Origin: Paenibacillus sp. FSL M7-0420
GTDB taxonomy: Bacteria > Bacillota > Bacilli > Paenibacillales > Paenibacillaceae
Direction: 5' to 3'
Length of the DNA stretch: 64,000 nucleotides
Assembly: GCF_038002345.1 (NCBI RefSeq)
Contig: NZ_JBBOCJ010000001.1
Span: 248,001-312,000 of the forward strand
Shown here: positions 1 through 64,000 of the stretch, piece by piece
Layout: the number at the start of each line of letters is the position of its first letter
Numbering within the stretch: the first letter of the stretch is position 1
The notes under the pieces: generated by a model
What the model saw: only the letters and a program-made list of their open reading frames with translations
Told to the model about the DNA's origin: nothing
The model's database searches: none
Program-made: the position numbers and the translations under genes

Positions 1-774
1 ACGACCATGCGCATGGTGCTCGGCCTGATCTACCCCGACGAAGGGAGCATCCTGTATAACGGCAAGCCGTACAGTAAGGAGCTTCAGCATCTGATGGGCT
101 ATCTGCCGGAAGAACGGGGACTGTATCCTAAGGTCAAGGTCAGCGATCAGATTATCTATCTGGCAAGGCTGCGCGGGATGTCGGCAAGTGAGGCGGACAA
201 GAGCCTGAAGTACTGGCTGGAGCGCTTCGATGTACCGGAATATTATAATAAGAAGATTGAAGAGCTGTCCAAGGGTAATCAGCAAAAAATGGGCTTCGTC
301 GCCGCTGTGGTCCATAAGCCGAAGATTCTGATCCTGGATGAAGCCTTCAGCGGTCTCGATCCGGTCAATGTGGAGCTGCTGAAGGATACCGTCAGAGAGA
401 TGCGGGATCTGGGAACGAGCATTCTGTTCTCCACGCACCGCATGGAGCATGTTGAAGAATTATGCCGGAATATCACGATTCTTGACCGCTCGAACACCGT
501 AGTTCAGGGAGATATCCGTGAGATCAAGAAGGGGTATCCGCGGGAAGAAGTTGTACTGCGCACCGCCGGGGAAGTGAACGGACTTGCCGGGATTGCCGGA
601 GTTACCGGAGTCCAGCGGCAGGAGCGCGGGTATGTGTTAACTATCAGTGACCTGGGAGCCGCACAGCGCATTCTTCAACTGGCTGTGGCTCAAGGCGAGG
701 TCGAGCATTTCGAGATTAAGGAACCGACGCTAAACCAAATCTTTATCAGAGCGGTGGGTGAATCCAATGAATAA
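1..774 (+). CDS. ABC transporter ATP-binding protein (YhaQ/NatA type), 5' end cut by window
   Basis: The reading frame is open from base 1, and its first residues (TTMRMVLGL) look like the end of a Walker A loop (GKTTT), so the true start lies outside the window. The visible part carries the ABC signature (LSKGNQQK, near 260-300) and Walker B with its glutamate (ILILDEAFSGLDP), followed by the switch histidine (FSTHRMEH). A C-terminal extension of about 80 residues resembles the DUF4162 tail of exporters of the YhaQ/NatA type. Such proteins power export of sodium, drugs or peptides; the substrate cannot be told here. The stop overlaps the start of the permease gene that follows, so the two are translationally coupled. 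Confidence 0.93.
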   Translation, partial: TTMRMVLGLIYPDEGSILYNGKPYSKELQHLMGYLPEERGLYPKVKVSDQIIYLARLRGMSASEADKSLKYWLERFDVPEYYNKKIEELSKGNQQKMGFVAAVVHKPKILILDEAFSGLDPVNVELLKDTVREMRDLGTSILFSTHRMEHVEELCRNITILDRSNTVVQGDIREIKKGYPREEVVLRTAGEVNGLAGIAGVTGVQRQERGYVLTISDLGAAQRILQLAVAQGEVEHFEIKEPTLNQIFIRAVGESNE

Positions 775-2056
775 AATGGCAACCATTATCGGCTTCACAT
801 TCAAGAATAAGGTAAGAACGAAATCCTTCATGATTACCACCTTAATTCTGGTGCTTCTGCTTAGTATCGGGATGAATATCCCTTATCTGATCAAAGTGTT
901 CAACGGAGAAGACGGTGCCAAGGACGCGACACAGATCGGAGTCGTTGCCCAGCAGGGCTTCCGGCCTGCCGAGCTGCTGCTCGCTTATACTCCGCCGGCT
1001 GAAGCCGAAGATAAAGTCGTATTTACCGCTTATCCTTCCGCAGATGATGCAACCCTTAAGAAGGGGCTGGAGGATGAGAAAATTGAGGGGTATCTTACCT
1101 TTGCCGACAAGGGCAGTGTAGGGGTGCCTCCGGTAACGTATCACAGCAAAGACGGAGACATCAGCAGCAAGCTTAGAACGAATCTGCAAGCCGCTCTGCA
1201 GCAGGTGAATACCGGCCTGATTGTCGGCGATAAGCTGACCGAGAGCCAGGTGACGGCGATCTTCGCTCCGGTCTCGATTGATACCGCACAGCTAAGTACT
1301 GACGGGGCTGCGGGTGGCGTAGACCAGGATCAGGACAAACCGATTATCAACTATGTCATTGTCTATATCCTGCTGATTCTGTTCTTCATGTCGGTGATGA
1401 TGACCGGCAACATGATTTCAGCCGAGATTACCTCGGAGAAAAGCTCGCGCATTATGGAGATTCTCATCACCAGCGCCTCGCCACTCACCCAAATGTTCGG
1501 CAAGGTCATCGGAATCTTCCTCGTCGGTCTGATGCAGATCGCCATTATCTCGGCTGCCATCGCGCTCAACCTGATGCTGCCGCATAATTCCACGATCCTG
1601 AGCGATTTCGATCTGAATCTGGGACAGCTTAATGTCAGCATGATCGTCTATGGCTTCATCCTGTATATCCTGGGCTACTTCCTGTACGCCCTGATGTATG
1701 CCGCTGTCGGCTCAATTGTCAGCCGGACAGAGGATCTCGGGCAGGCCGTGATGCCGGTCATGATGCTGGGCTTCGTCAGCTTCTATCTGCCGCTGTTCAG
1801 TATCTCGAACCCGGATACCCTGCTGGTGAAGGTCGCCAGCTTCGTGCCATTCACCTCTTCGCTCAGCCTGCTGCTGCGGATCGGGGTCGGGGAGGTCGCC
1901 TTCTGGGAGATCATGGTCTCGCTGGCGATCCTGCTGGCGACAACCTTCCTCTTCGGCTGGCTCGCCGCCAAGATCTACCGCACCGGCGTCCTGATGTACG
2001 GCAAGCGCCCTAGCATCAAGGAGATCAGAAAAGCAATGAAGGCTTATAAAATCTAA
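767..2056 (+). CDS. ABC-2 type exporter permease (YhaP/NatB type)
   Basis: The protein has about 429 residues: one N-terminal membrane segment, an extracytoplasmic domain of roughly 150 residues, then about five or six membrane segments clustered in the C-terminal half. This is the architecture of ABC-2 permeases such as NatB and YhaP. The motif EITSEKSSRIMEILITS, typical of the family, lies before the membrane cluster. The ATG at 767 is preferred over the GTG at 758 because GGTGGGTG sits just upstream; it overlaps the end of the ATPase gene by 8 bases. Together the two proteins form an exporter of unknown substrate. A terminator follows directly. Confidence 0.9.
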   Translation: MNKMATIIGFTFKNKVRTKSFMITTLILVLLLSIGMNIPYLIKVFNGEDGAKDATQIGVVAQQGFRPAELLLAYTPPAEAEDKVVFTAYPSADDATLKKGLEDEKIEGYLTFADKGSVGVPPVTYHSKDGDISSKLRTNLQAALQQVNTGLIVGDKLTESQVTAIFAPVSIDTAQLSTDGAAGGVDQDQDKPIINYVIVYILLILFFMSVMMTGNMISAEITSEKSSRIMEILITSASPLTQMFGKVIGIFLVGLMQIAIISAAIALNLMLPHNSTILSDFDLNLGQLNVSMIVYGFILYILGYFLYALMYAAVGSIVSRTEDLGQAVMPVMMLGFVSFYLPLFSISNPDTLLVKVASFVPFTSSLSLLLRIGVGEVAFWEIMVSLAILLATTFLFGWLAAKIYRTGVLMYGKRPSIKEIRKAMKAYKI

Positions 2057-2071
2057 GGAATATTTTTTAGG

Positions 2072-2104
2072 AAAGCCCGTCTGGTTTAATGGACGGGCTT
2101 TTTG
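2072..2104 (+). terminator. Rho-independent terminator after the ABC exporter
   Basis: A 10-bp perfect stem (AAAGCCCGTC with GACGGGCTTT) and a 10-base loop are followed by T residues. It lies between convergent genes and may also serve the AraC-family gene on the other strand, where the T-run is weaker. Confidence 0.85.
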
Positions 2105-2998
2105 CTATACACCATTATTTTTACGATAGTCGGAGGGGTTAATGCCCGTCCATCTTTTGAATTGTCTGCTGAAGTGGGAAAGGTTCTTGTAGCCTAAACG
2201 GTTTGAAATCTCATTTAAAGATATTTTGGGCTGCTGTAGTAATATTTTGGCTTCCTGCAGCTTTAAGTCAGATAGATAGGTGCGGGGCGACATCTTGTAT
2301 ATTTTTTGAAATACCTCTAATCCATAGTTGGGGCTTATTCCAAGCGAAGCAATGATGGGCTGGATGTGGAGGGTGTAATCTGAATTGCCCTCGATACAAT
2401 TTTTCTTAAAAGCTCTCTTGATGGCTTCGGCAATTTCTTTGGCATATTTTGCAGTGGTCATGGATTGGTTGGCACGTTTCTCCGTCTGTACCGGCTGGAT
2501 ATCTACAAGCACCTCCAATAGCTCGAACAAGACTATTTGTGCTTTTAGCTTTGCTTTGGTGAACGGCAACTCAGGCTCATGCAGAATATCGATCCATTTT
2601 TGAAGGCATTCTTTCAGCTTGGGATGGTACACATTGGAGGGCTCATAGACCCAGTCACAGTTTTGCATTATTCTCATCCGCAAGGAGGGCTCGTCTACAT
2701 CGAAATGAGCACAAAAGTAGGTCATCGATGTAGCGGAAATGCATTTATTCGTATGCTCGAACCCAGGCGGAATCAGCAGAATATCATCCCTGTTCACAAT
2801 GAATTGTTCATGTTCCATCCTTGTCTCTTGAGCCCCATCCAGCACAATTAGAATCTCAAAGGCATGGTGGGATTCTGTAGTCATGCTCCAGTCGGCAGGA
2901 ACAGTCTGTGTATGTGCGCCAAAAAAACGTATATTCCAATCAATGCGCGGCAGTAGCAGCGTCTGTGTGCCTGTGAGATGGCTATTCATATGTTCCAA
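2105..2998 (-). CDS. AraC-family transcriptional regulator
   Basis: An N-terminal cupin-like sensing domain (RDDILLIPPGFEHTN) is followed by a C-terminal AraC/XylS double helix-turn-helix; the last helix region reads LGYKNLSHFSRQFKRWTG. The gene is divergent from the GH43 glycosidase at 3138, with an intergenic region of about 140 bases, so it probably senses a pentose or xylo-oligosaccharide and controls that gene. I chose the TTG at 2998, which has AGGAAGGTG seven bases upstream; the ATG at 2989 is too far from any ribosome site, and a still longer form would start at 3043. The intergenic region holds a symmetric TATAAT/ATTATA stretch near 3070 that could give -10 boxes in either direction. 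Confidence 0.9.
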   Translation of the reverse strand: MEHMNSHLTGTQTLLLPRIDWNIRFFGAHTQTVPADWSMTTESHHAFEILIVLDGAQETRMEHEQFIVNRDDILLIPPGFEHTNKCISATSMTYFCAHFDVDEPSLRMRIMQNCDWVYEPSNVYHPKLKECLQKWIDILHEPELPFTKAKLKAQIVLFELLEVLVDIQPVQTEKRANQSMTTAKYAKEIAEAIKRAFKKNCIEGNSDYTLHIQPIIASLGISPNYGLEVFQKIYKMSPRTYLSDLKLQEAKILLQQPKISLNEISNRLGYKNLSHFSRQFKRWTGINPSDYRKNNGV

Positions 2999-3137
2999 TG
3001 GACAGCACCTTCCTTTGATTTGGGTAAATGTAGCTGTAATCATCCCATCGCATAAGTACGTTAGTAGTTATTATAATATACATAGACAACAGGAAAAGGG
3101 TAAATAATATGGCTAAACAGCGAAGGGAAGCAGAAAA

Positions 3138-4796
3138 ATGATGAAGATTAACAATCCTATTATCCCTGGTATGGCACCAGATCCCTCTATTATTAGAGTG
3201 GATGATGTGTATTATATTGCGACATCCTCGTTCCATTGGAATCCCGGCGTTCAAATTTTCAAATCAACCGATTTAGCCCATTGGACGCTGACAGCCTCCG
3301 TATTAAGTAAAGGTGAAGTGAATTTGAGGGGGACCAATACTCCGGCCGGGATCTGGGCGCCGCATCTATCCTACGATCCTAGGGCGAAACGGTACTGGTT
3401 AGCCTATTCGCATATGTTAAACATGGCAGGCCGTGAATTTAATTCGGATTCCTATGCCATGTGGGCAGAGGATATCCATGGACCTTGGTCGGCCCCCATC
3501 TATCTGACCTCCATTGGTTTCGATCCGGCACTCTTCCATGATGAAGACGGTAAGCACTATGTGTCGATCCTTGAATGGGAGACCCGTGAAGGGTACCAAG
3601 CCCCTGGACATATTGTGATTGCTGAATTTGATTTGAATGAGGGTAAAATGGTTGGGAAGTGGCACCGGGTGACGCAAGGCTTCACCAGCCGCGGTTGTGC
3701 TGAAGCACCGCAGATCTATAAATATAGAGATAGGTATTATCTTTTATTAGCTGCTGGCGGAACTGGTTATGCTCATGGTGTTGAGCTGGGACGTGCGGAG
3801 AATATTTTTGGTCCCTATGAACCGCATCCGTCGGGAGAGCCGATCATCACCTCCTCGCCGCGCCATCTATTTTCACTTGGGAATCCGGATGCCGGGCATT
3901 TTGAGATGTATAATCCAAGTTCAATTATGCAAAAAGCAGGTCATGGCTCATTAGTTCAAACCCAAACAGGCGAATGGTATATTGCTCATCTCATGTCACG
4001 CCCTGTGAAAGGAACGCTAATGAATCCATTAGGCCGTGAAACCTCTATTCAAAAAATGCATTGGACAGAGGATGGCTGGCTGGAAATGAAGGATGGATCG
4101 AATGTAGCGAAAATGGAAGTTGAGGGGATGACAGGTGTTGAATTAGAGACGGGTGGACTCTCTCATGACGTATTTGATGATTTTAATCAGGAGAAATATG
4201 ATCTTCATTTTCTGACTCCGTACCGGGACCAGCAAGCGGCATGGGTGAATACGGTTGAACGTCCGGGTTGCTTACGCATTCATGGAGAGAATTCTTTTTT
4301 CTCGCAGATCCATCCGGCGATTATGGCCACGCGTGCAACTTCCCTTCATTATGAAGTGCAAACCAGGGTGGAATTTCATCCCGATCACTACTCGGAAACG
4401 GCAGGTCTGGGGCTATACTATGATTCGAATAATTGGCTGTACGTTCACTTGACCCACTCCGAATCAGAGGGTACCGTTCTATACGTACTTCAGGCCAAGC
4501 TGGGAGAGCGCATCGAGCTGGTCCACAATTACATTCCAGTCCCTGAAGAGACAGCGGAGCTCAAGCTTATCTATAATGCAGGCATCGCGAGTATCCTTTA
4601 CCGCTTCGGGGATAACGGGGATTGGCAAGCTTTTGTAGAAAATATCGATGTTCTCTATTTGTCGGATGAAGGCGTGAACGGGGAGCCGGGGGAGATTGGC
4701 GGATTTACAGGCTTGTTCAATTTCATTGGTTCCGTGGATGCTCACCAGCATGACTCCTTCGCTGATTTTGACTATTATGGCGTGAAGAATTACTAG
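3138..4796 (+). CDS. Glycoside hydrolase family 43 (beta-xylosidase / arabinofuranosidase type)
   Basis: The protein of 552 residues has a five-bladed GH43 propeller at the N-terminus and a C-terminal concanavalin-like domain of about 200 residues, as in beta-xylosidases of the XynB type. The catalytic residues visible are Asp15 (general base, in APDPS), Asp129 (pKa modulator, in GFDPALF) and Glu189 (general acid, in CAEAPQIY). There is no signal peptide, so it probably acts inside the cell on imported xylo- or arabino-oligosaccharides. The start has GAAGGGAAG seven bases upstream. The divergent AraC-type gene is the likely regulator. Xylosidase versus arabinofuranosidase activity cannot be decided from sequence alone. 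Confidence 0.93.
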   Translation: MMKINNPIIPGMAPDPSIIRVDDVYYIATSSFHWNPGVQIFKSTDLAHWTLTASVLSKGEVNLRGTNTPAGIWAPHLSYDPRAKRYWLAYSHMLNMAGREFNSDSYAMWAEDIHGPWSAPIYLTSIGFDPALFHDEDGKHYVSILEWETREGYQAPGHIVIAEFDLNEGKMVGKWHRVTQGFTSRGCAEAPQIYKYRDRYYLLLAAGGTGYAHGVELGRAENIFGPYEPHPSGEPIITSSPRHLFSLGNPDAGHFEMYNPSSIMQKAGHGSLVQTQTGEWYIAHLMSRPVKGTLMNPLGRETSIQKMHWTEDGWLEMKDGSNVAKMEVEGMTGVELETGGLSHDVFDDFNQEKYDLHFLTPYRDQQAAWVNTVERPGCLRIHGENSFFSQIHPAIMATRATSLHYEVQTRVEFHPDHYSETAGLGLYYDSNNWLYVHLTHSESEGTVLYVLQAKLGERIELVHNYIPVPEETAELKLIYNAGIASILYRFGDNGDWQAFVENIDVLYLSDEGVNGEPGEIGGFTGLFNFIGSVDAHQHDSFADFDYYGVKNY

Positions 4797-4904
4797 CCAA
4801 GGACGCCCTGCGTTCTTCCGCCCGGGTGTGCCCGGAGCCGTGGTGAACTGGTGAAAACGCCGGAGATGGTGTACCTTAGTAGTATTAGTCTTTAGGAGTG
4901 GTGA

Positions 4905-5117
4905 ATGGTTGTGAAGAAAAGTAGACAAACCCCCGTGCTGGTCGCGGCTTCTATCCTGCTCATTATTGTCAGCAGCCTGATCCCGTCGGATCAGTCGACT
5001 TGGCTGGGTGCGTTACAGACCCTTCTGCTGGGAGCCGGACTGCTCGGCTGCTGTATGGCTTTTTGGCGGTTTGCCAAGGGCGGCAAGGGCGGCAAGGGCG
5101 GCAAGGGCAAGAGCTGA
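4905..5117 (+). CDS. Small membrane protein with Gly-Lys repeat tail
   Basis: The 70-residue protein has two hydrophobic segments (about residues 10-27 and 34-53) and a C-terminal tail of repeated GGK units ending in KGKS. TTAGGAGTGG lies just ahead of the ATG. I do not recognise the family. The basic tail would be cytoplasmic by the positive-inside rule and could touch the membrane surface or nucleic acid. The tail is encoded by a 9-base direct repeat (GGCAAGGGC), so its length may vary by slippage between strains. It follows the GH43 gene by about 110 bases but has no clear functional link. Confidence 0.65.
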   Translation: MVVKKSRQTPVLVAASILLIIVSSLIPSDQSTWLGALQTLLLGAGLLGCCMAFWRFAKGGKGGKGGKGKS

Positions 5118-5225
5118 GTTCTATGTAGTGAACGGCCGGCGGAGACAGGAGCAGTGCATGGGATGGTTAGCTATGTAAGGTGAGCCAGGCACTGTATGGG
5201 TGCTGATGCTGAGAGTCAAGGATTA

Positions 5226-5253
5226 AGTCGCGGCGGATGCTGCGGCTTTATTT
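5226..5253 (+). terminator. Probable terminator after the small membrane protein gene
   Basis: An 8-bp stem with two G-T wobbles (GTCGCGGC and GCTGCGGC) encloses the loop GGAT and is followed by TTTATTT. It is about 110 bases after the stop at 5117. Confidence 0.5.
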
Positions 5254-5255
5254 GA

Positions 5256-5338
5256 TAGAATTTATATGTTTGGGGTCCCCGCAAAGTACCTGAGTCATCA
5301 CCTACGCTAAAGCCCCACTTTGTGGGGGGATTTTGCGG
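5256..5338. repeat. Dispersed 83-bp palindromic repeat, copy 1
   Basis: This segment matches 41153-41235 at about nine of ten positions. The shared core starts GGGGTCCCCGCAAAGTACC and ends CACTTTGTGGGGG followed by ATTTTGCGG. The TCCCCGCAAAGT arm can pair with ACTTTGTGGGGGGA to make a hairpin with a loop of about 30 bases. Both copies lie between the 3' ends of convergent genes. No coding potential was found. Confidence 0.8.
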
Positions 5339-5384
5339 ACTCAGCGGCCCTTATTTTGTGAAAAAGACTGATTATCTTCCCGGA

Positions 5385-5463
5385 GCGGACTGAGAGGACG
5401 CTAAAGGGCTGTATGGAGCGCAAAATGAGGCAAAATTGGTTCATTAAGCGCCTCTCAGTCCGC
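5385..5463. repeat. Inverted repeat with 13-bp arms
   Basis: GCGGACTGAGAGG at 5385-5397 is exactly complementary to CCTCTCAGTCCGC at 5451-5463, with a 53-base loop; pairing extends inward with one bulge. AGTCCGCATGG recurs 50 bases later (5457 and 5507), suggesting degenerate tandem units. The gap 5118-5624 therefore contains repeat DNA, and I see no gene in it. Confidence 0.6.
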
Positions 5464-5624
5464 ATGGCCTTCGGAATGGTCCCATTTGCTGAAATAGCGG
5501 ATCTGTAGTCCGCATGGTCCGCTATCCATCTCCTTTTGTCGCATCCGTACCCTATTTCCGCCACATCCAACCAATTCCGCCACACTCATTCCTATATTCC
5601 GCGTATCCTGCGTTATTCCCAGTC

Positions 5625-6080
5625 TCACCCCGCTGAAGGGCGGTGGACCGCAGGCAAGGCTGAATGTGCGGCTGCCATCTGTTCGCGTATTCCTCTAAGC
5701 TGGGCCTTTAGCTCGGGAATGCTGCACTCCAGAATCTGGCTGATGTCGGGGAGGGGGAGCTGGATGCCGTACCATAAGGCACTGGCAACGTGATCATCCC
5801 AGTTAAGCAGCGCAGAAGCATATCGGCTGCGGTCGTGGGTGAGCATGGCACACTGGCGGATGCACTCTCTGTAGGCAGCCGCAGCAGCGCCGTCACCTGA
5901 GAGGCTGCCCTTCAGCCATAGTGGATGGAGTGCTACGAAGGTGGCGATTGCAGCTTGTTCGGCGCGGGCGCCTTGCTCCAGCAGCAGGCAGCTAAGCGCA
6001 TAGACGGGACCGCTATATTGCTGGGTGTAGGGGTTGAATCCGGCAGCGGCTGTTAGTTTGGGCGATAAGGGGTCAGGCAT
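5625..6080 (-). CDS. Small protein resembling a degenerate ECF sigma factor, under c-di-AMP riboswitch control
   Basis: The protein has 151 residues and no membrane segment. Residues about 20-52 (YSGPVYALSCLLL then AEQAAIATFVALHP) resemble sigma-70 region 2 of ECF factors, and about 92-135 (DDHVASALWYG then LPDISQILECSIPELKAQL) resemble region 4 with its helix-turn-helix. Both regions are weak matches and the segment between them is short, so it may not be an active sigma factor. AGGAAGGAAC precedes the ATG. Upstream on the same strand lie an intrinsic terminator (6131-6168) and a ydaO-type riboswitch (6222-6376), so expression should fall when c-di-AMP is high. The sigma similarity is my reading by eye; a plain hypothetical protein is the alternative. 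Confidence 0.7.
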   Translation of the reverse strand: MPDPLSPKLTAAAGFNPYTQQYSGPVYALSCLLLEQGARAEQAAIATFVALHPLWLKGSLSGDGAAAAAYRECIRQCAMLTHDRSRYASALLNWDDHVASALWYGIQLPLPDISQILECSIPELKAQLRGIREQMAAAHSALPAVHRPSAG

Positions 6081-6130
6081 GTGGTCACGTTCCTTCCTGA
6101 ATCTATACTGTGCAGTTCATTCCAGCGCGC

Positions 6131-6168
6131 AAAAAACCGCAGGCAGAGGAGGACCTCTGCCTGCGGTT
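6131..6168 (-). terminator. Riboswitch expression-platform terminator
   Basis: On the minus strand a perfect 15-bp stem (arms 6154-6168 and 6135-6149, 4-base loop) is followed by six T residues. It sits about 50 bases before the ATG at 6080 and directly after the riboswitch aptamer. It fits termination as the control step rather than the end of the propeller gene, which stops more than 450 bases upstream. Confidence 0.88.
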
Positions 6169-6221
6169 GGGTAACAGGCTTAAGACGCCTGGCACAAAAG
6201 CGTGGCGGATCAGGGCTCTCT

Positions 6222-6376
6222 CCTTACGCTTACGAGGTTAGCTGTCGGATTCGGACGGTGAGAGTCGCCCTACCTGCCGGAGACCTGCGCGTGGCATTCT
6301 CCTTCGGATTCACCCCAAGTCGGCCTGACGGCCGGATGGTTCCCCCGTTTTCCACATGACGGAAATTCAGCGTGCA
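6222..6376 (-). promoter_or_regulatory. c-di-AMP riboswitch (ydaO/yuaA type)
   Basis: Read on the minus strand, the segment contains the conserved blocks of the ydaO aptamer in order: ACGGGGGAACC, TTGGGGTGAATCCG, GGTAGGGCGACTCT, CCGAATCCGACAGC and TAACCTCGTAAGCG. The closing helix P1 is visible as ACGCT (6373-6369) with AGCGT (6230-6226). In characterised members, binding of c-di-AMP stops expression by favouring a downstream terminator; that terminator is present here at 6131-6168. The regulated gene is the sigma-like ORF at 5625-6080. The promoter must lie upstream, within about 6377-6620; TTGAAA at about 6413 on the minus strand is a possible -35. Confidence 0.93.
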
Positions 6377-6622
6377 TGCATATGCTCATTTTCATGAATG
6401 CATTCATTTGCTTTCAACACGAATCATACTCTCTTCAGAGGGGGTTTGTAAAAATGGAAAAGAGTGCTATTCGCCTTGTTTTCAGCAAATGGCTGACTGG
6501 TTATGCAAATGGAAGCGAAAACTCATATATGTAGCAGATTATCTGCCATTTATCTCGCTCAATCGCCGTTTTTTATTTTTGGCAGACGGCGGCGGAGAAG
6601 AAGGGTTCCCCCATGTATCAGC

Positions 6623-7954
6623 TCACCACCAAAGCGGCCCATTCTGATTCTTCCAGGCAATCATCCGCTTCATCTCACGAACGGTTCCTGTTGTAATCTC
6701 ATAGTCGCTGCGTTCAGTGGCATGAAGGTCCAGGAAATGCAGCATCCCTCCATAAGTCCCCACGGCCAGCATGGTCTCATCCGGATTGACAGCTAATCCG
6801 GAAATGGTGCTTCCGGCATAATAACGCCACAGCTCCCGCCCCTCTACATCAACGAGCCTCAAGTAGCCATAGGCATCGCCAATGACAACACCGTCCTTCA
6901 GCGCTGCCGCCGCATACACCCGGGCTTCCCCGTTAACGACCGGATATTCCTGATCTGGCAGGAGCTTGCCTGCTTCTAGATCTTCAAGGGACACGGCAAG
7001 AGTAACGCCATTGTAGAAGTGGCAGGCATTGTACCATACACTATGCTGGTCCTTCGTAAATATAGTATAGTGCGGGTAACTGGATTCCGGATTGAATAAG
7101 TGAACCTGCCCTGAAGCTGTGTCATATAAAAGATGATCACTGCCCTGGCTGCCATAGGCAATCCATCTTCCATCCGGAGAGACAGCACCATGCGGCATGT
7201 CGATCTCAATATGCTCCATCTCATCTGCTTTATATTCTTCGAGGTCAGGATGCAGCAGCTTCACCTCCCATGGCTTCTCCTGCGATTGCTGGACCAGGAT
7301 AATCCCCTGACTTGTAACAAGCAATAACGCTTGACCGCCGTTAAAAGGAATAACTTGCTCCAAGGGTAACTCCTGATCCAGGCGGTCTATGTTCAAAACG
7401 GTAAAGTCCGGGTCCAGCGCTTGAATCGTTCCATTCAGCTCCCGCCACGAAAGCTCGGCCACTACTTCTCCCTGTAATGCGCTGTTCATGGATTGCAGAA
7501 TAGTAATCCCTTGCGTGCCCGCGAGTGCATAGAACTGATTGTCAGGAGATGCCCCAACCAGGCTAAATTCGTCGAATACGGAAATAACATCCTTATGTAC
7601 AGCCACAACTGCATTCTTCTCCCAAGGTGAGCCGGTGCTGAACACTACAGCATCATCACTTATGAAATGGATACCGCGAATCGCCTGCATCTCCTTCTGA
7701 AAGTGCCCGGAGAGCGGCCACGTTGCCGCCGGCAATTGCTCCCGCAGCTCAGCAATCTCACCGTGCTCATTAGCTCCTCGAATCATCTTATAGATTTTGG
7801 CGGCGAGGGCCCCGCGTGTATCCTCTGCGGGTTCATTTCCCGCTGTGTCCCAGCCTTCTGTCAGACCCTTATGTACGAATTGATTGACGTCGCTCACATA
7901 ACGCTGTCCTTCTTCACGCCATTTGGCGGCATGCTCATCCTGTAGCCATTTCAA
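6623..7954 (-). CDS. Beta-propeller (WD40/PQQ-like repeat) protein of unknown function
   Basis: The protein has about 443 residues, no signal peptide and no membrane segment. After an N-terminal helical stretch of about 90 residues, the rest forms repeated beta-rich blades with motifs such as GAVSPDGRWIAYGSQ, GDAYGYLRLVDVEG and LAVNPDETMLAVGTYGG, as in WD40-like propellers. Such proteins usually scaffold interactions; no enzyme motif is visible. The TTG start at 7954 is chosen because AAAAGGAGG lies nine bases upstream; no ATG is in a comparable place. It is monocistronic, between the redox pair and the riboswitch. A specific function cannot be given. Confidence 0.8.
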   Translation of the reverse strand: MKWLQDEHAAKWREEGQRYVSDVNQFVHKGLTEGWDTAGNEPAEDTRGALAAKIYKMIRGANEHGEIAELREQLPAATWPLSGHFQKEMQAIRGIHFISDDAVVFSTGSPWEKNAVVAVHKDVISVFDEFSLVGASPDNQFYALAGTQGITILQSMNSALQGEVVAELSWRELNGTIQALDPDFTVLNIDRLDQELPLEQVIPFNGGQALLLVTSQGIILVQQSQEKPWEVKLLHPDLEEYKADEMEHIEIDMPHGAVSPDGRWIAYGSQGSDHLLYDTASGQVHLFNPESSYPHYTIFTKDQHSVWYNACHFYNGVTLAVSLEDLEAGKLLPDQEYPVVNGEARVYAAAALKDGVVIGDAYGYLRLVDVEGRELWRYYAGSTISGLAVNPDETMLAVGTYGGMLHFLDLHATERSDYEITTGTVREMKRMIAWKNQNGPLWW

Positions 7955-8014
7955 AGGATCAAGCCTCCTTTTCCAGATATATATAAATATACAGTTATTT
8001 CATCGATGAATCGC

Positions 8015-8054
8015 AAAAAAAAGGCGCTGCTCCCGTTGAGAGGACAGCACCTTT
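8015..8054 (-). terminator. Terminator after the glutaredoxin-ytxJ pair
   Basis: On the minus strand an imperfect GC-rich stem (arms 8042-8053 and 8021-8033) is followed by eight T residues, right after the stop at 8062. Confidence 0.85.
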
Positions 8055-8061
8055 GCGTATA

Positions 8062-8304
8062 TTACAGAACAGCAGCATCCATAAGCTCCTGAAGCTCAGG
8101 GAGATTGAAGCCCTTGACCGCCCGGTCCCCGGATACGGTGACTGGAATGCCCATGAAGCCCAGCTTCTCCACTTCCTCCTGATAGACGGAGCTGGTCATC
8201 ACATCCCGGACCTCGAAGGGAATGCCCTTGCTCTCCAGCAGCTGCTTCACCTGATTGCATTCGCCGCAGCCGGAGGTCGAATAGACAATTACGTTCGCGC
8301 TCAT
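8062..8304 (-). CDS. Glutaredoxin-family protein (CGEC)
   Basis: An 80-residue thioredoxin-fold protein with the active-site motif CGEC at residues 13-16, the cis-proline region GIPVTV and the C-terminal GFNLPELQELM helix typical of NrdH-like and YtnI-like glutaredoxins. It would reduce disulfides or mixed thiols in the cytoplasm using an unidentified thiol. Its ATG overlaps the stop of ytxJ by 4 bases (ATGA), so the two are co-translated. The pairing with YtxJ suggests a joint role in bacillithiol-linked repair of oxidised proteins. Confidence 0.92.
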   Translation of the reverse strand: MSANVIVYSTSGCGECNQVKQLLESKGIPFEVRDVMTSSVYQEEVEKLGFMGIPVTVSGDRAVKGFNLPELQELMDAAVL

Positions 8305-8627
8305 TGTTCCACTGCTTCCTTTATCGCTTTTTGGGTAATCTTCCAGTGTGAGGTGTTCCAGCGGACCTCGCTGTCCTCCAGCAGGAAAATCTGCGGGGAT
8401 TCATGCTTGATCCCGAAATCCTCAGCAATCTGATTGGAGACAGGACGGTCTTCGATCACATGAACCACGGCTGCAGGCGTATCTGAATGCTGTGCATAGG
8501 CCTGGAATTCCTCGTTGGCCTTGGCGCTGATCGGGCAGGTGGTGCTGTGCTTGAAGAGCAGTTTTTTGCCGGGCTGCCCGATATATTGCTGTAGTTCATC
8601 CTTAGTATGGATCTGTTGAATAGACAC
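8301..8627 (-). CDS. ytxJ: Monothiol bacilliredoxin-like protein YtxJ
   Basis: The 108-residue protein matches the YtxJ/DUF2847 family: a thioredoxin fold with a single Cys31 in HSTTCPIS and the segment IAEDFGIKHESPQIFLL. YtxJ proteins are thought to remove bacillithiol from mixed disulfides on proteins; here only one cysteine is present, so it would act as a monothiol enzyme. AAGGTGATTCTAAGG precedes the ATG. It is the first gene of a two-gene operon with a glutaredoxin. Two palindromes at 8665-8692 in its promoter region could be a redox regulator's operator. Confidence 0.93.
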   Translation of the reverse strand: MSIQQIHTKDELQQYIGQPGKKLLFKHSTTCPISAKANEEFQAYAQHSDTPAAVVHVIEDRPVSNQIAEDFGIKHESPQIFLLEDSEVRWNTSHWKITQKAIKEAVEQ

Positions 8628-8664
8628 CTTAGAATCACCTTCCTGTGTAAGAGTGAATGAAACC

Positions 8665-8692
8665 TGTTGTCAACAATTGTGTTGTTAACAAC
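8665..8692. promoter_or_regulatory. Paired palindromes upstream of ytxJ (candidate operator)
   Basis: TGTTGTCAACA (8665-8675, perfect around a central T) and GTTGTTAACAAC (8681-8692, perfect) lie about 40-65 bases before ytxJ. A related TTGTTAAC occurs again near 8772. The arrangement fits a dimeric repressor; which one is unknown. Confidence 0.45.
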
Positions 8693-8854
8693 TATTAATC
8701 ATGATTGTAGCATAGTTCAAAATTAAAGCAAAAGAAAGTTCAGCTAAGCCTGCCCCTCCCTTGCAGGACGTTGTTAACGGCCGGTGGCCATGCTAATGTG
8801 AGAGGGATGAACTTAGGCTCAGTGCATAATCATGCAGATATGAGGGGGGAGCTT

Positions 8855-9577
8855 ATGAAAAGGGTTGCTTGTGTCACCGGTGCTGACCGTGGACTCGGAT
8901 TGTACCTGGTTCGCTCTCTTTTAGAGAGTAAATACATGGTGTTTGCCGGACAGTATTTGCCGGACCCTGCGCTACTTGAAGCTTTGAAAGCGCAATACCC
9001 GGATAGCCTGAGGCTGGTCCCTCTCGATATCGGCAGTGCAGGGAGCGTAAAGGAGGCCGCGCGGAGTATTGCCGGAAGTACAGGGCACCTTGATATAATT
9101 ATCAATAACGCAGGGATTATCCACAAGTCTGATGATGCAACGGTGCTCGTGGATATGGATGATGAAGCTATGGCGGAGATTTATAACGTGAACACGCTGG
9201 GTGCGCTGAGGGTGAGCAATGCACTGATGGGCTTACTGCTGCAAGGCCGCCAGCGTCTGGTGGTTAATATCTCGTCGGAGGCCGGAAGCATCGGGCGGAA
9301 CAAGCGGATCAATATGTATGGCTACTGTATGTCGAAGGCCGCGCTTAATATGCAGTCTTCGCTGCTGCACAATCATCTGCGTGCGATGGGCGGACAAGTG
9401 CTGGTCTTCCATCCCGGCTGGCTGCAGACTTATATGAACGGGGAGAAGGATGCAGAGGCGCCTGTAACTCCTGAAGAATCAGCAGGCAAGATTATGACGA
9501 TCGTTCATAACCACAGGATGTATCTAGCCGAAGAACCGGCTTATATCGATCTGGACGGCAATCTCTGGCCCTGGTGA
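8855..9577 (+). CDS. Short-chain dehydrogenase/reductase (SDR)
   Basis: A classical SDR of about 240 residues. The NAD(P)-binding motif TGADRGLG is near residues 8-15, NNAG is the structural motif, and the catalytic Ser/Tyr/Lys set is given by ISSEAGS and YCMSK. The ATG at 8855 is preferred to the ORF's first start at 8771 because GAGGGGGGAG lies directly upstream and the Rossmann motif then falls at the normal place. It would be an NAD(P)-dependent oxidoreductase acting on a small alcohol, ketone or sugar; the substrate is unknown. The ThuA-like gene starts about 50 bases downstream and may share the transcript. Confidence 0.93.
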   Translation: MKRVACVTGADRGLGLYLVRSLLESKYMVFAGQYLPDPALLEALKAQYPDSLRLVPLDIGSAGSVKEAARSIAGSTGHLDIIINNAGIIHKSDDATVLVDMDDEAMAEIYNVNTLGALRVSNALMGLLLQGRQRLVVNISSEAGSIGRNKRINMYGYCMSKAALNMQSSLLHNHLRAMGGQVLVFHPGWLQTYMNGEKDAEAPVTPEESAGKIMTIVHNHRMYLAEEPAYIDLDGNLWPW

Positions 9578-9628
9578 CACGAACACATTCAGGACAGGCT
9601 AACTTGGCAAAAGAGAGGTGTGTACATC

Positions 9629-10264
9629 ATGTCTTCATACAAAGCACTAGCGTTCGGCAGCTATACTGAAGTGAAATATCATCCCTTCGAAGGGGTAGAC
9701 CGTGAGCTGGAGCAGCTCCTTGAGCCGGAGCTCCAGGTGGTCTCTACGGAGGATTACGGACGGATGAACCAGGCAGAGCTGGCAGAATGCAGGCTGGTGG
9801 TCTCCTATACGGAATTCTCCGAGGAGCAGTTACCCGCTGCGCAGAGCGGAGCCCTGCTTGCTTATGTGGCTGGCGGCGGCGGGCTGCTTGTCGTGCACAA
9901 CGGCATATCCCTGCAGCGTAATCAGGAGCTTGGGGCGATGCTCGGTGCCCGGTTCACCCATCATCCGGCGTTCACGACGCTTCAGATGAAGGTGACTGCG
10001 CCGGAGCATCCGATTATGGAGGGGATCTCTGATTTTGTGATAGAGGACGAGCCTTACTATTTCGAGCAGCATCCCCACTTCGAGACAACGGTACTGGCCG
10101 AATATCCTCATGACGGAGCGATGAGACCGGCGGCATGGTGCCATACCTTCGGCGAAGGCCGGGTGGTCTATCTGATGCCTGGGCACCATCTGCCTTCCTT
10201 CTCTTCAGAGCCGCTGCGCCGGATGATCCGCAGAGGCGGATTATGGGCTGCCGGAATGCTATAG
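9629..10264 (+). CDS. ThuA-like domain protein
   Basis: The 211-residue protein has the glutamine-amidotransferase-like fold of ThuA proteins: LVVSYTEFSEEQL, the turn GGGGLLVVHNG, and the family motifs HHPAFTTLQMKV and HPIMEGISDFVIEDEPYYF, ending with CHTFGEGRVVYLMPGHH. ThuA of rhizobia is linked to trehalose and sucrose use and some relatives to ketosugar metabolism, but the exact reaction here is unknown. GAGAGGTG is eight bases ahead of the ATG at 9629. It follows the SDR gene, so both may act on the same carbohydrate. Confidence 0.88.
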   Translation: MSSYKALAFGSYTEVKYHPFEGVDRELEQLLEPELQVVSTEDYGRMNQAELAECRLVVSYTEFSEEQLPAAQSGALLAYVAGGGGLLVVHNGISLQRNQELGAMLGARFTHHPAFTTLQMKVTAPEHPIMEGISDFVIEDEPYYFEQHPHFETTVLAEYPHDGAMRPAAWCHTFGEGRVVYLMPGHHLPSFSSEPLRRMIRRGGLWAAGML

Positions 10265-10282
10265 TACGTGACGCTTATGATA

Positions 10283-10325
10283 AAAGGCAGGATACCGCTT
10301 GGATAACATGCGGTGTCCTGCCTTT
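10283..10325. terminator. Bidirectional hairpin between convergent genes
   Basis: AAAGGCAGGATACCGC pairs with GCGGTGTCCTGCCTTT with one mismatch, over an 11-base loop. T-runs are short on both sides. It lies between the ends of the ThuA-like and CHAD genes. Confidence 0.7.
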
Positions 10326-10357
10326 GTGTAAATGATAGGATGATCAGCTATGATGCC

Positions 10358-11257
10358 CTATTTTTGGGGCTCAGCTCCAGCAACAGGGACGACCTCGTTC
10401 TGATGAAGAGCTTCCAGTACCTCTGCACGCAGCGTATCGGTGAAGGCGACCCAGACTTTTTTGCCGACATCCAGCTCTTCGCGTCCAATCGATTGCAGCG
10501 TCTCAAGCCATACCCGCTTGTCATTAATGAGTCCGAGCTGGTCCTGGATGTCCTTATAGAAGGCTTCATGGGCATGGAATTTCTGATTCAGCGCAAAAGC
10601 AGCCGCATTCGCCGTATACCGCAGTTCCTTGGCCGCAATCCGCAGCTCATGAAGGGCTTCGAAGGCTTCCTTCGATTCAGCGGATGGACCCTTGAACAGG
10701 GTCTTGCAGGCTTTTTTCTTCTGTTCAAAGGCGACTTCGAGCTCGCGCATGGCTACATTGGCGTCTTTTTTGGCAGCGAAGGACTCTAACTGGGTCTGGG
10801 TAAAAGGGGTCCACAGCGCTTCGAGCGCTTGGCCGGACAGCTTGGGCAGTGCCTTCTTCAGCTTCTTGCGGGCGTCCTTCCGTGTGTCCTTCTGGTGTTC
10901 AATGACCGCCTTCAGCAGCTTGGCAGTCTTCTTATCGCCCGCCGCCTTCGCTGCCTTACGCCTGGCCTCAAACGATCCGATCAGCACATCTGCATCACGG
11001 ACTCTGCCGAGCTTCTTCTGGGCCTGCTTGAAGCTGTCATACAAGTCTGCCGTTGCAGTATGGCCCGGATCAAGAATGGACAACAGGGTCAGCAGCTTGC
11101 GGCTATTGACTCTGGCCTGATGAATATCCTCATCGTTGAACCCTTTTCGCGCATCCTTGCTATAGTCCTGAAAATTAATATACAGCTTGCTCATAGCCTG
11201 TTCCCATTGCCTGGATTTGCTTAGTTGCCTGTCCTTTGCCTGTGGTACGGTGGTCAT
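10358..11257 (-). CDS. CHAD domain protein
   Basis: An all-helical, strongly basic protein of 299 residues. It has the conserved CHAD pattern: DIHQARVNSRKLLTLLSIL (histidine and arginines) near residue 45, GRVRDADVLIGSF near residue 85, and LHELRIAAKELRYTANA near 210. CHAD domains bind inorganic polyphosphate through these histidines and basic residues. Many CHAD proteins are fused to a CYTH domain; here the domain stands alone. TAGGAGTGATG precedes the ATG. A role in binding or localising polyphosphate is the most likely function, by family knowledge. Confidence 0.92.
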   Translation of the reverse strand: MTTVPQAKDRQLSKSRQWEQAMSKLYINFQDYSKDARKGFNDEDIHQARVNSRKLLTLLSILDPGHTATADLYDSFKQAQKKLGRVRDADVLIGSFEARRKAAKAAGDKKTAKLLKAVIEHQKDTRKDARKKLKKALPKLSGQALEALWTPFTQTQLESFAAKKDANVAMRELEVAFEQKKKACKTLFKGPSAESKEAFEALHELRIAAKELRYTANAAAFALNQKFHAHEAFYKDIQDQLGLINDKRVWLETLQSIGREELDVGKKVWVAFTDTLRAEVLEALHQNEVVPVAGAEPQK

Positions 11258-11480
11258 GCAGCATCACTCCTAGAGGTTGTGTATAGCATGAGCTTATGCG
11301 CGAATCTTATGGCTGGTATATTCTTCTGTACTACATTAAGGATAACGGGTTCGCTCCACCATTTCAAATCTGTAAGGGAGGCACTGCCGGTTATACGGTG
11401 CGCGGAGAGATCGGTTACAATGTGAATAGTTAACGGAGTTAAGATTAGCTTAGACCTTATAGATAGAAAGGGGAATCAGC

Positions 11481-12386
11481 ATGCGGAGTGAACCTTATGA
11501 TGTACTGGAGAACGGGTCGGCAGGGAGGCTGCCGGAGCAAATGATCCTCTTCACGCATACCGGCGGTGAAGCCGGGGGAGAAGGGGAAGAGGCATCTGCG
11601 GAGGATATGCTGATTCCGTTTGCTTTTGAAGAGGTGCTGTGCCGTGATGTCGGGGCCGGTAGGGTCCCGCCGGTGCTGCATCTCTGGAGCCACCCCGGCG
11701 GAGTCGCGCTTGGGCTGCGGGACAGCAAGCTGCCCCGCGCAGCAGAGGCGATGCAGGCGCTGGAGCGGCAGGGCATCCGTACGGCAGTCCGCCATTCGGG
11801 CGGCGCTGCGGTGCCGCTGGATGCGGGAGTGATCAACGTGTCCCTGCTGCTGCCGAAGCCTGCGGGCAAGCTGGACTTCCACGATGATTTCCGGCTGCTG
11901 GCTTCGTTGATTACCGAAGCGGTAGCCGCGGGCCATCCGCAGGCAGCGGTGCAGATCCGGGCAGAAGAAGTCACCGGGTCGTATTGCCCCGGTGACTTCG
12001 ACCTGGCGATCGGCGGCCGTAAGTTCTGCGGCATCGCCCAGCGCAGACAGAGCAGCGCATACTTCGTCCATGCGTTCGTGATTGTGTCCGGCTCGGGGCT
12101 CGCGCGCGGAGAGTGCATCCGCCGCTTCTATCAGGATGCAGCGGACGGCGATGCCTCCCTAGACTATCCGCGCGTGCGGCCGGAGACCATCGCTGCGCTC
12201 GCGGAGCTTGGCGGCCCGTCTTCGGCGGCCGAATTCACCTCGGGGATCCGGCAGGCAGTTGCCGGCCGGGGAACCCGCCTGCTGCCGGCGGAGCTTCTGC
12301 AGCAGGAGACAGGCTACAGCCTGCGGTACAGCGACCCCCAGGTGCTTGAAGCAGCGCGTATGCTGCGCGAGAGGTACGCCCGCTGA
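11481..12386 (+). CDS. lipL: Octanoyl-[GcvH]:protein N-octanoyltransferase
   Basis: This member of the LplA/LipB superfamily has 301 residues. The segment EVTGSYCPGDFDLAIGGRKF contains Cys169, matching the catalytic cysteine of Bacillus LipL, and RHSGGAAVPLDAGVINVSL is the lipoyl-carrier-handling loop. LipL moves octanoyl groups from GcvH to the E2 subunits of 2-oxoacid dehydrogenases by an amidotransfer reaction, the Bacillota route to protein lipoylation. AGAAAGGGGA precedes the ATG. The gene is single; a repeat array carrying an IS follows its 3' end. LplA ligase is less likely because the YCPG cysteine motif is specific to LipL and LipM types. Confidence 0.92.
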   Translation: MRSEPYDVLENGSAGRLPEQMILFTHTGGEAGGEGEEASAEDMLIPFAFEEVLCRDVGAGRVPPVLHLWSHPGGVALGLRDSKLPRAAEAMQALERQGIRTAVRHSGGAAVPLDAGVINVSLLLPKPAGKLDFHDDFRLLASLITEAVAAGHPQAAVQIRAEEVTGSYCPGDFDLAIGGRKFCGIAQRRQSSAYFVHAFVIVSGSGLARGECIRRFYQDAADGDASLDYPRVRPETIAALAELGGPSSAAEFTSGIRQAVAGRGTRLLPAELLQQETGYSLRYSDPQVLEAARMLRERYAR

Positions 12387-12510
12387 AGCGGGCGGATACT
12401 GACGGAAGCAACGGGTGGATGGATGTATGCGAATAACCGCATACAATGTGCAGACTGGGGTGTGCGCAGCCCGAATGTATGTGAAAAACAGCATACAATG
12501 TGCAGGCTGG

Positions 12511-13925
12511 GGTAGCGTCAAGAAGTTTGTGTAAATGAGTAGAAGTACCTCCCCGGGGTTACGGGTTGGGGGTGTAGTGTTTCTGGGGGGAGGGGGAACC
12601 CCGACCCCCAGAAACTGGATTCCTTAGTTACTCTTCTTCGGCTGTCGGCAACGAAGGGTAGCGGGCTTCATAGAGCTGGCTGAGCTTCTTTTTCACCGTG
12701 TCCACCCCAAAGCCAGGGGTCACTCGCTGCCCAAACCTTTCGTTGTAGCCTAACATCTCCAGATACACGATTTTTTCTGCCGCATCCATGTTGGTCAGAC
12801 TGTTCATCGGCTTCAGACGTTTGCGGATTTCCTTGTTCATTCGCTCAATGGGATTGGACGTGTAAATCGCTTTACGCATCGGTTCCGGGTACTTGTAGAA
12901 CGTCAGTAACGTCGAAAGCTGCTCCTCCCAAGACCGCATTTCCTTCGGATATAACGCATTCCACTTCGCTTTCACCGTGTCAAAGTTCGCCCGGGCCACG
13001 ACCTCATCCGGTGCATCATACACGGTCTTCAGGGCTTTAATCACATCGGTTTTGTGCTCCACCCGGATTTTGGGTAACGTGGCTCGTACTTTGTGCACCA
13101 CACAATGCTGCACATCCGCCTGCGGGTAGGTTTCTTTAAAGGCCGCATCTAGCCCCGGCAGTCCATCAAATACACCCAGCAGCACTTCCTGGGCCCCGCG
13201 TGCGTACAGATCTTTGAGCACCTCCCGCCAGCCATTCGAGCTCTCTTGACCCCCCACGTAGAACCCCAGGATTTGACGCTGACCTTCTTCGTCGATTCCC
13301 ATGGCAAAATAGACGACTTCACCCCGGACCGTGCCCCGTTTCAGCTTCACGTACAGCCCATCCAGGTAAATCACAGAGTAGCGCTTGCTCAGCGGACGTT
13401 TCTGCCACTGGTGAATGTCCTCCAGCACCGTAGCGGTGATGTTACTGATGGTGGTGGGCGAGTAATGGCTGCCGAACATGCTTTCAATAAATCGGGCCAC
13501 GTCCCGGGTACCCATGCCGGATTTATACATCTGGATCACCGCCTCCTCCAGCCAGCCCTCCCGCCGCTGGTACGGTTCAAACATCTGAGTTTGAAAGAGA
13601 CCCTGGCGGTCCCGGGGAACCTGAAGATCCTCAATATGGCCGTATCTCGTGTGCAGATCCCGTGTATAGTATCCGTTACGGCTATTGCTGGCACCGGCTT
13701 CTTCACTCGCCATAAACCCTTGGATTTCGGCACGCAGGAGCGATTCCATATTCTCTTTCATGAAGTCTTTAACAAGTTTTTCAAATAGATTATTTAGCAT
13801 ATGTTCGGGTACAATAGTCATCGAGTAGGGCTCCTTCTTGGTGTTGTGGTAAACCCGAGGATACCCTACTTTTTTGTTGCCTGGCTAGGCTCCAAATTGT
13901 GGTACACAACTTACTTTACGCCATC
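12511..13925 (-). mobile_element. Intact IS256-family insertion sequence (1415 bp)
   Basis: The left end GGTAGCGTCAAGAAGTTTG and the right end, read inward as GATGGCGTAAAGTAAGTTG, are imperfect inverted repeats of about 25 bp ending in TTGTGTA, as in IS256. The element is flanked by the 8-bp direct duplication CAGGCTGG (12503-12510 and 13926-13933). It contains one full transposase gene on the minus strand. It is inserted within one unit of the 52-bp array. The perfect duplication and intact gene suggest a recent insertion. Confidence 0.92.
12628..13821 (-). CDS. IS256-family transposase (mutator type)
   Basis: The 397-residue protein is full length for the family. The helical N-terminal DNA-binding part contains GYYTRDLHTRYGHIEDLQVPR and TRDVARFIESMFG. 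The RNase-H-like core includes VIYLDGLYVKLKRG (first catalytic Asp), LLGVFDGLPGL (second) and TSNPIERMNKEIRKRLKP (with the final Glu), plus the conserved C/H segment DVQHCVVHKVR. It catalyses cut-out-copy-in transposition of the surrounding element. No frameshift or stop interrupts it. The protein is unrelated to its neighbours in function. Confidence 0.96.
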   Translation of the reverse strand: MTIVPEHMLNNLFEKLVKDFMKENMESLLRAEIQGFMASEEAGASNSRNGYYTRDLHTRYGHIEDLQVPRDRQGLFQTQMFEPYQRREGWLEEAVIQMYKSGMGTRDVARFIESMFGSHYSPTTISNITATVLEDIHQWQKRPLSKRYSVIYLDGLYVKLKRGTVRGEVVYFAMGIDEEGQRQILGFYVGGQESSNGWREVLKDLYARGAQEVLLGVFDGLPGLDAAFKETYPQADVQHCVVHKVRATLPKIRVEHKTDVIKALKTVYDAPDEVVARANFDTVKAKWNALYPKEMRSWEEQLSTLLTFYKYPEPMRKAIYTSNPIERMNKEIRKRLKPMNSLTNMDAAEKIVYLEMLGYNERFGQRVTPGFGVDTVKKKLSQLYEARYPSLPTAEEE

Positions 13926-14194
13926 CAGGCTGGGGTGTGTGCAGCCCAAATGTATGCGAAAAACAGCATACATTTGGCAAGCTGGGGTGTGCGCAGCCCA
14001 AATGTATGCGGAAAACAGCATACAATGTGCAGGCTGGGGTGTGCGCAGCCCAAATGTATGTGAAAAACAGCATACAATGTGCAGGCTGGGGTGTGCGCAG
14101 CCCCAATGTATGCGAAAAACAGCATACATTGGGCAGGCTGGGGTGCGCGGCCGAGTGTATGCGAAAAACCGTACACAATCCCCTGCCGCCCCAA

Positions 14195-14977
14195 CTACAT
14201 ATACAACTCCGGGCGACGGTCCGCGAAGACCGGGATTTGCCCCCGTACCTCACGGACCCGGGTGAGGTTAAGCTCGCCGCGGAGGATCTCTTCGCCGCCG
14301 GAGGCCTCGCTGACAATCTCGCCCCAAGGATCGATGATCAGGGAATGTCCAGCGAAGGTATTCGCCGGATCTGTCCCTGCCCGGTTACAGGCTACAACGT
14401 AGCACTGGTTCTCAATCGCCCGGCTGATCAATAGCGCGCGCCAGTGAGAGAGGCGGGGCAGCGGCCATTCGGCGCTGATGAACAGGATCTCCGCCCCTCC
14501 GGCCATATGGACCCGGACCCATTCCGGGAACCGGATGTCGTAGCAGATCAGCCCGGCACAGAGAATGCCGTCCAGCGTGAACAGTCCTTTGGCACCGCCG
14601 GGCTGGAGGTAGAGATGCTCCTCCATCAGCTTAAACAGATGCAGCTTGCTGTACTCCCCGATGCATACCCCGCTGCGGTCAAAGACATACATACTGTTCG
14701 TAACGCCGCCGTTCTCCTGCCTGACGGCAATGGAGCCGGCAACGATATTCACGCCGTATTCCCGGGCCAGATCCGACATCAAGGCCCCCGTGGTATGTCC
14801 GCCGGAGTCGGCAATTTCCCCCAGACGGGTCAGATCATATCCCGTTGTCCATAGCTCGGGAAGAATAATGCAGTCCGGACGGCCGACAGCAGCCTCACGT
14901 ATTTTGCGCTCCGCCGCAGCATAATTCACCTCGGGTTTGCCGAATGCTATATCAAGCTGAATCAAGGCAATTCTCAT
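14195..14977 (-). CDS. Carbon-nitrogen hydrolase family protein (nitrilase superfamily)
   Basis: The 260-residue protein carries the nitrilase Glu-Lys-Cys triad: Glu41 in ILPELWTTGYD, Lys in EYSKLHLF and Cys145 in LICYDIRFPE. The region ISRAIENQCYVVACNR is also typical. The closest functional types are omega-amidases (YafV/MtnU), which hydrolyse 2-oxoglutaramate or the keto acid amide of methionine, but other amidases are possible. It is divergent from the MarR gene, with promoters between them. AGGAGGAGATTTCCAC precedes the ATG. Its 3' end faces the repeat array. Confidence 0.9.
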   Translation of the reverse strand: MRIALIQLDIAFGKPEVNYAAAERKIREAAVGRPDCIILPELWTTGYDLTRLGEIADSGGHTTGALMSDLAREYGVNIVAGSIAVRQENGGVTNSMYVFDRSGVCIGEYSKLHLFKLMEEHLYLQPGGAKGLFTLDGILCAGLICYDIRFPEWVRVHMAGGAEILFISAEWPLPRLSHWRALLISRAIENQCYVVACNRAGTDPANTFAGHSLIIDPWGEIVSEASGGEEILRGELNLTRVREVRGQIPVFADRRPELYM

Positions 14978-15005
14978 GTGGAAATCTCCTCCTGAATAAT
15001 ATTAG

Positions 15006-15034
15006 TTGACGGGTCAATGATTTCGGTGTAAAGT
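15006..15034 (+). promoter_or_regulatory. Candidate promoter of the MarR-nitroreductase operon
   Basis: TTGACG (15006-15011) and TAAAGT (15029-15034) are 17 bases apart. The -35 overlaps the palindrome TTGACGGGTCAA, which could be an operator, possibly for the MarR protein itself. Confidence 0.5.
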
Positions 15035-15085
15035 GTATTTTATCGAAAAGGTTTTGCACAATATATTTGCCTTAGGGGGTATATT

Positions 15086-15514
15086 TTGAGGGAAGCTCAG
15101 CCCGATGAACATAAGATTTTTGAACTTCTGCAAGCTCTGCACAAAGGCATCGGCCCGAAGTTCGAGCGTTGTGCAGGCGTGACTCCTACCCGGTTCAGAT
15201 TGCTGCAGGAGTTATATCACAGTTCGGAGATAAGCCAAATCTCGCTGCAAAAGCTAGTGGATATCGACGCTGCAGCGGTCACCCGCCACTTAAGAGGGCT
15301 GGAGGACACCGGAATGATCGCCCGCCGTAATAATCCAGCCGATAATCGCGTGACTCTCGTCTCCCTGACTGGTCAAGGCCGTGAACATATCGATGCCTAC
15401 CGGGAGAACAAAACCCAGTTCATCAGCGATCTGCTGACCGGCTTCAATGAACAGGAGCGTACAGTGCTCGCAGACATGCTTACCCGGCTCCAGCATAATA
15501 TCAATGTACTGTAG
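15086..15514 (+). CDS. MarR-family transcriptional regulator
   Basis: A winged-helix protein of 142 residues. The recognition helix lies in LQKLVDIDAAAVTRHLRGLEDTG and the wing in ARRNNPADNRVTLVSLTGQG. It starts at a TTG with TTAGGGGGT five bases upstream. It lies 40 bases ahead of a nitroreductase gene and is probably co-transcribed with it and the monooxygenase, giving a likely quinone- or electrophile-responsive operon as in MhqR systems. One cysteine (Cys54 region of the sequence ERCAGVTP, near residue 30) could act as a sensor, but this is speculation. Confidence 0.9.
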   Translation: MREAQPDEHKIFELLQALHKGIGPKFERCAGVTPTRFRLLQELYHSSEISQISLQKLVDIDAAAVTRHLRGLEDTGMIARRNNPADNRVTLVSLTGQGREHIDAYRENKTQFISDLLTGFNEQERTVLADMLTRLQHNINVL

Positions 15515-15553
15515 CCGTAACCTATAATCAAACCCATAAAGGAGCTAATTCAT

Positions 15554-16189
15554 ATGAACACTACCAAAAACAATGATTACATCAGCATTATTACAGGACG
15601 CCGCTCGATCCGCAAATATGATTCATCCGTCAAAATCAGCAAAGAGGAAATGACAGAGATTCTTACAGAAGCTACGCTGGCGCCTTCCTCCGTGAACATG
15701 CAGCCTTGGCGTTTTGTGATCATCGAAAGCCCGGAAGCCAAAGCCAAGCTGGCCCCTATTGCCAAGTTCAACCAGACTCAGGTCGAAACCTCCGCAGCGG
15801 TGATTGCCGTATTCGGTGATATGAATAACTTCGATTACGCTGAACAAATCTACGGAACGGCTGTAGAACGCGGACTTATGCCTGCCGAGGTGAAAGAAAG
15901 ACAGCTGGCCGCCCTGGGCGCCCACTTCGCCAAGCTGCCCGCAGATGTGAACAGAGAGACCGTGATGATTGACGCGGGGCTGGTCTCCATGCAGTTGATG
16001 CTGTCCGCCCGCGCACACGGATATGACACCAATCCGATCGGCGGATTTGAAAAGGATCAGATCGCTGAACTGTTCGGTATGGACAAAGAACGCTACATTC
16101 CGGTGATGCTGATTTCAATCGGTAAAGCGCTGGAAGAAGGCTACGCCTCCGTCCGTCTGCCTATTGACACGATTGCCCAGTGGAAATAA
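15554..16189 (+). CDS. Nitroreductase family oxidoreductase
   Basis: The FMN-dependent nitroreductase fold is shown by GRRSIRKYD at the N-terminus (phosphate-binding arginines), LAPSSVNMQPWRFVII and the C-terminal YIPVMLISIGKALEEG. At 211 residues it is typical for YdgI/MhqN-like enzymes that reduce quinones or nitro compounds with NAD(P)H. AAGGAGCTAATTCAT precedes the ATG. It is the middle gene of a three-gene set with a MarR regulator and an antibiotic-biosynthesis-monooxygenase-fold protein, which supports a role in quinone detoxification. Confidence 0.93.
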   Translation: MNTTKNNDYISIITGRRSIRKYDSSVKISKEEMTEILTEATLAPSSVNMQPWRFVIIESPEAKAKLAPIAKFNQTQVETSAAVIAVFGDMNNFDYAEQIYGTAVERGLMPAEVKERQLAALGAHFAKLPADVNRETVMIDAGLVSMQLMLSARAHGYDTNPIGGFEKDQIAELFGMDKERYIPVMLISIGKALEEGYASVRLPIDTIAQWK

Positions 16190-16226
16190 TACTCTATACC
16201 CATGAAATTCTAGGAGGAATATCCAA

Positions 16227-16523
16227 ATGATTATTATCCATGCGCTGCTTCATGTGAATCCTGCACGGGAGGAAGAGTTCCTGGCCACGGCGAAGCCGCT
16301 GATTGCCGCCACGCACGAAGAAGAAGGGAACCTGTCCTACGAGCTGTATAAGCATGCAGCAGACGGAAGTCTCTATATCATGGTTGAGACCTGGCGTGAT
16401 CAGGCCGCCGTTGCCGCTCATAACACAAGCCCTCACTTCACCGGCTTCGCCGCCAAAGCGGGAGAGTTCCTGACCGCACCGCTTGATGTTAAGGTGTATA
16501 GCGCTGAGGAATTGAGTAAATAA
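16227..16523 (+). CDS. Putative quinol monooxygenase (ABM domain)
   Basis: The 98-residue ferredoxin-like ABM-fold protein resembles YgiN/YdhR: an N-terminal strand MIIIHALLHVNPAREEEF, the conserved EEEGNLSYELYK, and MVETWRDQAAVAAHNTSPHF. Members act as dimers on quinols or similar aromatics without a cofactor. AGGAGGAATATCCAA precedes the ATG. It sits 37 bases after the nitroreductase gene and is followed by a terminator, marking the end of the operon. Confidence 0.9.
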   Translation: MIIIHALLHVNPAREEEFLATAKPLIAATHEEEGNLSYELYKHAADGSLYIMVETWRDQAAVAAHNTSPHFTGFAAKAGEFLTAPLDVKVYSAEELSK

Positions 16524-16564
16524 TTACGAATTAAGCGGTTCACCCTATACGATCTGGAATCCCG

Positions 16565-16608
16565 GGATGCTCCGGCAGTCTATTGACTGCTGTGGCATCC
16601 TTTTTTTG
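16565..16608 (+). terminator. Terminator of the nitroreductase operon
   Basis: GGATGC...CAGTC pairs with GACTG...GCATCC around the loop TATT and is followed by seven T residues. Confidence 0.9.
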
Positions 16609-16722
16609 CAAGACGCCATGCCGTTTATAAAACGTACAAGCCGGGTATCTTACCTTACCCTTACTTGGATTGTCATTTGCTGACGAAGCAAGGCGGGGAA
16701 GAACGAAGGAGATGAAGACAGC

Positions 16723-18351
16723 ATGACTAATCTACATACCAATCACCGGTTAACCTCAATCCCTGCTGCTGCCGGGCAGGACGGGCAGCTTCAGCAGGAT
16801 CTCATAGATTACGTGAATTATCATATTTCGGGCCGCTCCCTGGCGTCACTCACCGAAGGTGCGGAGGAGGCGGAGCCGGCGTTTGCCCCTCTTTTGCAAA
16901 GTGATACCGTGCGCGCTTACCGTCAGGAGTGCGGGGGCGTCATAACGGATATGCAGCAGCTCGAACAGCTGCCGGGTATAAGCCAGGAATGGCTTAATCA
17001 GCTCGCGGATACAGTAGCAGGACTCGATTCCGGTAAGCTCAGAGCTCTGGCCCCGCAGACCACCCGGCATAACCGGGTAGATCCTTATGTGAACGGACCA
17101 CAATGTCTGGACATGCTGCTCGGCGAGATCGGCAAGGCTGAGCGTTACATTCATCTGTCCGTGATGCTGTTCTTCAATGACCATTCAGGGAACCTTATCG
17201 CTAGTGGGCTGCTTCATGCACTTGAACGCGGAGTAGAGGTTAGAATCATGGTGAATTATACGGTCACTGCGCTCGGATACGGCCAGAACCTGGAGGTGGG
17301 GCAATTCTCCAAGATTGCCGGGCGTCTGGAGCAGGCAGGTGCAAAACTGCTGGATACCTTCCACTCCTATTACGGTGCAGAGGAATGGGCTGCGAAGCGC
17401 AAAGTGCTGAAGTCACAGGGCGTGCCTGAGAGCATCCTTTTTCTGCAGGATAAGGTTCAGGAGGATGTGGAGGTGACCGGGCTGAATGTGATTGACCACC
17501 GCAAATTCATGATTGTAGACGGAATAACTTCCATTATCGGCAGTCTGAATATCGGGGACCAGTATACGTTTGCCACCCCCATTCAGGAAGCCCCGGATCA
17601 GCAGGTAGATGGACGTCCGCTCGGTATCCCCGCCAGGGAAGAGGAATGGCATGACGGCTGCTTCAGGATTCAGGGGGCTGTGGCCCAGTCGCTGAACGCT
17701 GTTTTTCACTCCAGGTGGCTGCTGCTCGGGGGAGATCACTTTGACCTGGCGTCAACCTTCTATCGTCCTGTGGTGGACTATGCATTTGGGGAGGAGGAGT
17801 GTACGCTCTTCGCGAGCTTTCCCGGCAACCCGGTGAATCTGATTCAGCAATATATTCTGGATGTGATCACCTATGCGGCCGATGAGACTCTTATTGTGAA
17901 TCCGTATCTGATCGATCAGGCCTTCTGGGACCGGCTGGGTGAAGTGGGGCCGGAGCGCGCCTGCCATCTCACCATCTGCAATCCGCTGGAGGTTAATGAT
18001 CATCCGACAAACCGGGCGGCGGTGCGCAGCAACATGTACGTTCCCTTTTGTAACGGCGTATCCTTCTATGATTATAGTGCGACTGAACGCTTCTCCCACT
18101 GGAAAATCATCTACGACCACAGAGCGCAGGCGGTATTTCACGGCTCTTATAATATTAATGAACGGAGTGCCTGCCATGATTACGAGCTGGGCCTGCTGGT
18201 GAAGGGCAGAAGCCTCGCCGAGAAAGTGAAGCACATGATTGATTATGACCTCAGCGTATCGCGCCAGATCACCGGCAAACACGAGTTCTTCAAGCATCCT
18301 TGGCTGCATCCCAGCACCTATCTGAACAAAGCAACACAGAATTACACCTGA
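16723..18351 (+). CDS. Phospholipase D-like (HKD) protein
   Basis: The protein has 542 residues and two PLD half-domains, without membrane segments, unlike typical cardiolipin synthases. The first HKD motif is canonical: His259-Arg-Lys with Asp266 (DHRKFMIVD), followed by GSLN. The second reads His459-Trp-Lys then YDH, with an aspartate one residue early and His at the usual Asp position, followed by GSYNINERS. It may transfer or hydrolyse phosphatidyl groups in the manner of a cytoplasmic or peripheral cardiolipin-synthase relative. AAGGAGATGAAGACAGC precedes the ATG. The gene stands alone. The start of the protein (residues 1-120) is not recognisable. Confidence 0.85.
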   Translation: MTNLHTNHRLTSIPAAAGQDGQLQQDLIDYVNYHISGRSLASLTEGAEEAEPAFAPLLQSDTVRAYRQECGGVITDMQQLEQLPGISQEWLNQLADTVAGLDSGKLRALAPQTTRHNRVDPYVNGPQCLDMLLGEIGKAERYIHLSVMLFFNDHSGNLIASGLLHALERGVEVRIMVNYTVTALGYGQNLEVGQFSKIAGRLEQAGAKLLDTFHSYYGAEEWAAKRKVLKSQGVPESILFLQDKVQEDVEVTGLNVIDHRKFMIVDGITSIIGSLNIGDQYTFATPIQEAPDQQVDGRPLGIPAREEEWHDGCFRIQGAVAQSLNAVFHSRWLLLGGDHFDLASTFYRPVVDYAFGEEECTLFASFPGNPVNLIQQYILDVITYAADETLIVNPYLIDQAFWDRLGEVGPERACHLTICNPLEVNDHPTNRAAVRSNMYVPFCNGVSFYDYSATERFSHWKIIYDHRAQAVFHGSYNINERSACHDYELGLLVKGRSLAEKVKHMIDYDLSVSRQITGKHEFFKHPWLHPSTYLNKATQNYT

Positions 18352-18418
18352 TATCCTCTCCGGCGCCCGGTCATGTATAATGACGTTATACCAATGAACG
18401 AAGATGGAGCTAATGAAG

Positions 18419-18799
18419 ATGAACATACACATTCTTGGACAAGGTCCCCGGACCGGAGAAATCAGATTCGCGGCAGCGGAATGGGGGGAAGCCAGAGCCA
18501 TCTGGTGCGGACCGCCTGTTCAGCCGGGTGAGGAATGGGTGGCAGAATGGGAGCTGCCGGCGCTGTTCATGAGCTGGGTCGATATTGTGCCTGCTCCCGG
18601 CGGTGCCTTTGGCCTGCGTATCGAAGGGGATACGGTCATCCTGACAGGCGTGCTGGAAAATATAGAGGAGGACGGCACGGGTTATCTGCGGATCGGTAGC
18701 GACCTGATCATGTTCGAATGCCTGGGCGAACCGATGGCACTGGGCGGCTTCGTCGAGCTGAGGACCCGTGAAGCCAGGCTGTATCCGGTGAATCTCTAG
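18419..18799 (+). CDS. Conserved small protein, function unknown
   Basis: About 126 residues, mostly beta-strand by eye, acidic, without membrane segments or cysteine motifs. The parts GDTVILTGVLENIEEDGTGYLRIGSDLIMFE look like a small beta-barrel. I do not recognise the family. The ATG at 18419 has GGAGC nine bases upstream; the earlier ATGs at 18404 and 18413 do not. It lies between the PLD-like gene and the ArsR gene and probably has its own promoter. Confidence 0.7.
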   Translation: MNIHILGQGPRTGEIRFAAAEWGEARAIWCGPPVQPGEEWVAEWELPALFMSWVDIVPAPGGAFGLRIEGDTVILTGVLENIEEDGTGYLRIGSDLIMFECLGEPMALGGFVELRTREARLYPVNL

Positions 18800-18915
18800 G
18801 GGCCGCAGGGCCCCCGGCGGACGAACTATTTCCTGCCCCGGCATAGCCACCTTCAGGCAAATGAGCTAATATAATATAGATTGAAACAAGTAACAGCATA
18901 AGGAGCAGAAGTCTG

Positions 18916-19242
18916 ATGAACAGCGATATTCAACAATTTAAGACGGAATTCTTCAAGGCGCTGGCTCACCCGATGCGGATTCGGATTCTGGAGCTGCTTA
19001 GCGAAGGCGAGAAGAATGTGAACGAGCTGCAGGCGATCCTGGGTTCGGAAGGCTCTGCGGTATCCCAGCAGCTGGCCGTCCTCAGGGCCAAAAATGTGGT
19101 CACCAGCGTCAAGGAAGGGACCACTGTCATCTATGCCCTCCGTGATCCTCTGATTAAGGAGCTTCTGGCTGTAGCCAGACAGATCTTCGACAATCATCTG
19201 GTGAGTACCATTTCCCTGCTTGAAGGCATCCGCAGCGAATAA
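18916..19242 (+). CDS. ArsR-family transcriptional regulator
   Basis: The 108-residue winged-helix protein has the ArsR core ALAHPMRIRILELLSEGEKNVNELQAIL, recognition helix GSAVSQQLAVLRAKN and wing SVKEGTTVIYAL. No cysteine pair for metal sensing is present, so it may sense something other than a metal, or work through histidines near the C-terminus. AGGAGCAGAAGTCTG precedes the ATG. It lies 106 bases ahead of a SulP transporter gene that has its own promoter, so it most likely represses that transporter. Confidence 0.92.
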   Translation: MNSDIQQFKTEFFKALAHPMRIRILELLSEGEKNVNELQAILGSEGSAVSQQLAVLRAKNVVTSVKEGTTVIYALRDPLIKELLAVARQIFDNHLVSTISLLEGIRSE

Positions 19243-19270
19243 CCCCGGCCTCCGGGGGCGGATTACCCCG

Positions 19271-19319
19271 TTGACAAGAGCAGCGGGCAGGAGTAATGTG
19301 GGTATTATATTCAAATAAT
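19271..19319 (+). promoter_or_regulatory. Candidate promoter and operator of the SulP gene
   Basis: TTGACA (19271-19276) and TAATGT (19294-19299) are exactly 17 bases apart. Just downstream, 19304-19319 is an imperfect AT-rich inverted repeat (ATTAT...ATAAT), with ATATTCA repeated at about 19307 and 19323. This is the kind of site ArsR proteins bind. Confidence 0.55.
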
Positions 19320-19348
19320 CAGATATTCAGAGAAAAGAAGGTTAGAGG

Positions 19349-21127
19349 ATGACAGGGTGGGGCCGTTTCAAAGGCTATAACATTGCTTCGCTGCGCAAGG
19401 ATATCATTTCAGGGACAATCGTCGGCGTTATTGCCATCCCGCTTGGGATGGCATTTGCTATTGCTTCCGGTGTGAAGCCGGAGTACGGAATCTATACAAC
19501 TATTGTGGCCGGCATACTGATTTCCTTATTTGGCGGGTCCAGGTTTCAGATTGGCGGGCCTACGGGTGCATTCATTCCTATTTTGTTCGCTATTGCCATG
19601 CAGTACGGGTATGAGAATCTGCTGATTGCCGGAATGATGGCCGGGGTGATTCTTGTCTTGATGGGTGTTCTGCGGCTTGGGGTATTGATTAAGTTCATTC
19701 CGAAGCCGGTGACCATTGGTTTTACGGCCGGGATTGCCGTTATTATCTTCAGCGGGCAGATTGCGAACTTCCTTGGCCTGAGGGATATGAAGCGGCATGA
19801 GAGCTTCATCGACAATATGAAGGAGATCGGGGCGCATCTCTCCACAATCAATCTGTACAGTATTCTGACTGCGGGGGTATGTCTCGCCGTAGTGGTGCTG
19901 GGGTTGCGGTTTGCCCCGAAGGTGCCGGGTTCTCTAATTGGACTGTTGTGTGCCACGGTTATCGCAGCCCTGTTCTTCAGCGGCAAGGTGACGACCATCG
20001 GCTCTGCCTACGGAGATATCCCGAATACACTCCCCAGCTTTCACTTCCCGGTCATTACGTGGGAGAAGATCAAGCTGCTGATCCGTCCGGCTTTTGTCAT
20101 TGCGCTGCTGGGAGCCATTGAGTCGCTGCTCTCCGCAGTCGTGGCCGACGGCATGTCGGGCAGCCGCCATGACAGCAACCGTGAGCTGATCGGCCAGGGG
20201 GTCGCCAATATCGCCGCGCCGCTCTTCGGCGGGATACCGGCTACCGGTGCGATTGCCAGAACCGCCACCAATATCCGCAGCGGTGCCGCTTCTCCGCTCT
20301 CCGGGATCATTCACGGTGTGGTGGTGTTCCTGATCCTGCTGCTGTTCGCCCCGTACGCCTCCAGCATTCCGCTGGCAGCGATGGCCCCGATTCTGATGGT
20401 CGTAGCCTGGAATATGAGTGAACGCAAGGAATTTCTCCACCTGCTGAAGCTGAAGACCGGGGATTCACTGGTGCTGGCGATTACCTTCCTGCTGACGGTA
20501 TTCGCTGATCTGACCGTGGCGGTAGAGGTGGGGCTGATCCTGGCCGTTGTCCTCTTCGTCAAGCGTATGGGTGAGGTGCATAGAATCTCCAAGGTGCTGC
20601 CTGACCCGTCTTCCGTCAAGGTCGAGGCCCATATGGTAACCGAGAGCCACGACTGTCCGCAGATCGGAATCTACAATGTGGAGGGACCTCTGTTCTTCGG
20701 CGCTGCCTACCGCTTCGACCACACCATGCCCGAGCTCGGCCCGGATCAGCCTAAGCTTATCCTGCTGCGCATGGGCAAGGTGCCGCTGATGGATACGACA
20801 GGCGAGGCCAATCTGGCTGCGCTGGTGAAGGAGCTGCAGAACGCTGGCGGCAGGCTGATGATCTCAGGCATCCAGAGCCAGCCGCTGGAGCTGCTGAAGA
20901 AGACAGGACTGTATGACCGGATTGGGGCAGCCCAGTTCTATGATCATACCGGCGAAGCGATCAATGATGCGCTGGGAAGCGTGAATCCCAGCCGTTGCCG
21001 GGGCTGCGAACATGCGGCCTTCAGAGAATGCAGCGCCCTCTCGGGGCTGGAGGAATCCTCATCGCGCAGCGCTGCCTTCAAGGGGCGCACTCCGGCGGTG
21101 GCCCGCAAGCTGAGCGGCGGGGTATAA
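19349..21127 (+). CDS. SulP-family anion transporter with STAS domain
   Basis: The protein has 592 residues. About 12 membrane segments (residues 15-400) contain the SulP features VGVIAIPLGMAFAIASGVKPEYG and QIGGPTGAFIPI. A cytoplasmic STAS domain follows (about 430-535: QIGIYNVEGPLFFGAAYRF and MDTTGEANLAALVKEL). Members carry sulfate, bicarbonate or dicarboxylates; the substrate cannot be told. The final 50 residues carry a cluster Cys-Arg-Gly-Cys then Cys nine residues later (RCRGCEHAAFRECSAL), an unusual tail that may bind a metal. AGAAGGTTAGAGG precedes the ATG. The upstream ArsR gene is the likely regulator. Confidence 0.93.
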   Translation: MTGWGRFKGYNIASLRKDIISGTIVGVIAIPLGMAFAIASGVKPEYGIYTTIVAGILISLFGGSRFQIGGPTGAFIPILFAIAMQYGYENLLIAGMMAGVILVLMGVLRLGVLIKFIPKPVTIGFTAGIAVIIFSGQIANFLGLRDMKRHESFIDNMKEIGAHLSTINLYSILTAGVCLAVVVLGLRFAPKVPGSLIGLLCATVIAALFFSGKVTTIGSAYGDIPNTLPSFHFPVITWEKIKLLIRPAFVIALLGAIESLLSAVVADGMSGSRHDSNRELIGQGVANIAAPLFGGIPATGAIARTATNIRSGAASPLSGIIHGVVVFLILLLFAPYASSIPLAAMAPILMVVAWNMSERKEFLHLLKLKTGDSLVLAITFLLTVFADLTVAVEVGLILAVVLFVKRMGEVHRISKVLPDPSSVKVEAHMVTESHDCPQIGIYNVEGPLFFGAAYRFDHTMPELGPDQPKLILLRMGKVPLMDTTGEANLAALVKELQNAGGRLMISGIQSQPLELLKKTGLYDRIGAAQFYDHTGEAINDALGSVNPSRCRGCEHAAFRECSALSGLEESSSRSAAFKGRTPAVARKLSGGV

Positions 21128-21220
21128 GTATAACCTGCGCGCTGCAGGGCCAATGCGGGTACAAGGCAACCTTGGCTGCCGGTCCGCAGGCAGCAGTTGC
21201 AGCTAGGGTAAATCATACAC

Positions 21221-21262
21221 AAGCAGTGTTTCCCTTCGGGGTGGCGCTGCTTTTTTATTTTT
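21221..21262 (+). terminator. Terminator after the SulP gene
   Basis: AAGCAGTG pairs with CGCTGCTT around an inner CCC-TTCG-GGG hairpin, followed by TTTTTTATTTTT. Confidence 0.88.
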
Positions 21263-21271
21263 GGGGTAAGG

Positions 21272-21493
21272 GCCAGTAACATTTATAGATAAATCCTGCA
21301 CAAAATGCAACAATGCTACCCAATAGAAGCGGCTTATGCTGAAATCCTGCACAAAATGCAACATCTCCGGCGCTAACTTGCTCTAACTACCGGAAATCCT
21401 GCAAATTATGCAACATTGCTTCCTAGCCAGTAACATTTATAGATAAATCCTGCATAATGTGCAACATTGCTGCTTCATACAAGCGGCTGGTGA
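21272..21493. repeat. Composite dispersed repeat, copy 1 (AATCCTGCA units)
   Basis: Four iterations of AATCCTGCA-N(4-6)-TGCAACA lie within about 215 bases, separated by stretches such as GCGGCTTATGCTG and GCGCTAACTTGCTCTAA. The same order of motifs appears at 44733-44945, so the whole block is a dispersed element. The segment CCAGTAACATTTATAGATAA also occurs twice inside this copy (21273 and 21426). No open frame of note was found. Confidence 0.8.
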
Positions 21494-21532
21494 GAGAGAG
21501 AGAAAAGTCTCAGGAGTGGCAGAGTTAGGCGG

Positions 21533-21601
21533 AGGTGGCGCATAGGCCAGGAGGTGGCGCATAGGCCAAATGTATGTGAAAAACCAAAACCGACCACAAT
21601 G
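21533..21601. repeat. 18-bp duplication and a single unit of the ATGTATG repeat family
   Basis: GGAGGTGGCGCATAGGCCA occurs twice in tandem, followed by CCAAATGTATGTGAAAAACC and then CACAATG. The latter is a single degenerate unit of the family found as arrays at 12423-14175 and 52685-52895. The gap 21128-21698 otherwise shows no gene. Confidence 0.65.
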
Positions 21602-21698
21602 CAAAGCGTGAGGGTACAGCCCCCGATATTGGACTATCCAGCCCCATATTTGTACAATTACATAAATGGACTATATCAAGGTAAGGGGATTATCCTTC

Positions 21699-22406
21699 AT
21701 GAAAGAACTGAATTACACCAAGGTCTTCATCCTTCTGGCTGCTATGACGGCGGCAACACTTGCTGTATACCGCGTTGTTTCGCTGCAGACGGATACGTTC
21801 TATGCCTTTCTGCTCTGGAATCTGTTTCTGGCCTGGGTGCCGTTCTTCTTCTCCATGGCCGCGCATGAGCTGGATAAGCGGAAGATCGGGGGGCTGCTGA
21901 TTTTGCCGCTGGGCGTAGCCTGGCTGCTGTTTTTTCCGAATGCGCCTTATATTATGACGGATCTGATCCATCTGACTGTCCGCAAAAGCAAGTATATCGT
22001 CGGCGGAACGATCCAGAACCGGTACTGGTATGATCTGACCACCCTCCTCCTGTTCACCTGGAGCGGCTGGCTGACCGGATTCTTCTCCCTGTACCAGTTC
22101 CAGCACGTGATCTACCGGAAAAGCAACATGCTGCTCTCATGGGTCTTCGTCCTGTTCGCCTGTGTCATGGGCGGCTACGGCGTCCTGCTCGGCAGAGTCT
22201 ACCGGCTGAACAGCTGGGATGTGCTGACGGACCGCCATCAGCTCTACCGGCTGGTCATGGACAGTCTGAACCGGCAGTCAGTGTTCTTCAGCCTGTTCGT
22301 CGCCTTTGTGCTGCTGGTGATTTATGCCACGATGTATTGCCTGCTGAACGGGCTGGCGGGCGGGGGCCGCAGGAGTTATTCCGAGGGCCGGAGGAAGACA
22401 GGTTAA
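21699..22406 (+). CDS. DUF1361 membrane protein
   Basis: The 235-residue protein has about six or seven membrane segments and the DUF1361 landmarks: LLWNLFLAWVPFFFS, FFPNAPYIMTDLIHL, the segment RYWYDLTTLLL and NSWDVL. The function of the family is unknown. The ATG at 21699 is chosen for the upstream AAGGGGA at ten bases; the ATG at 21666 has no ribosome site. Its stop overlaps by 4 bases the stop of the convergent alkyltransferase-like gene. Confidence 0.88.
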   Translation: MKELNYTKVFILLAAMTAATLAVYRVVSLQTDTFYAFLLWNLFLAWVPFFFSMAAHELDKRKIGGLLILPLGVAWLLFFPNAPYIMTDLIHLTVRKSKYIVGGTIQNRYWYDLTTLLLFTWSGWLTGFFSLYQFQHVIYRKSNMLLSWVFVLFACVMGGYGVLLGRVYRLNSWDVLTDRHQLYRLVMDSLNRQSVFFSLFVAFVLLVIYATMYCLLNGLAGGGRRSYSEGRRKTG

Positions 22407-22768
22407 GTGTCCTCCTCATCGCCGGGTTCAGGCGGAAGCTCCAGGTCCATCTCCAGCTCCGGAGCCGGAACATACTGGTAACGCTCCAGGTCAACCACGC
22501 CCCGTTCATCGAAAATAACGCCCTCTCCGGTTAAATATAGCTGCTGTAGGGATGCGGATTCGTCTTCGGTGAGCGAGATCATTCCTTTGGCGTTGATGAC
22601 CCTGTGCCACGGCAGCTTGTACTTCCTGCTCATGGAATGCAGAATGCGCACGACCTGCCGGGCCGCCCGGGGACTTCCGGCCGCCCGGGCAATCCCGCCG
22701 TAGGTCATGACGGAGCCTTCCGGGATCGACTGAATAATGAGAATAACTTTTCGCGTGAATGGTGTCAT
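22403..22768 (-). CDS. Alkyltransferase-like (ATL) protein of the MGMT family
   Basis: The 121-residue protein matches the DNA-binding domain of O6-alkylguanine transferases (PEGSVMTYGGIARAAG and ARQVVRILHSMS). The active-site PCHR is replaced by PWHR (residues 53-56), so the acceptor cysteine is missing. Such ATL proteins bind alkylated guanine without repairing it and hand it to nucleotide excision repair. The ATG at 22768 is chosen for AAAAGGAGCAC just upstream; the open frame extends 30 codons further without support. The acidic proline-rich tail (PAPELEMDLELPPEPGDEED) is unusual. Confidence 0.93.
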   Translation of the reverse strand: MTPFTRKVILIIQSIPEGSVMTYGGIARAAGSPRAARQVVRILHSMSRKYKLPWHRVINAKGMISLTEDESASLQQLYLTGEGVIFDERGVVDLERYQYVPAPELEMDLELPPEPGDEEDT

Positions 22769-23063
22769 TTTACGTGCTCCTTTTACCTTTCTCTGTCTGT
22801 AACAGTCCCACCGCTGTTTTCTAACTGTACTAACCATAACATAAAGCGGCTGCTGCAAGGAGCATTTGCCTTAGTGGAGCAGCGGCTGACGATATCATAC
22901 GAAGCTTGGTCCAGCCTGCCCCTCTGTTACAGAGCGGGCTTATTTGCTGTGCCGTTCAAGGGCCGGGTGGCTTCTGCCTCTCCCATGCAGTAAATTCTGG
23001 CGAATAGGAGTCAGAGAGACGGGGGATAATCAGAGCAATAGATCTCTGACAGGAGTGATAGCA

Positions 23064-24611
23064 GTGAAGAACAAGCATTCTGCACTGAATAGTGAAGCTG
23101 CCGGTACCCTGTCCGCGCATCCTCCGCTAAGCCCTTCGCTGGAGGAGACGGTGGAACGGCTGCGGAAGATTTTCAATAACGACGGGACACTGAGAGTAAG
23201 GATCATAGAGAACAGTCAGGGTGCTCCCGTCCGCTGCGGATTAATCTATGTCGATGGAATGGTGGACCGGAATCTGATTCAGACGGGGATCATCAAGCCG
23301 ATACTCGCTTACCAGCCCGCAGAACAAGAGCACCGGGACCCTGCAGCCCTAATGGAGAGAATCCGGATGACTGTCATTGATACCCCGGATGTCATGGTCT
23401 CCGAGGAGTTGGATGGACTGATAGGGGCGATCGTCAGCGGGAAGGCGGTGCTGCTGCTGGAAGGCTATGCCGGAGGGCTTATCATCAATGTTCAGGGCTG
23501 GGACTCCAGAGCGATAGAAGAGCCTACTACGGAAAAAACGGTGCGTGGCCCCCGTGAGGGCTTCACCGAATCGCTGCTTGTGAATCTGACCCTGATCCGC
23601 CGCAGGGTGCGGGACCCGGATCTGAAAATCGAATTCATGGAAATCGGAACACGCAGCAAGACGCAGACCTGTATCTGTTATATGGGAAGTCTGGCCTCTC
23701 CCGATATTATTAAGGAGCTGTATGACAGGCTGGAGAAGGTAGAAATTGATCTTATTCTGGACACAGGTTATCTGTCCGAGCTGATCCGTGACGAGCCCTA
23801 CTCTCCGTTTGAAACCGTTGGAAGTACCGAACGGCCGGACACACTCGTGAGCAAAATCATGGAGGGCCGGGTTGCGGTCCTCGTCGAAGGCACCCCTTTT
23901 GCGCTGACCGTTCCTTATGTATTCGTTGAGAACTTCCAGGCCAGTGAGGATTATTATATCAACTATTATTTTGCATCGTTTAACCGTGTGCTTAGAGTGT
24001 TGGGAGCCTTCATGTCGATCAGTATCCCGGCCGGTTATATTGCCCTTGTAACCTATGCCCAGGAGATGGTTCCCACCCTGCTGCTGCTTAGTATTGCGAC
24101 TGCCAGGCAATCGGTGCCTTTTCCAACCATAGTTGAAGCGCTGCTTATGCTGACCATCTTCGAGGTGCTGCGGGAAGCGGGGGCACGGATACCGACATCG
24201 ATTGGCCAGGCTGTAAGCATCGTCGGGGCGCTGGTGCTGGGCCAGGCTGCCGTAGATGCGCGGATTGTCAGTGCGCCGATGGTCATTGTGGTGGGATTGA
24301 CAGGGATAACGACGCTGCTGAATCCAAGGCTGACCGGGCCGCTGATCATCGCCAGACTGGCACTGCTGGGCAGCACCTTCTTCCTGGGCCTCTACGGATA
24401 TTTCTTCGGTCTGCTTGGTCTGGTCATTCATCTGATGAGCCTGCGCTCCTTCGGCGTCTCTTACATGCTTGGGGTAGGCTCGATCCGCCCCCAGGATATT
24501 AAGGATACAACCATCCGCGCGCCCTGGTGGGATATGAATTTGCGGCCTGCGATGATTGGCATGCGCAACCGGAGAAGGAAGCCGTCCAAGAGACCGGCCA
24601 AGCGGTCATGA
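23064..24611 (+). CDS. Germinant receptor subunit A (GerA family)
   Basis: The 515-residue protein has a long N-terminal hydrophilic domain (about residues 1-260) with typical segments RCGLIYVDGMVDRNLIQ and DRLEKVEIDLILDTGYLSELI, then FETVGSTERPD and about five membrane segments. This is the GerAA/GerA type that responds to small germinants in the spore inner membrane. It starts at a GTG with AGGAG eight bases upstream; the frame extends further but lacks support. It is the first gene of an A-C-D-B receptor operon, and its TGA overlaps the next ATG. Expression is expected in the forespore (sigma G), though no promoter was identified. Confidence 0.94.
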   Translation: MKNKHSALNSEAAGTLSAHPPLSPSLEETVERLRKIFNNDGTLRVRIIENSQGAPVRCGLIYVDGMVDRNLIQTGIIKPILAYQPAEQEHRDPAALMERIRMTVIDTPDVMVSEELDGLIGAIVSGKAVLLLEGYAGGLIINVQGWDSRAIEEPTTEKTVRGPREGFTESLLVNLTLIRRRVRDPDLKIEFMEIGTRSKTQTCICYMGSLASPDIIKELYDRLEKVEIDLILDTGYLSELIRDEPYSPFETVGSTERPDTLVSKIMEGRVAVLVEGTPFALTVPYVFVENFQASEDYYINYYFASFNRVLRVLGAFMSISIPAGYIALVTYAQEMVPTLLLLSIATARQSVPFPTIVEALLMLTIFEVLREAGARIPTSIGQAVSIVGALVLGQAAVDARIVSAPMVIVVGLTGITTLLNPRLTGPLIIARLALLGSTFFLGLYGYFFGLLGLVIHLMSLRSFGVSYMLGVGSIRPQDIKDTTIRAPWWDMNLRPAMIGMRNRRRKPSKRPAKRS

Positions 24612-25765
24612 GATCTCTGCCGAGAGGGTGTACCTCTCTTATCTCACTGTTGCTGCTGCTGAGCCTGGGACTCACCGGCTGCTGGAATTATGCCGAGGTG
24701 GATGATATGGCGATTGTAGCCGGAGTGGCCATTGATAAGAATGAGGATGGGAAGCTGCTGCTCACAGCAGAGATTGTGGATACAGGCGGGTCGGCGGACA
24801 AGGCTCAGGCGGGCTACAAGATGGTCAGCCTCAGCGGGAATACGATGTTTGAAATCGTCCGCAATATGATCTCTATGACCGGCAAGAAGCTTTTCTGGAG
24901 TCATGCGAAGGCCATAATCATCAGTGAGGAAGCCGCCAGAGAGGGGCTAGTCAAAGTCATTGACTGGTACAGCCGGGACACGGAGACCCGCTCGGATGTG
25001 TTCATCTTCGTGTCTGGAGAGAAGACGGCCCGTGAGATCCTGAATATGAAAAGCACCACGGAAGCAATCCTGTCCTTTGAATTGGCCCAGATGATGCGTG
25101 ATGAGAAGTATACGAACAACGCCCCGGCGGTGGAGATATGGGATTTCATCGATAAGCTGGAGACTTCAGGGATTAATGCGACGGCCCCAATCATTCATAT
25201 TCACCGGAAAAATGGTGAGCAGAGCGAAAGGGTGGCAGGTACCGCCGTATTTGTGAAGGACCGGATGATGGGCAAACTGAGCGGCGATGAGACGAAGACG
25301 ATGCTTATAATCAAAAATATCCTGCAGGGAGGGGTGCTGGCAGTGGATGATAAGCGGGGGAATCCGGCGTATTCCCTGGAGATTATCTCCAATCATACCA
25401 AGCTGAAGCACGAAATGGTGGATGGCAGGCTCCGGATACAGGTTCGTACTGTAACGAAGACAGGGTTGGATGAGGTCATGACCCCGGAGGGATTCCTGAA
25501 GGATGAGACGATTCAGGATATCGAGCAAAGGGCAGCTGAGCAGCTGCAGGCGGATATTCTGGCGTTAATTCATAAGTTGCAGCAGCAATATGAGGCTGAT
25601 ATTTTGGGCTTTGGCGAGAGCTTGTACGAGAACCAGCCTAAGCTCTGGGCCAAAGTGAAGGACCACTGGCCTGAGGTCTTTGCCGGTCTTGAAGTGAGCG
25701 TCAAGTCCAAGGTGACGATACAGAGCAGTGCCAAGACTTCGCGGGCCATCCGGCTGGGGGATTAA
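24608..25765 (+). CDS. Germinant receptor lipoprotein subunit C (GerC family)
   Basis: The 385-residue protein has a lipoprotein signal ending in LTGC (Cys25), followed by WNYAEVDDMAIVAGVAIDK, the hallmark of Ger(x)C proteins. The rest is the three-domain GerC fold of the spore inner membrane outer face. Its ATG shares bases with the stop of gerA (ATGA), so it is translationally coupled. GerC subunits join A and B to form a functional receptor. The length is normal and no residue defect was seen. Confidence 0.94.
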   Translation: MRSLPRGCTSLISLLLLLSLGLTGCWNYAEVDDMAIVAGVAIDKNEDGKLLLTAEIVDTGGSADKAQAGYKMVSLSGNTMFEIVRNMISMTGKKLFWSHAKAIIISEEAAREGLVKVIDWYSRDTETRSDVFIFVSGEKTAREILNMKSTTEAILSFELAQMMRDEKYTNNAPAVEIWDFIDKLETSGINATAPIIHIHRKNGEQSERVAGTAVFVKDRMMGKLSGDETKTMLIIKNILQGGVLAVDDKRGNPAYSLEIISNHTKLKHEMVDGRLRIQVRTVTKTGLDEVMTPEGFLKDETIQDIEQRAAEQLQADILALIHKLQQQYEADILGFGESLYENQPKLWAKVKDHWPEVFAGLEVSVKSKVTIQSSAKTSRAIRLGD

Positions 25766-25767
25766 GT

Positions 25768-25971
25768 ATGTTCATTTACGTGATATTGATCTACGCATTG
25801 ATCGCTGTAATTGATCCATATGGGCTGCGGAAGAAGGGAATGAAGCGGGATTTCCTGGTCTGCTCCGCCCTGTACCTGATCTCCTTCGGGCTGGCCTTCG
25901 CACTGTCGATGCGCTGGGAGATTCCCAGTCCGTCCCCGCTGTTTGTGGAATGGGTGAAAAAGCTATATTAG
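25768..25971 (+). CDS. Small two-helix membrane protein of the ger operon (D-subunit type)
   Basis: The 67-residue protein has two membrane segments (about 2-16 and 32-46) separated by a basic loop (LRKKGMKRD). It starts two bases after the gerC stop and lies before gerB. Small two-helix proteins encoded within germinant receptor operons are known in Bacillus species as D subunits, which tune the response of the receptor. They are distinct from the GerD lipoprotein. The assignment rests on position, size and topology, not on a recognised motif. Confidence 0.8.
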   Translation: MFIYVILIYALIAVIDPYGLRKKGMKRDFLVCSALYLISFGLAFALSMRWEIPSPSPLFVEWVKKLY

Positions 25972-25998
25972 AGCGCACCGCTGAAGGAGGAGGAGAGT

Positions 25999-27123
25999 GT
26001 GAGCAAAGAGACTATTCCGGCTGGACAGTCCATCAGCATCGCTATATTATTTGTCACCGGCGCTTCCCTGTTCCTGGGAACTTCGTCACAGTCCGGCAAC
26101 AGCAGCTGGATTGCCCAACTCTTGGCGATTTTGCTGGCCGTTCCGCTTATGCTCGTCTATGCGAGACTCCATGTCCTGTTTCCGGGCAAGGATCTGTTTG
26201 ACATGCTGATTGCAGTGTTCGGCTCCGTCCTGGGACGGATGCTTTCCTGTCTGTATATCTGGTATGCTTTGCATCTGGGAGCGCTGGTGCTGCGCAATTT
26301 CGGGGAGTTCAGCAAGACCGTAGCCTTAACCGCAACTCCGATGCTCGCACCCATGCTTATGATTGGCCTGCTCTGTATCTGGGTCGTCCACGCCGGGATA
26401 GAGGTGCTTGGAAGAAGTGCTAAGTTTCTCCTGTTATTCTCGCTAATTGTGATTGTAACCCTGCAATTGCTCTCAGTGCCCAAGTTTGAATACCATCATC
26501 TGAAGCCGCTACTCAATACAAGGTTTGAACTTATTCTTGCAGATACAGCAGGCTCGTTCACCTTCCCCTTTGCCGAGATTGTGGTCTTTCTGGGCGCATT
26601 CAGCGCCATTCCGGCCAAGGGCTCTGCCAAGCGGGTGCTGGTCAGCAGCACATTGATTGCAGGGGGGATCATTATTATGATCACGCTGCGTAACCTGCTG
26701 ATACTTGGCCCTGATATTCTGTCCGGTCTGTACTTCCCCTCTTACGTGGCGGTCAGCCGGATTAATATCGGCGATTTCGTTACCCGGATCGAGGGCTCGG
26801 CGGCCATAGTGTTTGTTACGGCGCTCTTCGTCAAGGTCAGTCTGTGCCTGTATGTAACCTGCAACGGGATAGCGAAGGTATTCAAGCTGGGGAGCTACCG
26901 TTCTGTTGTGCTTCAGATGGGGCTGATCATGGTCTATCTGTCGGATTTTATCTATTCCAATATTATGGAAATGGAGTATTTCGCGTATCATATTTACAAG
27001 ATATATGCACTCCCGTTCCAGGTGCTTATCCCTGTATTGCTGTGGCTTACAGCGGAGTTTCTCGCCCGCAGAAGGAGCAGCAGGCAGCAGGCTCTTCCAG
27101 AGCAGCAGCCGGAAGGATCATAA
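25999..27123 (+). CDS. Germinant receptor permease-like subunit B (GerB family)
   Basis: The 374-residue protein has about ten membrane segments and belongs to the APC-superfamily spore germination group. It begins IPAGQSISIAILFVTGASL, near the usual GerB N-terminus, and contains GRSAKFLLLFSLIVI and DTAGSFTFPFAEIVVFLG. It probably binds the germinant. A GTG start has GGAGGAGGAGA immediately ahead. It closes the A-C-D-B operon; a hairpin follows. Confidence 0.93.
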   Translation: MSKETIPAGQSISIAILFVTGASLFLGTSSQSGNSSWIAQLLAILLAVPLMLVYARLHVLFPGKDLFDMLIAVFGSVLGRMLSCLYIWYALHLGALVLRNFGEFSKTVALTATPMLAPMLMIGLLCIWVVHAGIEVLGRSAKFLLLFSLIVIVTLQLLSVPKFEYHHLKPLLNTRFELILADTAGSFTFPFAEIVVFLGAFSAIPAKGSAKRVLVSSTLIAGGIIIMITLRNLLILGPDILSGLYFPSYVAVSRINIGDFVTRIEGSAAIVFVTALFVKVSLCLYVTCNGIAKVFKLGSYRSVVLQMGLIMVYLSDFIYSNIMEMEYFAYHIYKIYALPFQVLIPVLLWLTAEFLARRRSSRQQALPEQQPEGS

Positions 27124-27143
27124 ACGCAGAAGCGCCGTCTCCT

Positions 27144-27163
27144 AGCCCCGCCCATGCGGGGCT
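27144..27163 (+). terminator. Hairpin after the ger operon
   Basis: AGCCCCGC pairs with GCGGGGCT over a 4-base loop. The downstream T-run is short (GATTTTC), so it may be a weak terminator. Confidence 0.45.
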
Positions 27164-27250
27164 GTCCGATTTTCAACCTGTCCTGAAGTTAGCTATAATG
27201 AGAGGCAAGAGAGAATCTCATAGAACAGGTAGGAAAGGCGTGGATGATAG

Positions 27251-27871
27251 ATGAGCGTATCCAGCATTGTAATGTCCTCACATTGGGGCAGAGAGGTCAG
27301 ACATAAGCTTATTACTCAAGGCTCCAAGGTGCTGGCGGTGGTGTTTCCGGGACAGAATTATTCCGCCGAGCGGCCGCTGCTGGATTATGCGGGCAAGCTG
27401 GCCCGGGAATACGGCTGTGACCTGCTGCTGTTAGAATACGGCTACCAGGCTGCCAGAGTGGCCTTCAAGCGCGAAGAGATTGATATTGTTGCTGAGGAAT
27501 GCAAGATTGCGCTTGCTTCACTTCCCGACTACGAGCAGCTTTTGTTCATCAGCAAGAGTATGGGGACGATTATTGCCGGTAAGGTGGCGTCAGAGCCCGG
27601 AGTGGGCGAGAAGGTCTCGCATCTGTTCCTTACCCCTGTTCCCGAGAGCCTTCCGTTCATCCGGCAGAGCCGGGGCAGTGTGATTTACGGCGGGAGTGAC
27701 CCGATGTTCACCGGGCAGCATCCCGCCGAGCTTAGCAGCATGAAGCAGGTAAGGGTATACAGGATTGACGATGCCAACCACGCTCTGGAAGTGGACAGTG
27801 TCAACGAATCGCTGGCTGTGCTGCTGGTTATTATTAATTTCTATCATGAGTTTTTCCGCGATTCACTATAA
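27251..27871 (+). CDS. Alpha/beta-hydrolase-fold protein
   Basis: The 206-residue protein starts with a strand-turn VLAVVFPGQNYSAERPLLDY, has a nucleophile elbow ISKSMGT in place of GxSxG, a possible acid in GGSDPMF and a histidine in DDANHALE. The order fits a small serine hydrolase. The loss of the first glycine of the elbow is not unusual in this group. AGGAAAGGCG lies upstream but the exact start is not certain. A kinase-like gene follows 57 bases later and may share the transcript. Confidence 0.8.
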   Translation: MSVSSIVMSSHWGREVRHKLITQGSKVLAVVFPGQNYSAERPLLDYAGKLAREYGCDLLLLEYGYQAARVAFKREEIDIVAEECKIALASLPDYEQLLFISKSMGTIIAGKVASEPGVGEKVSHLFLTPVPESLPFIRQSRGSVIYGGSDPMFTGQHPAELSSMKQVRVYRIDDANHALEVDSVNESLAVLLVIINFYHEFFRDSL

Positions 27872-27928
27872 AGGGAGATGAGAGCATTTACTCGCGGATC
27901 AGTCTGGATTAGCCGGGAGGGCATTGAT

Positions 27929-28729
27929 ATGCAGGGGAAGGTAATCGGTCAAGGCAGATCGGCTGAAGTGCTGGAGTACGGGGAAGGAAAGATTCTTAAG
28001 CTGTACCGCGATGACGTTCCGGAAGAGCATGTGGACTTAGAATATCGTTTCAGTAAGTGTGTGTATGAACAAGGTGTTGCTACTCCGCAGCCCCATGAGC
28101 GGGTAGTGGTAGAGGGCAGACCGGGAATTGTGTATCAGCAGATCGCCGGTCCTACTCTGTTACAGCAGATGAACCGGAAGCCGTGGCTGAACTTCAGCGG
28201 CTTCAAGCAGATGGCCGGCCTGCATCACAGCCTTCATCAGCTCGATGGCATGGGCGAAGCCGGGGCGCAGAAGAAGCGGCTGGAACAGCAAATTATCGCC
28301 GCACCGATGCTTGAGACAGAGGAGAAGACACAGATTCTGTCCCGGCTTGCCCGGCTGCCGGACGGGGAGAAGCTATGCCATGGCGATTTCCACCCGGATA
28401 ATATCCTGATGGATGATAAGCTGTGGGTCATTGACTGGATGACCGGCGTCCGCGGCAATCCTGCAGCGGATGTGGCACGGTCAGTAATCATGTTCCGTAT
28501 CGGGGCCATGCCTGAGCAGGCTTCTGTGTTCGCTAAGGTGTTACTGGGGTTCGCCAGAAAAAGGCTGACCGCGCAATATCTCCGCAGATATCTGAAGCTG
28601 TCAGGCTTGACGCTTGCTGATATTAACCCGTGGATACTGCCGGTAGCAGCCGCACGGCTGGTTGAGGGACTTTCGGTTCCCGAGAAGGAGCTGCTGGTCC
28701 GCGAGATCCGCAGACGCCTGAGGGCATAG
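27929..28729 (+). CDS. Aminoglycoside phosphotransferase (APH)-like kinase
   Basis: The 266-residue protein has a protein-kinase-like fold: GQGRSAEVLEYGEGKILKLY (phosphate loop and Lys), the catalytic loop CHGDFHPDNIL with Asp and Asn, and VIDWMTGVRGNPAADVAR with the metal Asp. It would phosphorylate a small molecule; resistance to aminoglycosides is not implied. The ATG at 27929 has GGGAGG eight bases upstream; the earlier ATG at 27878 is only two bases from its ribosome site. A DUF1697 gene follows 34 bases later. Confidence 0.88.
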   Translation: MQGKVIGQGRSAEVLEYGEGKILKLYRDDVPEEHVDLEYRFSKCVYEQGVATPQPHERVVVEGRPGIVYQQIAGPTLLQQMNRKPWLNFSGFKQMAGLHHSLHQLDGMGEAGAQKKRLEQQIIAAPMLETEEKTQILSRLARLPDGEKLCHGDFHPDNILMDDKLWVIDWMTGVRGNPAADVARSVIMFRIGAMPEQASVFAKVLLGFARKRLTAQYLRRYLKLSGLTLADINPWILPVAAARLVEGLSVPEKELLVREIRRRLRA

Positions 28730-28763
28730 CACTGCGGGCAACAGACTGTATAGAGGAGGCAGA

Positions 28764-29315
28764 ATGCAGGTGAATACATACATTGCATGGCTGCGCGGCA
28801 TCAATGTCGGCGGCAACAAAGTAATTAAAATGCAGGATCTGAAGGCCATGCTCGGAACGCTTCCATTCAGGAATGTACGCACCTACATCCAGAGCGGCAA
28901 TGTTATATTTGAGAGTGAAGCGTTAACAGGCGACGGGCTGGCGGAGATGATTAGCGGGAAGATTCAGGAGACCTTCGGCTTGGAGGTGCCTGTCATCATC
29001 CGTTCTCTGGAGGAGCTGGAGGCGGTCATCGCCGGTAATCCGTTCCCGCAGAGTGAACAGGAAGCCTACAAGCGCCTGTACGTCTCGTTTCTGGCAGCGG
29101 AGCCAGCCGCTGAAGCACTGGAGAAGCTCCGTCCCTATGAGGATGGAGCCGATAAGGTGCGGGTGCTCGGCAGGGAGCTGTATGCCTTCTATGAAGTGAG
29201 TGTGAGCGAGTCGCCGCTGTTCAAGGTGCCGTTCGACAAGCTGCTGGGAACGGCGCTTACCGCGCGCAACTGGAACACCCTGAACAAGGTAGCAGCGCTG
29301 GCCCGTAAGCCGTAA
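28764..29315 (+). CDS. DUF1697 protein
   Basis: The 183-residue protein opens with IAWLRGINVGGNKVIKMQDLK, then FRNVRTYIQSGNVIFES, the signature of DUF1697, a small ferredoxin-like-fold family of unknown function common in soil bacteria. GAGGAGGCAGA precedes the ATG. It probably forms a transcript with the kinase-like gene; a strong hairpin ends the cluster. Confidence 0.92.
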   Translation: MQVNTYIAWLRGINVGGNKVIKMQDLKAMLGTLPFRNVRTYIQSGNVIFESEALTGDGLAEMISGKIQETFGLEVPVIIRSLEELEAVIAGNPFPQSEQEAYKRLYVSFLAAEPAAEALEKLRPYEDGADKVRVLGRELYAFYEVSVSESPLFKVPFDKLLGTALTARNWNTLNKVAALARKP

Positions 29316-29332
29316 AGGAAATAGCAGCTCTC

Positions 29333-29374
29333 CCAAATACCCCACCAGGATGTATCTCTTGGTGGGGTATTTGG
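29333..29374. terminator. Strong hairpin after the DUF1697 gene
   Basis: CCAAATACCCCACCA pairs with TGGTGGGGTATTTGG (15 bp) over a 12-base loop. There is no T-run, so it may act as a stability element or a weak terminator. Confidence 0.6.
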
Positions 29375-29478
29375 CGTGTCCGGCACGTTCAGCAAACATT
29401 CAGCGGGCATTCATTGCCGGTTAAGGTACGGATGCCATAATACACCTAAGAAATGAACGAATCGGAGTGGATCAAACG

Positions 29479-31668
29479 ATGAAAATACTGAAGAGGCCGG
29501 GTACCGATGTTGTACTGGTAATGATTATGCTGCTGGCAGCCGTCCTGTACGGATACGGAATCTGGAATGACCAATATGCCAATACGTACTATACAACCGC
29601 AGTGGGCAGCATGCTGCAGAGCTTCCATAACTTCTTCTTCGCTTCCCTGGATTCAGCAGGGTCTGTAACGGTCGATAAGCCGCCGGTAACCTTCTGGCTG
29701 CAGACCTTAAGCGCGCTGGTCTTCGGCCTGCATGGCTGGAGTGTCATTCTGCCGCAGGTGCTCGGCGGCATAGGCTCGGTACTCTTAATTTATCTGCTGG
29801 TGAAGCCTGCCTTCGGACAGGCGGCTGCACGGCTTGCAGCGCTCGTTATGGCGGCTACCCCGGTAGCAGCGGCGGTAAGCCGGACGAACAATATTGATGC
29901 GCTGCTGGTGTTCACGCTGCTGCTGGCGGCATGGTTCCTCTTCCGAGGCACCCGGACCCACCGGACGGGCAGCCTGCTCGCCGCCTTCGGGCTCATCGGT
30001 GTCGCCTTCAATGAGAAGATGCTGCAGGCTTATATGGTTCTTCCGGCCTTTTATCTATTCTATCTTCTGGCAGCCAAGGTGAACTGGAAAAAGAAGGCCG
30101 GCACCCTTGCAGCCTGCACTGCCGTACTGCTGGCAGTGTCTCTATCCTGGGCTGTAATTGTCGATTCCATTCCGGCAGATGAGCGGCCTTACATCGGGAG
30201 CAGCGGCACCAATTCTGTGCTTAATCTGGCTTTTGGCTATAACGGTGTGTCCCGTCTGACCGGTGACCGCAGCACTGGAGGACCCGGGAGCGGCGGATTC
30301 GGCGGCGGCATGCCCGCAATGAACGGGGAAATGCCGGAATTAGGCGGTGAATTCCCGCCTATGGATGGAGCTGATGGACAAGGGGGCGCAGACGGGCAAG
30401 GGGCGACGAACGGCCGTGATTCCGCCGCCGGGGACAATCAGAGCCGTGACAGCGGCGGGACTGCTCCAGGCCAGAACGGACGCGGTGGCGGAATGGTGCC
30501 GGGCGGTCAGGACGGCGGACGGCGCGGAGAAGGAGCGGAAGGCGGATTCGGCGGGTTCGGCGGCCCGAACGGACGCGGCGGGATGAACGGCGGCGGCATG
30601 TTCAACACCGGCACCGCCGGTCCGCTGCGGCTGTTCCAGCAGGAGCTGTCCGGCCAGGCGAGCTGGCTGCTGCCGTTCGTGCTCTTCGGCAGCATCGGGA
30701 TCTTGGCCAGCTTGCGCCGCAGGAGCTTCACCCGGCAGCATAAGGAAGCCATCTTCTGGCTGGCCTGGCTGGTTCCGGTCATGGGATTCTTCAGCATCGC
30801 AGGCTTCTTCCACCAGTATTACCTGATTATGATGGCTCCGCCGGTGGCGGCGCTGGCAGGTACAGGCTGGTCTCAGCTCTGGAGCTACTATAAGGAGCGG
30901 AAGGCCTGGCTGTCCTGGCTGCTACCCGCAGCGGTGCTGGCTACAACGGTACTTGAGGTGTACATTATCCGTCCGTACGACGATACCATCGGCAGCGGCT
31001 GGTCCACCGGTATTCTGGCAGCAGGTCTTGCCATGACGGTACTGCTGGTCATTCTGCGGCTGCTGAAGGTGGTACGCGATAAGCCCTCCTGGTTACATGC
31101 CGCTGCGGTAACAGGGTTCCTGGTGCTGCTGATTGGCCCGCTCTACTGGGCATTTACACCGATTGTCTATGGAAATAATAGCATGACTCCAGCAGCAGGG
31201 CCGGATAGCGGCAGCTCCTTCGGGATGGGTGCAATGGGCAATATGAGCGGCATGCCCAACATAGCCAACATGGGCGGGGGCGGAAGGAACAACGCTGCCG
31301 GTATCAATGAGTCTCTGCTGACCTATCTCAAGGAGCATAATACCGGCGAGAAATATCTGTTCGCAGCGATGGATTATGGAACGGCAGGCCCGTATATCAT
31401 CGACGAAGGGGAGCAGGTCGTCATCCTGAACGGCTTCAATGCATCAGATACGCCCTACACCCCAGCCACTCTGAAGGAGCTTGTAGAGAGCGGGCAAGTG
31501 AAGTACTTCCTGGTCACCAGCGGCGGCATGGGCGGGATGCGGGGCGGCGGCAGCTCGGAGATTACGGAATGGATTACCGCGAACGGGACGGAGGTTCCGG
31601 CCGCAGACTGGCAGGGGACGCAGAACAGCGGCAATGCCGGAACCTTGTACGAGATCACCCTGAACTAA
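29479..31668 (+). CDS. GT39-type membrane glycosyltransferase (YkcB type) with Gly-rich insertion
   Basis: The protein has 729 residues and about 11-12 membrane segments. The N-terminal half resembles ArnT/PMT enzymes: an extracytoplasmic loop with the acidic pair region YYTTAVGSMLQSFHNFFFASLD and DKPPVTFWLQ. These enzymes move a sugar from a polyprenyl-phosphate carrier to an acceptor outside the membrane. A Gly/Gln/Asp-rich low-complexity stretch of about 115 residues (roughly 265-385) interrupts the protein, and a second Gly/Met-rich stretch lies near 570-600. The ATG at 29479 has GGAG 11 bases upstream; a GTG at 29467 is possible. The GT2 gene downstream should supply the polyprenyl-phosphate sugar, as in B. 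subtilis ykcB-ykcC. Confidence 0.88.
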   Translation: MKILKRPGTDVVLVMIMLLAAVLYGYGIWNDQYANTYYTTAVGSMLQSFHNFFFASLDSAGSVTVDKPPVTFWLQTLSALVFGLHGWSVILPQVLGGIGSVLLIYLLVKPAFGQAAARLAALVMAATPVAAAVSRTNNIDALLVFTLLLAAWFLFRGTRTHRTGSLLAAFGLIGVAFNEKMLQAYMVLPAFYLFYLLAAKVNWKKKAGTLAACTAVLLAVSLSWAVIVDSIPADERPYIGSSGTNSVLNLAFGYNGVSRLTGDRSTGGPGSGGFGGGMPAMNGEMPELGGEFPPMDGADGQGGADGQGATNGRDSAAGDNQSRDSGGTAPGQNGRGGGMVPGGQDGGRRGEGAEGGFGGFGGPNGRGGMNGGGMFNTGTAGPLRLFQQELSGQASWLLPFVLFGSIGILASLRRRSFTRQHKEAIFWLAWLVPVMGFFSIAGFFHQYYLIMMAPPVAALAGTGWSQLWSYYKERKAWLSWLLPAAVLATTVLEVYIIRPYDDTIGSGWSTGILAAGLAMTVLLVILRLLKVVRDKPSWLHAAAVTGFLVLLIGPLYWAFTPIVYGNNSMTPAAGPDSGSSFGMGAMGNMSGMPNIANMGGGGRNNAAGINESLLTYLKEHNTGEKYLFAAMDYGTAGPYIIDEGEQVVILNGFNASDTPYTPATLKELVESGQVKYFLVTSGGMGGMRGGGSSEITEWITANGTEVPAADWQGTQNSGNAGTLYEITLN

Positions 31669-31687
31669 CCTGCGGGAGCAGGAGATC

Positions 31688-31727
31688 AGGAAGCGCGTAT
31701 ATCCGGCCCTTTGCCGGCGCGCTTCCT
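31688..31727 (+). terminator. Hairpin between the GT39 and GT2 genes
   Basis: AGGAAGCGCG pairs exactly with CGCGCTTCCT, with an inner CCGG-N6-CCGG stem. The T-run after it is broken (TACTACTTTT), so partial termination or RNA processing inside the operon is more likely than a full stop. Confidence 0.5.
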
Positions 31728-31752
31728 TACTACTTTTGAGGAGGAGCTGCCC

Positions 31753-32736
31753 ATGAGTGTTCAAGTGCGCTATTCCATTATCATACCGATGTTCAATGAA
31801 GAGGCTGTTATTCAGGAGACCTACCGGCGCATCAAAAAAGTAATGGGCATAACAGGCGAGCCCTACGAGCTGATCTTCGTCAATGACGGCAGCACGGACA
31901 ACTGCGCGCAGATGATCGAGGAATACAGCTATTGGGATGAAAGTGTGAAGCTGATCGATCTGTCCCGCAATTTCGGGCATCAGGTCGCTATTACCGCAGG
32001 TATGGATTATGCGCTGGGTGATGCGGTCGTGATCATTGACGCGGATCTCCAGGACCCGCCCGAGCTGATTCCCGAGATGATTGCGGAGTGGAAGCAAGGC
32101 TACCAGGTCGTGTATGCCAAGCGGATCAAGCGAAACGGAGAGTCCCTGTTCAAAAAATGGTCGGCCAGCTTATTTTACCGGGTGCTGCGTTATTCGACCG
32201 ATATCTCCATTCCGGTGGATACCGGCGATTTCCGCCTGATGGACCGCAGAGTCTGCGATGAGCTGAAGCGTCTGCCGGAGAAGAACCGCTTCGTGCGCGG
32301 TCTGGTCAGCTGGGTCGGATTCCGCCAGAAGGCGATAGAATACGAGCGGGAGGAGCGGCTGGCCGGAGAGACCAAATATCCGTTCAGACGGATGCTGAAG
32401 CTGTCGCTGGACGGCATTACCTCCTTCTCTTATAAGCCGCTGAAGCTGGCGGGTGTTCTTGGAGCACTGCTGTCCGTATCCGGGTTTCTGTACCTGATGT
32501 ATGTACTGTATCTGGCGCTCTTTACGGATGCGGCCGTGAAGGGCTGGGCGTCGATGATCGGGATCACCTTGACCTTCAACGGGTTCGTGCTGCTCATGCT
32601 GGGTATTCTGGGTGAGTATGTCGGACGGATCTATGATGAGTCCAAGGGGCGCCCCCTCTACATCGTTCAGGAATTCTACAGCGGCAGGCCGCAGCAGAAC
32701 GCGCAGGAGCAGAGAGTCGCCAGTCTCAACAAATAA
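31753..32736 (+). CDS. Polyprenyl-phosphate glycosyltransferase, GT2 (YkcC/DPM type)
   Basis: The 327-residue protein has a GT-A domain: IIIPMFNEEAVIQE, FVNDGSTDNC, the DXD site IDADLQDPPELIP, and a C-terminal pair of membrane segments, the plan of the DPM1/GtrB/YkcC group. It would attach a sugar from a nucleotide donor to undecaprenyl phosphate on the inner leaflet. Gene order suggests it serves the GT39 enzyme upstream. GAGGAGGAG lies six bases before the ATG at 31753; the ORF extends upstream without a ribosome site. Confidence 0.93.
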   Translation: MSVQVRYSIIIPMFNEEAVIQETYRRIKKVMGITGEPYELIFVNDGSTDNCAQMIEEYSYWDESVKLIDLSRNFGHQVAITAGMDYALGDAVVIIDADLQDPPELIPEMIAEWKQGYQVVYAKRIKRNGESLFKKWSASLFYRVLRYSTDISIPVDTGDFRLMDRRVCDELKRLPEKNRFVRGLVSWVGFRQKAIEYEREERLAGETKYPFRRMLKLSLDGITSFSYKPLKLAGVLGALLSVSGFLYLMYVLYLALFTDAAVKGWASMIGITLTFNGFVLLMLGILGEYVGRIYDESKGRPLYIVQEFYSGRPQQNAQEQRVASLNK

Positions 32737-32753
32737 CCATATTCCTTCCACAT

Positions 32754-32790
32754 TAAAAAACCGCCTCTCCTCCAAAAAGGAAAGGCGGTT
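32754..32790 (-). terminator. Terminator between convergent GT2 and flavoprotein genes
   Basis: AACCGCCT pairs with AGGCGGTT. On the minus strand the hairpin is followed by six T residues, so it mainly ends the flavoprotein transcript but may serve both. Confidence 0.82.
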
Positions 32791-32811
32791 CTTATGTAAC
32801 AGCTGTATTTG

Positions 32812-33378
32812 CTAAGCCTTCAGCAAATCGTGATCGACATACCGTGCACCGTTCAGCTCACTGATGATGTTAACGGCCACCTTGGCGCCGTCCCCGGCAG
32901 TGATAATCGCGTGGACACTCATTCCGGCAACGGTTCCGGCGGCCCAGATTCCGTCGATGTTGGTTCTGCCTTCCGGTGTGGCGGCGATCACCGTCTTGAT
33001 TCTTGGCTCCGTACCCTCCTCGGTGGTTACCCCGGCTGCGGCAGCCAGATCTGTCAGAACACCTGTCGCCAGCACGACATGCTTAGCTTCATAAGTAGCT
33101 CCGCTCTCCATCCCGATGACGAAGCCCTCACCGCTGGCTTCCAGTGAGGTCGCCTGTCCGGCAACCAGCTCGGCCCCGAACTTCACGGCCTGCTTATGTC
33201 CGGTTTCTACAAGATCAGGTCCGCCAATCTCGCTAATTCCGTAATAATTCTCATACCAGCCTCTGCGGGTCATACCTTTGTCGTTGTCAATCAGCAGTGT
33301 TTTTTTGCCGGCCTTGGCAGCGAACAGGGCGGCGCTTGCACCGGCAGGACCGGCGCCGATAATGGCGATTTCGTACAT
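32812..33378 (-). CDS. Short FAD-dependent oxidoreductase related to thioredoxin reductase
   Basis: The 188-residue protein has the FAD-binding start YEIAIIGAGPAGASAALFAAK and the C-terminal FAD motif GIWAAGTVAGMSVHAIITAGDGAKVA, as in thioredoxin reductase, but lacks the NADPH domain between them and has no cysteine at all, so it cannot pass electrons through a CxxC. It may be a single-domain flavoprotein that works with a partner. TTTTAGGAGGGTATCTC precedes the ATG at 33378; the longer open frame upstream is a product of the 63-bp tandem repeat. It lies beside a two-component system. Confidence 0.85.
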   Translation of the reverse strand: MYEIAIIGAGPAGASAALFAAKAGKKTLLIDNDKGMTRRGWYENYYGISEIGGPDLVETGHKQAVKFGAELVAGQATSLEASGEGFVIGMESGATYEAKHVVLATGVLTDLAAAAGVTTEEGTEPRIKTVIAATPEGRTNIDGIWAAGTVAGMSVHAIITAGDGAKVAVNIISELNGARYVDHDLLKA

Positions 33379-33393
33379 GAGATACCCTCCTAA

Positions 33394-33534
33394 AAGTTTT
33401 GATAGCCTAAACCTCATGGAATCACTTCGCAAAACTCGCTTCGGAAGCATATGCTTAAGTTTTGATAGCATAAACCTCATGGAATCACTTCGCAAAACTC
33501 GCTTCGGAAGCATACGCTTAAGTTTTGATAGCCT
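33394..33534. repeat. 63-bp tandem duplication upstream of the short flavoprotein gene
   Basis: Units start at 33394 and 33457, with a partial third from 33520; the period is exactly 63. The two full copies differ at only a few positions. On the minus strand each copy contains GCTATCAAAACTT and CTTCCGAAGCGAGTTTTGCG. The repeats fill the 5' leader of the flavoprotein gene. Because 63 is a multiple of three the frame stays open, giving a false N-terminal extension. Confidence 0.93.
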
Positions 33535-33567
33535 GGAACTATTATATCGCTATTTACAGCTCATTGG

Positions 33568-35037
33568 CTAATCCCGCAGGCATGGAAGGGAGACCTTGAA
33601 GGCAGCGCCCTCACCCGGAGTGCTGGATACCGTCACCTCTCCCTGATGCGCTTCGGCAATGGACCTCGTAATCGATAACCCAAGCCCGGAGCCGCCGTAT
33701 TTGCGTGTGCGGGAGGAATCGCTGCGGTAGAAACGGTCGAAGACATGCGGGAGATGCTCTGCAGAGATGCCGGAGCCGTTATCCTTTACGGTCAGCTCTG
33801 CCAGTTCTCCCCCGGCGTGCAGAGATATATGGATGATGCCCTTGACCGAATCGGTATGCTGAACCGCATTGTGGAATAGATTAAGAAGGACCTGTCTGAT
33901 CTGGTCAGGATCAACCAGGCACCGGATGCCGCAGGCCAGGTCGAAGACAACCTGCCGTTCTCCGGCCAGTACCCGGAGCTGCGCCTGCATGTCGTCGATC
34001 AGCTCGTCCAGCAGCACCTGCTTGACCCGCAGCCGGGGTGCGCCGTCCATCCGGGCGAGCAGAAGCAGGTCCTCCACCAGCTTGTTGATCCGCTTGGCTT
34101 CACCGTGCATGCTGCTGAGCGCGCTGTAGAGCTGTTCCCGGTTATCGGCAGCTCCGCGCAGCAGCACCTCCAGGAAGCCGTAGATGGACGTCAGCGGCGT
34201 CCGCAGCTCATGGGAAGCATCGGCGGCGAACCGGCGCATCTGCTCTTTCGCCTCCCGCTCATTCTTGAACGAAATTTCCAGCCGCTCCAGCATGCCGTTG
34301 AAGGACTGGGAGAGCTGGTCGATCTCAAGCTGGCCCTGCTCCTTCGGGAACCGCACATTCAGGTTGCCGGCATCGATAATCTGGGCCGAATGCCCCATGT
34401 TGGATAAGGGGACCAGCGTCTTGCGCAGTGTAGGTAAATACAGCAGCAGCCCGGCCAGCAGAGCCGCTACCGACAATGCGCCGAAGATAAGCAGCTGCTG
34501 CAGGATGACATCCCTCAGCGGTCCGGTCTCCACCGTCATCTGCAGGAGCATCCGGGCAGCGCCCGGTCTGCCGAGGTTCATGAAGACAGCCAGATGCTCG
34601 CTGCCATCCCCGGCGGTAATGAGCCGGTAGTCCCCATTTGGCTTGAACGTGGGGAGCTTCAACAGCTGGTCATAGGCCTCATTGCTCATTCTCGGAGCAG
34701 GCGAAGCGGACAGCGTCTCTTCCTTCAAATCCATGAAGCCGCCATCCTGATTGTAGATAGCGAGGGTAGTATGGGCGTCCAGCAGCAGGGGACGATGGTC
34801 TCCCCCGGGCCGTCTGTTACCTGCATTATTGAAGATTTCAAATGGCACAGAGCGTATCTGGGTCTCCATCGCCTCCGCCCGGTTGCTGTATATGAAATTT
34901 CGCATGAGTACATACTGGAGTGTGCCGATCAGTATAAGCAATCCTGAGAGAATGAGCAGCGAGGTGACGAGCAACTGCTTGCGCAGGGAACGCGGAGCAT
35001 GAAATCTGCCCGTGAATCTACGGGTCCGGGCAGTCAT
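33568..35037 (-). CDS. Sensor histidine kinase
   Basis: The 489-residue protein has two membrane segments (about 20-45 and 185-205) around an extracytoplasmic sensor of about 140 residues. HAMP, HisKA (DASHELRTPLTSIYGF) and HATPase domains follow (N box LLNLFHNAVQHT, G box DNGSGI and GSGLGLSI). It would phosphorylate the adjacent response regulator, whose stop overlaps its start (ATGA). The signal is not evident. Its location next to the GT39-GT2 module suggests envelope stress or glycosylation control. Confidence 0.95.
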   Translation of the reverse strand: MTARTRRFTGRFHAPRSLRKQLLVTSLLILSGLLILIGTLQYVLMRNFIYSNRAEAMETQIRSVPFEIFNNAGNRRPGGDHRPLLLDAHTTLAIYNQDGGFMDLKEETLSASPAPRMSNEAYDQLLKLPTFKPNGDYRLITAGDGSEHLAVFMNLGRPGAARMLLQMTVETGPLRDVILQQLLIFGALSVAALLAGLLLYLPTLRKTLVPLSNMGHSAQIIDAGNLNVRFPKEQGQLEIDQLSQSFNGMLERLEISFKNEREAKEQMRRFAADASHELRTPLTSIYGFLEVLLRGAADNREQLYSALSSMHGEAKRINKLVEDLLLLARMDGAPRLRVKQVLLDELIDDMQAQLRVLAGERQVVFDLACGIRCLVDPDQIRQVLLNLFHNAVQHTDSVKGIIHISLHAGGELAELTVKDNGSGISAEHLPHVFDRFYRSDSSRTRKYGGSGLGLSITRSIAEAHQGEVTVSSTPGEGAAFKVSLPCLRD

Positions 35038-35720
35038 ACCAGATCCACCCGGTACCCCGCCCCGCGCAGGGTGCGGATGATCCGGTGTTCCTTATCGCCG
35101 AGCTTCTCCCGGAGGGAGCGGATATAGACCTCCACGATATTCTCCTCCCCGCCGAAGTCATAGCCCCACACCTTGTCCAGAATCATCGGCTTGCTCAGGA
35201 CCAGTCCGTGGTTGATCACCAGATACTGCAGCAGCTCATATTCGGTCGGAGACAGCTCCAGCACTTCCTCCTTATGGCGGATCTCTTTGCGGCGGCCGTC
35301 AATCCGGAAGGGGCCGCAGCGGACCTCGCCGAGCAGGCCGGGGAACTGGTTGCGCAGCCGGGCCTGAATCCGGGCCAGCAGCTCCTCGAAGCTGAACGGC
35401 TTCACCATGTAATCATCTGCGCCCAGGGACAGGCCCGTGACGCGGTCGTCTACCTCATCCCTAGCGGTCAGCATAATGATCGCCACCTCCGCTTCCTCGG
35501 AACGGAGGCACCTGCAGACCTCGAATCCGTCCATGCCGGGCATCATCACATCGAGAATAACGACATGCGGCTTGAAGTCGGCCGCCGCTGCCAGCGCCTC
35601 AGCACCATCTGCGGCGGTCTGTACCTCAAAGCCTTCATTGATCAGGCCCAGCTCCAGGAACTGAAGGATATGAGGCTCATCATCCACCAGGAGTAGCCGG
35701 ACACCTTGGGCTGCTTTCAT
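35034..35720 (-). CDS. OmpR-family response regulator
   Basis: The 228-residue protein has a receiver domain with Asp13, Asp14 and the phosphorylation site Asp57 (VVILDVMMPGMDGF), the conserved VKPFS lysine, and a winged-helix effector domain (ELSPTEYELLQYL and VEVYIRSLREKLG). The ATG at 35720 has GGAGG eight bases upstream. It is the first gene of an operon with its kinase. Targets are unknown; the nearby glycosylation and flavoprotein genes are candidates. Confidence 0.96.
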   Translation of the reverse strand: MKAAQGVRLLLVDDEPHILQFLELGLINEGFEVQTAADGAEALAAAADFKPHVVILDVMMPGMDGFEVCRCLRSEEAEVAIIMLTARDEVDDRVTGLSLGADDYMVKPFSFEELLARIQARLRNQFPGLLGEVRCGPFRIDGRRKEIRHKEEVLELSPTEYELLQYLVINHGLVLSKPMILDKVWGYDFGGEENIVEVYIRSLREKLGDKEHRIIRTLRGAGYRVDLV

Positions 35721-35943
35721 TAGCAATTCCTCCAGATCCAGTAATTAAGTAAGTATAGTATGTCCATAGTTTGAAGCCGCAGGTTGAAGGTTTGCTGAAA
35801 ATAGGTCTTTGGAGCCAAACCTTCGATTCATTCGCGCTGATTGCGGTTAATCATAATGGTTAATCTAATTATAGTGATTTATATCGCCATGAATATGAAA
35901 TATAGTTAGAAATTAATCAGTTTAAGGCGGGCAATAAAGGGTT

Positions 35944-35973
35944 TTGACGGCGGGTATAGAACACTATTAGAAT
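35944..35973 (+). promoter_or_regulatory. Candidate promoter in the gap before glgC
   Basis: TTGACG (35944-35949) and TAGAAT (35968-35973) are 18 bases apart. This would give a leader of about 230 bases before glgC. The gap 35721-36206 is AT-rich, with GGTTAAT repeated near 35844 and 35860; no gene was seen. Confidence 0.35.
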
Positions 35974-36206
35974 AAAGGGTACAACCTGGTTTTTGCTTTT
36001 GATTCGGCTTAACCGGTAATATGTCCCGATCAGCTGTTTTCCTCCCCGTATCACCCGTATTCATCCTGTCTCTGCATTTCTTTTGGGCTACATCTTTTCA
36101 CAACACTTCTTTTTAGGGTATTTACTTAGGTCTACACTTCATAGCATCACTCATTCAACCTAATTTATTACATGTTCCATTACCCATAAGTCAAGGAGGC
36201 TCTTCC

Positions 36207-37370
36207 ATGAAGAAAAAAGAGATGGTAGCCATGCTATTGGCGGGAGGCCAAGGGAAAAGATTAAAAAGTTTGACCAAATCGATTGCCAAACCGGCTGTTT
36301 ATTTCGGAGGAACCTACCGGATCATCGACTTCCCCCTAAGTAACTGCTCGAATTCGGGCATCGATACCGTGGGTGTGCTGACACAATATGAACCGCTGGT
36401 GCTGCATTCGTATATCGGAGTCGGCAGTGACTGGGATTTGAACCGCAAGGATGGCGGCGTATTCGTATTGCCGCCGCATGAACGGGAGAATGGAAGCAGC
36501 TGGTACCGGGGAACGGCGGATGCCATTTACCGCAATCTTAAGTTCGTGGATCAATTTGATCCGGAGCATGTATTAATTCTGTCGGGAGACCATATTTACA
36601 AGATGGATTATCATGCCATGCTGCAATATCACAAATCCAAGAACGCCGACTGCACCATCTCGGTCATTGACGTTCCATTGGAGGAAGCGAGCCGCTTCGG
36701 CATACTGAATACGGAAGATGATCTGAAGATTTACGAGTTCGAAGAGAAGCCAGCCCAGCCTAAGAGCACACTTGCTTCTATGGGAGTATATATTTTCAAA
36801 TGGGATGTTCTGCGCAAGCATCTGCTTGAGGACGGAGAGAACGCCGGATCATCCCATGACTTCGGTAAGGACATTATTCCGATGATGCTGGGTGAAGGCC
36901 AATCCCTGTACGCTTATCCTTTTGAAGGCTACTGGAGAGATGTAGGTACGGTAGACAGTCTGTGGGAAGCGAATATGGATCTCCTGAGCGATACGCCTCC
37001 CCTGAACCTGAATGATACCGGCTGGAGAATATTCACCCGTAATCCGAATCAGCCTGCACAATATGTGGCACCGGGTGCCAAGGTATCGAGCTGCATCATT
37101 AATGAGGGCTGCATCGTGCATGGCGAGGTGAAGCACTCTGTCCTCTTTTACGGGGTTGAAGTGGGCGAAGGCAGTGTCATCACCGATTCAGTCATTATGC
37201 CCAAGGTGAAGATCGGCAAGAACGTGAGAATTCACAAAGCGATCATCAGTCAGAACACGGTCATTGAGGATAATATGGAAATCGGCGTCGACCGGGAGAA
37301 TGAGGATGAAATCCTCCTGATCGACAGACGAAGCAAGAAGCTCAAATCTGTAGCAGCCAAAACCATATAA
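36207..37370 (+). CDS. glgC: Glucose-1-phosphate adenylyltransferase
   Basis: The 387-residue protein has the nucleotidyltransferase start [16 protein letters not shown], substrate-site segments [15 protein letters not shown] and GTADAIYRN, and a left-handed beta-helix C-terminal domain ([19 protein letters not shown]). It makes ADP-glucose from ATP and glucose-1-phosphate, the committed step of glycogen synthesis. In Bacillota GlgC works with GlgD, encoded 23 bases downstream. CAAGGAGGCTCTTCC precedes the ATG. No glgA or glgB is present in this cluster, which is unusual. Confidence 0.96.
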
Positions 37371-37393
37371 CCACAAGAGGACGGGGGATTCCG

Positions 37394-38497
37394 ATGAAAG
37401 AGCTTATGGGCGTAATTAATCTTGATCATGAACTGGATAATTTAAATGAATTGACCTATTTCCGCTGCGGGGCAGCGGTCCCCTTCGCCAGCCGTTACCG
37501 GCTGATTGACTTCGTCTTGTCCAACATGATGCGTGCAGAGCTGGAGAGCGTGGGACTGTTCGTCCGCCGCAAATACCGGTCGCTGATGGATCATCTCGGC
37601 GACGGCAAATCGTGGGATATGAACCGCAAGCATGGCGGATTGTTCATCCTGCCGCCGGACTGGAATGACCCTACGGATACCTCCCTGGGAGACCTGCAGC
37701 ATTATCATAACAATCTGGATTTTTTCAGAAGGGCTTCGGCCAAATACATCGTCTTCTCCGGCAGCCAGCACATTAACACGGTGGATCTGCAGGACCTCTA
37801 TCAGTATCACCTGGAGCAGGGCGCGGACGTAACGATGGTCTACAAGCAGATCGACGAGCTTCAGCCGGAGCATGATCCGTGCCTGCGGGTCGAGCTTAAT
37901 GAAGACAACGTAGTAACGAATATCCACCATGAGAAGCATCATCCGAATGTGTATCTGGACATCTTCATTATGGAGAAGAAGCTGTTCCTGGAGCAGGTGG
38001 AGCATTGCATCGCCCATGGCGAGAGCTATTTCTTCCGCGATGCCATTCAGAAGAACCGCCACAAATTCAAAATCTCCGCCTATGAATATAAGGGTTACCA
38101 TGCCGTTATCAATTCGCTGGAGAGTTACTATAAGAACAGTCTGGAGCTGCTGAAGCAGGAGAATTACTTTGGCCTGTTCAAAGAGAATCCGGTGCAGACC
38201 AAGATTAAATACGAGGCACCTACCCGTTATCTGGATAGTGCATCCGTCAGCAACTCGCTGGTGGCCAACGGCTGTGTAATCGCCGGGACGGTGGAGAACA
38301 GCGTTATTTTCCGGGGCGTACAGATTCGTAAGGGTGCGAGAATTATTAATTCTGTGATTATGCAGAAATGCGTGATTGAAGAGAATGCCGTGATTGAGAA
38401 TGTGATCATGGACAAAGATGTGCATCTCAGCAAAGACCGGATACTCGTTGGAGACAGCAGGCGTCCATTTGTCATAGCCAAGAGCAGCAAGATATAA
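37394..38497 (+). CDS. glgD: Regulatory subunit of ADP-glucose pyrophosphorylase
   Basis: The 367-residue protein is homologous to GlgC but lacks the glycine-rich GGxGxRL loop (its N-terminus reads MGVINLDHELDNLNELTYFRC). It keeps SRYRLIDFVLSNMMRAEL and the C-terminal beta-helix (ARIINSVIMQKCVIEENAV). GlgD of Bacillus and Geobacillus raises the activity of GlgC but is poorly active alone. It lies between glgC and glgP with short gaps, so the three are one operon. Confidence 0.95.
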   Translation: MKELMGVINLDHELDNLNELTYFRCGAAVPFASRYRLIDFVLSNMMRAELESVGLFVRRKYRSLMDHLGDGKSWDMNRKHGGLFILPPDWNDPTDTSLGDLQHYHNNLDFFRRASAKYIVFSGSQHINTVDLQDLYQYHLEQGADVTMVYKQIDELQPEHDPCLRVELNEDNVVTNIHHEKHHPNVYLDIFIMEKKLFLEQVEHCIAHGESYFFRDAIQKNRHKFKISAYEYKGYHAVINSLESYYKNSLELLKQENYFGLFKENPVQTKIKYEAPTRYLDSASVSNSLVANGCVIAGTVENSVIFRGVQIRKGARIINSVIMQKCVIEENAVIENVIMDKDVHLSKDRILVGDSRRPFVIAKSSKI

Positions 38498-38604
38498 TAT
38501 CTGGATCAGGGGAAATGTGCCACTTCAGGGCATTTCTTCTGATCCAGTGTTGTAATAGGCACTATTATCAACCAATACATGCTTGTGTAAGGAGGAACCT
38601 GCTG

Positions 38605-41037
38605 TTGTTCAACGATAAAGAGACTTTCAAACAAGTGTTCCGTGAGAAACTCATCGGGAAATTAGGCAAGCCGCTTGAAGAAGCTTCGAACGCCGACATT
38701 TATAATATTCTCGGCAACATGATCCGGGAGAGTGCCGGTAAGGACTGGGCGGACACCAATCAGAAGTTCAAGATCGACAAGGATAAGCAGGTATATTATT
38801 TCTCCATGGAATTCCTGATCGGCAGGCTGTTGGGCAATAACCTGCTGAATATGGGCGTGCTGGAGGTTGTCCGCGAGGGCCTCGCGGATCTGGGGTTCTG
38901 TCTGCAGGATATCGAAGAGGTGGAAGCCGATGCCGGTCTGGGCAACGGGGGGTTGGGGCGTCTGGCCGCCTGCTTCCTGGATTCACTCGCTTCCCTGCAA
39001 TATGCAGGACACGGCTGCGGCATCCGTTATAAATACGGATTGTTCGAGCAGAAGATTGTAGACGGCTATCAGGTGGAGCTGCCGGATTACTGGCTGCAGA
39101 ATGACAACGTGTGGGAAGTACGCCGCGAGGACAAACAGGTCGAGGTGCATTTCTGGGGACATGTGGACACCCGCTGGGAGAATGATGAGCTTGTGTTCGA
39201 GCACAAGGATTATGAAGCCGTACGGGCGGTTCCGTATGATATTCCGGTGATCGGTGCCGACCGCAGACATGTGAACACGCTGCGGAACTGGAGTGCCGAG
39301 TCCATCACCCAGCCATCGAGAGTCTTCGGCACGCTGGGCGGTACGGATTATCACAAGTTCCTCGAATACAAGCGTTCGGTGGAATCCATCTCGGAATTCC
39401 TGTACCCCGATGATTCCCAGTACGAAGGCAAGCTGCTTCGTCTGAAGCAGCAGTACTTCCTGTGCAGTGCCGGCCTGCAGAGTATTATCCGGACCTTCGC
39501 CAAGACGGGCCTGCCGATTGACAGCCTGCCTGACAAGGTAGCCCTGCATATTAATGACACTCACCCTACGCTGGTGATCCCAGAGCTGATGCGCATTCTG
39601 ATGGATGTCTATCATCTGGGCTGGGATCAGGCCTGGAGCATGACTACCCGGATGGTGTCGTATACCAACCATACCATTCTGAGCGAAGCGCTGGAGAAGT
39701 GGCCGATCGGCATGGTCAGAGAGCTGCTTCCGCGCATCTTCCTGATTATTGAGGAGATTAACGCCCGCTTCTGCGGCGAGCTGATGAGCAAATATCCCGG
39801 AGATCAGGACCGGATCAACCAGATGGCGATCATCCATGATGATCAGGTACGGATGGCGCATCTGGCGATTGTGGCCAGCCACAGTGTGAACGGTGTAGCG
39901 GCGCTGCATACGGAGATTCTGCAAAAGCGTGAGATGCGGCTGTTCAATGAGATGTATCCGCACCGCTTCAATAACAAGACCAACGGCATTACGCACCGCC
40001 GCTGGCTGCAGCATGCCAATCCCGAGCTTGCCGGACTAATCAGTGAGTCGATCGGCACCCGCTGGATGCATCAGCCCCAGGAGATGATCGGACTGATCAA
40101 ATACAGTGAGGATGCCTCCTTCCAGGAGCAGGTGGCTGCCATCAAACGCCGCAACAAGCTGCATCTGGCTGAATATATCACGAATAAGCATGGTATTGCG
40201 GTAGATCCCGACTCGATCTTCGATGTACAGGTGAAGCGCCTGCATGCTTATAAGCGCCAGCTGCTGAACGTGCTTCATATTATGCATTTGTATAATCAGA
40301 TCAAGGATAATCCATCCATTAATATCGTGCCGCGGACCTTCATCTTCGGTGCCAAGGCCGCTCCAAGCTATCATCTGGCCAAGCGGATCATTAAGCTGAT
40401 CAATACAGTGGCTGATGTAGTGAACCGGGATCCGGACATTAACGGGAAGATCCGTATCTTCTTCCTGGAGAATTATTCGGTATCGCTGGCGGAGAAGATT
40501 ATTCCGGCCGCCGATGTCAGCGAGCAGATCTCCACGGCGAGTAAGGAAGCCTCTGGTACCGGCAATATGAAGTTCATGATGAACGGTGCGCTGACGATTG
40601 GAACCATGGACGGGGCTAACGTGGAGATGCATGAGATGGTAGGGGACAATAATATGTTCCTGTTCGGCCTACGGGCAGAGCAGGTACTTGATTATTACCA
40701 GTACGGCGGATACCACGCCCGCGATATCTATAATGGCGACGGCCGGGTAAAAGAAGTCTTGGATCAGCTAATCGTCCCTGGTCCCTTCTGCTCCCATGCC
40801 CAGGAGTTCGATACGCTCTTCCAGTCGCTGATTGACAACAATGACGAATTCTTCGTGCTTAAGGATTTCGCCAGCTATGTGGAGACCCATGTCAAGATTG
40901 ACCTGGCTTACCGGAACCAGAAGGAATGGCTGAAGAAGTCCATCATCAATATCGGCCATTCCGGCAAATTCTCCAGCGACAATACGATTAGCCGCTACGC
41001 CGCCGAGATCTGGCATATCGATCCGGTCCGGTTATAA
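38605..41037 (+). CDS. glgP: Glycogen phosphorylase
   Basis: The 810-residue protein belongs to the glycogen/starch/maltodextrin phosphorylases (GT35). It carries the N-terminal EADAGLGNGGLGRLAACFLDS, HINDTHPTLVIPELMR, and the pyridoxal-phosphate lysine in EASGTGNMKFMMNGAL. It releases glucose-1-phosphate from glycogen with phosphate. The TTG at 38605 is chosen for AAGGAGG nine bases upstream; the frame is open for 30 more codons without support. A strong terminator follows. The operon thus joins ADP-glucose synthesis with glycogen breakdown. Confidence 0.96.
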   Translation: MFNDKETFKQVFREKLIGKLGKPLEEASNADIYNILGNMIRESAGKDWADTNQKFKIDKDKQVYYFSMEFLIGRLLGNNLLNMGVLEVVREGLADLGFCLQDIEEVEADAGLGNGGLGRLAACFLDSLASLQYAGHGCGIRYKYGLFEQKIVDGYQVELPDYWLQNDNVWEVRREDKQVEVHFWGHVDTRWENDELVFEHKDYEAVRAVPYDIPVIGADRRHVNTLRNWSAESITQPSRVFGTLGGTDYHKFLEYKRSVESISEFLYPDDSQYEGKLLRLKQQYFLCSAGLQSIIRTFAKTGLPIDSLPDKVALHINDTHPTLVIPELMRILMDVYHLGWDQAWSMTTRMVSYTNHTILSEALEKWPIGMVRELLPRIFLIIEEINARFCGELMSKYPGDQDRINQMAIIHDDQVRMAHLAIVASHSVNGVAALHTEILQKREMRLFNEMYPHRFNNKTNGITHRRWLQHANPELAGLISESIGTRWMHQPQEMIGLIKYSEDASFQEQVAAIKRRNKLHLAEYITNKHGIAVDPDSIFDVQVKRLHAYKRQLLNVLHIMHLYNQIKDNPSINIVPRTFIFGAKAAPSYHLAKRIIKLINTVADVVNRDPDINGKIRIFFLENYSVSLAEKIIPAADVSEQISTASKEASGTGNMKFMMNGALTIGTMDGANVEMHEMVGDNNMFLFGLRAEQVLDYYQYGGYHARDIYNGDGRVKEVLDQLIVPGPFCSHAQEFDTLFQSLIDNNDEFFVLKDFASYVETHVKIDLAYRNQKEWLKKSIINIGHSGKFSSDNTISRYAAEIWHIDPVRL

Positions 41038-41100
41038 CGCCATCGGTACAGGCTGCAGCTTCATAGCCGCAGCTCCAGGCGGTATAATCAGAACAGCAAA

Positions 41101-41145
41101 AGCCGCCCCACCCAGGAATAATTCCTGCGGTGGGGCGGCTTCTTT
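41101..41145 (+). terminator. Terminator of the glg operon
   Basis: AGCCGCCCCACC pairs with GGTGGGGCGGCT, extended by an inner CAGGAAT-ATTCCTG stem, and is followed by TCTTT. Confidence 0.88.
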
Positions 41146-41152
41146 GGTGCAT

Positions 41153-41235
41153 AAGAATTGATATGTTTTGGGGTCCCCGCAAAGTACCTGAGTCATCATC
41201 AAAGCTAAGCTCCACTTTGTGGGGGTATTTTGCGG
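41153..41235. repeat. Dispersed 83-bp palindromic repeat, copy 2
   Basis: The segment is about 90% identical to 5256-5338, including the hairpin arms CCCCGCAAAGT and ACTTTGTGGGG. It lies between the convergent glgP and sulfoxide reductase genes, just after the glg terminator. Confidence 0.8.
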
Positions 41236-41272
41236 TTCAGGACTTACTTGCTGCTGCTGATGAAGGCTAGCC

Positions 41273-41752
41273 TTACAGCACCTCGGATACCATGGCTGCG
41301 AACCGTTCGAGGAAGCGGCGCTCCTCGTCGTCGAAGCGGTGCTTGAGCGGGCTGTCGATATCCAGTACGCCATAGAGGGTGTCCCCTTTGACCAGTGGAA
41401 CAACAATTTCGCTGTTAGAGGCAGCATCGCAGGCAATATGTCCCGGGAAGGCATGAACATCGCCTACCACTAGCGTGCGGCGCTCTGCGGCTGCGGTTCC
41501 GCAGACACCGCGGCCCAGCGGTATGCGGATGCAGGCCGGAAGTCCCTGGAAGGGGCCGAGCACCAGCTCTGTGCCGTCAAACAAGTAGAAACCGGTCCAG
41601 TTGGTGTCCGGCAGAGAGAGCTTTAACAGCGCCGAAGCGTTGGCCAAGTTGGCAATGGCGTTCGGTTCACCCTCCATCAGTGCCCCGAGCTGGCTGAGAA
41701 CGGCTTCGAACCGTTCGCTGCGAGTGCCGTCATAAGGCATGGCTTGAAACAT
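41273..41752 (-). CDS. Free methionine-(R)-sulfoxide reductase (GAF fold)
   Basis: The 159-residue single GAF domain matches the fRMsr/YtsP family. Key features are GFYLFDGTELVLGPFQG, CIRIPLGRGVCGTAA and HIACDAASNSEIVVPL, which place the three conserved cysteines used for reduction of free methionine-R-sulfoxide. It is cytoplasmic and repairs oxidised free methionine with thioredoxin. AGGAAGGTGATGCTTC precedes the ATG. It stands alone. Confidence 0.93.
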   Translation of the reverse strand: MFQAMPYDGTRSERFEAVLSQLGALMEGEPNAIANLANASALLKLSLPDTNWTGFYLFDGTELVLGPFQGLPACIRIPLGRGVCGTAAAERRTLVVGDVHAFPGHIACDAASNSEIVVPLVKGDTLYGVLDIDSPLKHRFDDEERRFLERFAAMVSEVL

Positions 41753-41983
41753 GAAGCATCACCTTCCTGTACCTTGAGTCAGTATGAATCCCATAACTGT
41801 TAACTATCAAGATAGTACAGGGAAGCGCTATACGTCAAGCATTAACGGGGGATTAACAGGTTTTACCGCTTAGTGGAAGAAGAGGAAGAAGCAAGAATTA
41901 CTTAAGCGGAGGTGTTTCCGGGAACTCAGGGCAGGGTAATGCTTTTATAAATACAGCAGGCTAGTAGCCAGAAGGAGTGAAAC

Positions 41984-42283
41984 ATGCGCGCCGACGTACA
42001 GAACTTGTTTATTGGAATCCATATGCTATATTGTGCACATGAGAAGGATCTGACACTAACGGAAATGCTGCCGGAGCTGGAAAACCTGGGGTACCGGGTG
42101 GCGGAGCGCGAAGTGAAACAGGAGCTGGAACGGCTGACCCAGGAGAATTTCCTCACCGCCCATGGCGACGCTTATAGTGTCACGGGAACAGGAATCGAAG
42201 AGTTCAAAGCCATTCAGGCCAAGCTTGGTGTACTGTGCACCGAAGTGCTTAAGCCGGTTAAGGCTGCGGGTGCTTCGGGTTAA
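41984..42283 (+). CDS. Small winged-helix-like protein, function unknown
   Basis: The 99-residue protein is helical with a short beta hairpin: LGYRVAEREVKQELERLTQENF followed by GDAYSVTGTGIEEF. This looks like a winged-helix domain of the PadR or YjcQ sort, but I do not recognise the family for certain. GAAGGAGTGAAAC precedes the ATG. It lies alone, with a hairpin at 42333-42373 after it. Confidence 0.75.
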   Translation: MRADVQNLFIGIHMLYCAHEKDLTLTEMLPELENLGYRVAEREVKQELERLTQENFLTAHGDAYSVTGTGIEEFKAIQAKLGVLCTEVLKPVKAAGASG

Positions 42284-42332
42284 GTCTGAAGGTAGCTGCA
42301 CCGAATGGAACATAACATTAACGATAAGGTAC

Positions 42333-42379
42333 AGCGTCTGACCGTGTGGCGGCAAGCCATGGGGGCAGACGCTATTTGT
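42333..42379 (+). terminator. Possible terminator after the small winged-helix gene
   Basis: AGCGTCTG and CAGACGCT form an 8-bp stem over a 25-base loop, followed by ATTTGTG. The T-run is weak. Confidence 0.4.
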
Positions 42380-42462
42380 GATGGGTAAGCGGGAGTGACA
42401 GGTAAATGCGCCGTCCGGGCAGAATAAGTTGTATACTGATAGGGTTGAAAGGGGACGGGAAC

Positions 42463-43041
42463 ATGTATGTGTGCGGGGGGGCTATCCCGGAGTTAAGCGG
42501 ACGGAGGGTGCGTCTGCGGGCGATGCTGCCGGGGGATGCGCAGGCGCTGTTCGCGATTTGGAGCCATCCGGCAGTAGCGCCCTGGCTGGATGGTCCGCCT
42601 CTGTCCTCTGTGGAGGATGCAGAAGCACTAATTACCCTGCTGGCGGGGTGGGCGGTGGAGGAAGAGAGCCTGCGCTGGAGCATCCTGAACCCGGAAGGCA
42701 GTGTCATCGGAAGCTGCGGCTATAACCACTGGCAGCTTCAAGGCGCTTACCGGGGAGAGATCGGCTTCGAGCTGTCACCGGCAGCCATGCGCCAGGGGTA
42801 TATGCGGGAAGCGCTTATGCTTGCGCTTGCGTTCGGCTTCCATAGCATGGGGCTGAACCGGATGGAAGCCCTGTGCCACCCGGACAACCTTCGCGCAGAG
42901 CGGCTGCTCACGGGACTTGGCTTCCGGCAGGAAGGGCTGCTGCGGCAATACCGGCATACGGCATCGGGCTATCAGGATGTAGTGATGTATTCCCTGCTGC
43001 TAGGCGATACGGGCGCAGGAGAGAGAACAGAGAGAATATAG
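42463..43041 (+). CDS. GNAT acetyltransferase (RimJ/RimL type)
   Basis: The 192-residue protein starts with the strand SGRRVRLRAMLPGDAQALFAIW, has the acetyl-CoA region EIGFELSPAAMRQGYMREAL and the C-terminal HPDNLRAERLLTGLGFRQEG, typical of RimJ/RimL-like N-acetyltransferases that modify protein N-termini or small amines. AAAGGGGACGGGAAC precedes the ATG at 42463. An MFS efflux gene starts nine bases after its stop, so they are probably one operon, perhaps modification and export of the same compound; this is a guess from position. Confidence 0.93.
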   Translation: MYVCGGAIPELSGRRVRLRAMLPGDAQALFAIWSHPAVAPWLDGPPLSSVEDAEALITLLAGWAVEEESLRWSILNPEGSVIGSCGYNHWQLQGAYRGEIGFELSPAAMRQGYMREALMLALAFGFHSMGLNRMEALCHPDNLRAERLLTGLGFRQEGLLRQYRHTASGYQDVVMYSLLLGDTGAGERTERI

Positions 43042-43050
43042 AGAGAAGGT

Positions 43051-44565
43051 ATGGATTCATTGAGTTCAATGGGGGACAAGCAGCGGAAGTTAATATTGAC
43101 AGGCGTACTGCTGGCCACATTTCTGGCAGCGATTGAAGGGACGGTAACGGGTCCGGCGGGTCCGGCCATCGTAGGGGATTTCCAGGGGATGCAGTGGCTG
43201 AGCTGGATCTTTACGGCTTATCTGCTGGCGATGGCAGTGACCACACCGATTTTTGGCAAATTAAGCGATCTGATCGGAAGGAAGCCCGTGTTCATAGGCG
43301 GTGCTGTAGTGTTCCTGGCAGGCTCGCTGTTATGTGGACTCTCTCAGAGTATGCAGCAGCTGATTATTTACCGGGGGATTCAGGGGATCGGTGCGGGGGC
43401 GCTGATTCCTATGACTTTTACCATTATCGGAGATATCTACAGCCTGAAGGAACGGGCGAAGACGCAGGGGCTGCTTAGCTCGGTGTGGGGGATTTCTTCA
43501 CTGGTCGGGCCGCTGCTTGGCGGTTATGTAGTGGATTACTTAAGCTGGCGCTGGGTATTCGTGTTCAATCTGCCGTTCGGCCTGCTGTCGATTATCTTCA
43601 TCTCGCGTTATCTGAAGGAAGAGAAGGTCCGCCGCAAGACGAAGATCGATGTAGCCGGAGTGCTGCTGTTCGCTGCGGGAATGGGGGCGCTGCTGTTTGG
43701 CCTGACGACTGGGGGGCAGAGTCTGCCCTGGAATTCTCCGCTGCTGCTGGCTATTCTCCTGGCGGCTGTTCTGCTGCTGGTGGTGTTCCTGTTCGTGGAG
43801 CGCCGGGCCGCCGAGCCGATGCTGCCGCTGGAGCTGTTCTCCATCCGTAATATTGCGGTATCTACAGGCGCGAATCTGCTGGTCAGTACGCTCATTATCG
43901 GCCTGTCTACGTATGTTCCGCTGTGGGTGCAGGGCGTATTCGGCAAAAGCGCCGCCCTCTCGGGCCTGCTCCTCGCACCGATGTCGGTCGGCTGGATGCT
44001 GGGCTCCATCGCGGGCGGGCGGATGATTCTGCGTGCAGGCACACGCCGTACGGGAATGCTGGGCCTGTCACTGATTGTTATCGCAGCTGTGGGGCTTACG
44101 CTGATGAATGCAGACTCCTCGCAGCTGCTGCTTCTGGTGCTGATGCTATTCTGCGGGGTGGGCTTCGGCTATGCCTCGACCGTCTTCACCATTATCGCCC
44201 AGTCCTCGGTGCAGCATGAGCAGCGCGGTGCGTCTACGGCACTGAACACCTTCACCCGCTCACTCGGGCAGACGGTGGGGGTGGCAATCTTCGGCTCCTG
44301 GCTGAACTTCAGTATTGACCGGAGCCTGGCGGAACAGCCGGGGGCAGCCGCCTCCGGCGCAGATATTAACCAGCTGCTTAACCCGCATAGCGGAAGCGTG
44401 CTGCCTAAGGAAGCCTGGAGCAGTCTGCAAGGCGCACTGGAGGGCGGTCTGCACTCCCTGTTCATCGTGATGGCAGTGTTCGCTGTGATCTCGCTGGTAA
44501 TCTCGGTACGTCTTGACCAAGGGGTGCCCTCCATACAGGAAGTAAGCACACCATCGAAGCGTTAA
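43051..44565 (+). CDS. MFS drug/H+ antiporter (DHA2, 14-helix type)
   Basis: The 504-residue protein has about 14 membrane segments. The family motifs are LSWIFTAYLLAMAVTTPIFGKLSDLIGRK (motif A region) and RGIQGIGAGALIPMTFTIIGD (motif B with its Arg), as well as SSVWGISSLVGPLLGGYV (motif C). These are typical of the EmrB/QacA exporters, which use the proton gradient to expel cationic or lipophilic drugs. The start is uncertain: GAGAGAAGG is very close to the ATG at 43051, and a TTG at 43060 would be better spaced. It follows the GNAT gene. Confidence 0.93.
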   Translation: MDSLSSMGDKQRKLILTGVLLATFLAAIEGTVTGPAGPAIVGDFQGMQWLSWIFTAYLLAMAVTTPIFGKLSDLIGRKPVFIGGAVVFLAGSLLCGLSQSMQQLIIYRGIQGIGAGALIPMTFTIIGDIYSLKERAKTQGLLSSVWGISSLVGPLLGGYVVDYLSWRWVFVFNLPFGLLSIIFISRYLKEEKVRRKTKIDVAGVLLFAAGMGALLFGLTTGGQSLPWNSPLLLAILLAAVLLLVVFLFVERRAAEPMLPLELFSIRNIAVSTGANLLVSTLIIGLSTYVPLWVQGVFGKSAALSGLLLAPMSVGWMLGSIAGGRMILRAGTRRTGMLGLSLIVIAAVGLTLMNADSSQLLLLVLMLFCGVGFGYASTVFTIIAQSSVQHEQRGASTALNTFTRSLGQTVGVAIFGSWLNFSIDRSLAEQPGAAASGADINQLLNPHSGSVLPKEAWSSLQGALEGGLHSLFIVMAVFAVISLVISVRLDQGVPSIQEVSTPSKR

Positions 44566-44627
44566 GCTTCAACTCGTAGCACGGATTGTCCTGATTATGA
44601 GATTTATCGGGTGAGGGCTTGAACATA

Positions 44628-44690
44628 CAAAAATCGCTCCTTTGGGGATGGATGGCGGACCTTCCATTTACCAGAAAGAGCGATTTTTTG
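44628..44690 (+). terminator. Terminator after the MFS gene
   Basis: CAAAAATCGCTC pairs with GAGCGATTTTTTG across a long loop containing a smaller hairpin. The 3' arm provides the T-run. Confidence 0.85.
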
Positions 44691-44732
44691 TGTTTATTTA
44701 GGGAACTATGATTTTCTTCTATTGTGGATTAT

Positions 44733-44945
44733 AGAGAAATCTTGCAAAAAGTGCAAGAATATTGCCCCGTAGGAGCGGTTTATGCTGAAATCCTGCAGGA
44801 AATGCAACAAATTTAGCGCTAACTTGCTCTAAACATCGGAATTTGTGCAAATAATACAACATTGTGCTTCAGTCAGTAACTTTTATAAAGGAATCCTGCA
44901 AGATGTGCAACAATGCTGCTCCTTACAAGCAGCTTACGTTAATCC
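44733..44945. repeat. Composite dispersed repeat, copy 2 (AATCCTGCA units)
   Basis: This block follows the same order as 21272-21493: AAATCTTGCA, then AGGAGCGGTTTATGCTGAAAT, CCTGCAGGAAATGCAACA, GCGCTAACTTGCTCTAAAC and CAGTAACTTTTATA, with the last unit AATCCTGCAAGATGTGCAAC. It lies between the convergent MFS and MarR genes. Confidence 0.78.
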
Positions 44946-44950
44946 TGCTC

Positions 44951-45000
44951 AAAACAAAGGGTTGTTCCAAGCAGCCGGTGCATGCTTTTTGGAACAACCC
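44951..45000 (-). terminator. Terminator of the MarR gene
   Basis: GGGTTGTTCCAA pairs perfectly with TTGGAACAACCC (12 bp). On the minus strand it is followed by TTTGTTTT. Confidence 0.85.
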
Positions 45001-45061
45001 ATACCTTGATATTTGGATGAATTAGTGAATATATTCACAACTACCCATTCCTCAACTCCCC

Positions 45062-45529
45062 TTATTTGCGCGGGAGCGGGGAGAGCTTCTCGGCCTGCAG
45101 GCCCATCTTCTTCAGCAGCACAATCATCTGTTCCTTCTCTTCGTCGCTGAGTCCGCTGAAGGCCAGATGCAGGCGCTCCGAATACTTCGGATACATCTCG
45201 TTCATCAGGCGTTCGCCCTCGGTAGTCAGCTCGGCAAAAATAACACGGCGGTCGCTTGGGCAAGGCTTGCGCTGCAGGTAGCCGCGTTCTTCCAGCTTGT
45301 CGATCACATAAGTAACGTTGCCGCTCTGCAGCAGCAGCTTGGCACCGATCTGCTGGATCGGCTGCGGTCCTTTGTAATAGAGAACCTCCATGACGGCGAA
45401 GGCGGTCGGATTGAAGCCTTCGATCTTGCTGCCGGTTACAGCATGCTCGTTAATGCTCTTAAAGGACTTGGCAAAAACTCTGTACAAATGCAGGGTCAAC
45501 TGAGTATCGCGTTCATAGGATTGTATCAT
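45062..45529 (-). CDS. MarR-family transcriptional regulator
   Basis: The 155-residue protein is a winged-helix repressor: helices IQQIGAKLLLQSGNVTYVIDKLEERG and the wing RKPCPSDRRVIFAELTTEG. It resembles the MhqR/YkvE group of repressors that respond to quinones. The one cysteine (in KPCPSD) lies in the wing. It is transcribed divergently from ecsAB and may regulate itself or the MFS gene behind it. A nearby imperfect inverted repeat CGTACGG...CCGCACG at about 45554-45575 could be the operator. Confidence 0.92.
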   Translation of the reverse strand: MIQSYERDTQLTLHLYRVFAKSFKSINEHAVTGSKIEGFNPTAFAVMEVLYYKGPQPIQQIGAKLLLQSGNVTYVIDKLEERGYLQRKPCPSDRRVIFAELTTEGERLMNEMYPKYSERLHLAFSGLSDEEKEQMIVLLKKMGLQAEKLSPLPRK

Positions 45530-45788
45530 GCTTCTCCACCTCTATTGTTAATCGTACGGGGCTTATCCGCACGGTTTGGAATACTTCCTTCCGGATATCT
45601 AGCTTTTACAATACGTCAAACAAAGATTGAAGAACATGTCATTTGTCACAATAAGCACACTTTTAATTATAAAAAATTGAACAATTTTTTGAAGGACGGG
45701 TAAAGGGTGAAAATTATTGCAGCAAAGGCCCGTCCATGGTGCTATGATCGCATTATATTGAATGATGATACAGGAGATGGAGAGATAC

Positions 45789-46586
45789 ATGGAAGAGACA
45801 GAAGGCTCAGAGGAACAGAAGACTCCGAAGCAGACGGAGAACCGAATCAACAAGTATTATGAAGACGACGATGACTACGATGAAGAGGATACCGTGCTTG
45901 ATGTGGTAATTGAGGAAGCGGGCTATGAGGCAGGAGATATCCGCATCTCAGGAATCTCCTTCCAGGTGAGAAAGGGCGAGCTGCTGGGACTGATCGGACC
46001 GAACGGGGCCGGCAAAAGCACTACGATCAAGACGCTGCTTGGTCTGCTGAAGCATGCCAAGGCCCGGGTGAAGCTGGGCGGTGAGAACCAGTCCTATGCG
46101 TACGTGCCGGAGCAGCCAGTATTTTACGAGGACCTTACGCTGTGGGAGCATCTTGATCTGGCTGCCGCTGCCTACGGCTTAAGCTATGAAGCCTTCGAGT
46201 CTACGGCGGAACAGCTGCTGGTACAGTTCAGTATGACCCATGTGCGCGATGATCTGCCGGCGGGCTTCTCCAAGGGGATGAAGCAGAAGATGATGCTCAT
46301 GCTGGGCTTCCTGGTACAGCCGGATGTCTATATTGTGGACGAGCCGTTCATCGGTCTTGATCCCAGGGCCACCAAGGATTTCCTGCGCCTGCTGGAGGCG
46401 GAGCGGGAGCGCGGCGCCGGGGTGCTGATGTCCACGCATGTTCTGGATACAGCGGAGAAAATCTGCGACAGCTTCATTCTGATCTCCGGAGGCAAAATTG
46501 CCGCCGAGGGGACGCTTGCGGCGATACGCGGGGAAGCGGGGCTGCCGGAGGGATCGCTGTTTGATTGCTTCGACGAATTAACATGA
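45789..46586 (+). CDS. ecsA: ABC transporter ATP-binding protein EcsA
   Basis: The ATPase has Walker A GPNGAGKST, the signature FSKGMKQKM, Walker B VYIVDEPFIGLDP, and the EcsA-like segment YVPEQPVFYEDLTLWEHLDLA. An additional N-terminal stretch of about 45 residues is very acidic (EDDDDYDEEDT), which is not usual for EcsA. EcsAB is needed for protein secretion, processing and competence in Bacillus. The ATG at 45789 has GGAG six bases ahead; the ATGs at 45762-45777 are less likely. The stop overlaps the ecsB start. Confidence 0.9.
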   Translation: MEETEGSEEQKTPKQTENRINKYYEDDDDYDEEDTVLDVVIEEAGYEAGDIRISGISFQVRKGELLGLIGPNGAGKSTTIKTLLGLLKHAKARVKLGGENQSYAYVPEQPVFYEDLTLWEHLDLAAAAYGLSYEAFESTAEQLLVQFSMTHVRDDLPAGFSKGMKQKMMLMLGFLVQPDVYIVDEPFIGLDPRATKDFLRLLEAERERGAGVLMSTHVLDTAEKICDSFILISGGKIAAEGTLAAIRGEAGLPEGSLFDCFDELT

Positions 46587-47833
46587 GCGGGAATTCATTT
46601 GCGTTCCCGGCTGCGAGGAATCTCTTAAGGCGAAGACTGTTCTCCCATTTCCGGGAGCAGACTGCTATTATCCGTACGGCTGTAGACTGGACGGTCCTGC
46701 TGTATATCCTCATCCCGGGGGGCCTCCTCGGCGGCCGTTTCTATTATGGCTACTGGAACGGCAATCTGCCGGGCTGGTTCAGCCATGTACCCTTTGTTGT
46801 TGTGCCTTCGCTGCTGGCCATTCTGCTGGCTACCGGAGGGATCGTGCTGCTGCTCCAGGAAGGCGATCTGCTGTTCCTGCGGCAGCGGCAGAACTGGATC
46901 AGCACGATCCTCAAGGGCGGAATGGTCTATAGCCTAGCGGTAACTGCGCTGAAGATGGCGGCGGTGTACGTCATTCTGCTGCCGTTTCTGATCCGCGGCT
47001 ATGCTCTGAGCGCGGCAAGCGCCTATGGCTTGCTGGCGCTGACTATAACCTGCAGCTGGGCCGTTAAGCTGCTGGGCCATATCGTCAAGGTGCAGCGGCA
47101 GGGCTTCCGCCGCCGGCTGTGGCTGATCCTGGCGGTGGCCGTACCCTGCGGGATCTACCTGCGTCTCGCGCTCTTCTGGAAGGACAGTCCGGCCCTTCTG
47201 TTCCTGGCGGCAGCCGCCTACGCGGTGGTGACCGTCCTGGCCTTCAGAGCCCGCCTGCGTCTGCGCGGCACGTTCATGAATGATGTGCGCGAAGACTACA
47301 AGCAGCGGATGAGAATTGCGGCGATTCTGCTGCGCCGTGTGCTGGATAAGCCGCGGCCGACACGCTATAAGCCCTGGATCTTCCGCAAGTCACAGCCGCT
47401 GCTGGCTTCGAAGCTGCCCGAGAGCCGCTTCGCCGCCGCAGGGATGAAGGCGCTGCTGCGCAATCCGGCCCATTTCAAGCTGTATTTGCAGTTCACCGGG
47501 GTGTCGCTGATAGCAATCTTTATTGTACCGGTAGTGCTGAAGTGGCTGTTGTATATTGTCTTGACTAGTATGATGGCGTACTGGCTGACCTCCTTCTGGA
47601 ATCTGTTCTCCGGGGATGATTATATCGGCATTCTACCGTTCACCAAGGTGCAGAAGGCGGACGCCGGTTCCAAGGCGATGCCGATTCTGTTGATGCCCTT
47701 CGCCGTTCTGTGCTCCGCAGTGCTCTGCATGCCAGCCTATGGCTGGTGGGGCTTGCTGATCTTTATCCCTGTCGGGGCTGCCGCCGGAATCTGGATCGGC
47801 CGCATCTTCAGTGTCATAAGGTTTGCAAGATAA
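46583..47833 (+). CDS. ecsB: ABC transporter permease EcsB
   Basis: The 416-residue protein has about eight membrane segments in two groups, joined by a basic cytoplasmic region (about 225-290), as in EcsB. The motif FRRRLWLILAVAVP and the C-terminal block LPFTKVQKADAGSKAMPILLMPF fit the family. The ATG overlaps the ecsA stop in ATGA, so both are made together. EcsB forms the membrane part of the exporter, whose role concerns secretion and membrane proteolysis of peptides. A bidirectional terminator follows. Confidence 0.9.
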   Translation: MSGNSFAFPAARNLLRRRLFSHFREQTAIIRTAVDWTVLLYILIPGGLLGGRFYYGYWNGNLPGWFSHVPFVVVPSLLAILLATGGIVLLLQEGDLLFLRQRQNWISTILKGGMVYSLAVTALKMAAVYVILLPFLIRGYALSAASAYGLLALTITCSWAVKLLGHIVKVQRQGFRRRLWLILAVAVPCGIYLRLALFWKDSPALLFLAAAAYAVVTVLAFRARLRLRGTFMNDVREDYKQRMRIAAILLRRVLDKPRPTRYKPWIFRKSQPLLASKLPESRFAAAGMKALLRNPAHFKLYLQFTGVSLIAIFIVPVVLKWLLYIVLTSMMAYWLTSFWNLFSGDDYIGILPFTKVQKADAGSKAMPILLMPFAVLCSAVLCMPAYGWWGLLIFIPVGAAAGIWIGRIFSVIRFAR

Positions 47834-47834
47834 C

Positions 47835-47877
47835 AGCAAAGAGCCTTCCTCCACATTCCGGGGGAAGGCTCTTTGCT
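47835..47877. terminator. Bidirectional terminator between ecsB and flavoprotein gene
   Basis: AGCAAAGAGCCTTCC pairs perfectly with GGAAGGCTCTTTGCT over a 13-base loop between two convergent genes. T-runs are short. Confidence 0.82.
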
Positions 47878-47915
47878 GTTCGGACTGTTCTAACTATAGG
47901 CGCTGCTTATCCGCC

Positions 47916-49175
47916 TTACTGCGCCGCCGCATGCTTACCGGCAGTATAGCCGGTGGAGAAGGCGGCGGTAATATTATAGCCGCCGGTATAACCGTGAATA
48001 TCGAGAATCTCACCGCAGAAATAGAGGCCTGCGGTCAGCTTGGACTGCATGGTCTTGGGGTCAATCTCCTTGAGCGCAACTCCCCCGCCGGTCACAAAGG
48101 CTTCCGCCAGGGAACGTGTCCCATGAACCTGAACGGGCATCCGCTTCACCAGGGCAGCCAGCGCCCCAAGGCCAAGCTTGGGCAGATGATGGCCTGTGAT
48201 CTCCCCGTCCAGCCCGCTCTTCGCCAGCAGCAGCGGGATCAGGCGCTCGGGCAGCAGGCCCTTCAGCGAGTTGCGGATAGCCTTCTTCGGCTCCAGATCG
48301 AGCTTATTCTGGAGCATAGACTCCGCCTCCTGAAGGGACAGGTCCGGGAACAGGTCGATGGACATCTCCACGGTATCGGTTCCCGACTTCTGCTGAACCT
48401 GGCGGAGGAACTGGCTGCAGCGCAGCGCAATCGGGCCGGATAAGCCGAAATGGGTGAAGATCATATCCCCCCGGTGGGAGATCACCTTCTTGCCCCTCTG
48501 ATTCCAGACGCTCAGCGTGACATCGCGGAGGGACAAGCCCTGCAGCTCCCCGGATTTGATCCACGCCTCCCGGGAGAGAATAGGGACTTCGGTCGGGAAC
48601 AGCTCCGTGATCGTATGTCCGGCGGCGGCAGCCCAAGGGTACCCGTCACCGGTAGATCCGGTCTGCGGCACGGACTTGCCTCCGGTAGCGATGATGACAG
48701 CCTTCGCGCCGAATGCTTGGCCTGACTCCAGGCGGATGCCCCGGACGGCTCCTTCCTCGTAGAGAACCTCCCGGACCGGGCTGTCTGTCATGATCTGCAC
48801 ACCAAGGCTCCGGACTTTGCCTATAAGAGCGGATACTACGCTTGCGGCCTTGTCCGATACAGGGAACATCCGGCCGTTATCCTCCTCCTTCAAGGCAATG
48901 CCCAGCCCCTCAAAGAAATCTATAATATCCCGGTTGTTGAAATGATCAAACGAGCTGTATAAAAAACGGCCGTTGCCCGGAATATGGGCGATCAGCTCCG
49001 AGGTCTCCTTTATATTGGTAACATTGCAGCGCCCGCCGCCCGAGATTCCCAGCTTGCGGCCCAGCTTCGCCCCTTTGTCGATCAGAAGTACGGACGCCCC
49101 GTGTCCGGCTGCGGCTACGCTGGCCATCAGCCCGGACGGGCCGCCTCCAATGACGATTACATCATAGTTACTCAT
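47916..49175 (-). CDS. HI0933/YhiN-family flavoprotein (aminoacetone oxidase-like)
   Basis: The 419-residue protein has the FAD motif VIVIGGGPSGLMASVAAAG, the family signature GRKLGISGGGRCNVTN, and the C-terminal GGGVALKEIDPKTMQSK and GEILDIHGYTGGYNI. Members of this family are called aminoacetone oxidase or BaiN-like; the function in most bacteria is unknown. GGAGCAAATG precedes the ATG. It is single and convergent with ecsB. Confidence 0.93.
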   Translation of the reverse strand: MSNYDVIVIGGGPSGLMASVAAAGHGASVLLIDKGAKLGRKLGISGGGRCNVTNIKETSELIAHIPGNGRFLYSSFDHFNNRDIIDFFEGLGIALKEEDNGRMFPVSDKAASVVSALIGKVRSLGVQIMTDSPVREVLYEEGAVRGIRLESGQAFGAKAVIIATGGKSVPQTGSTGDGYPWAAAAGHTITELFPTEVPILSREAWIKSGELQGLSLRDVTLSVWNQRGKKVISHRGDMIFTHFGLSGPIALRCSQFLRQVQQKSGTDTVEMSIDLFPDLSLQEAESMLQNKLDLEPKKAIRNSLKGLLPERLIPLLLAKSGLDGEITGHHLPKLGLGALAALVKRMPVQVHGTRSLAEAFVTGGGVALKEIDPKTMQSKLTAGLYFCGEILDIHGYTGGYNITAAFSTGYTAGKHAAAQ

Positions 49176-49336
49176 TCATTTGCTCCTTTTGCTTATTGCG
49201 ACACTCTATTAACGGCATCATACCATTCCAGGCGGAGTGTAGCCAGATCCAAGCGACCGAAACCTGATTATCGTTGTCAGGAATGCGCGGTTATGCTTTA
49301 ATCTAAGTGGAAAAGGAATTTTAACCAATTTGAGGA

Positions 49337-51058
49337 GTGATTGCAATTATTTATGCGGTAAAGGATATTTTATTGCAAATATCGGCTGCCTGCATTTTCC
49401 TGTTCCTCTTTCAGTGGAGGCTGGACCGGGGCCATCCCCTGCGCCGGAGCATCAGGTTTCCCGATGATCATACCTTTCTGATGATCTGCTGTGCACTGGG
49501 GATTACGCTGTGCATGGCACTGTCGGCTACGATGTTCGGGGTGGTCTATTTGAATCTGGCGATTCTCCCTGCGTATATTGGAATCTTATATGGTACTCTG
49601 CGCTCCAGCGTCTACCTCGCGCTATATTTCTTCTTCTGTACTGCCTTGTTCTCGGTGCCCTCAGGTCTGGAGCATCTCTTCCTGAATTCAGGGGTGCTGC
49701 TGTATCCGCTGCTCTTCGGTATGTCCGGGATGTTCAAGAAATCTGCGATACCCGGCAAAATCTTCATCCTGTGGGGCGCACTTTTCCCGAGCATGTTATT
49801 CATAGTTATTGTACCGAATATACAGGGCAGGAACGTCATCGATATACCTCCTAGCCAAGCGGCTCTCGCCGGACTATACGGATTAACGGCCCTAATTCTG
49901 GGCGCCTTGTTCATCACCTATATCGATAAGGCGTGGGACAAGCTGCAGGTCAGGGTCCAAATGCAGGGAATCTCGGAGAAATTCCAGTGGGAATCGGAGA
50001 AGCTGCAGCAGATTACAAATGTGGTTCCGCTGAATATTATAGAGTTCGATGACAACGGGTATGTGACAGAGGTGAATGAATATATGCTGAGCCTGATGCA
50101 GCGTCATTGTCCCCTGTTGACCAGAGAGTTTATTTTGTCCAGGCCGGCTGGTGATATCTTCGGCAAAAGCATGGATCAGGCTACCCTGGACCGGTTACAG
50201 GCGGTTCTGCGGAGCAGACAGCGCTCCAATACCAAGATCAGGGTCGATTCGATGACCTATCATATTTTTACCGCGCCGCTCCAGCATGAATCGGGGCTGC
50301 CGGGCGGCATCGTCATGATTATTCAGGATTTGACGGAAGAGGAGAAAATGCGCAGTGAGCTTGACAATGTCGAGCGACTGTCGCTGGTCGGGCAGATGGC
50401 TGCGGGCATTACGCATGAGATCCGTAACCCGATGGCGGTAGTTCGCGGCTTCCTGCAGCTGATGCGGGAAAAGAGCCCGGAGGATCTCCACTCCTATTAT
50501 CATATTGTCATGGAGGAGCTGGACCGGGCCAACAGCATCATCAATGACTTTCTGTCGCTGGCGCAGACCCGTGTATCGGACAAAGAGCCGGCCGGGCTCC
50601 AGTCTGTTCTGGAGGAGCTTTCGCCGCTGATCTGGGCGGATGCCAATCTCCGCGGCCAGAGTGTGGAGCTGAAAATCAGCCCGACGATGCCGCTGCTGCA
50701 GCTCAATGTCCGGGAGATTAAGCAGCTGATTCTGAATCTGGCCCGCAACGCCATGGAGGCGATGGAGGCTAAGGGCGTACTGACGCTGGCTGCCTGTGAG
50801 CATGAGGATAACGTGCTGCTGATTATTACGGATACCGGAGGAGGCATGCCCCAGAGCCAGCTGAATCAATTGTTCACCCCGTTTTTCACCACCAAGAGCC
50901 AGGGGACAGGTCTTGGCCTGCCGCTCTGTCTCAGTATTGCGGAGCGGCATAACGGGACGATACGGGTAGAATCGGAGGTAGGGTCCGGGACCTCGGTCAT
51001 CGTTACTTTTCCGGTGGAGTCCAGAGAGGGAGCGGTCCAGAGCCCTGTATATATGTAG
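49337..51058 (+). CDS. Membrane sensor kinase (KinB-like, sporulation-kinase type)
   Basis: The protein of about 570 residues has six membrane segments in the first 195 residues (5TM-5TMR_LYT type), then a PAS domain (NIIEFDDNGYVTEVNEYML), HisKA (MAAGITHEIRNPMAVVRGFLQLM) and HATPase (LNLARNAMEAMEAKG, DTGGGMP, TGLGLPL). This plan fits KinB-like kinases that feed the sporulation phosphorelay. The start is unclear: the GTG at 49337 overlaps the only good ribosome site (GAGGAG), while an ATT at 49346 is eight bases from it and aligns with the usual KinB start. No response regulator gene is adjacent, as expected for an orphan sporulation kinase. Confidence 0.9.
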   Translation: MIAIIYAVKDILLQISAACIFLFLFQWRLDRGHPLRRSIRFPDDHTFLMICCALGITLCMALSATMFGVVYLNLAILPAYIGILYGTLRSSVYLALYFFFCTALFSVPSGLEHLFLNSGVLLYPLLFGMSGMFKKSAIPGKIFILWGALFPSMLFIVIVPNIQGRNVIDIPPSQAALAGLYGLTALILGALFITYIDKAWDKLQVRVQMQGISEKFQWESEKLQQITNVVPLNIIEFDDNGYVTEVNEYMLSLMQRHCPLLTREFILSRPAGDIFGKSMDQATLDRLQAVLRSRQRSNTKIRVDSMTYHIFTAPLQHESGLPGGIVMIIQDLTEEEKMRSELDNVERLSLVGQMAAGITHEIRNPMAVVRGFLQLMREKSPEDLHSYYHIVMEELDRANSIINDFLSLAQTRVSDKEPAGLQSVLEELSPLIWADANLRGQSVELKISPTMPLLQLNVREIKQLILNLARNAMEAMEAKGVLTLAACEHEDNVLLIITDTGGGMPQSQLNQLFTPFFTTKSQGTGLGLPLCLSIAERHNGTIRVESEVGSGTSVIVTFPVESREGAVQSPVYM

Positions 51059-51228
51059 CAGATTTCACGGGGACGGCACCGTTTCGGGGCTGTGCAGCGG
51101 CAGGCTGCGTCTCTTGCTTTCGCAGAGTATGTATGTATAATAAAGTTAGCAAGTAGTGCTGGAACGCGGTAACGTTATCCGGGTTCTGACCTTATCTCAA
51201 TTCAAGTGATGAAGGAGAGTGCAGAGAA

Positions 51229-51663
51229 ATGTCCATGTCTTTTAATCAATATATGAGAGATTCTATCCAACCTATGCGCGACGATCTGACAAGCATCGGA
51301 TTTCAGGAGCTGTTGACCCCGGAGGAGGTGGAAGCAGCCCTTCCGGCAGCCAAGGGAACTTCGCTGGTTGTTGTTAACTCGGTATGCGGCTGTGCCGCCG
51401 GACAGTGCCGTCCAGGGGTAGCCCAGGCGCTGCAGAACGAGATTCTGCCGGATCACCTGTTCACCGTATTTGCCGGTCAGGAGAAGGAAGCTACCGCCAA
51501 GGCGCGTGAATATTTCGCACCGTATCCGCCATCGTCCCCTTCCATCGCGCTGATGAAGGACGGCGAGCTGGTTCACTTCATCGAACGTCACGGTGTGGAA
51601 GACCGTTCGGCCGCCGAGATTGCTGCGGAGCTGAAGGAAGTTTTTGACCGCGTGTGCCAGTAA
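51229..51663 (+). CDS. BrxA/BrxB-family bacilliredoxin
   Basis: The 144-residue thioredoxin-like protein has the CxC motif of bacilliredoxins (VNSVCGCAAGQC, Cys53 and Cys55), the start QYMRDSIQPMRDDLTSIGF and the C-terminal RHGVEDRSAAEIAAEL, as in YphP and YqiW. It removes bacillithiol from proteins. Together with ytxJ at 8301 it indicates a bacillithiol-producing cell. GAAGGAGAGTGCAGAGAA precedes the ATG. BrxA and BrxB cannot be told apart here. A terminator follows. Confidence 0.95.
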   Translation: MSMSFNQYMRDSIQPMRDDLTSIGFQELLTPEEVEAALPAAKGTSLVVVNSVCGCAAGQCRPGVAQALQNEILPDHLFTVFAGQEKEATAKAREYFAPYPPSSPSIALMKDGELVHFIERHGVEDRSAAEIAAELKEVFDRVCQ

Positions 51664-51705
51664 TAATGTCCTGCAGCCTGAGGGCAGCAGCATGAATAAG
51701 TAAGG

Positions 51706-51758
51706 ATCCCGCATCAGCCAGCCGTCAGCCGGAGGCTTGGCTTATGCGGGATTTTTTT
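51706..51758 (+). terminator. Terminator after the bacilliredoxin gene
   Basis: ATCCCGCATCAGCCA pairs with TGGCTTATGCGGGAT with one mismatch and is followed by seven T residues. Confidence 0.9.
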
Positions 51759-51807
51759 AACTTGTGTTAAGGGCAGGGATTACAATTCTAAGAAACGGGG
51801 TGGTCCT

Positions 51808-52617
51808 GTGAGTCTGCAGGAAGAGATTATTGCTACGCTGGGAGTTAAGCCGGCGATTGATACGGATGCGGAGATACGTAAGCGTGTAGATTTCCTGAAA
51901 GCGTATGCGCTCCAGGCGGGGGCCAGAGGTCTGCTGATTGCGATTAGCGGAGGTGTGGACAGCGCGGTGGCTGCGGGTCTGTGCAAGCTGGCTACGGACG
52001 AGCTGACGGCGGAGGAAGGCAAGGAGTATATGACACTCGGGGTGTTCCAGCCTTACGGGGAGCAGGAGGATATTGAGCACAGCTATGCGGTGGCCCGGGC
52101 TTTTGAGCTGACCCATACGGTGGAGACCAATATCGAAGAAGCGGTGAACGAGATCGCCCTGGAGGTTGAGCACAGCCTGAAGGCCCTGGGCCAGCACAAG
52201 CATATCACCCATCAGGGCAAGGGGAATGTAAAAGCGAGAACGCGGATGGTGATGCAGTATGCGCTTGCTTTTGAGAACAATCTGCTGGTGGTGGGTACCG
52301 ATCATGCCTCTGAGGCCATTACCGGATTCTATACGAAGTGGGGCGATGGCGCCGTCGATATAACACCGCTGTCCTCCCTGAACAAACGTCAGGTACGGCA
52401 GCTGGCTGCGGTGCTTGGCGTGCCGGCGGATATCGTGACCAAAGCGCCGACGGCCGGACTCTGGCCGGGCCAGACGGATGAGACTGAGCTAGGAATCACC
52501 TATGAGGAGAACAGCGATTATCTGGAGGGGAAGACCGTCAGCCCTGAAGCGGCGGAGAAGCTGGAGCGCTTCTTCCGGAGAACGGCGCATAAGCGCGATA
52601 GTATTCCGGGGATCTAG
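51808..52617 (+). CDS. nadE: NAD+ synthetase, ammonia-dependent
   Basis: The 269-residue protein has the pyrophosphatase loop SGGVDSA (residues 47-53), KGNVKARTRMVMQYALA, GTDHASEAITGFYTKWGDG and KAPTAGLWPGQTDE, all typical of short NadE without a glutaminase domain. It joins ammonia to deamido-NAD with ATP, the last step of NAD synthesis. It starts with a GTG preceded by GGGGTGG. A terminator and a repeat array follow. Confidence 0.97.
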   Translation: MSLQEEIIATLGVKPAIDTDAEIRKRVDFLKAYALQAGARGLLIAISGGVDSAVAAGLCKLATDELTAEEGKEYMTLGVFQPYGEQEDIEHSYAVARAFELTHTVETNIEEAVNEIALEVEHSLKALGQHKHITHQGKGNVKARTRMVMQYALAFENNLLVVGTDHASEAITGFYTKWGDGAVDITPLSSLNKRQVRQLAAVLGVPADIVTKAPTAGLWPGQTDETELGITYEENSDYLEGKTVSPEAAEKLERFFRRTAHKRDSIPGI

Positions 52618-52633
52618 ACAGGTTATGCCGGAG

Positions 52634-52676
52634 CCGCCGGGGCGCTGCGCTTGATGCAGACGCTCCGGCGGTTTTT
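52634..52676 (+). terminator. Terminator after nadE
   Basis: CCGCCGG-GCG pairs with CGC-CCGGCGG across a loop of about 16 bases and is followed by TTTTT. Confidence 0.8.
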
Positions 52677-52684
52677 GTGTAAGA

Positions 52685-52895
52685 GTATGCTGGTGCGAAG
52701 GCGAACGAGCCGAATGTATGTGGAAAACCGAATACAATGTGCTCGTATGAAGGTTCACCGGCCAAATGTATGTGGAAAACGGAATACAATGTGCTCGTAT
52801 GAAGGTTCACCGGCCAAATGTATGTGGAAAACCGAATACAATGTGTGGTGCGAAGGCGAATGGGCCGAATGTATGTGGAAAACCGAATACAATTA
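52685..52895. repeat. Four-unit array of the ATGTATG repeat family, 51-52 bp period
   Basis: ATGTATG starts at 52714, 52766, 52818 and 52869. Each unit contains ATGTATGTGGAAAACCGAATA or a near match, then CAATGTG. The stretches between are of two types: CTCGTATGAAGGTTCACCGG (twice) and TGGTGCGAAGGCGAA-type (at both ends). The core is that of the 12423-14175 array, but the between-unit part differs completely. The array lies between convergent genes. Confidence 0.88.
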
Positions 52896-52933
52896 GGCAG
52901 CCAATTATGTGAGGCTAATTATAGGTGTACGGC

Positions 52934-53752
52934 CTACTTCGCCAGTACCCGGTTGATGAATTCCCTGGTAGCGGATATCGCCTGCTCTAACTGGGGAGTA
53001 GTTCCGGCAAAAGGATGAACGGTGCCAAAGGTATGATTGCCGCCGGGAATCTGCACCCATTCGATATCCGGCCGCAGCCGGATCAATTGCTCGGAGCCGC
53101 GCCGCAGATGCTCGCCGTCCTCACTGCCTTGAATCAGGACAACGGGGAAGTTGGCCTGCTTCATCCGCTCTAGAATCTGGTAACGCTCCGCCTGCTGCTC
53201 CAGATCCTCTATAATGATGGCGTCCAGCGGCATTTGCTGGCCGGTCCGTCCGTTGAGCACATGGGTCCGGCCCTTTTCCCGCATTTCACTCTTCTGCTGC
53301 TCTGTGAACAGATCCAGGTTAGTGATTCCGTTCCAGGAGATGACCCCGGCAATTTCTGCCGGATGATCCAGTGCGTAGAGGAGCGAGTCGCCCCCGCCGC
53401 GGCTATGGCCCAGCAGGAAAAGCGGGAGGCTGCCGAACCTGTGGTGCTGGCTCAGATAGGAGAGCAGGATCTCCATATCCTTGATCTCACGCTGGTAGGT
53501 GTTGCGGGCGAATTTGTCCAGCTCGGTGAAATTCTGCAGATCCTCGCCGATGCCGGCATGGGAGAAGTTGAAGCTGATCACTTCATGCTCGTCGCTGAGC
53601 GCCTGTGCCGTATACGGGAACATCCCCCAATCCTTGAAGCCTTTGTAGCCGTGAGCGATAACCACCACACTCCGGGCCTCCCCTTGAGCGGGAAAATGGG
53701 AGCAGCGAAGCACCGCATCCTCTCCTGCGGGTAATTCAAAATTACGGAACAT
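52934..53752 (-). CDS. Alpha/beta hydrolase
   Basis: The 272-residue protein starts VVVIAHGYKGFKDWGMFPY (oxyanion loop), has the nucleophile elbow LLGHSRGGG, a probable acid in IQGSEDGEH and the histidine in PGGNHTFG. It is a cytoplasmic dienelactone-hydrolase or prolyl-oligopeptidase-like esterase of unknown substrate. The ATG has AAGGAAGAATACCTT ahead of it. It is alone and convergent with nadE. Confidence 0.88.
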   Translation of the reverse strand: MFRNFELPAGEDAVLRCSHFPAQGEARSVVVIAHGYKGFKDWGMFPYTAQALSDEHEVISFNFSHAGIGEDLQNFTELDKFARNTYQREIKDMEILLSYLSQHHRFGSLPLFLLGHSRGGGDSLLYALDHPAEIAGVISWNGITNLDLFTEQQKSEMREKGRTHVLNGRTGQQMPLDAIIIEDLEQQAERYQILERMKQANFPVVLIQGSEDGEHLRRGSEQLIRLRPDIEWVQIPGGNHTFGTVHPFAGTTPQLEQAISATREFINRVLAK

Positions 53753-54033
53753 AAGGTATTCTTCCTTTCCTTCATCTCTTGGAACTGGCGGTTGTACCTC
53801 TTTACCAGATATACCTGATTTGCGGGTGATAGACTTTCAGTTTTTTTTCTTTTAAGATAGCAGAAAGCTGACGCTAAGACTATTATTAATAATACTTGGC
53901 CGAGAAGCTGACAGGCCTCACTGTTACATGAGATCTGTGGAGTCCTAGCAAGATCATATCATTAGACGCAGGGTAAGGATAGAAGGTAATATAAGAGGGT
54001 TAAGGAATGCAGAGCCAGGAGAGGTGTGGGAGT

Positions 54034-54438
54034 GTGATTTACGGAATCGGGCATGATGTGCTGGAAATCGGCAGGGTTGCCGGGATTACGGAGAGCAGCC
54101 TGGGTAGCCGCTTCTCCCGGAGAATTCTGACCGGGCCGGAGCGGGTGCTGGCCGCAGGCAAAGGCGCGAAGACAGCGGAATTCACCGCCGGGAGATTCTC
54201 GGCCAAGGAAGCGGTTGTGAAGGCGCTGGGCTGCGGCATCGGACAGATGGTGGGTTTTCAGGACATTGAGATTCTGCCGGATGCGCTGGGCAAGCCAGTA
54301 GCCATACTGTCGGCGGAGGCCTGGGCCCGGCTGGGGCTGCCGGAGCAGGAGTATGTCATTCATCTCACCATTACGCACAGCCGCGGACTGGCCTCGGCCT
54401 TCGCGGTGGTGGAGCGGACGACCGGCTACAGCCTGTAA
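54034..54438 (+). CDS. acpS: Holo-[acyl-carrier-protein] synthase
   Basis: The 134-residue protein matches AcpS: IYGIGHDVLEIGRV with the metal Asp, RFSAKEAVVKALGCGIG with the conserved Glu and Lys, and the C-terminal HLTITHSRGLASAFAVVE. It transfers phosphopantetheine from CoA to acyl carrier protein. The GTG at 54034 is preferred because AcpS proteins begin with this IYGIG segment and AGGAGAGG lies ten bases upstream; the ATG at 54007 would add nine residues. The preceding gap carries a perfect ATTATTAATAAT palindrome near 53883. mutY follows 32 bases later. Confidence 0.94.
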   Translation: MIYGIGHDVLEIGRVAGITESSLGSRFSRRILTGPERVLAAGKGAKTAEFTAGRFSAKEAVVKALGCGIGQMVGFQDIEILPDALGKPVAILSAEAWARLGLPEQEYVIHLTITHSRGLASAFAVVERTTGYSL

Positions 54439-54470
54439 CTATATAATTATGAACGGCAAGGAGAATAACG

Positions 54471-55850
54471 ATGACCACAGATGAGAAGCACATAGAAGCG
54501 CAGCAGGAAGCCAAGTTATTCTTCAGCCGGTTCCTGCTGGAATGGTACCACCTCCAGAAGCGGGACCTGCCGTGGCGTCGCCACCGCAACCCTTATTACA
54601 TCTGGATCTCGGAGATTATGCTGCAGCAGACCCGGGTGGATACGGTAATTCCTTATTTCAACCGATTCATTGAGCAGTTCCCGACCGTGGAGGCGCTCGC
54701 AGATGCACCGGAGGAAGAGGTGCTGAAATGCTGGGAGGGCCTTGGCTACTACTCGCGTGCCCGGAATCTCCAGCATGCCGCGAAGCAGGTCAAGGAGCTG
54801 TACGGGGGGCAGGTGCCGGATGACCGCGATGCCGTATTCGGCCTCAAGGGCGTAGGCCCGTATACAGCCGGTGCTATTCTAAGCATCGCGTTCAACCGGC
54901 CGGAGCCGGCGGTGGATGGCAATGTGATGCGCGTCTTGTCCCGGTATTTCCTGATTGAGGATGACATTGCCAAAGGTCCGACCCGTGTGAAGATGGAAAA
55001 GCTCGCCGCCGAGCTGATCCCCGAAGGGGAAGCAGGCAGCTTCAATCAGGCGCTGATGGAGCTTGGCGCGCTCATCTGCACGCCGAAATCACCGCGCTGC
55101 CTGCCGTGCCCGGTGATGGAGCACTGCGCCGCGCGGCTGGCGGGCTGCGAGGCCTCGCTGCCCGTCAAGACCAAGGCGAAGCCGCCGCGTCCGGAGGAGC
55201 GGCTGGCCGCCCTGGTGGAGGGCCGCGGCGAGCACGCGGGCCGGGTACTGATCCGGCAGCGGCCGGCCAGCGGGCTGCTGGCCCGCATGTGGGAGCTGCC
55301 GCACTGGCCTGCGCCGCCTGCTGAGGCGGGCGGCGCGCGCGGTGCGCTGCTGCCGGAAGCGGCAGCGCTGGACCGGCTGCGCCGGTCCATGAGCCAGGCC
55401 GGGATTCACGCCCGGCCTGAGGGGCACTGGATGGCTGCGGAGCATACATTCAGCCATATTGTGTGGACCCTGCAGGTGTACCGCTGCAGGGAAGAGGCGG
55501 CGCTGCCGCTGGCAGCGGAGAGCCGCGCCGTGTACGGGGCGGCTCCTGCGGAGCGCGGCGGCAGACCGCTGGGCGGCGCAGACGGCCCGCAGGCTGCGGA
55601 AGCCAGAGCAGCGCAGGCGCAGCGCGGGGACGGCCTGCTGAGCGCAGAGGCCGGGGCAGTGCTTGCGGCGCTGGGGGCACAGCCGGCGGAAGACGCACCG
55701 CTGGCGCTGTTCGACAGCGGGGATGCCGCAGCCGACGCGGCAGACAGCGGAGCGCAGCGCTGGATCAGCCGTGAGGACATGAAGAACTACGCCTTTCCGA
55801 ATGTGTTCCTCAAGCTCCTGAACAGCTATTTCGATGAGCAAGGGACCTAG
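54471..55850 (+). CDS. mutY: A/G-specific adenine glycosylase
   Basis: The protein has 459 residues. The helix-hairpin-helix motif LKGVGPYTAGAILS, the catalytic region ISEIMLQQTRVDTV and VDGNVMRVLSR, and a 4Fe-4S cluster Cys-x6-Cys-x2-Cys-x5-Cys (CTPKSPRCLPCPVMEHC) define MutY. The C-terminal NUDIX-like domain that recognises 8-oxoguanine follows, but an Ala/Gly/Arg-rich low-complexity stretch of about 90 residues (roughly 345-435) is inserted, encoded by very GC-rich DNA. This makes it about 90 residues longer than usual. CAAGGAGAATAACG precedes the ATG. It removes adenine opposite oxidised guanine. Confidence 0.95.
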   Translation: MTTDEKHIEAQQEAKLFFSRFLLEWYHLQKRDLPWRRHRNPYYIWISEIMLQQTRVDTVIPYFNRFIEQFPTVEALADAPEEEVLKCWEGLGYYSRARNLQHAAKQVKELYGGQVPDDRDAVFGLKGVGPYTAGAILSIAFNRPEPAVDGNVMRVLSRYFLIEDDIAKGPTRVKMEKLAAELIPEGEAGSFNQALMELGALICTPKSPRCLPCPVMEHCAARLAGCEASLPVKTKAKPPRPEERLAALVEGRGEHAGRVLIRQRPASGLLARMWELPHWPAPPAEAGGARGALLPEAAALDRLRRSMSQAGIHARPEGHWMAAEHTFSHIVWTLQVYRCREEAALPLAAESRAVYGAAPAERGGRPLGGADGPQAAEARAAQAQRGDGLLSAEAGAVLAALGAQPAEDAPLALFDSGDAAADAADSGAQRWISREDMKNYAFPNVFLKLLNSYFDEQGT

Positions 55851-56151
55851 GGTCCCAGCCACAACCGTGATGCTGTTGCCCGCTGAGCCATACAGTACAT
55901 CCACGGACAAGCATCACTGCTGCCGATTGCAGTGTAAAGATTAGTATGTTTGGTACTAGACGGGGGTGCTTCTCTTATCTTCTCGCCAACGCTGCAACGG
56001 CTGCCGTCCTTCTCAATAGAGCGCCACCGCTTCCGTGTGCTGTTGAGCAAATGTAGGGGCTTCGGTTGTGGACAAACTGGAATTAAGTATTACCTGACCC
56101 AAACAGCCGAAAGTATAGTATATGTGCGCCACTGACCGCGCCGGAATCAGG

Positions 56152-56660
56152 CTGCAAAAACCCATTAAATGTGCCTGAAGTGAGCCGCACGGTGAAATCA
56201 AAGGGATAAATCCCATTAAATGTGCCGGAAGTGAGCCGCATGGTGAAATCAAAGGGATAAATACCTTTGAATGTGCCTGAAGTGGGCTGCACGGGTGAAA
56301 TCAGAGGTATAAATCCCACTAAATGTGCCTGAAGTGAGCTGCACGGTGAAATCAGAGGGATAAATCCCATTAAATGTGCCGAAAGTGGGCCGCACGGTGA
56401 AATCAGAGGGATAAATCCCTTTGAATGTGCCGGAAGTGGGCTGCACGGGTGAAATCAGAGGGATAAATACCTTTGAATGTGCCTGAAGTGGGCTGCACGG
56501 GTGAAATCAGAGGGATAAATACCTTTGAATGTGCCTGAAGTGGGCTGCGCGGTGAAATCAGAGGTATAAATCCCATTAAAAGTACCGGAAGTGGGCCGCA
56601 CGGGTGAAATCAGAGGGATAAATCCCATTAAAAGTACCAGAAGTGAGCCGCAGGCGTAAA
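56152..56660. repeat. Tandem array A, about nine units, 51-52 bp period
   Basis: GGTGAAATC starts at 56191, 56242, 56294, 56345, 56396, 56448, 56500, 56551 and 56603, with partial units at both ends. A typical unit reads GGTGAAATCAGAGGGATAAA, then TCCCATTAAATGTGCC and GGAAGTGGGCCGCAC. Units vary at several positions. The array lies after mutY. I see nothing recognisable in 55851-56151. Confidence 0.93.
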
Positions 56661-56985
56661 TGAGGAGCACAACTACCCCTGAATCCGCCGAAAGTGGGCG
56701 GTTGAGCAAAATGAGGAGCACAACTACCCCTGAATCCGCCCAAAGCGGGCGGTTGAGCAAAATGAGGAGCACAACTACCCCTGAATTGGCCAAAAGTGGG
56801 CGATTGATCGAAATGAGGAGCACAACTACCCCTGAATTGGCCGAAAGAGGGCGGTTGAGCAAAATGAGGAGCACAACTACCCCTGAATCCGCCAAAAGTG
56901 GACGGTTGAGCGAAATGAGGAGTACATATACCTCTGAATCAGCCGGAAGTTAGTGGTTGAGCGAAATGAGGGGCGACTGGCACGA
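56661..56985. repeat. Tandem array B, six units, exactly 51 bp period
   Basis: TGAGGAG starts at 56661, 56712, 56763, 56814, 56865, 56916 and (as TGAGGGG) 56967. A unit reads TGAGGAGCACAACTACCCCT, then GAATCCGCC and GAAAGTGGGCGGTTGAGC. The unit is homologous to array A (AAAT-AG-G, TACC-TGAAT-GCCG-AAGTGGGC in the same order). Arrays A and B are directly adjacent. Confidence 0.93.
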
Positions 56986-57146
56986 ATAAAGGGCCACTAA
57001 GCACCAGCCCATCTCCACGCGCCCTTCCAGCCCTAACTGCACCCTGCCCCTCTGCCGACTTCCCCGCTCCACCCCAACCCCCCGCACCCATCCGCCCCGG
57101 ATGTAAGTTGCCATAAGCCAGGAACGTGAGACCAAGGAGGTAAAGG

Positions 57147-58184
57147 ATGAAGACGATTACCATATATGATATCGCCAAGGAGGCCCAGGTGTCCGTAGCC
57201 ACAGTCTCCCGTGTCCTCAACAATACAGCTCCGGTCAAGGAGAGCACCCGGGAGATCATCATGGCTGTGATTGAGAAGCACCAGTTTCAGCCGAACGCGC
57301 TTGCCCGCAGTCTACTCAAGAAGGAGACCGGCACCATCGCGATGATTCTGCCTGACATCACCAACCCTTTTTTCCCGGAGGTCTTCTGGGGAGCCGAGAA
57401 TGTGGCCAGAGAGAAGCATTATACCTTCTTCCTCTGCGATACGGCGGGGGAGCATAGCCGCGAGTCGGAGTACCTTAGCATCCTTCGGGAGAAAAGAGTG
57501 GATGGGATTATTTTTCTGGGCGGCAGAATTAACCTGAACCAGTGTCCCCCGGCGTTGTCCCAGGAGGTAGTGGAGCTGTCAAAGCATGTGCCGATCGTGC
57601 TGGTCAACGGCAATCTGCCCCGGAGCGGTCTGCACCGCATTTACACCGATGAAGAAGAAGGGGCAGCGCTTGCCACCCAGCATCTGCTGGACCTGGGGCA
57701 CCGGAGAATCGGGTTCCTCGGGGGGATGGAGGAGACCTCCACGACTCAGGTGAAGCTGAAGTCCGTGAGGATGAAGCTAAAGGAGCAGGGGCTTGAGCTG
57801 CGCAAGGATTGGGTTATGTTCCACGACTTCTCGATCGAGGGCGGGCGGAAGCTGATGGACCGGATGCTGGAGCAGGAGGAACGGCCGACAGCGGTATTGT
57901 GTGTAAATGATTTTACGGCTATCGGCGCGTTGAAGTCGGCCACCCAGCATGGGCTGAAGATACCGGAGGATCTGTCGATCGTCGGGTTCGATGACTCGCC
58001 CTTGTCCAGAGCGGTTATTCCGGAGCTGACCACGGTGTCGCAGAACACCAACCAGCTGGGGGAGCTGTCTGTAGAGATGCTTCATGAGCTGATCAGCGGC
58101 AGAAATCCCCGAAAACGGACGGTGCTCCAGCCTAAGCTGGTGGTACGTGACAGCACGGGCCGCCCGAAAATTTTCGCAGAATAG
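57147..58184 (+). CDS. LacI-family transcriptional regulator
   Basis: The 345-residue protein has the LacI helix-turn-helix and hinge (TIYDIAKEAQVSVATVSRVLNN and PNALARSLLKKET) and a periplasmic-binding-like sensor domain (LPDITNPFFPEVFWGAE, VGFDDSPLSRAVIPELTTV). It would be released or recruited by a sugar. It lies upstream of the solute-binding protein genes of a carbohydrate ABC transporter and probably controls them. ACCAAGGAGGTAAAGG precedes the ATG. Confidence 0.95.
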   Translation: MKTITIYDIAKEAQVSVATVSRVLNNTAPVKESTREIIMAVIEKHQFQPNALARSLLKKETGTIAMILPDITNPFFPEVFWGAENVAREKHYTFFLCDTAGEHSRESEYLSILREKRVDGIIFLGGRINLNQCPPALSQEVVELSKHVPIVLVNGNLPRSGLHRIYTDEEEGAALATQHLLDLGHRRIGFLGGMEETSTTQVKLKSVRMKLKEQGLELRKDWVMFHDFSIEGGRKLMDRMLEQEERPTAVLCVNDFTAIGALKSATQHGLKIPEDLSIVGFDDSPLSRAVIPELTTVSQNTNQLGELSVEMLHELISGRNPRKRTVLQPKLVVRDSTGRPKIFAE

Positions 58185-58399
58185 CTCACAAAATAGCTCG
58201 CAACAACACTTGCCGGAAGCTGCTTACCAGACAAGTCTGCCGTGCACGCATTCAAGTATGTTCATCCAGGGCCGGTCAAGAACTTTCCAGGCGTATGTGG
58301 AGTGCGTCAGCACGAGGGGGCCTGTATTCTGGAAAGTTTTTGGATTGAAGCATGAAATTTGTGTAAAGTAGGATTGACCAGGGGATAACCAGAAGTTAT

Positions 58400-58438
58400 A
58401 ATGAAATGGATTTCATGAAACCCATTTCATTATTTTTT
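58400..58438. promoter_or_regulatory. Nested palindrome after the LacI gene (terminator or operator)
   Basis: AATGAAATGG (58400-58409) pairs with CCATTTCATT (58422-58431), and between them lies the perfect palindrome TTTCATGAAA. A run of six T follows, so it could be the lacI terminator. It also contains TGAAAT-GG-ATTTCA, which looks like a LacI-family operator. Confidence 0.6.
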
Positions 58439-58589
58439 GGGATTTGAGTAAGCGGTTACTCTGGCGGTACATATGGGACAAGGAGATTTTGCGAATTTAC
58501 TGATAATTTGAAAAGTATAAGAATTCGCAGCCGTAACCCACCAGTCATCCGGATATTTCCCGCGAGAGAGGTGCCGATCTGAGAGGGAC

Positions 58590-59105
58590 GGCATGGCCCG
58601 TGCACAGTTGCTCCTAATACGCCCTCTGAAGCGGTATCGCTCTCAATGGGACGGCAAGGGCCGTGCAATAATCCTTATCCTTCTCTCGGGAGAGGCACCT
58701 GCACAGTTGCTCCTGATACGCCCTCTGAAGCGGTATCGCTCTCAATGGGACGGCAAGGGCCGTGCAAAAATCCTTATCCTTCTTCTCTCGGGAGAGGCAC
58801 CTGCACAGTTGCTCCTGATACGCCCTCTGAAGCGGTATCGCTCTCAATGGGACGGCAAGGGCCGTGCAATAATCCTTATCCTTCTTCTCTCGGGAGAGGC
58901 ACCTGCACAGTTGCTCCTGATACGCCCTCTGAAGCGGTATCGCTCTTAATGGGACGGCAAGGGCCGTGCAATAATCTTTATCCTTCTCTCGGGAGAGGCC
59001 CGTGCACAGTTGCTCCTAATACGCCCACTGACGCGGTATCGCTCTTAATGGGACGGCATGGGCCGTACAATAATCCTTATCCTTCTCGCGAGAGCGGCAC
59101 TGCCC
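58590..59105. repeat. Tandem array C, five units of 99-102 bp
   Basis: GCACAGTTGCTCCT starts at 58602, 58701, 58803, 58905 and 59004. Units contain TACGCCCTCTGAAGCGGTAT, CGCTCTCAATGGGACGGCAA and CTCGGGAGAGGC; 99- and 102-bp versions differ by one CTT triplet. Copies are nearly identical in the middle and more worn at the ends. Several frames stay open through it on both strands, but none has gene features. The rest of 58185-59329 holds the palindrome at 58400 and a 16-bp triplicate. Confidence 0.93.
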
Positions 59106-59240
59106 GTATCCAAGTTCATTTATTTCCAAGTTTTCTTTTCATCATTTCAAGGATAGTCTTAAGGGCTTATATGCTGGCATACGCCACTATATAAATATGA
59201 CATCGGGAAGGGAGCGGGGGACGGGCGCAGACATGCTTGG

Positions 59241-59288
59241 ATCAGTTCAATCTTGAATCAGTTCAATCTTGAATCAGTTCAATCTTGA
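59241..59288. repeat. Three perfect 16-bp tandem repeats before the solute-binding protein gene
   Basis: ATCAGTTCAATCTTGA is repeated three times without change, ending about 40 bases before the GTG at 59330. It may be an operator array or simple slippage product in the leader. Confidence 0.85.
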
Positions 59289-59329
59289 AATGGCTTAACA
59301 TCACTGAAATTAGGGGAGCGTGGCGAACA

Positions 59330-60745
59330 GTGAAACAGTTGAAGAAGAAAAGCTCGGCTTGGTTCATGCTGATGACAGCCGTAGTTACACTTGTAACCGG
59401 TTGCAGCGGAGGGAATAATGCGGCTGCACCGGCAACACCGGCGGCGGAGGCGACTCAGGCTCCGGCAGCCAGTGAAACGGCACCAGCAGCAACGGAAGCT
59501 CCTTCGGCAACGCCGGCTGCCAATCTGAACGGGCGGGAGATCCGCATTTCCCACTGGTGGGATGCCACTCCTGTCGGGGATTCAGAGGCAGATGAGCTTG
59601 CCCGCGAACGGATCAAAGCGGTGGAAGAGAAATACAACGTCAAGATTAAATACCTGAATACAGAGTATTGGTCCACCGCCGAGAAGCTGTCCTCTTCCGT
59701 TATGGCGAGCGATCCGTTTGCCGAGATTGTCCGGCTGCCTGACGGCTTCATCTGGGGCCTGATGCATGGCGGCTTCCTTACACCGCTTGATGATTATCTG
59801 AAGGATTCACTCATCGATCAGAGTGTGATTGATTCCATGCGCTTCGGCGGCGATAAGGTCTATGGTCTGGAGAGCTGGTACAGCCCGAACGACAGCGGCG
59901 TGTTCTACAACAAGCGTATTTTCAAGGAAGCAGGCCTGAAGGACCCGCAGCAGCTGATGGATGAGGATAACTGGAACTGGAATACGATGCTTGATGCGGC
60001 GAAGAAGCTGACGATTGACAAGAACGGGGACGGGAAGATGGACCAGTACGGTCTGGCCGGAGCCCATTATGTGATCTCGGAGCTGCTGATCGCCAGCAAC
60101 GGCGGCAAAATCTACGACGAAGCCACTCAGAAGGCGGTCTTTGATTCACCGGCATCTATGGAAGCGCTTAACTTCCTTCATAAGCTGTACACGCAGGATA
60201 AGGTTTTCAAGCCTAACGAGGGCAATGACTGGGAAGACCCGGCTAAGTATTTTGGAGAAGGCACCGTGGCTATGTATCCGGGCGGTCTCTGGGAAATCGA
60301 GGGGCGTATTCTCGGCAAGATGAAGGATGAATGGGGATATGTCTATATTCCAAAAGGCCCGCAGGCCGATAAGTACTACGATCCGCTGGGCCAGACAGCA
60401 GCGTATGCCATTCCCAAAGGGGTCAAGGATGCGGATACCATCGTGAAGATCTGGGAGGATCTGCAGCCGTTCGACAGCTGGCAGGAGAACCGCAGACTGT
60501 CGATGGAGAATATTTTGCCGGATGAAGCCTCTATCGCCAATGCGATGAATGATGAGGGTAAGGTAGAGCGGGTCTATGGCGGACGCTACGGCGGTCTTGG
60601 CGTCAAGGATCAGCTGGATAAGGTGACTGAGAAATTCCTGAAGGGCGAGGTTACACCGTCCACCGGGGTGGCCCAGGTCATTGGAACGGCGCAGGCCGCA
60701 GCCAAGAAGGTACTGAGCGGTGAGCAGGATAAAGAGAAGAAATAG
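59330..60745 (+). CDS. Extracellular solute-binding lipoprotein (carbohydrate ABC uptake)
   Basis: The 471-residue protein has a lipoprotein signal ending LVTGC (Cys25), then an Ala/Pro/Thr-rich linker of about 50 residues, then a family 1 solute-binding domain (ISHWWDATPVGDSEADEL, FYNKRIFKEAGLKDP, MYPGGLWEIEGR). It should bind a sugar or oligosaccharide at the outer membrane face. The GTG at 59330 has TTAGGGGAG 11 bases upstream. It lies between the LacI regulator and a second, larger binding protein. The linker likely spans the thick cell wall. Confidence 0.93.
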   Translation: MKQLKKKSSAWFMLMTAVVTLVTGCSGGNNAAAPATPAAEATQAPAASETAPAATEAPSATPAANLNGREIRISHWWDATPVGDSEADELARERIKAVEEKYNVKIKYLNTEYWSTAEKLSSSVMASDPFAEIVRLPDGFIWGLMHGGFLTPLDDYLKDSLIDQSVIDSMRFGGDKVYGLESWYSPNDSGVFYNKRIFKEAGLKDPQQLMDEDNWNWNTMLDAAKKLTIDKNGDGKMDQYGLAGAHYVISELLIASNGGKIYDEATQKAVFDSPASMEALNFLHKLYTQDKVFKPNEGNDWEDPAKYFGEGTVAMYPGGLWEIEGRILGKMKDEWGYVYIPKGPQADKYYDPLGQTAAYAIPKGVKDADTIVKIWEDLQPFDSWQENRRLSMENILPDEASIANAMNDEGKVERVYGGRYGGLGVKDQLDKVTEKFLKGEVTPSTGVAQVIGTAQAAAKKVLSGEQDKEKK

Positions 60746-60828
60746 GTAGCAGGACAGCTCATAACAAGGATAATTCCTGATTGTTCTGCACCATACCTGC
60801 TGTGTTAGTCCGCAGAATCGGCAGCCGC

Positions 60829-60955
60829 CCTTAAAGGGCGGCGTAGCCGTGTGCGCTTGAAATATAAGAATTTCGCGCTGAAACGGTACCGTCCTTCAAA
60901 AGGACTGCCAGGCCGTTCCACTTGAAATATAACCAGTTGCACCTGTAACACTCTT
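60829..60955. repeat. Two diverged hairpin repeats of about 62 bp before the large binding-protein gene
   Basis: The first unit carries the perfect palindrome GCCGCCCTTAAAGGGCGGC (60830-60848) and then CTTGAAATATAAGAA; the second carries GTCCTTCAAAAGGAC and then CTTGAAATATAACCA. Order and spacing agree, so they are tandem copies. The hairpins may end or slow transcription between the two binding-protein genes. Confidence 0.65.
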
Positions 60956-60987
60956 TAAATGCAAGTCTGCTAGAGGAGGGAACCCGA

Positions 60988-63900
60988 GTGAGAATGCCAT
61001 TATCCCGGCGGATGATGAACCGGACACTTGTAACCGTCATGCTGATCTCCATGATGGCGCTGCCTGCGGCAAGCGCAGAGCTGCCTGCTGTCCAGGCGGC
61101 GCAAGGTGTAACGGGGAACGGGCAGGAGGTACGGCAGCTGCCTGAGGGCAGCTATGAGCATTATCTGCAGCAATACGAGGGCGAGGAGCAGCCGCGCGAA
61201 GAAATTATGCTGAAGGGGGCCGATTATACAGGGGCCGAGGGGATGAGCCCGGAGGTGCTAACAGAGCTTGGCGGGGAGACGGGGAGATACGTCAGAACGG
61301 AGGAGAGCGGCTCCATCCGGTGGCAGCTGGATGTGCCGAAGTCCGGACTGTACCACATCTCGGTCCGTTATTATCCGGTGAAGGGCAAAAGCTCGGCGAT
61401 TGAACGTGAGCTGCTGATTGACGGCAAGCTGCCGTTCGCCAGCGCCCGCAATCTGTCCTTCGCGCGGATCTGGGTCAATGAGAACCCGGAGATCCAGCAG
61501 GATAACCGGGACAATGATCTCCGGCCGCGCCAGATTGAGGCTCCGGCCTGGCAGGAGACGCTGCTGAGAGATACGGAAGGCTACTATGAGGAGCCGTACC
61601 AATTCTATTTCCCGGCAGGCCGGCACACCATAACGATGGTGTCCGGCAGAGAGCCGATGGTCATCGACTATATTAAGCTGCACAGCTACGCTGCACCCGC
61701 TGCCTATGCAGAGGTGAAGCAGGGCTACGAAGCTCAAGAATACAAGGAAACCAGCGGCCATACGATCAAGATTCAGGGGGAAGACGCGGCCTACAAATCC
61801 TCCCCGACCTTGTATCCGGTCACAGACCGCTCAAGCCCTTCAACAGAGCCGTACGATGTCTCCAAGATCAGAATGAACACGATTGGCGGCAACAACTGGC
61901 GGGTACCGGGCCAATGGATCGCCTGGGAAGTGGAAGCGCCGGAGGACGGTCTGTACAACATCACCATCAAAGGCCGGCAGGAGCTGCTAAGAGGGATCTA
62001 TTCCACACGCTCCCTGCGGATTGACGGAGAGGTTCCTTTTCGGGAAATGCTGCAAATACCGTTCTATTACGATTCGGATTGGCAGATGAACCGGCTGGGG
62101 AACGGGGATGAGCCGTATTTGTTCTATTTAAGCAAAGGAAAACACGAATTGCAGCTGGAGGTCAGCCTCGGGGCGATTGCGCCGCTCTTGCGCCAGGTGG
62201 AGGCCAGTGTGCTGGACATTAATGCGATGTACCGCAAAATCCTGATGATTACAGGCAATGTGCCGGATCCGTACCGCGATTACAGGCTGGAGGAGCAAAT
62301 CCCGGATATGACGGCGGTCTTCCGTGAGCAGAGCAAGATTCTATATGGCATATCGGAAGAGCTGGTCCGGCTTACAGGGGAAAAGAGTGATAAAACCGCA
62401 ACCTTGAATAAAACTGCTTATCAGCTGGCGGACATGGCCGACAAGCCGGAAACGGTGCAGAAGCGGCTATCGCAGTTCAAAATCAATGTCGGCAGCGTCG
62501 GCTCCTGGATTCTGGAGGTACGGGAGCAGCCGCTGGAGATTGATTACCTGCTGCTCTCTTCGCCGGATGTGAAGCTGCCGAAGGCGAATGCTTCCGGGTT
62601 CAGGAAGCTTGTGCATGAGGTGTCGTCCTTCACCCATTCGTTCTTCGAGGATTACAACACGATTGGCAATACCACGGAGAACGGCGAGACCATTGATGTA
62701 TGGATCGGAACCGGCCGCGACCAGGCGCAGGTGCTGAAGGCAATGATCGATGATACATTTACCCCGCTTACCGGCATCGGTGTCAATCTGAAGCTGGTGA
62801 GTCCGAATGTGCTGCTGCGCGCCTCGCTGGCCGGGGAAGGCCCGGATGTGGCGATGCAGGTCGGCAATGATATGCCGGTGAACTTCGGGATGCGCCAAGC
62901 GGCGGAGGATCTGTCGAAGTATCCCGGCTATGAGGAAGTGGTGAAGCAGTTCAGAGACAGCGCGCTCGTGCCGTACCGGTTCGAGAATCAGGTCTTCGCC
63001 CTGCCGGAGCAGCAGATCTTCAACATGCTGTTCTACCGGAAGGATATTCTGCAGGAGCTGAATCTTGAGCCGCCGCAGACCTGGGATGAGGTCTACGCGA
63101 TGATTCCGGTGCTGCAGAAGCACCGGATGGATATGGCGCTGCCGCTCGCGCAGACGACAGGCGTACCGGTGCTGGAGGTCAACCGCGCCTATGCCATGCT
63201 GCTCTATCAGATGGGCGGATCCTTTTATCTGAATAACGGAGCGAAGAGCGGACTCGATACAGAGACCGGGCTGGCTGCCTTCAAGAACTGGACCAATTTC
63301 TATACCAGCTACAAGCTGCCGCTGATCTTCGACTTCCCGATGCGGTTCCGCACCGGCGAGATGCCGGTCGGCATTCAGGATTATACCTTCTATAACTATC
63401 TGACAGTATCTGCGCCGGAGATTAAAGGGCTATGGGAATTCATTCCGGTTCCGGGAACGAAACAGCCGGACGGCAGTATCCGCAGGGATGTTGCCAGCGG
63501 GGGCACCGCCGCGCTAATGCTCAAGCAGGCGAAGAACAAGGATGCCGCCTGGGAATTCATGAAGTGGTGGGTAGACAAGGATTCTCAGGTCCGCTTCGGC
63601 CGGGAGATGGAGGGCCTCATGGGCGCGGCAGCGCGGTATCCGACCGCGAACGTTGAAGCGCTTAAGGAGCTGCCGTGGCCGACAAGCGATTACCGTCATC
63701 TGGAGGAGCAGTGGCAATGGGTGCAGGGTGTGCCTGAGGTGCCGGGCGGTTACTTCACAGGCCGCCATCTGGACAATGCTCTGCGCGAGGTCATCAACAA
63801 TGGAACGAACACCGCTGATGCCCTGTACGATTATGTGCAGGAGATCGACTATGAGATTGATCAAAAGAGAGCAGAGTTCGATTTGAAACGAAGGGAATAG
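60988..63900 (+). CDS. Large secreted solute-binding protein with N-terminal carbohydrate-binding-like modules
   Basis: The 970-residue protein has a signal peptide (LVTVMLISMMALPAASA) with an AxA cleavage site and no lipobox. Residues about 70-245 and 255-400 are two beta-rich modules with the pattern of CBM6/35-like domains (SIRWQLDVPKSGLYHISVRYY and GQWIAWEVEAPEDGLYNIT). A family 1 solute-binding domain fills about 555-960 (DVWIGTGRDQAQVLKAMID, NMLFYRKDILQELNLEPP, GWEFI-like end). A GTG start has GAGGAGGG seven bases upstream. The permease gene follows. The size is about twice that of a normal binding protein; it may stay on the wall polysaccharide and deliver released sugars. Confidence 0.9.
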   Translation: MRMPLSRRMMNRTLVTVMLISMMALPAASAELPAVQAAQGVTGNGQEVRQLPEGSYEHYLQQYEGEEQPREEIMLKGADYTGAEGMSPEVLTELGGETGRYVRTEESGSIRWQLDVPKSGLYHISVRYYPVKGKSSAIERELLIDGKLPFASARNLSFARIWVNENPEIQQDNRDNDLRPRQIEAPAWQETLLRDTEGYYEEPYQFYFPAGRHTITMVSGREPMVIDYIKLHSYAAPAAYAEVKQGYEAQEYKETSGHTIKIQGEDAAYKSSPTLYPVTDRSSPSTEPYDVSKIRMNTIGGNNWRVPGQWIAWEVEAPEDGLYNITIKGRQELLRGIYSTRSLRIDGEVPFREMLQIPFYYDSDWQMNRLGNGDEPYLFYLSKGKHELQLEVSLGAIAPLLRQVEASVLDINAMYRKILMITGNVPDPYRDYRLEEQIPDMTAVFREQSKILYGISEELVRLTGEKSDKTATLNKTAYQLADMADKPETVQKRLSQFKINVGSVGSWILEVREQPLEIDYLLLSSPDVKLPKANASGFRKLVHEVSSFTHSFFEDYNTIGNTTENGETIDVWIGTGRDQAQVLKAMIDDTFTPLTGIGVNLKLVSPNVLLRASLAGEGPDVAMQVGNDMPVNFGMRQAAEDLSKYPGYEEVVKQFRDSALVPYRFENQVFALPEQQIFNMLFYRKDILQELNLEPPQTWDEVYAMIPVLQKHRMDMALPLAQTTGVPVLEVNRAYAMLLYQMGGSFYLNNGAKSGLDTETGLAAFKNWTNFYTSYKLPLIFDFPMRFRTGEMPVGIQDYTFYNYLTVSAPEIKGLWEFIPVPGTKQPDGSIRRDVASGGTAALMLKQAKNKDAAWEFMKWWVDKDSQVRFGREMEGLMGAAARYPTANVEALKELPWPTSDYRHLEEQWQWVQGVPEVPGGYFTGRHLDNALREVINNGTNTADALYDYVQEIDYEIDQKRAEFDLKRRE

Positions 63901-63912
63901 GGAGGGACTCTT

Positions 63913-64000
63913 GTGCAGAAAGTGAAACATACGGCCGAACCCTTGATTCAGCCCCGGCTGTCCCCTTCCGGGCTGCGTAATTACTGGGCTTTGTTCGGCA
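63913..64000 (+). CDS. Probable sugar ABC transporter permease, cut by window end
   Basis: A GTG at 63913 has GGAGGG six bases upstream and opens a frame to the window end (VQKVKHTAEPLIQPRLSPSG then LRNYWALFG). The basic N-terminus fits a binding-protein-dependent permease of the MsmF/LplB type, expected after two binding-protein genes. Only 29 residues are visible, so the call rests mainly on context. Confidence 0.6.
   Translation, partial: MQKVKHTAEPLIQPRLSPSGLRNYWALFG

Follow-up and report, generated by a model that had tools for sequence, protein, structure and literature searches.

The window, meaning the whole stretch of DNA that was analyzed, covers 64 kb (G000:C1:248001-312000) of a 7.67-Mb genome that contains six matches to RF00379. 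On its minus strand, an aptamer of the c-di-AMP (ydaO/yuaA) riboswitch class at 6213..6382 is followed by an intrinsic terminator (6131..6168), a likely ribosome-binding site recognized by sequence reading (AGGAAGGA, 6091..6098) and a 151-aa sigma-like gene (5625..6080) with a predicted, degenerate ECF fold, the named relatives of which belong to Paenibacillus species. A consensus scan placed a promoter-like TTTACA-18-TATGAT (6423..6452, minus strand, 10 of 12 matches) upstream of the aptamer and a second one, TTGAAA-18-GAAAAT (6417-6388, minus strand, 9 of 12), likewise upstream of it. Elsewhere in the window, a tandem array at 13926-14169 comprises 4.8 copies of a 52-bp unit with 90% matches.

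Riboswitch and expression platform

The first-pass annotation of this DNA had placed a ydaO-type riboswitch here, and the RF00379 search bears it out, coordinates included: the match at 6382-6213 spans the full model (1-134) and scores 86.5 bits (E 8.9e-19) against a gathering score of 38, and RF00379 is the only family with a match above its gathering score in the 64-kb window. An expression platform lies between aptamer and gene, as it does in the relatives, and the 15-bp terminator with six T residues described previously agrees with the stem, the U6 tract and the predicted fold. By sequence reading, the stem arms occupy 6168-6154 and 6149-6135, joined by a 4-nt loop (6153-6150), with the U-tract at 6136-6131; the predicted folding energy of the segment 6168-6130 is -30.7 kcal/mol (z -9.2), a value equaled by none of 200 shuffles. 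The 6168-6131 hairpin was not listed by a simple terminator scan, whose single row lies elsewhere on the plus strand. Among relatives, a terminator-like hairpin was found at 27 of 28 loci, L017 having none. The spacing of 50 bases from the U-tract to the ATG at 6080, and the open reading frame of 151 codons (6080-5625), also stand as first described.

In a search for an antiterminator, the P1 3′ strand proved able to pair with a second copy of the P1 5′ strand lying further downstream, forming a mean of 5.5 of 6 pairs over 27 loci versus at most 4.3 in shuffles, though this is a hint only because the loci are related. In folds of truncated leaders, the partners of the terminator 5′ arm varied and were often close to the P1 5′ strand, and when the complete leader of the window is folded, the terminator still forms. 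In P. tritici (L017 1501-2136 and L008 3821-4453), the terminator has been lost and the aptamer ends 9 bases from the start codon, beside the ribosome site, which makes a natural shift from transcriptional to translational control possible in this leader.

Both minus-strand promoter-like rows of the window lie 5′ of the aptamer, and the consensus scan found none on that strand from terminator to ATG, the interval in which a promoter bypassing the switch had been considered. A TTTACA and TATGAT pair, 17-18 apart and 16-41 bases 5′ of the aptamer, was present at all 28 scanned loci with an aptamer. When 17 short-gap loci with a scannable stretch were searched for bypass promoters, two (L029, L033) returned a weak 7-of-12 match.

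Conservation of the pairing and neighboring genes

Of 100 genomes of the genus, 40 encode the sigma-like protein, and all 100 contain RF00379 matches. An Rfam scan of 30 loci (L010-L039) located a same-strand RF00379 match upstream of the gene in 28, and six of the ten remaining gene-bearing genomes (G079, G044, G038, G058, G057, G043) likewise have a same-strand switch, for a total of 34 of 40 genomes, each with the switch no more than 1.3 kb from the gene. The pairing of riboswitch and gene is real, with next to no room for doubt, and is conserved in most gene-bearing genomes of the genus. In G090 (L023, one of the two negative loci among the 30), a same-strand switch does occur ~6.2 kb upstream of the gene, and four group II intron matches lie in the interval. 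No nearby RF00379 match (E up to 1) was found on the strand of the gene in G089, G097, G065, G088 and G098; with five of 40 genomes thus keeping the gene but no same-strand switch close by, the gene does not strictly require one. By sequence reading, the aptamer of G089 has lost its 5′ portion but retains its end, and the terminator is kept. When 295 genomes of the family were searched with a profile, 35 gave a match, many of these already counted in the genus; G129 and G236, both of another genus, carry the gene with a switch and G001 carries it without one, and seven matches from outside the genus (E 1.9e-6 to 9.2e-4; one fetched, L047) are probably ordinary ECFs.

In many relatives a gene of ~170 aa, here called X, lies between the terminator and the sigma-like gene, with an additional gene, W, ahead of X in some of them. 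On a tree of 38 members the presence of X requires 6 changes, at least 5 of them forced by well-supported branches; X was gained or lost repeatedly, and the sigma-like gene stayed. At an E of up to 0.001, 81 of the 295 genomes of the family, from 11 of 19 genera, have a match to X. Of 20 chosen X loci, seven have RF00379 (L100, L101, L102, L104, L105, L107, L119), and profile searches found no sigma-like ORF of at least 90 aa in any of the 20. At some loci X has c-di-AMP riboswitches, gene W and kdpA in its vicinity, and at L057 (1210-7542) four group II intron matches separate it from the riboswitch. At L039 (1483-1923), the first residues encoded by the sigma-like gene are MESR, with which X starts in near relatives, a pattern to be expected had X been deleted and its start co-opted by the sigma-like gene.

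The structure model of X is weak (pLDDT 57), and the folds that match it best belong to the enolase superfamily, with no Foldseek E below 0.001. Pfam returned MR_MLE_N in 2 of 25 members (best 0.003) and a weak RseC_MucC match (0.0067) in just 1 of 25, and a PDB profile search with X gave nothing. A role for X as anti-sigma factor is unsupported by these weak enolase-type rows and the single RseC_MucC match. X (L022-L026, L028, L030, L034, L036-L038, L100-L119) encodes short proteins that may be related to the capping domain found in enolase-superfamily enzymes, with no barrel attached, a link that is itself weak. Among the upstream neighbors of the sigma-like gene (W, X or none), no anti-sigma family was found in Pfam, save for that one X match. 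An anti-sigma gene is common, not universal, in ECF operons.

By coordinate reading, kdpA lies divergent within 3 kb of the sigma-like gene in 8 of 40 genomes (G038, G039, G044, G057, G058, G065, G069, G079), and RF00379 is present on the kdp side in 7 of these 8, with none in the stretch fetched for G044. KdpA presence alone says little, because 91 of 100 genomes of the genus have it; PF03814 was confirmed in L040, from another genus (787.6 bits). In the window genome the sigma-like gene stands alone, and kdpA (C1:3395843) is >400 kb away from even the closest of its six RF00379 matches. A conserved, unnamed gene of ~140 aa, K, separates a c-di-AMP riboswitch from kdpA in L040 (2158-2577), L048 (6145-6669) and L100 (4919-5341, with kdpA identified by sequence reading), and K-like proteins also come after riboswitches in L104 and L119, where the scan showed no kdpA. 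Tandem riboswitches were observed in L100, L102, L105 and L119.

The sigma-like protein

Searched as a single sequence, the 151-aa protein drew no match from Pfam or PHROGs, no sigma family from NCBIfam and no PDB entry with an E below 0.36; a weak hit to an SDR model (NF005403; 0.027, 13.9 bits where the cut-off is 254) was dismissed. The segments resembling sigma regions 2 and 4 that had been noticed at first pass are real, and are visible solely through alignments of relatives. The family has significant profile similarity to ECF sigma factors of the SigW type: a profile search with the relatives reached SigW at 1.3e-6, its two stretches being weak singly (0.072, 0.44). Three ankyrin chains (3.1e-4 to 0.0094) ranked between SigW and other sigma rows, with a fourth at 1.3, and were rejected as repeats because three of the four had no stretch that passed alone. 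The AlphaFold2 model, structure alignment and hhalign yielded sigma2 and sigma4 domains only. Comparison with ECF sigma structures matched the predicted ECF fold and no unrelated one, bearing in mind that helical models can reach a high Z through a common helix arrangement. The anti-sigma complexes sigmaE-RseA, AlgU-MucA and SigK gave a poor or single-domain fit to the model, whose compact pose may simply stem from the shortness of its linker or from a tendency of AlphaFold2. We regard an ECF-derived fold as nearly certain. The riboswitch class is already known; its target is an unnamed protein family, whose database entries read ‘hypothetical protein’ or ‘sigma-70 family’.

A joint alignment of 31 sigma-like proteins with 20 canonical ECFs locates what has been lost. 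The region 2.2 Q is present in 0 of 31 (19 of 20 canonical ECFs) and the E/D that follows it in 0 of 31 (20 of 20); this Q and E contact core polymerase, and a literature search on region 2.2 core contacts found nothing. Also missing from all 31 are the region 2.3 aromatic (20 of 20) and the region 2.4 N (16 of 20), and an earlier D/E position is retained in 8 (20 of 20) and two basic positions in 5 and 2 (18 of 20 each). Kept are a region 2.3 F (19/31 versus 13/20) and one basic position (23/31 versus 11/20), as well as E/D (28/31), I, K and R (31/31 each) in region 4, where two other basic positions are mostly gone (5/31 and 2/31). Mean net charge is 0.6 in region 2 (0 in the window protein) versus 3.1 in canonical ECFs, and 0.5 in region 4 (-3 in the window protein) versus 3.4, with nearly equal means for whole proteins (1.8 versus 2.1). 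The interdomain linker has 5-6 residues in 31 of 31, versus 29-47 in the 20 canonical ECFs. According to a review, the linker of ECF factors passes into the active-site/exit channel of the polymerase, and linker mutants fail in core binding to differing extents (PMC8103513).

Because the linker and the conserved region 2 residues are gone, sigma-factor action is less likely, and it is quite probable that the protein is not an ordinary sigma factor. The first-pass annotation had proposed that c-di-AMP acts here through a small, degenerate ECF-type protein, and the fold, the profile matches and the conserved pairing favor that part of the proposal, with direct action as a sigma factor made doubtful by the same losses. 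Its other suggestion, an anti-sigma-like competitor for RNA polymerase, is weakened by them as well; with the roles reversed, the protein looks like a mimic of a sigma factor to which an anti-sigma factor could bind.

Proposed mechanism and comparison with known systems

In the scheme that we propose, transcription would start 5′ of the aptamer. In the B. thuringiensis kdpFABC switch, c-di-AMP promotes termination and its level falls in potassium limitation (PMC6488665). By analogy, bound c-di-AMP would let the terminator form (OFF), and a fall in c-di-AMP, as in potassium limitation, would allow read-through and synthesis of the protein. The protein would start no transcription itself and would act as a sigma mimic, most likely titrating an anti-sigma factor and so freeing a true ECF factor, as PhyR does with NepR; it is the ECF shape together with the weakened polymerase and DNA contacts that leads us to this role. 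A riboswitch-controlled sigma mimic serving as anti-sigma decoy is our best explanation, held tentatively, and it has against it that no anti-sigma gene was recognized among the upstream neighbors, that the fit to sigmaE-RseA, AlgU-MucA and SigK is poor or limited to one domain, that many ECF residues persist and whole-protein charge is nearly unchanged, and that five genomes keep the gene with no switch nearby. We put forward with greater reserve that the riboswitch sets the amount of a stand-alone sigma mimic in a PhyR-like partner switch of Firmicutes that has no response regulator and links c-di-AMP/potassium to an ECF regulon.

The sigma4-like helix-turn-helix could also make the protein a DNA- or polymerase-binding regulator (repressor, activator or flap competitor), its sigma2-like part being a scaffold or partner domain, but the low region 4 charge, in the window protein and on average, and the two basic positions mostly gone there render this unlikely. 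The ECF fold and homology, the database naming of some relatives as sigma factors and several invariant region 4 residues would fit a working, very small ECF sigma factor with its own regulon at low c-di-AMP; such a factor would have to do without the usual linker, which in ECFs runs through the active-site/exit channel and whose mutants are impaired to differing extents in core binding (PMC8103513), and without the region 2.2 Q, the E/D and the region 2.3 aromatic absent from all 31 proteins, and we consider it improbable. Some lineages do carry damaged copies: in P. piscarius and G043 (L009 and L046 3891-4253), the sigma-like gene (P0026, 100 aa) has an internal deletion with the switch kept, the copies in G098 and G001 look broken, and a stop falls inside the sigma-like match of G065. 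These could be read as signs of a functionless relic decaying behind the switch, yet median dN/dS in six groups of relatives is 0.24, 0.29, 0.22, 0.21, 0.19 and 0.13 (the last two from single pairs), or ~0.2 in most groups, and promoter, aptamer and gene have remained together in 28 loci while X changed at least 5 times, which leaves the relic a very slim chance.

If the decoy explanation is true, c-di-AMP gains a direct hand on transcription through a switch placed before a degenerate sigma protein, and the locus offers a clear, testable signal (potassium, c-di-AMP) together with a small protein. The ydaO/yuaA switches, and c-di-AMP control in general, are mostly known for governing transporters (potassium), osmolyte systems and cell-wall enzymes. 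The present locus resembles the RF00379 class in its complete aptamer above the curated score and its terminator platform, and differs in that the target is a sigma-like protein rather than the usual potassium-transport, cell-wall or osmolyte genes; our literature search, in the parts of the sources available, found no report of a c-di-AMP switch preceding a sigma factor. With the B. thuringiensis kdpFABC switch (PMC6488665) it shares the terminator platform, and 8 of 40 relatives of the locus are divergent to kdpA, whereas in the window genome the gene is alone and kdpA distant. With ECF sigma factors of the SigW type it has in common the predicted two-domain sigma2/sigma4 fold and the profile similarity, but not the usual linker or the conserved region 2 residues. 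Another close parallel is the sigma-like domain of PhyR, which has an ECF structure with degenerate core and promoter contacts (PMC8103513), as the 151-aa protein is predicted to have. Unlike PhyR of Alphaproteobacteria, the 151-aa protein consists of sigma-like domains only, with no fused receiver domain and no NepR known here, and it is governed by a riboswitch acting on its synthesis, where PhyR is controlled through phosphorylation. If true, this would be a sigma-mimic system outside the Alphaproteobacteria, set by synthesis alone.
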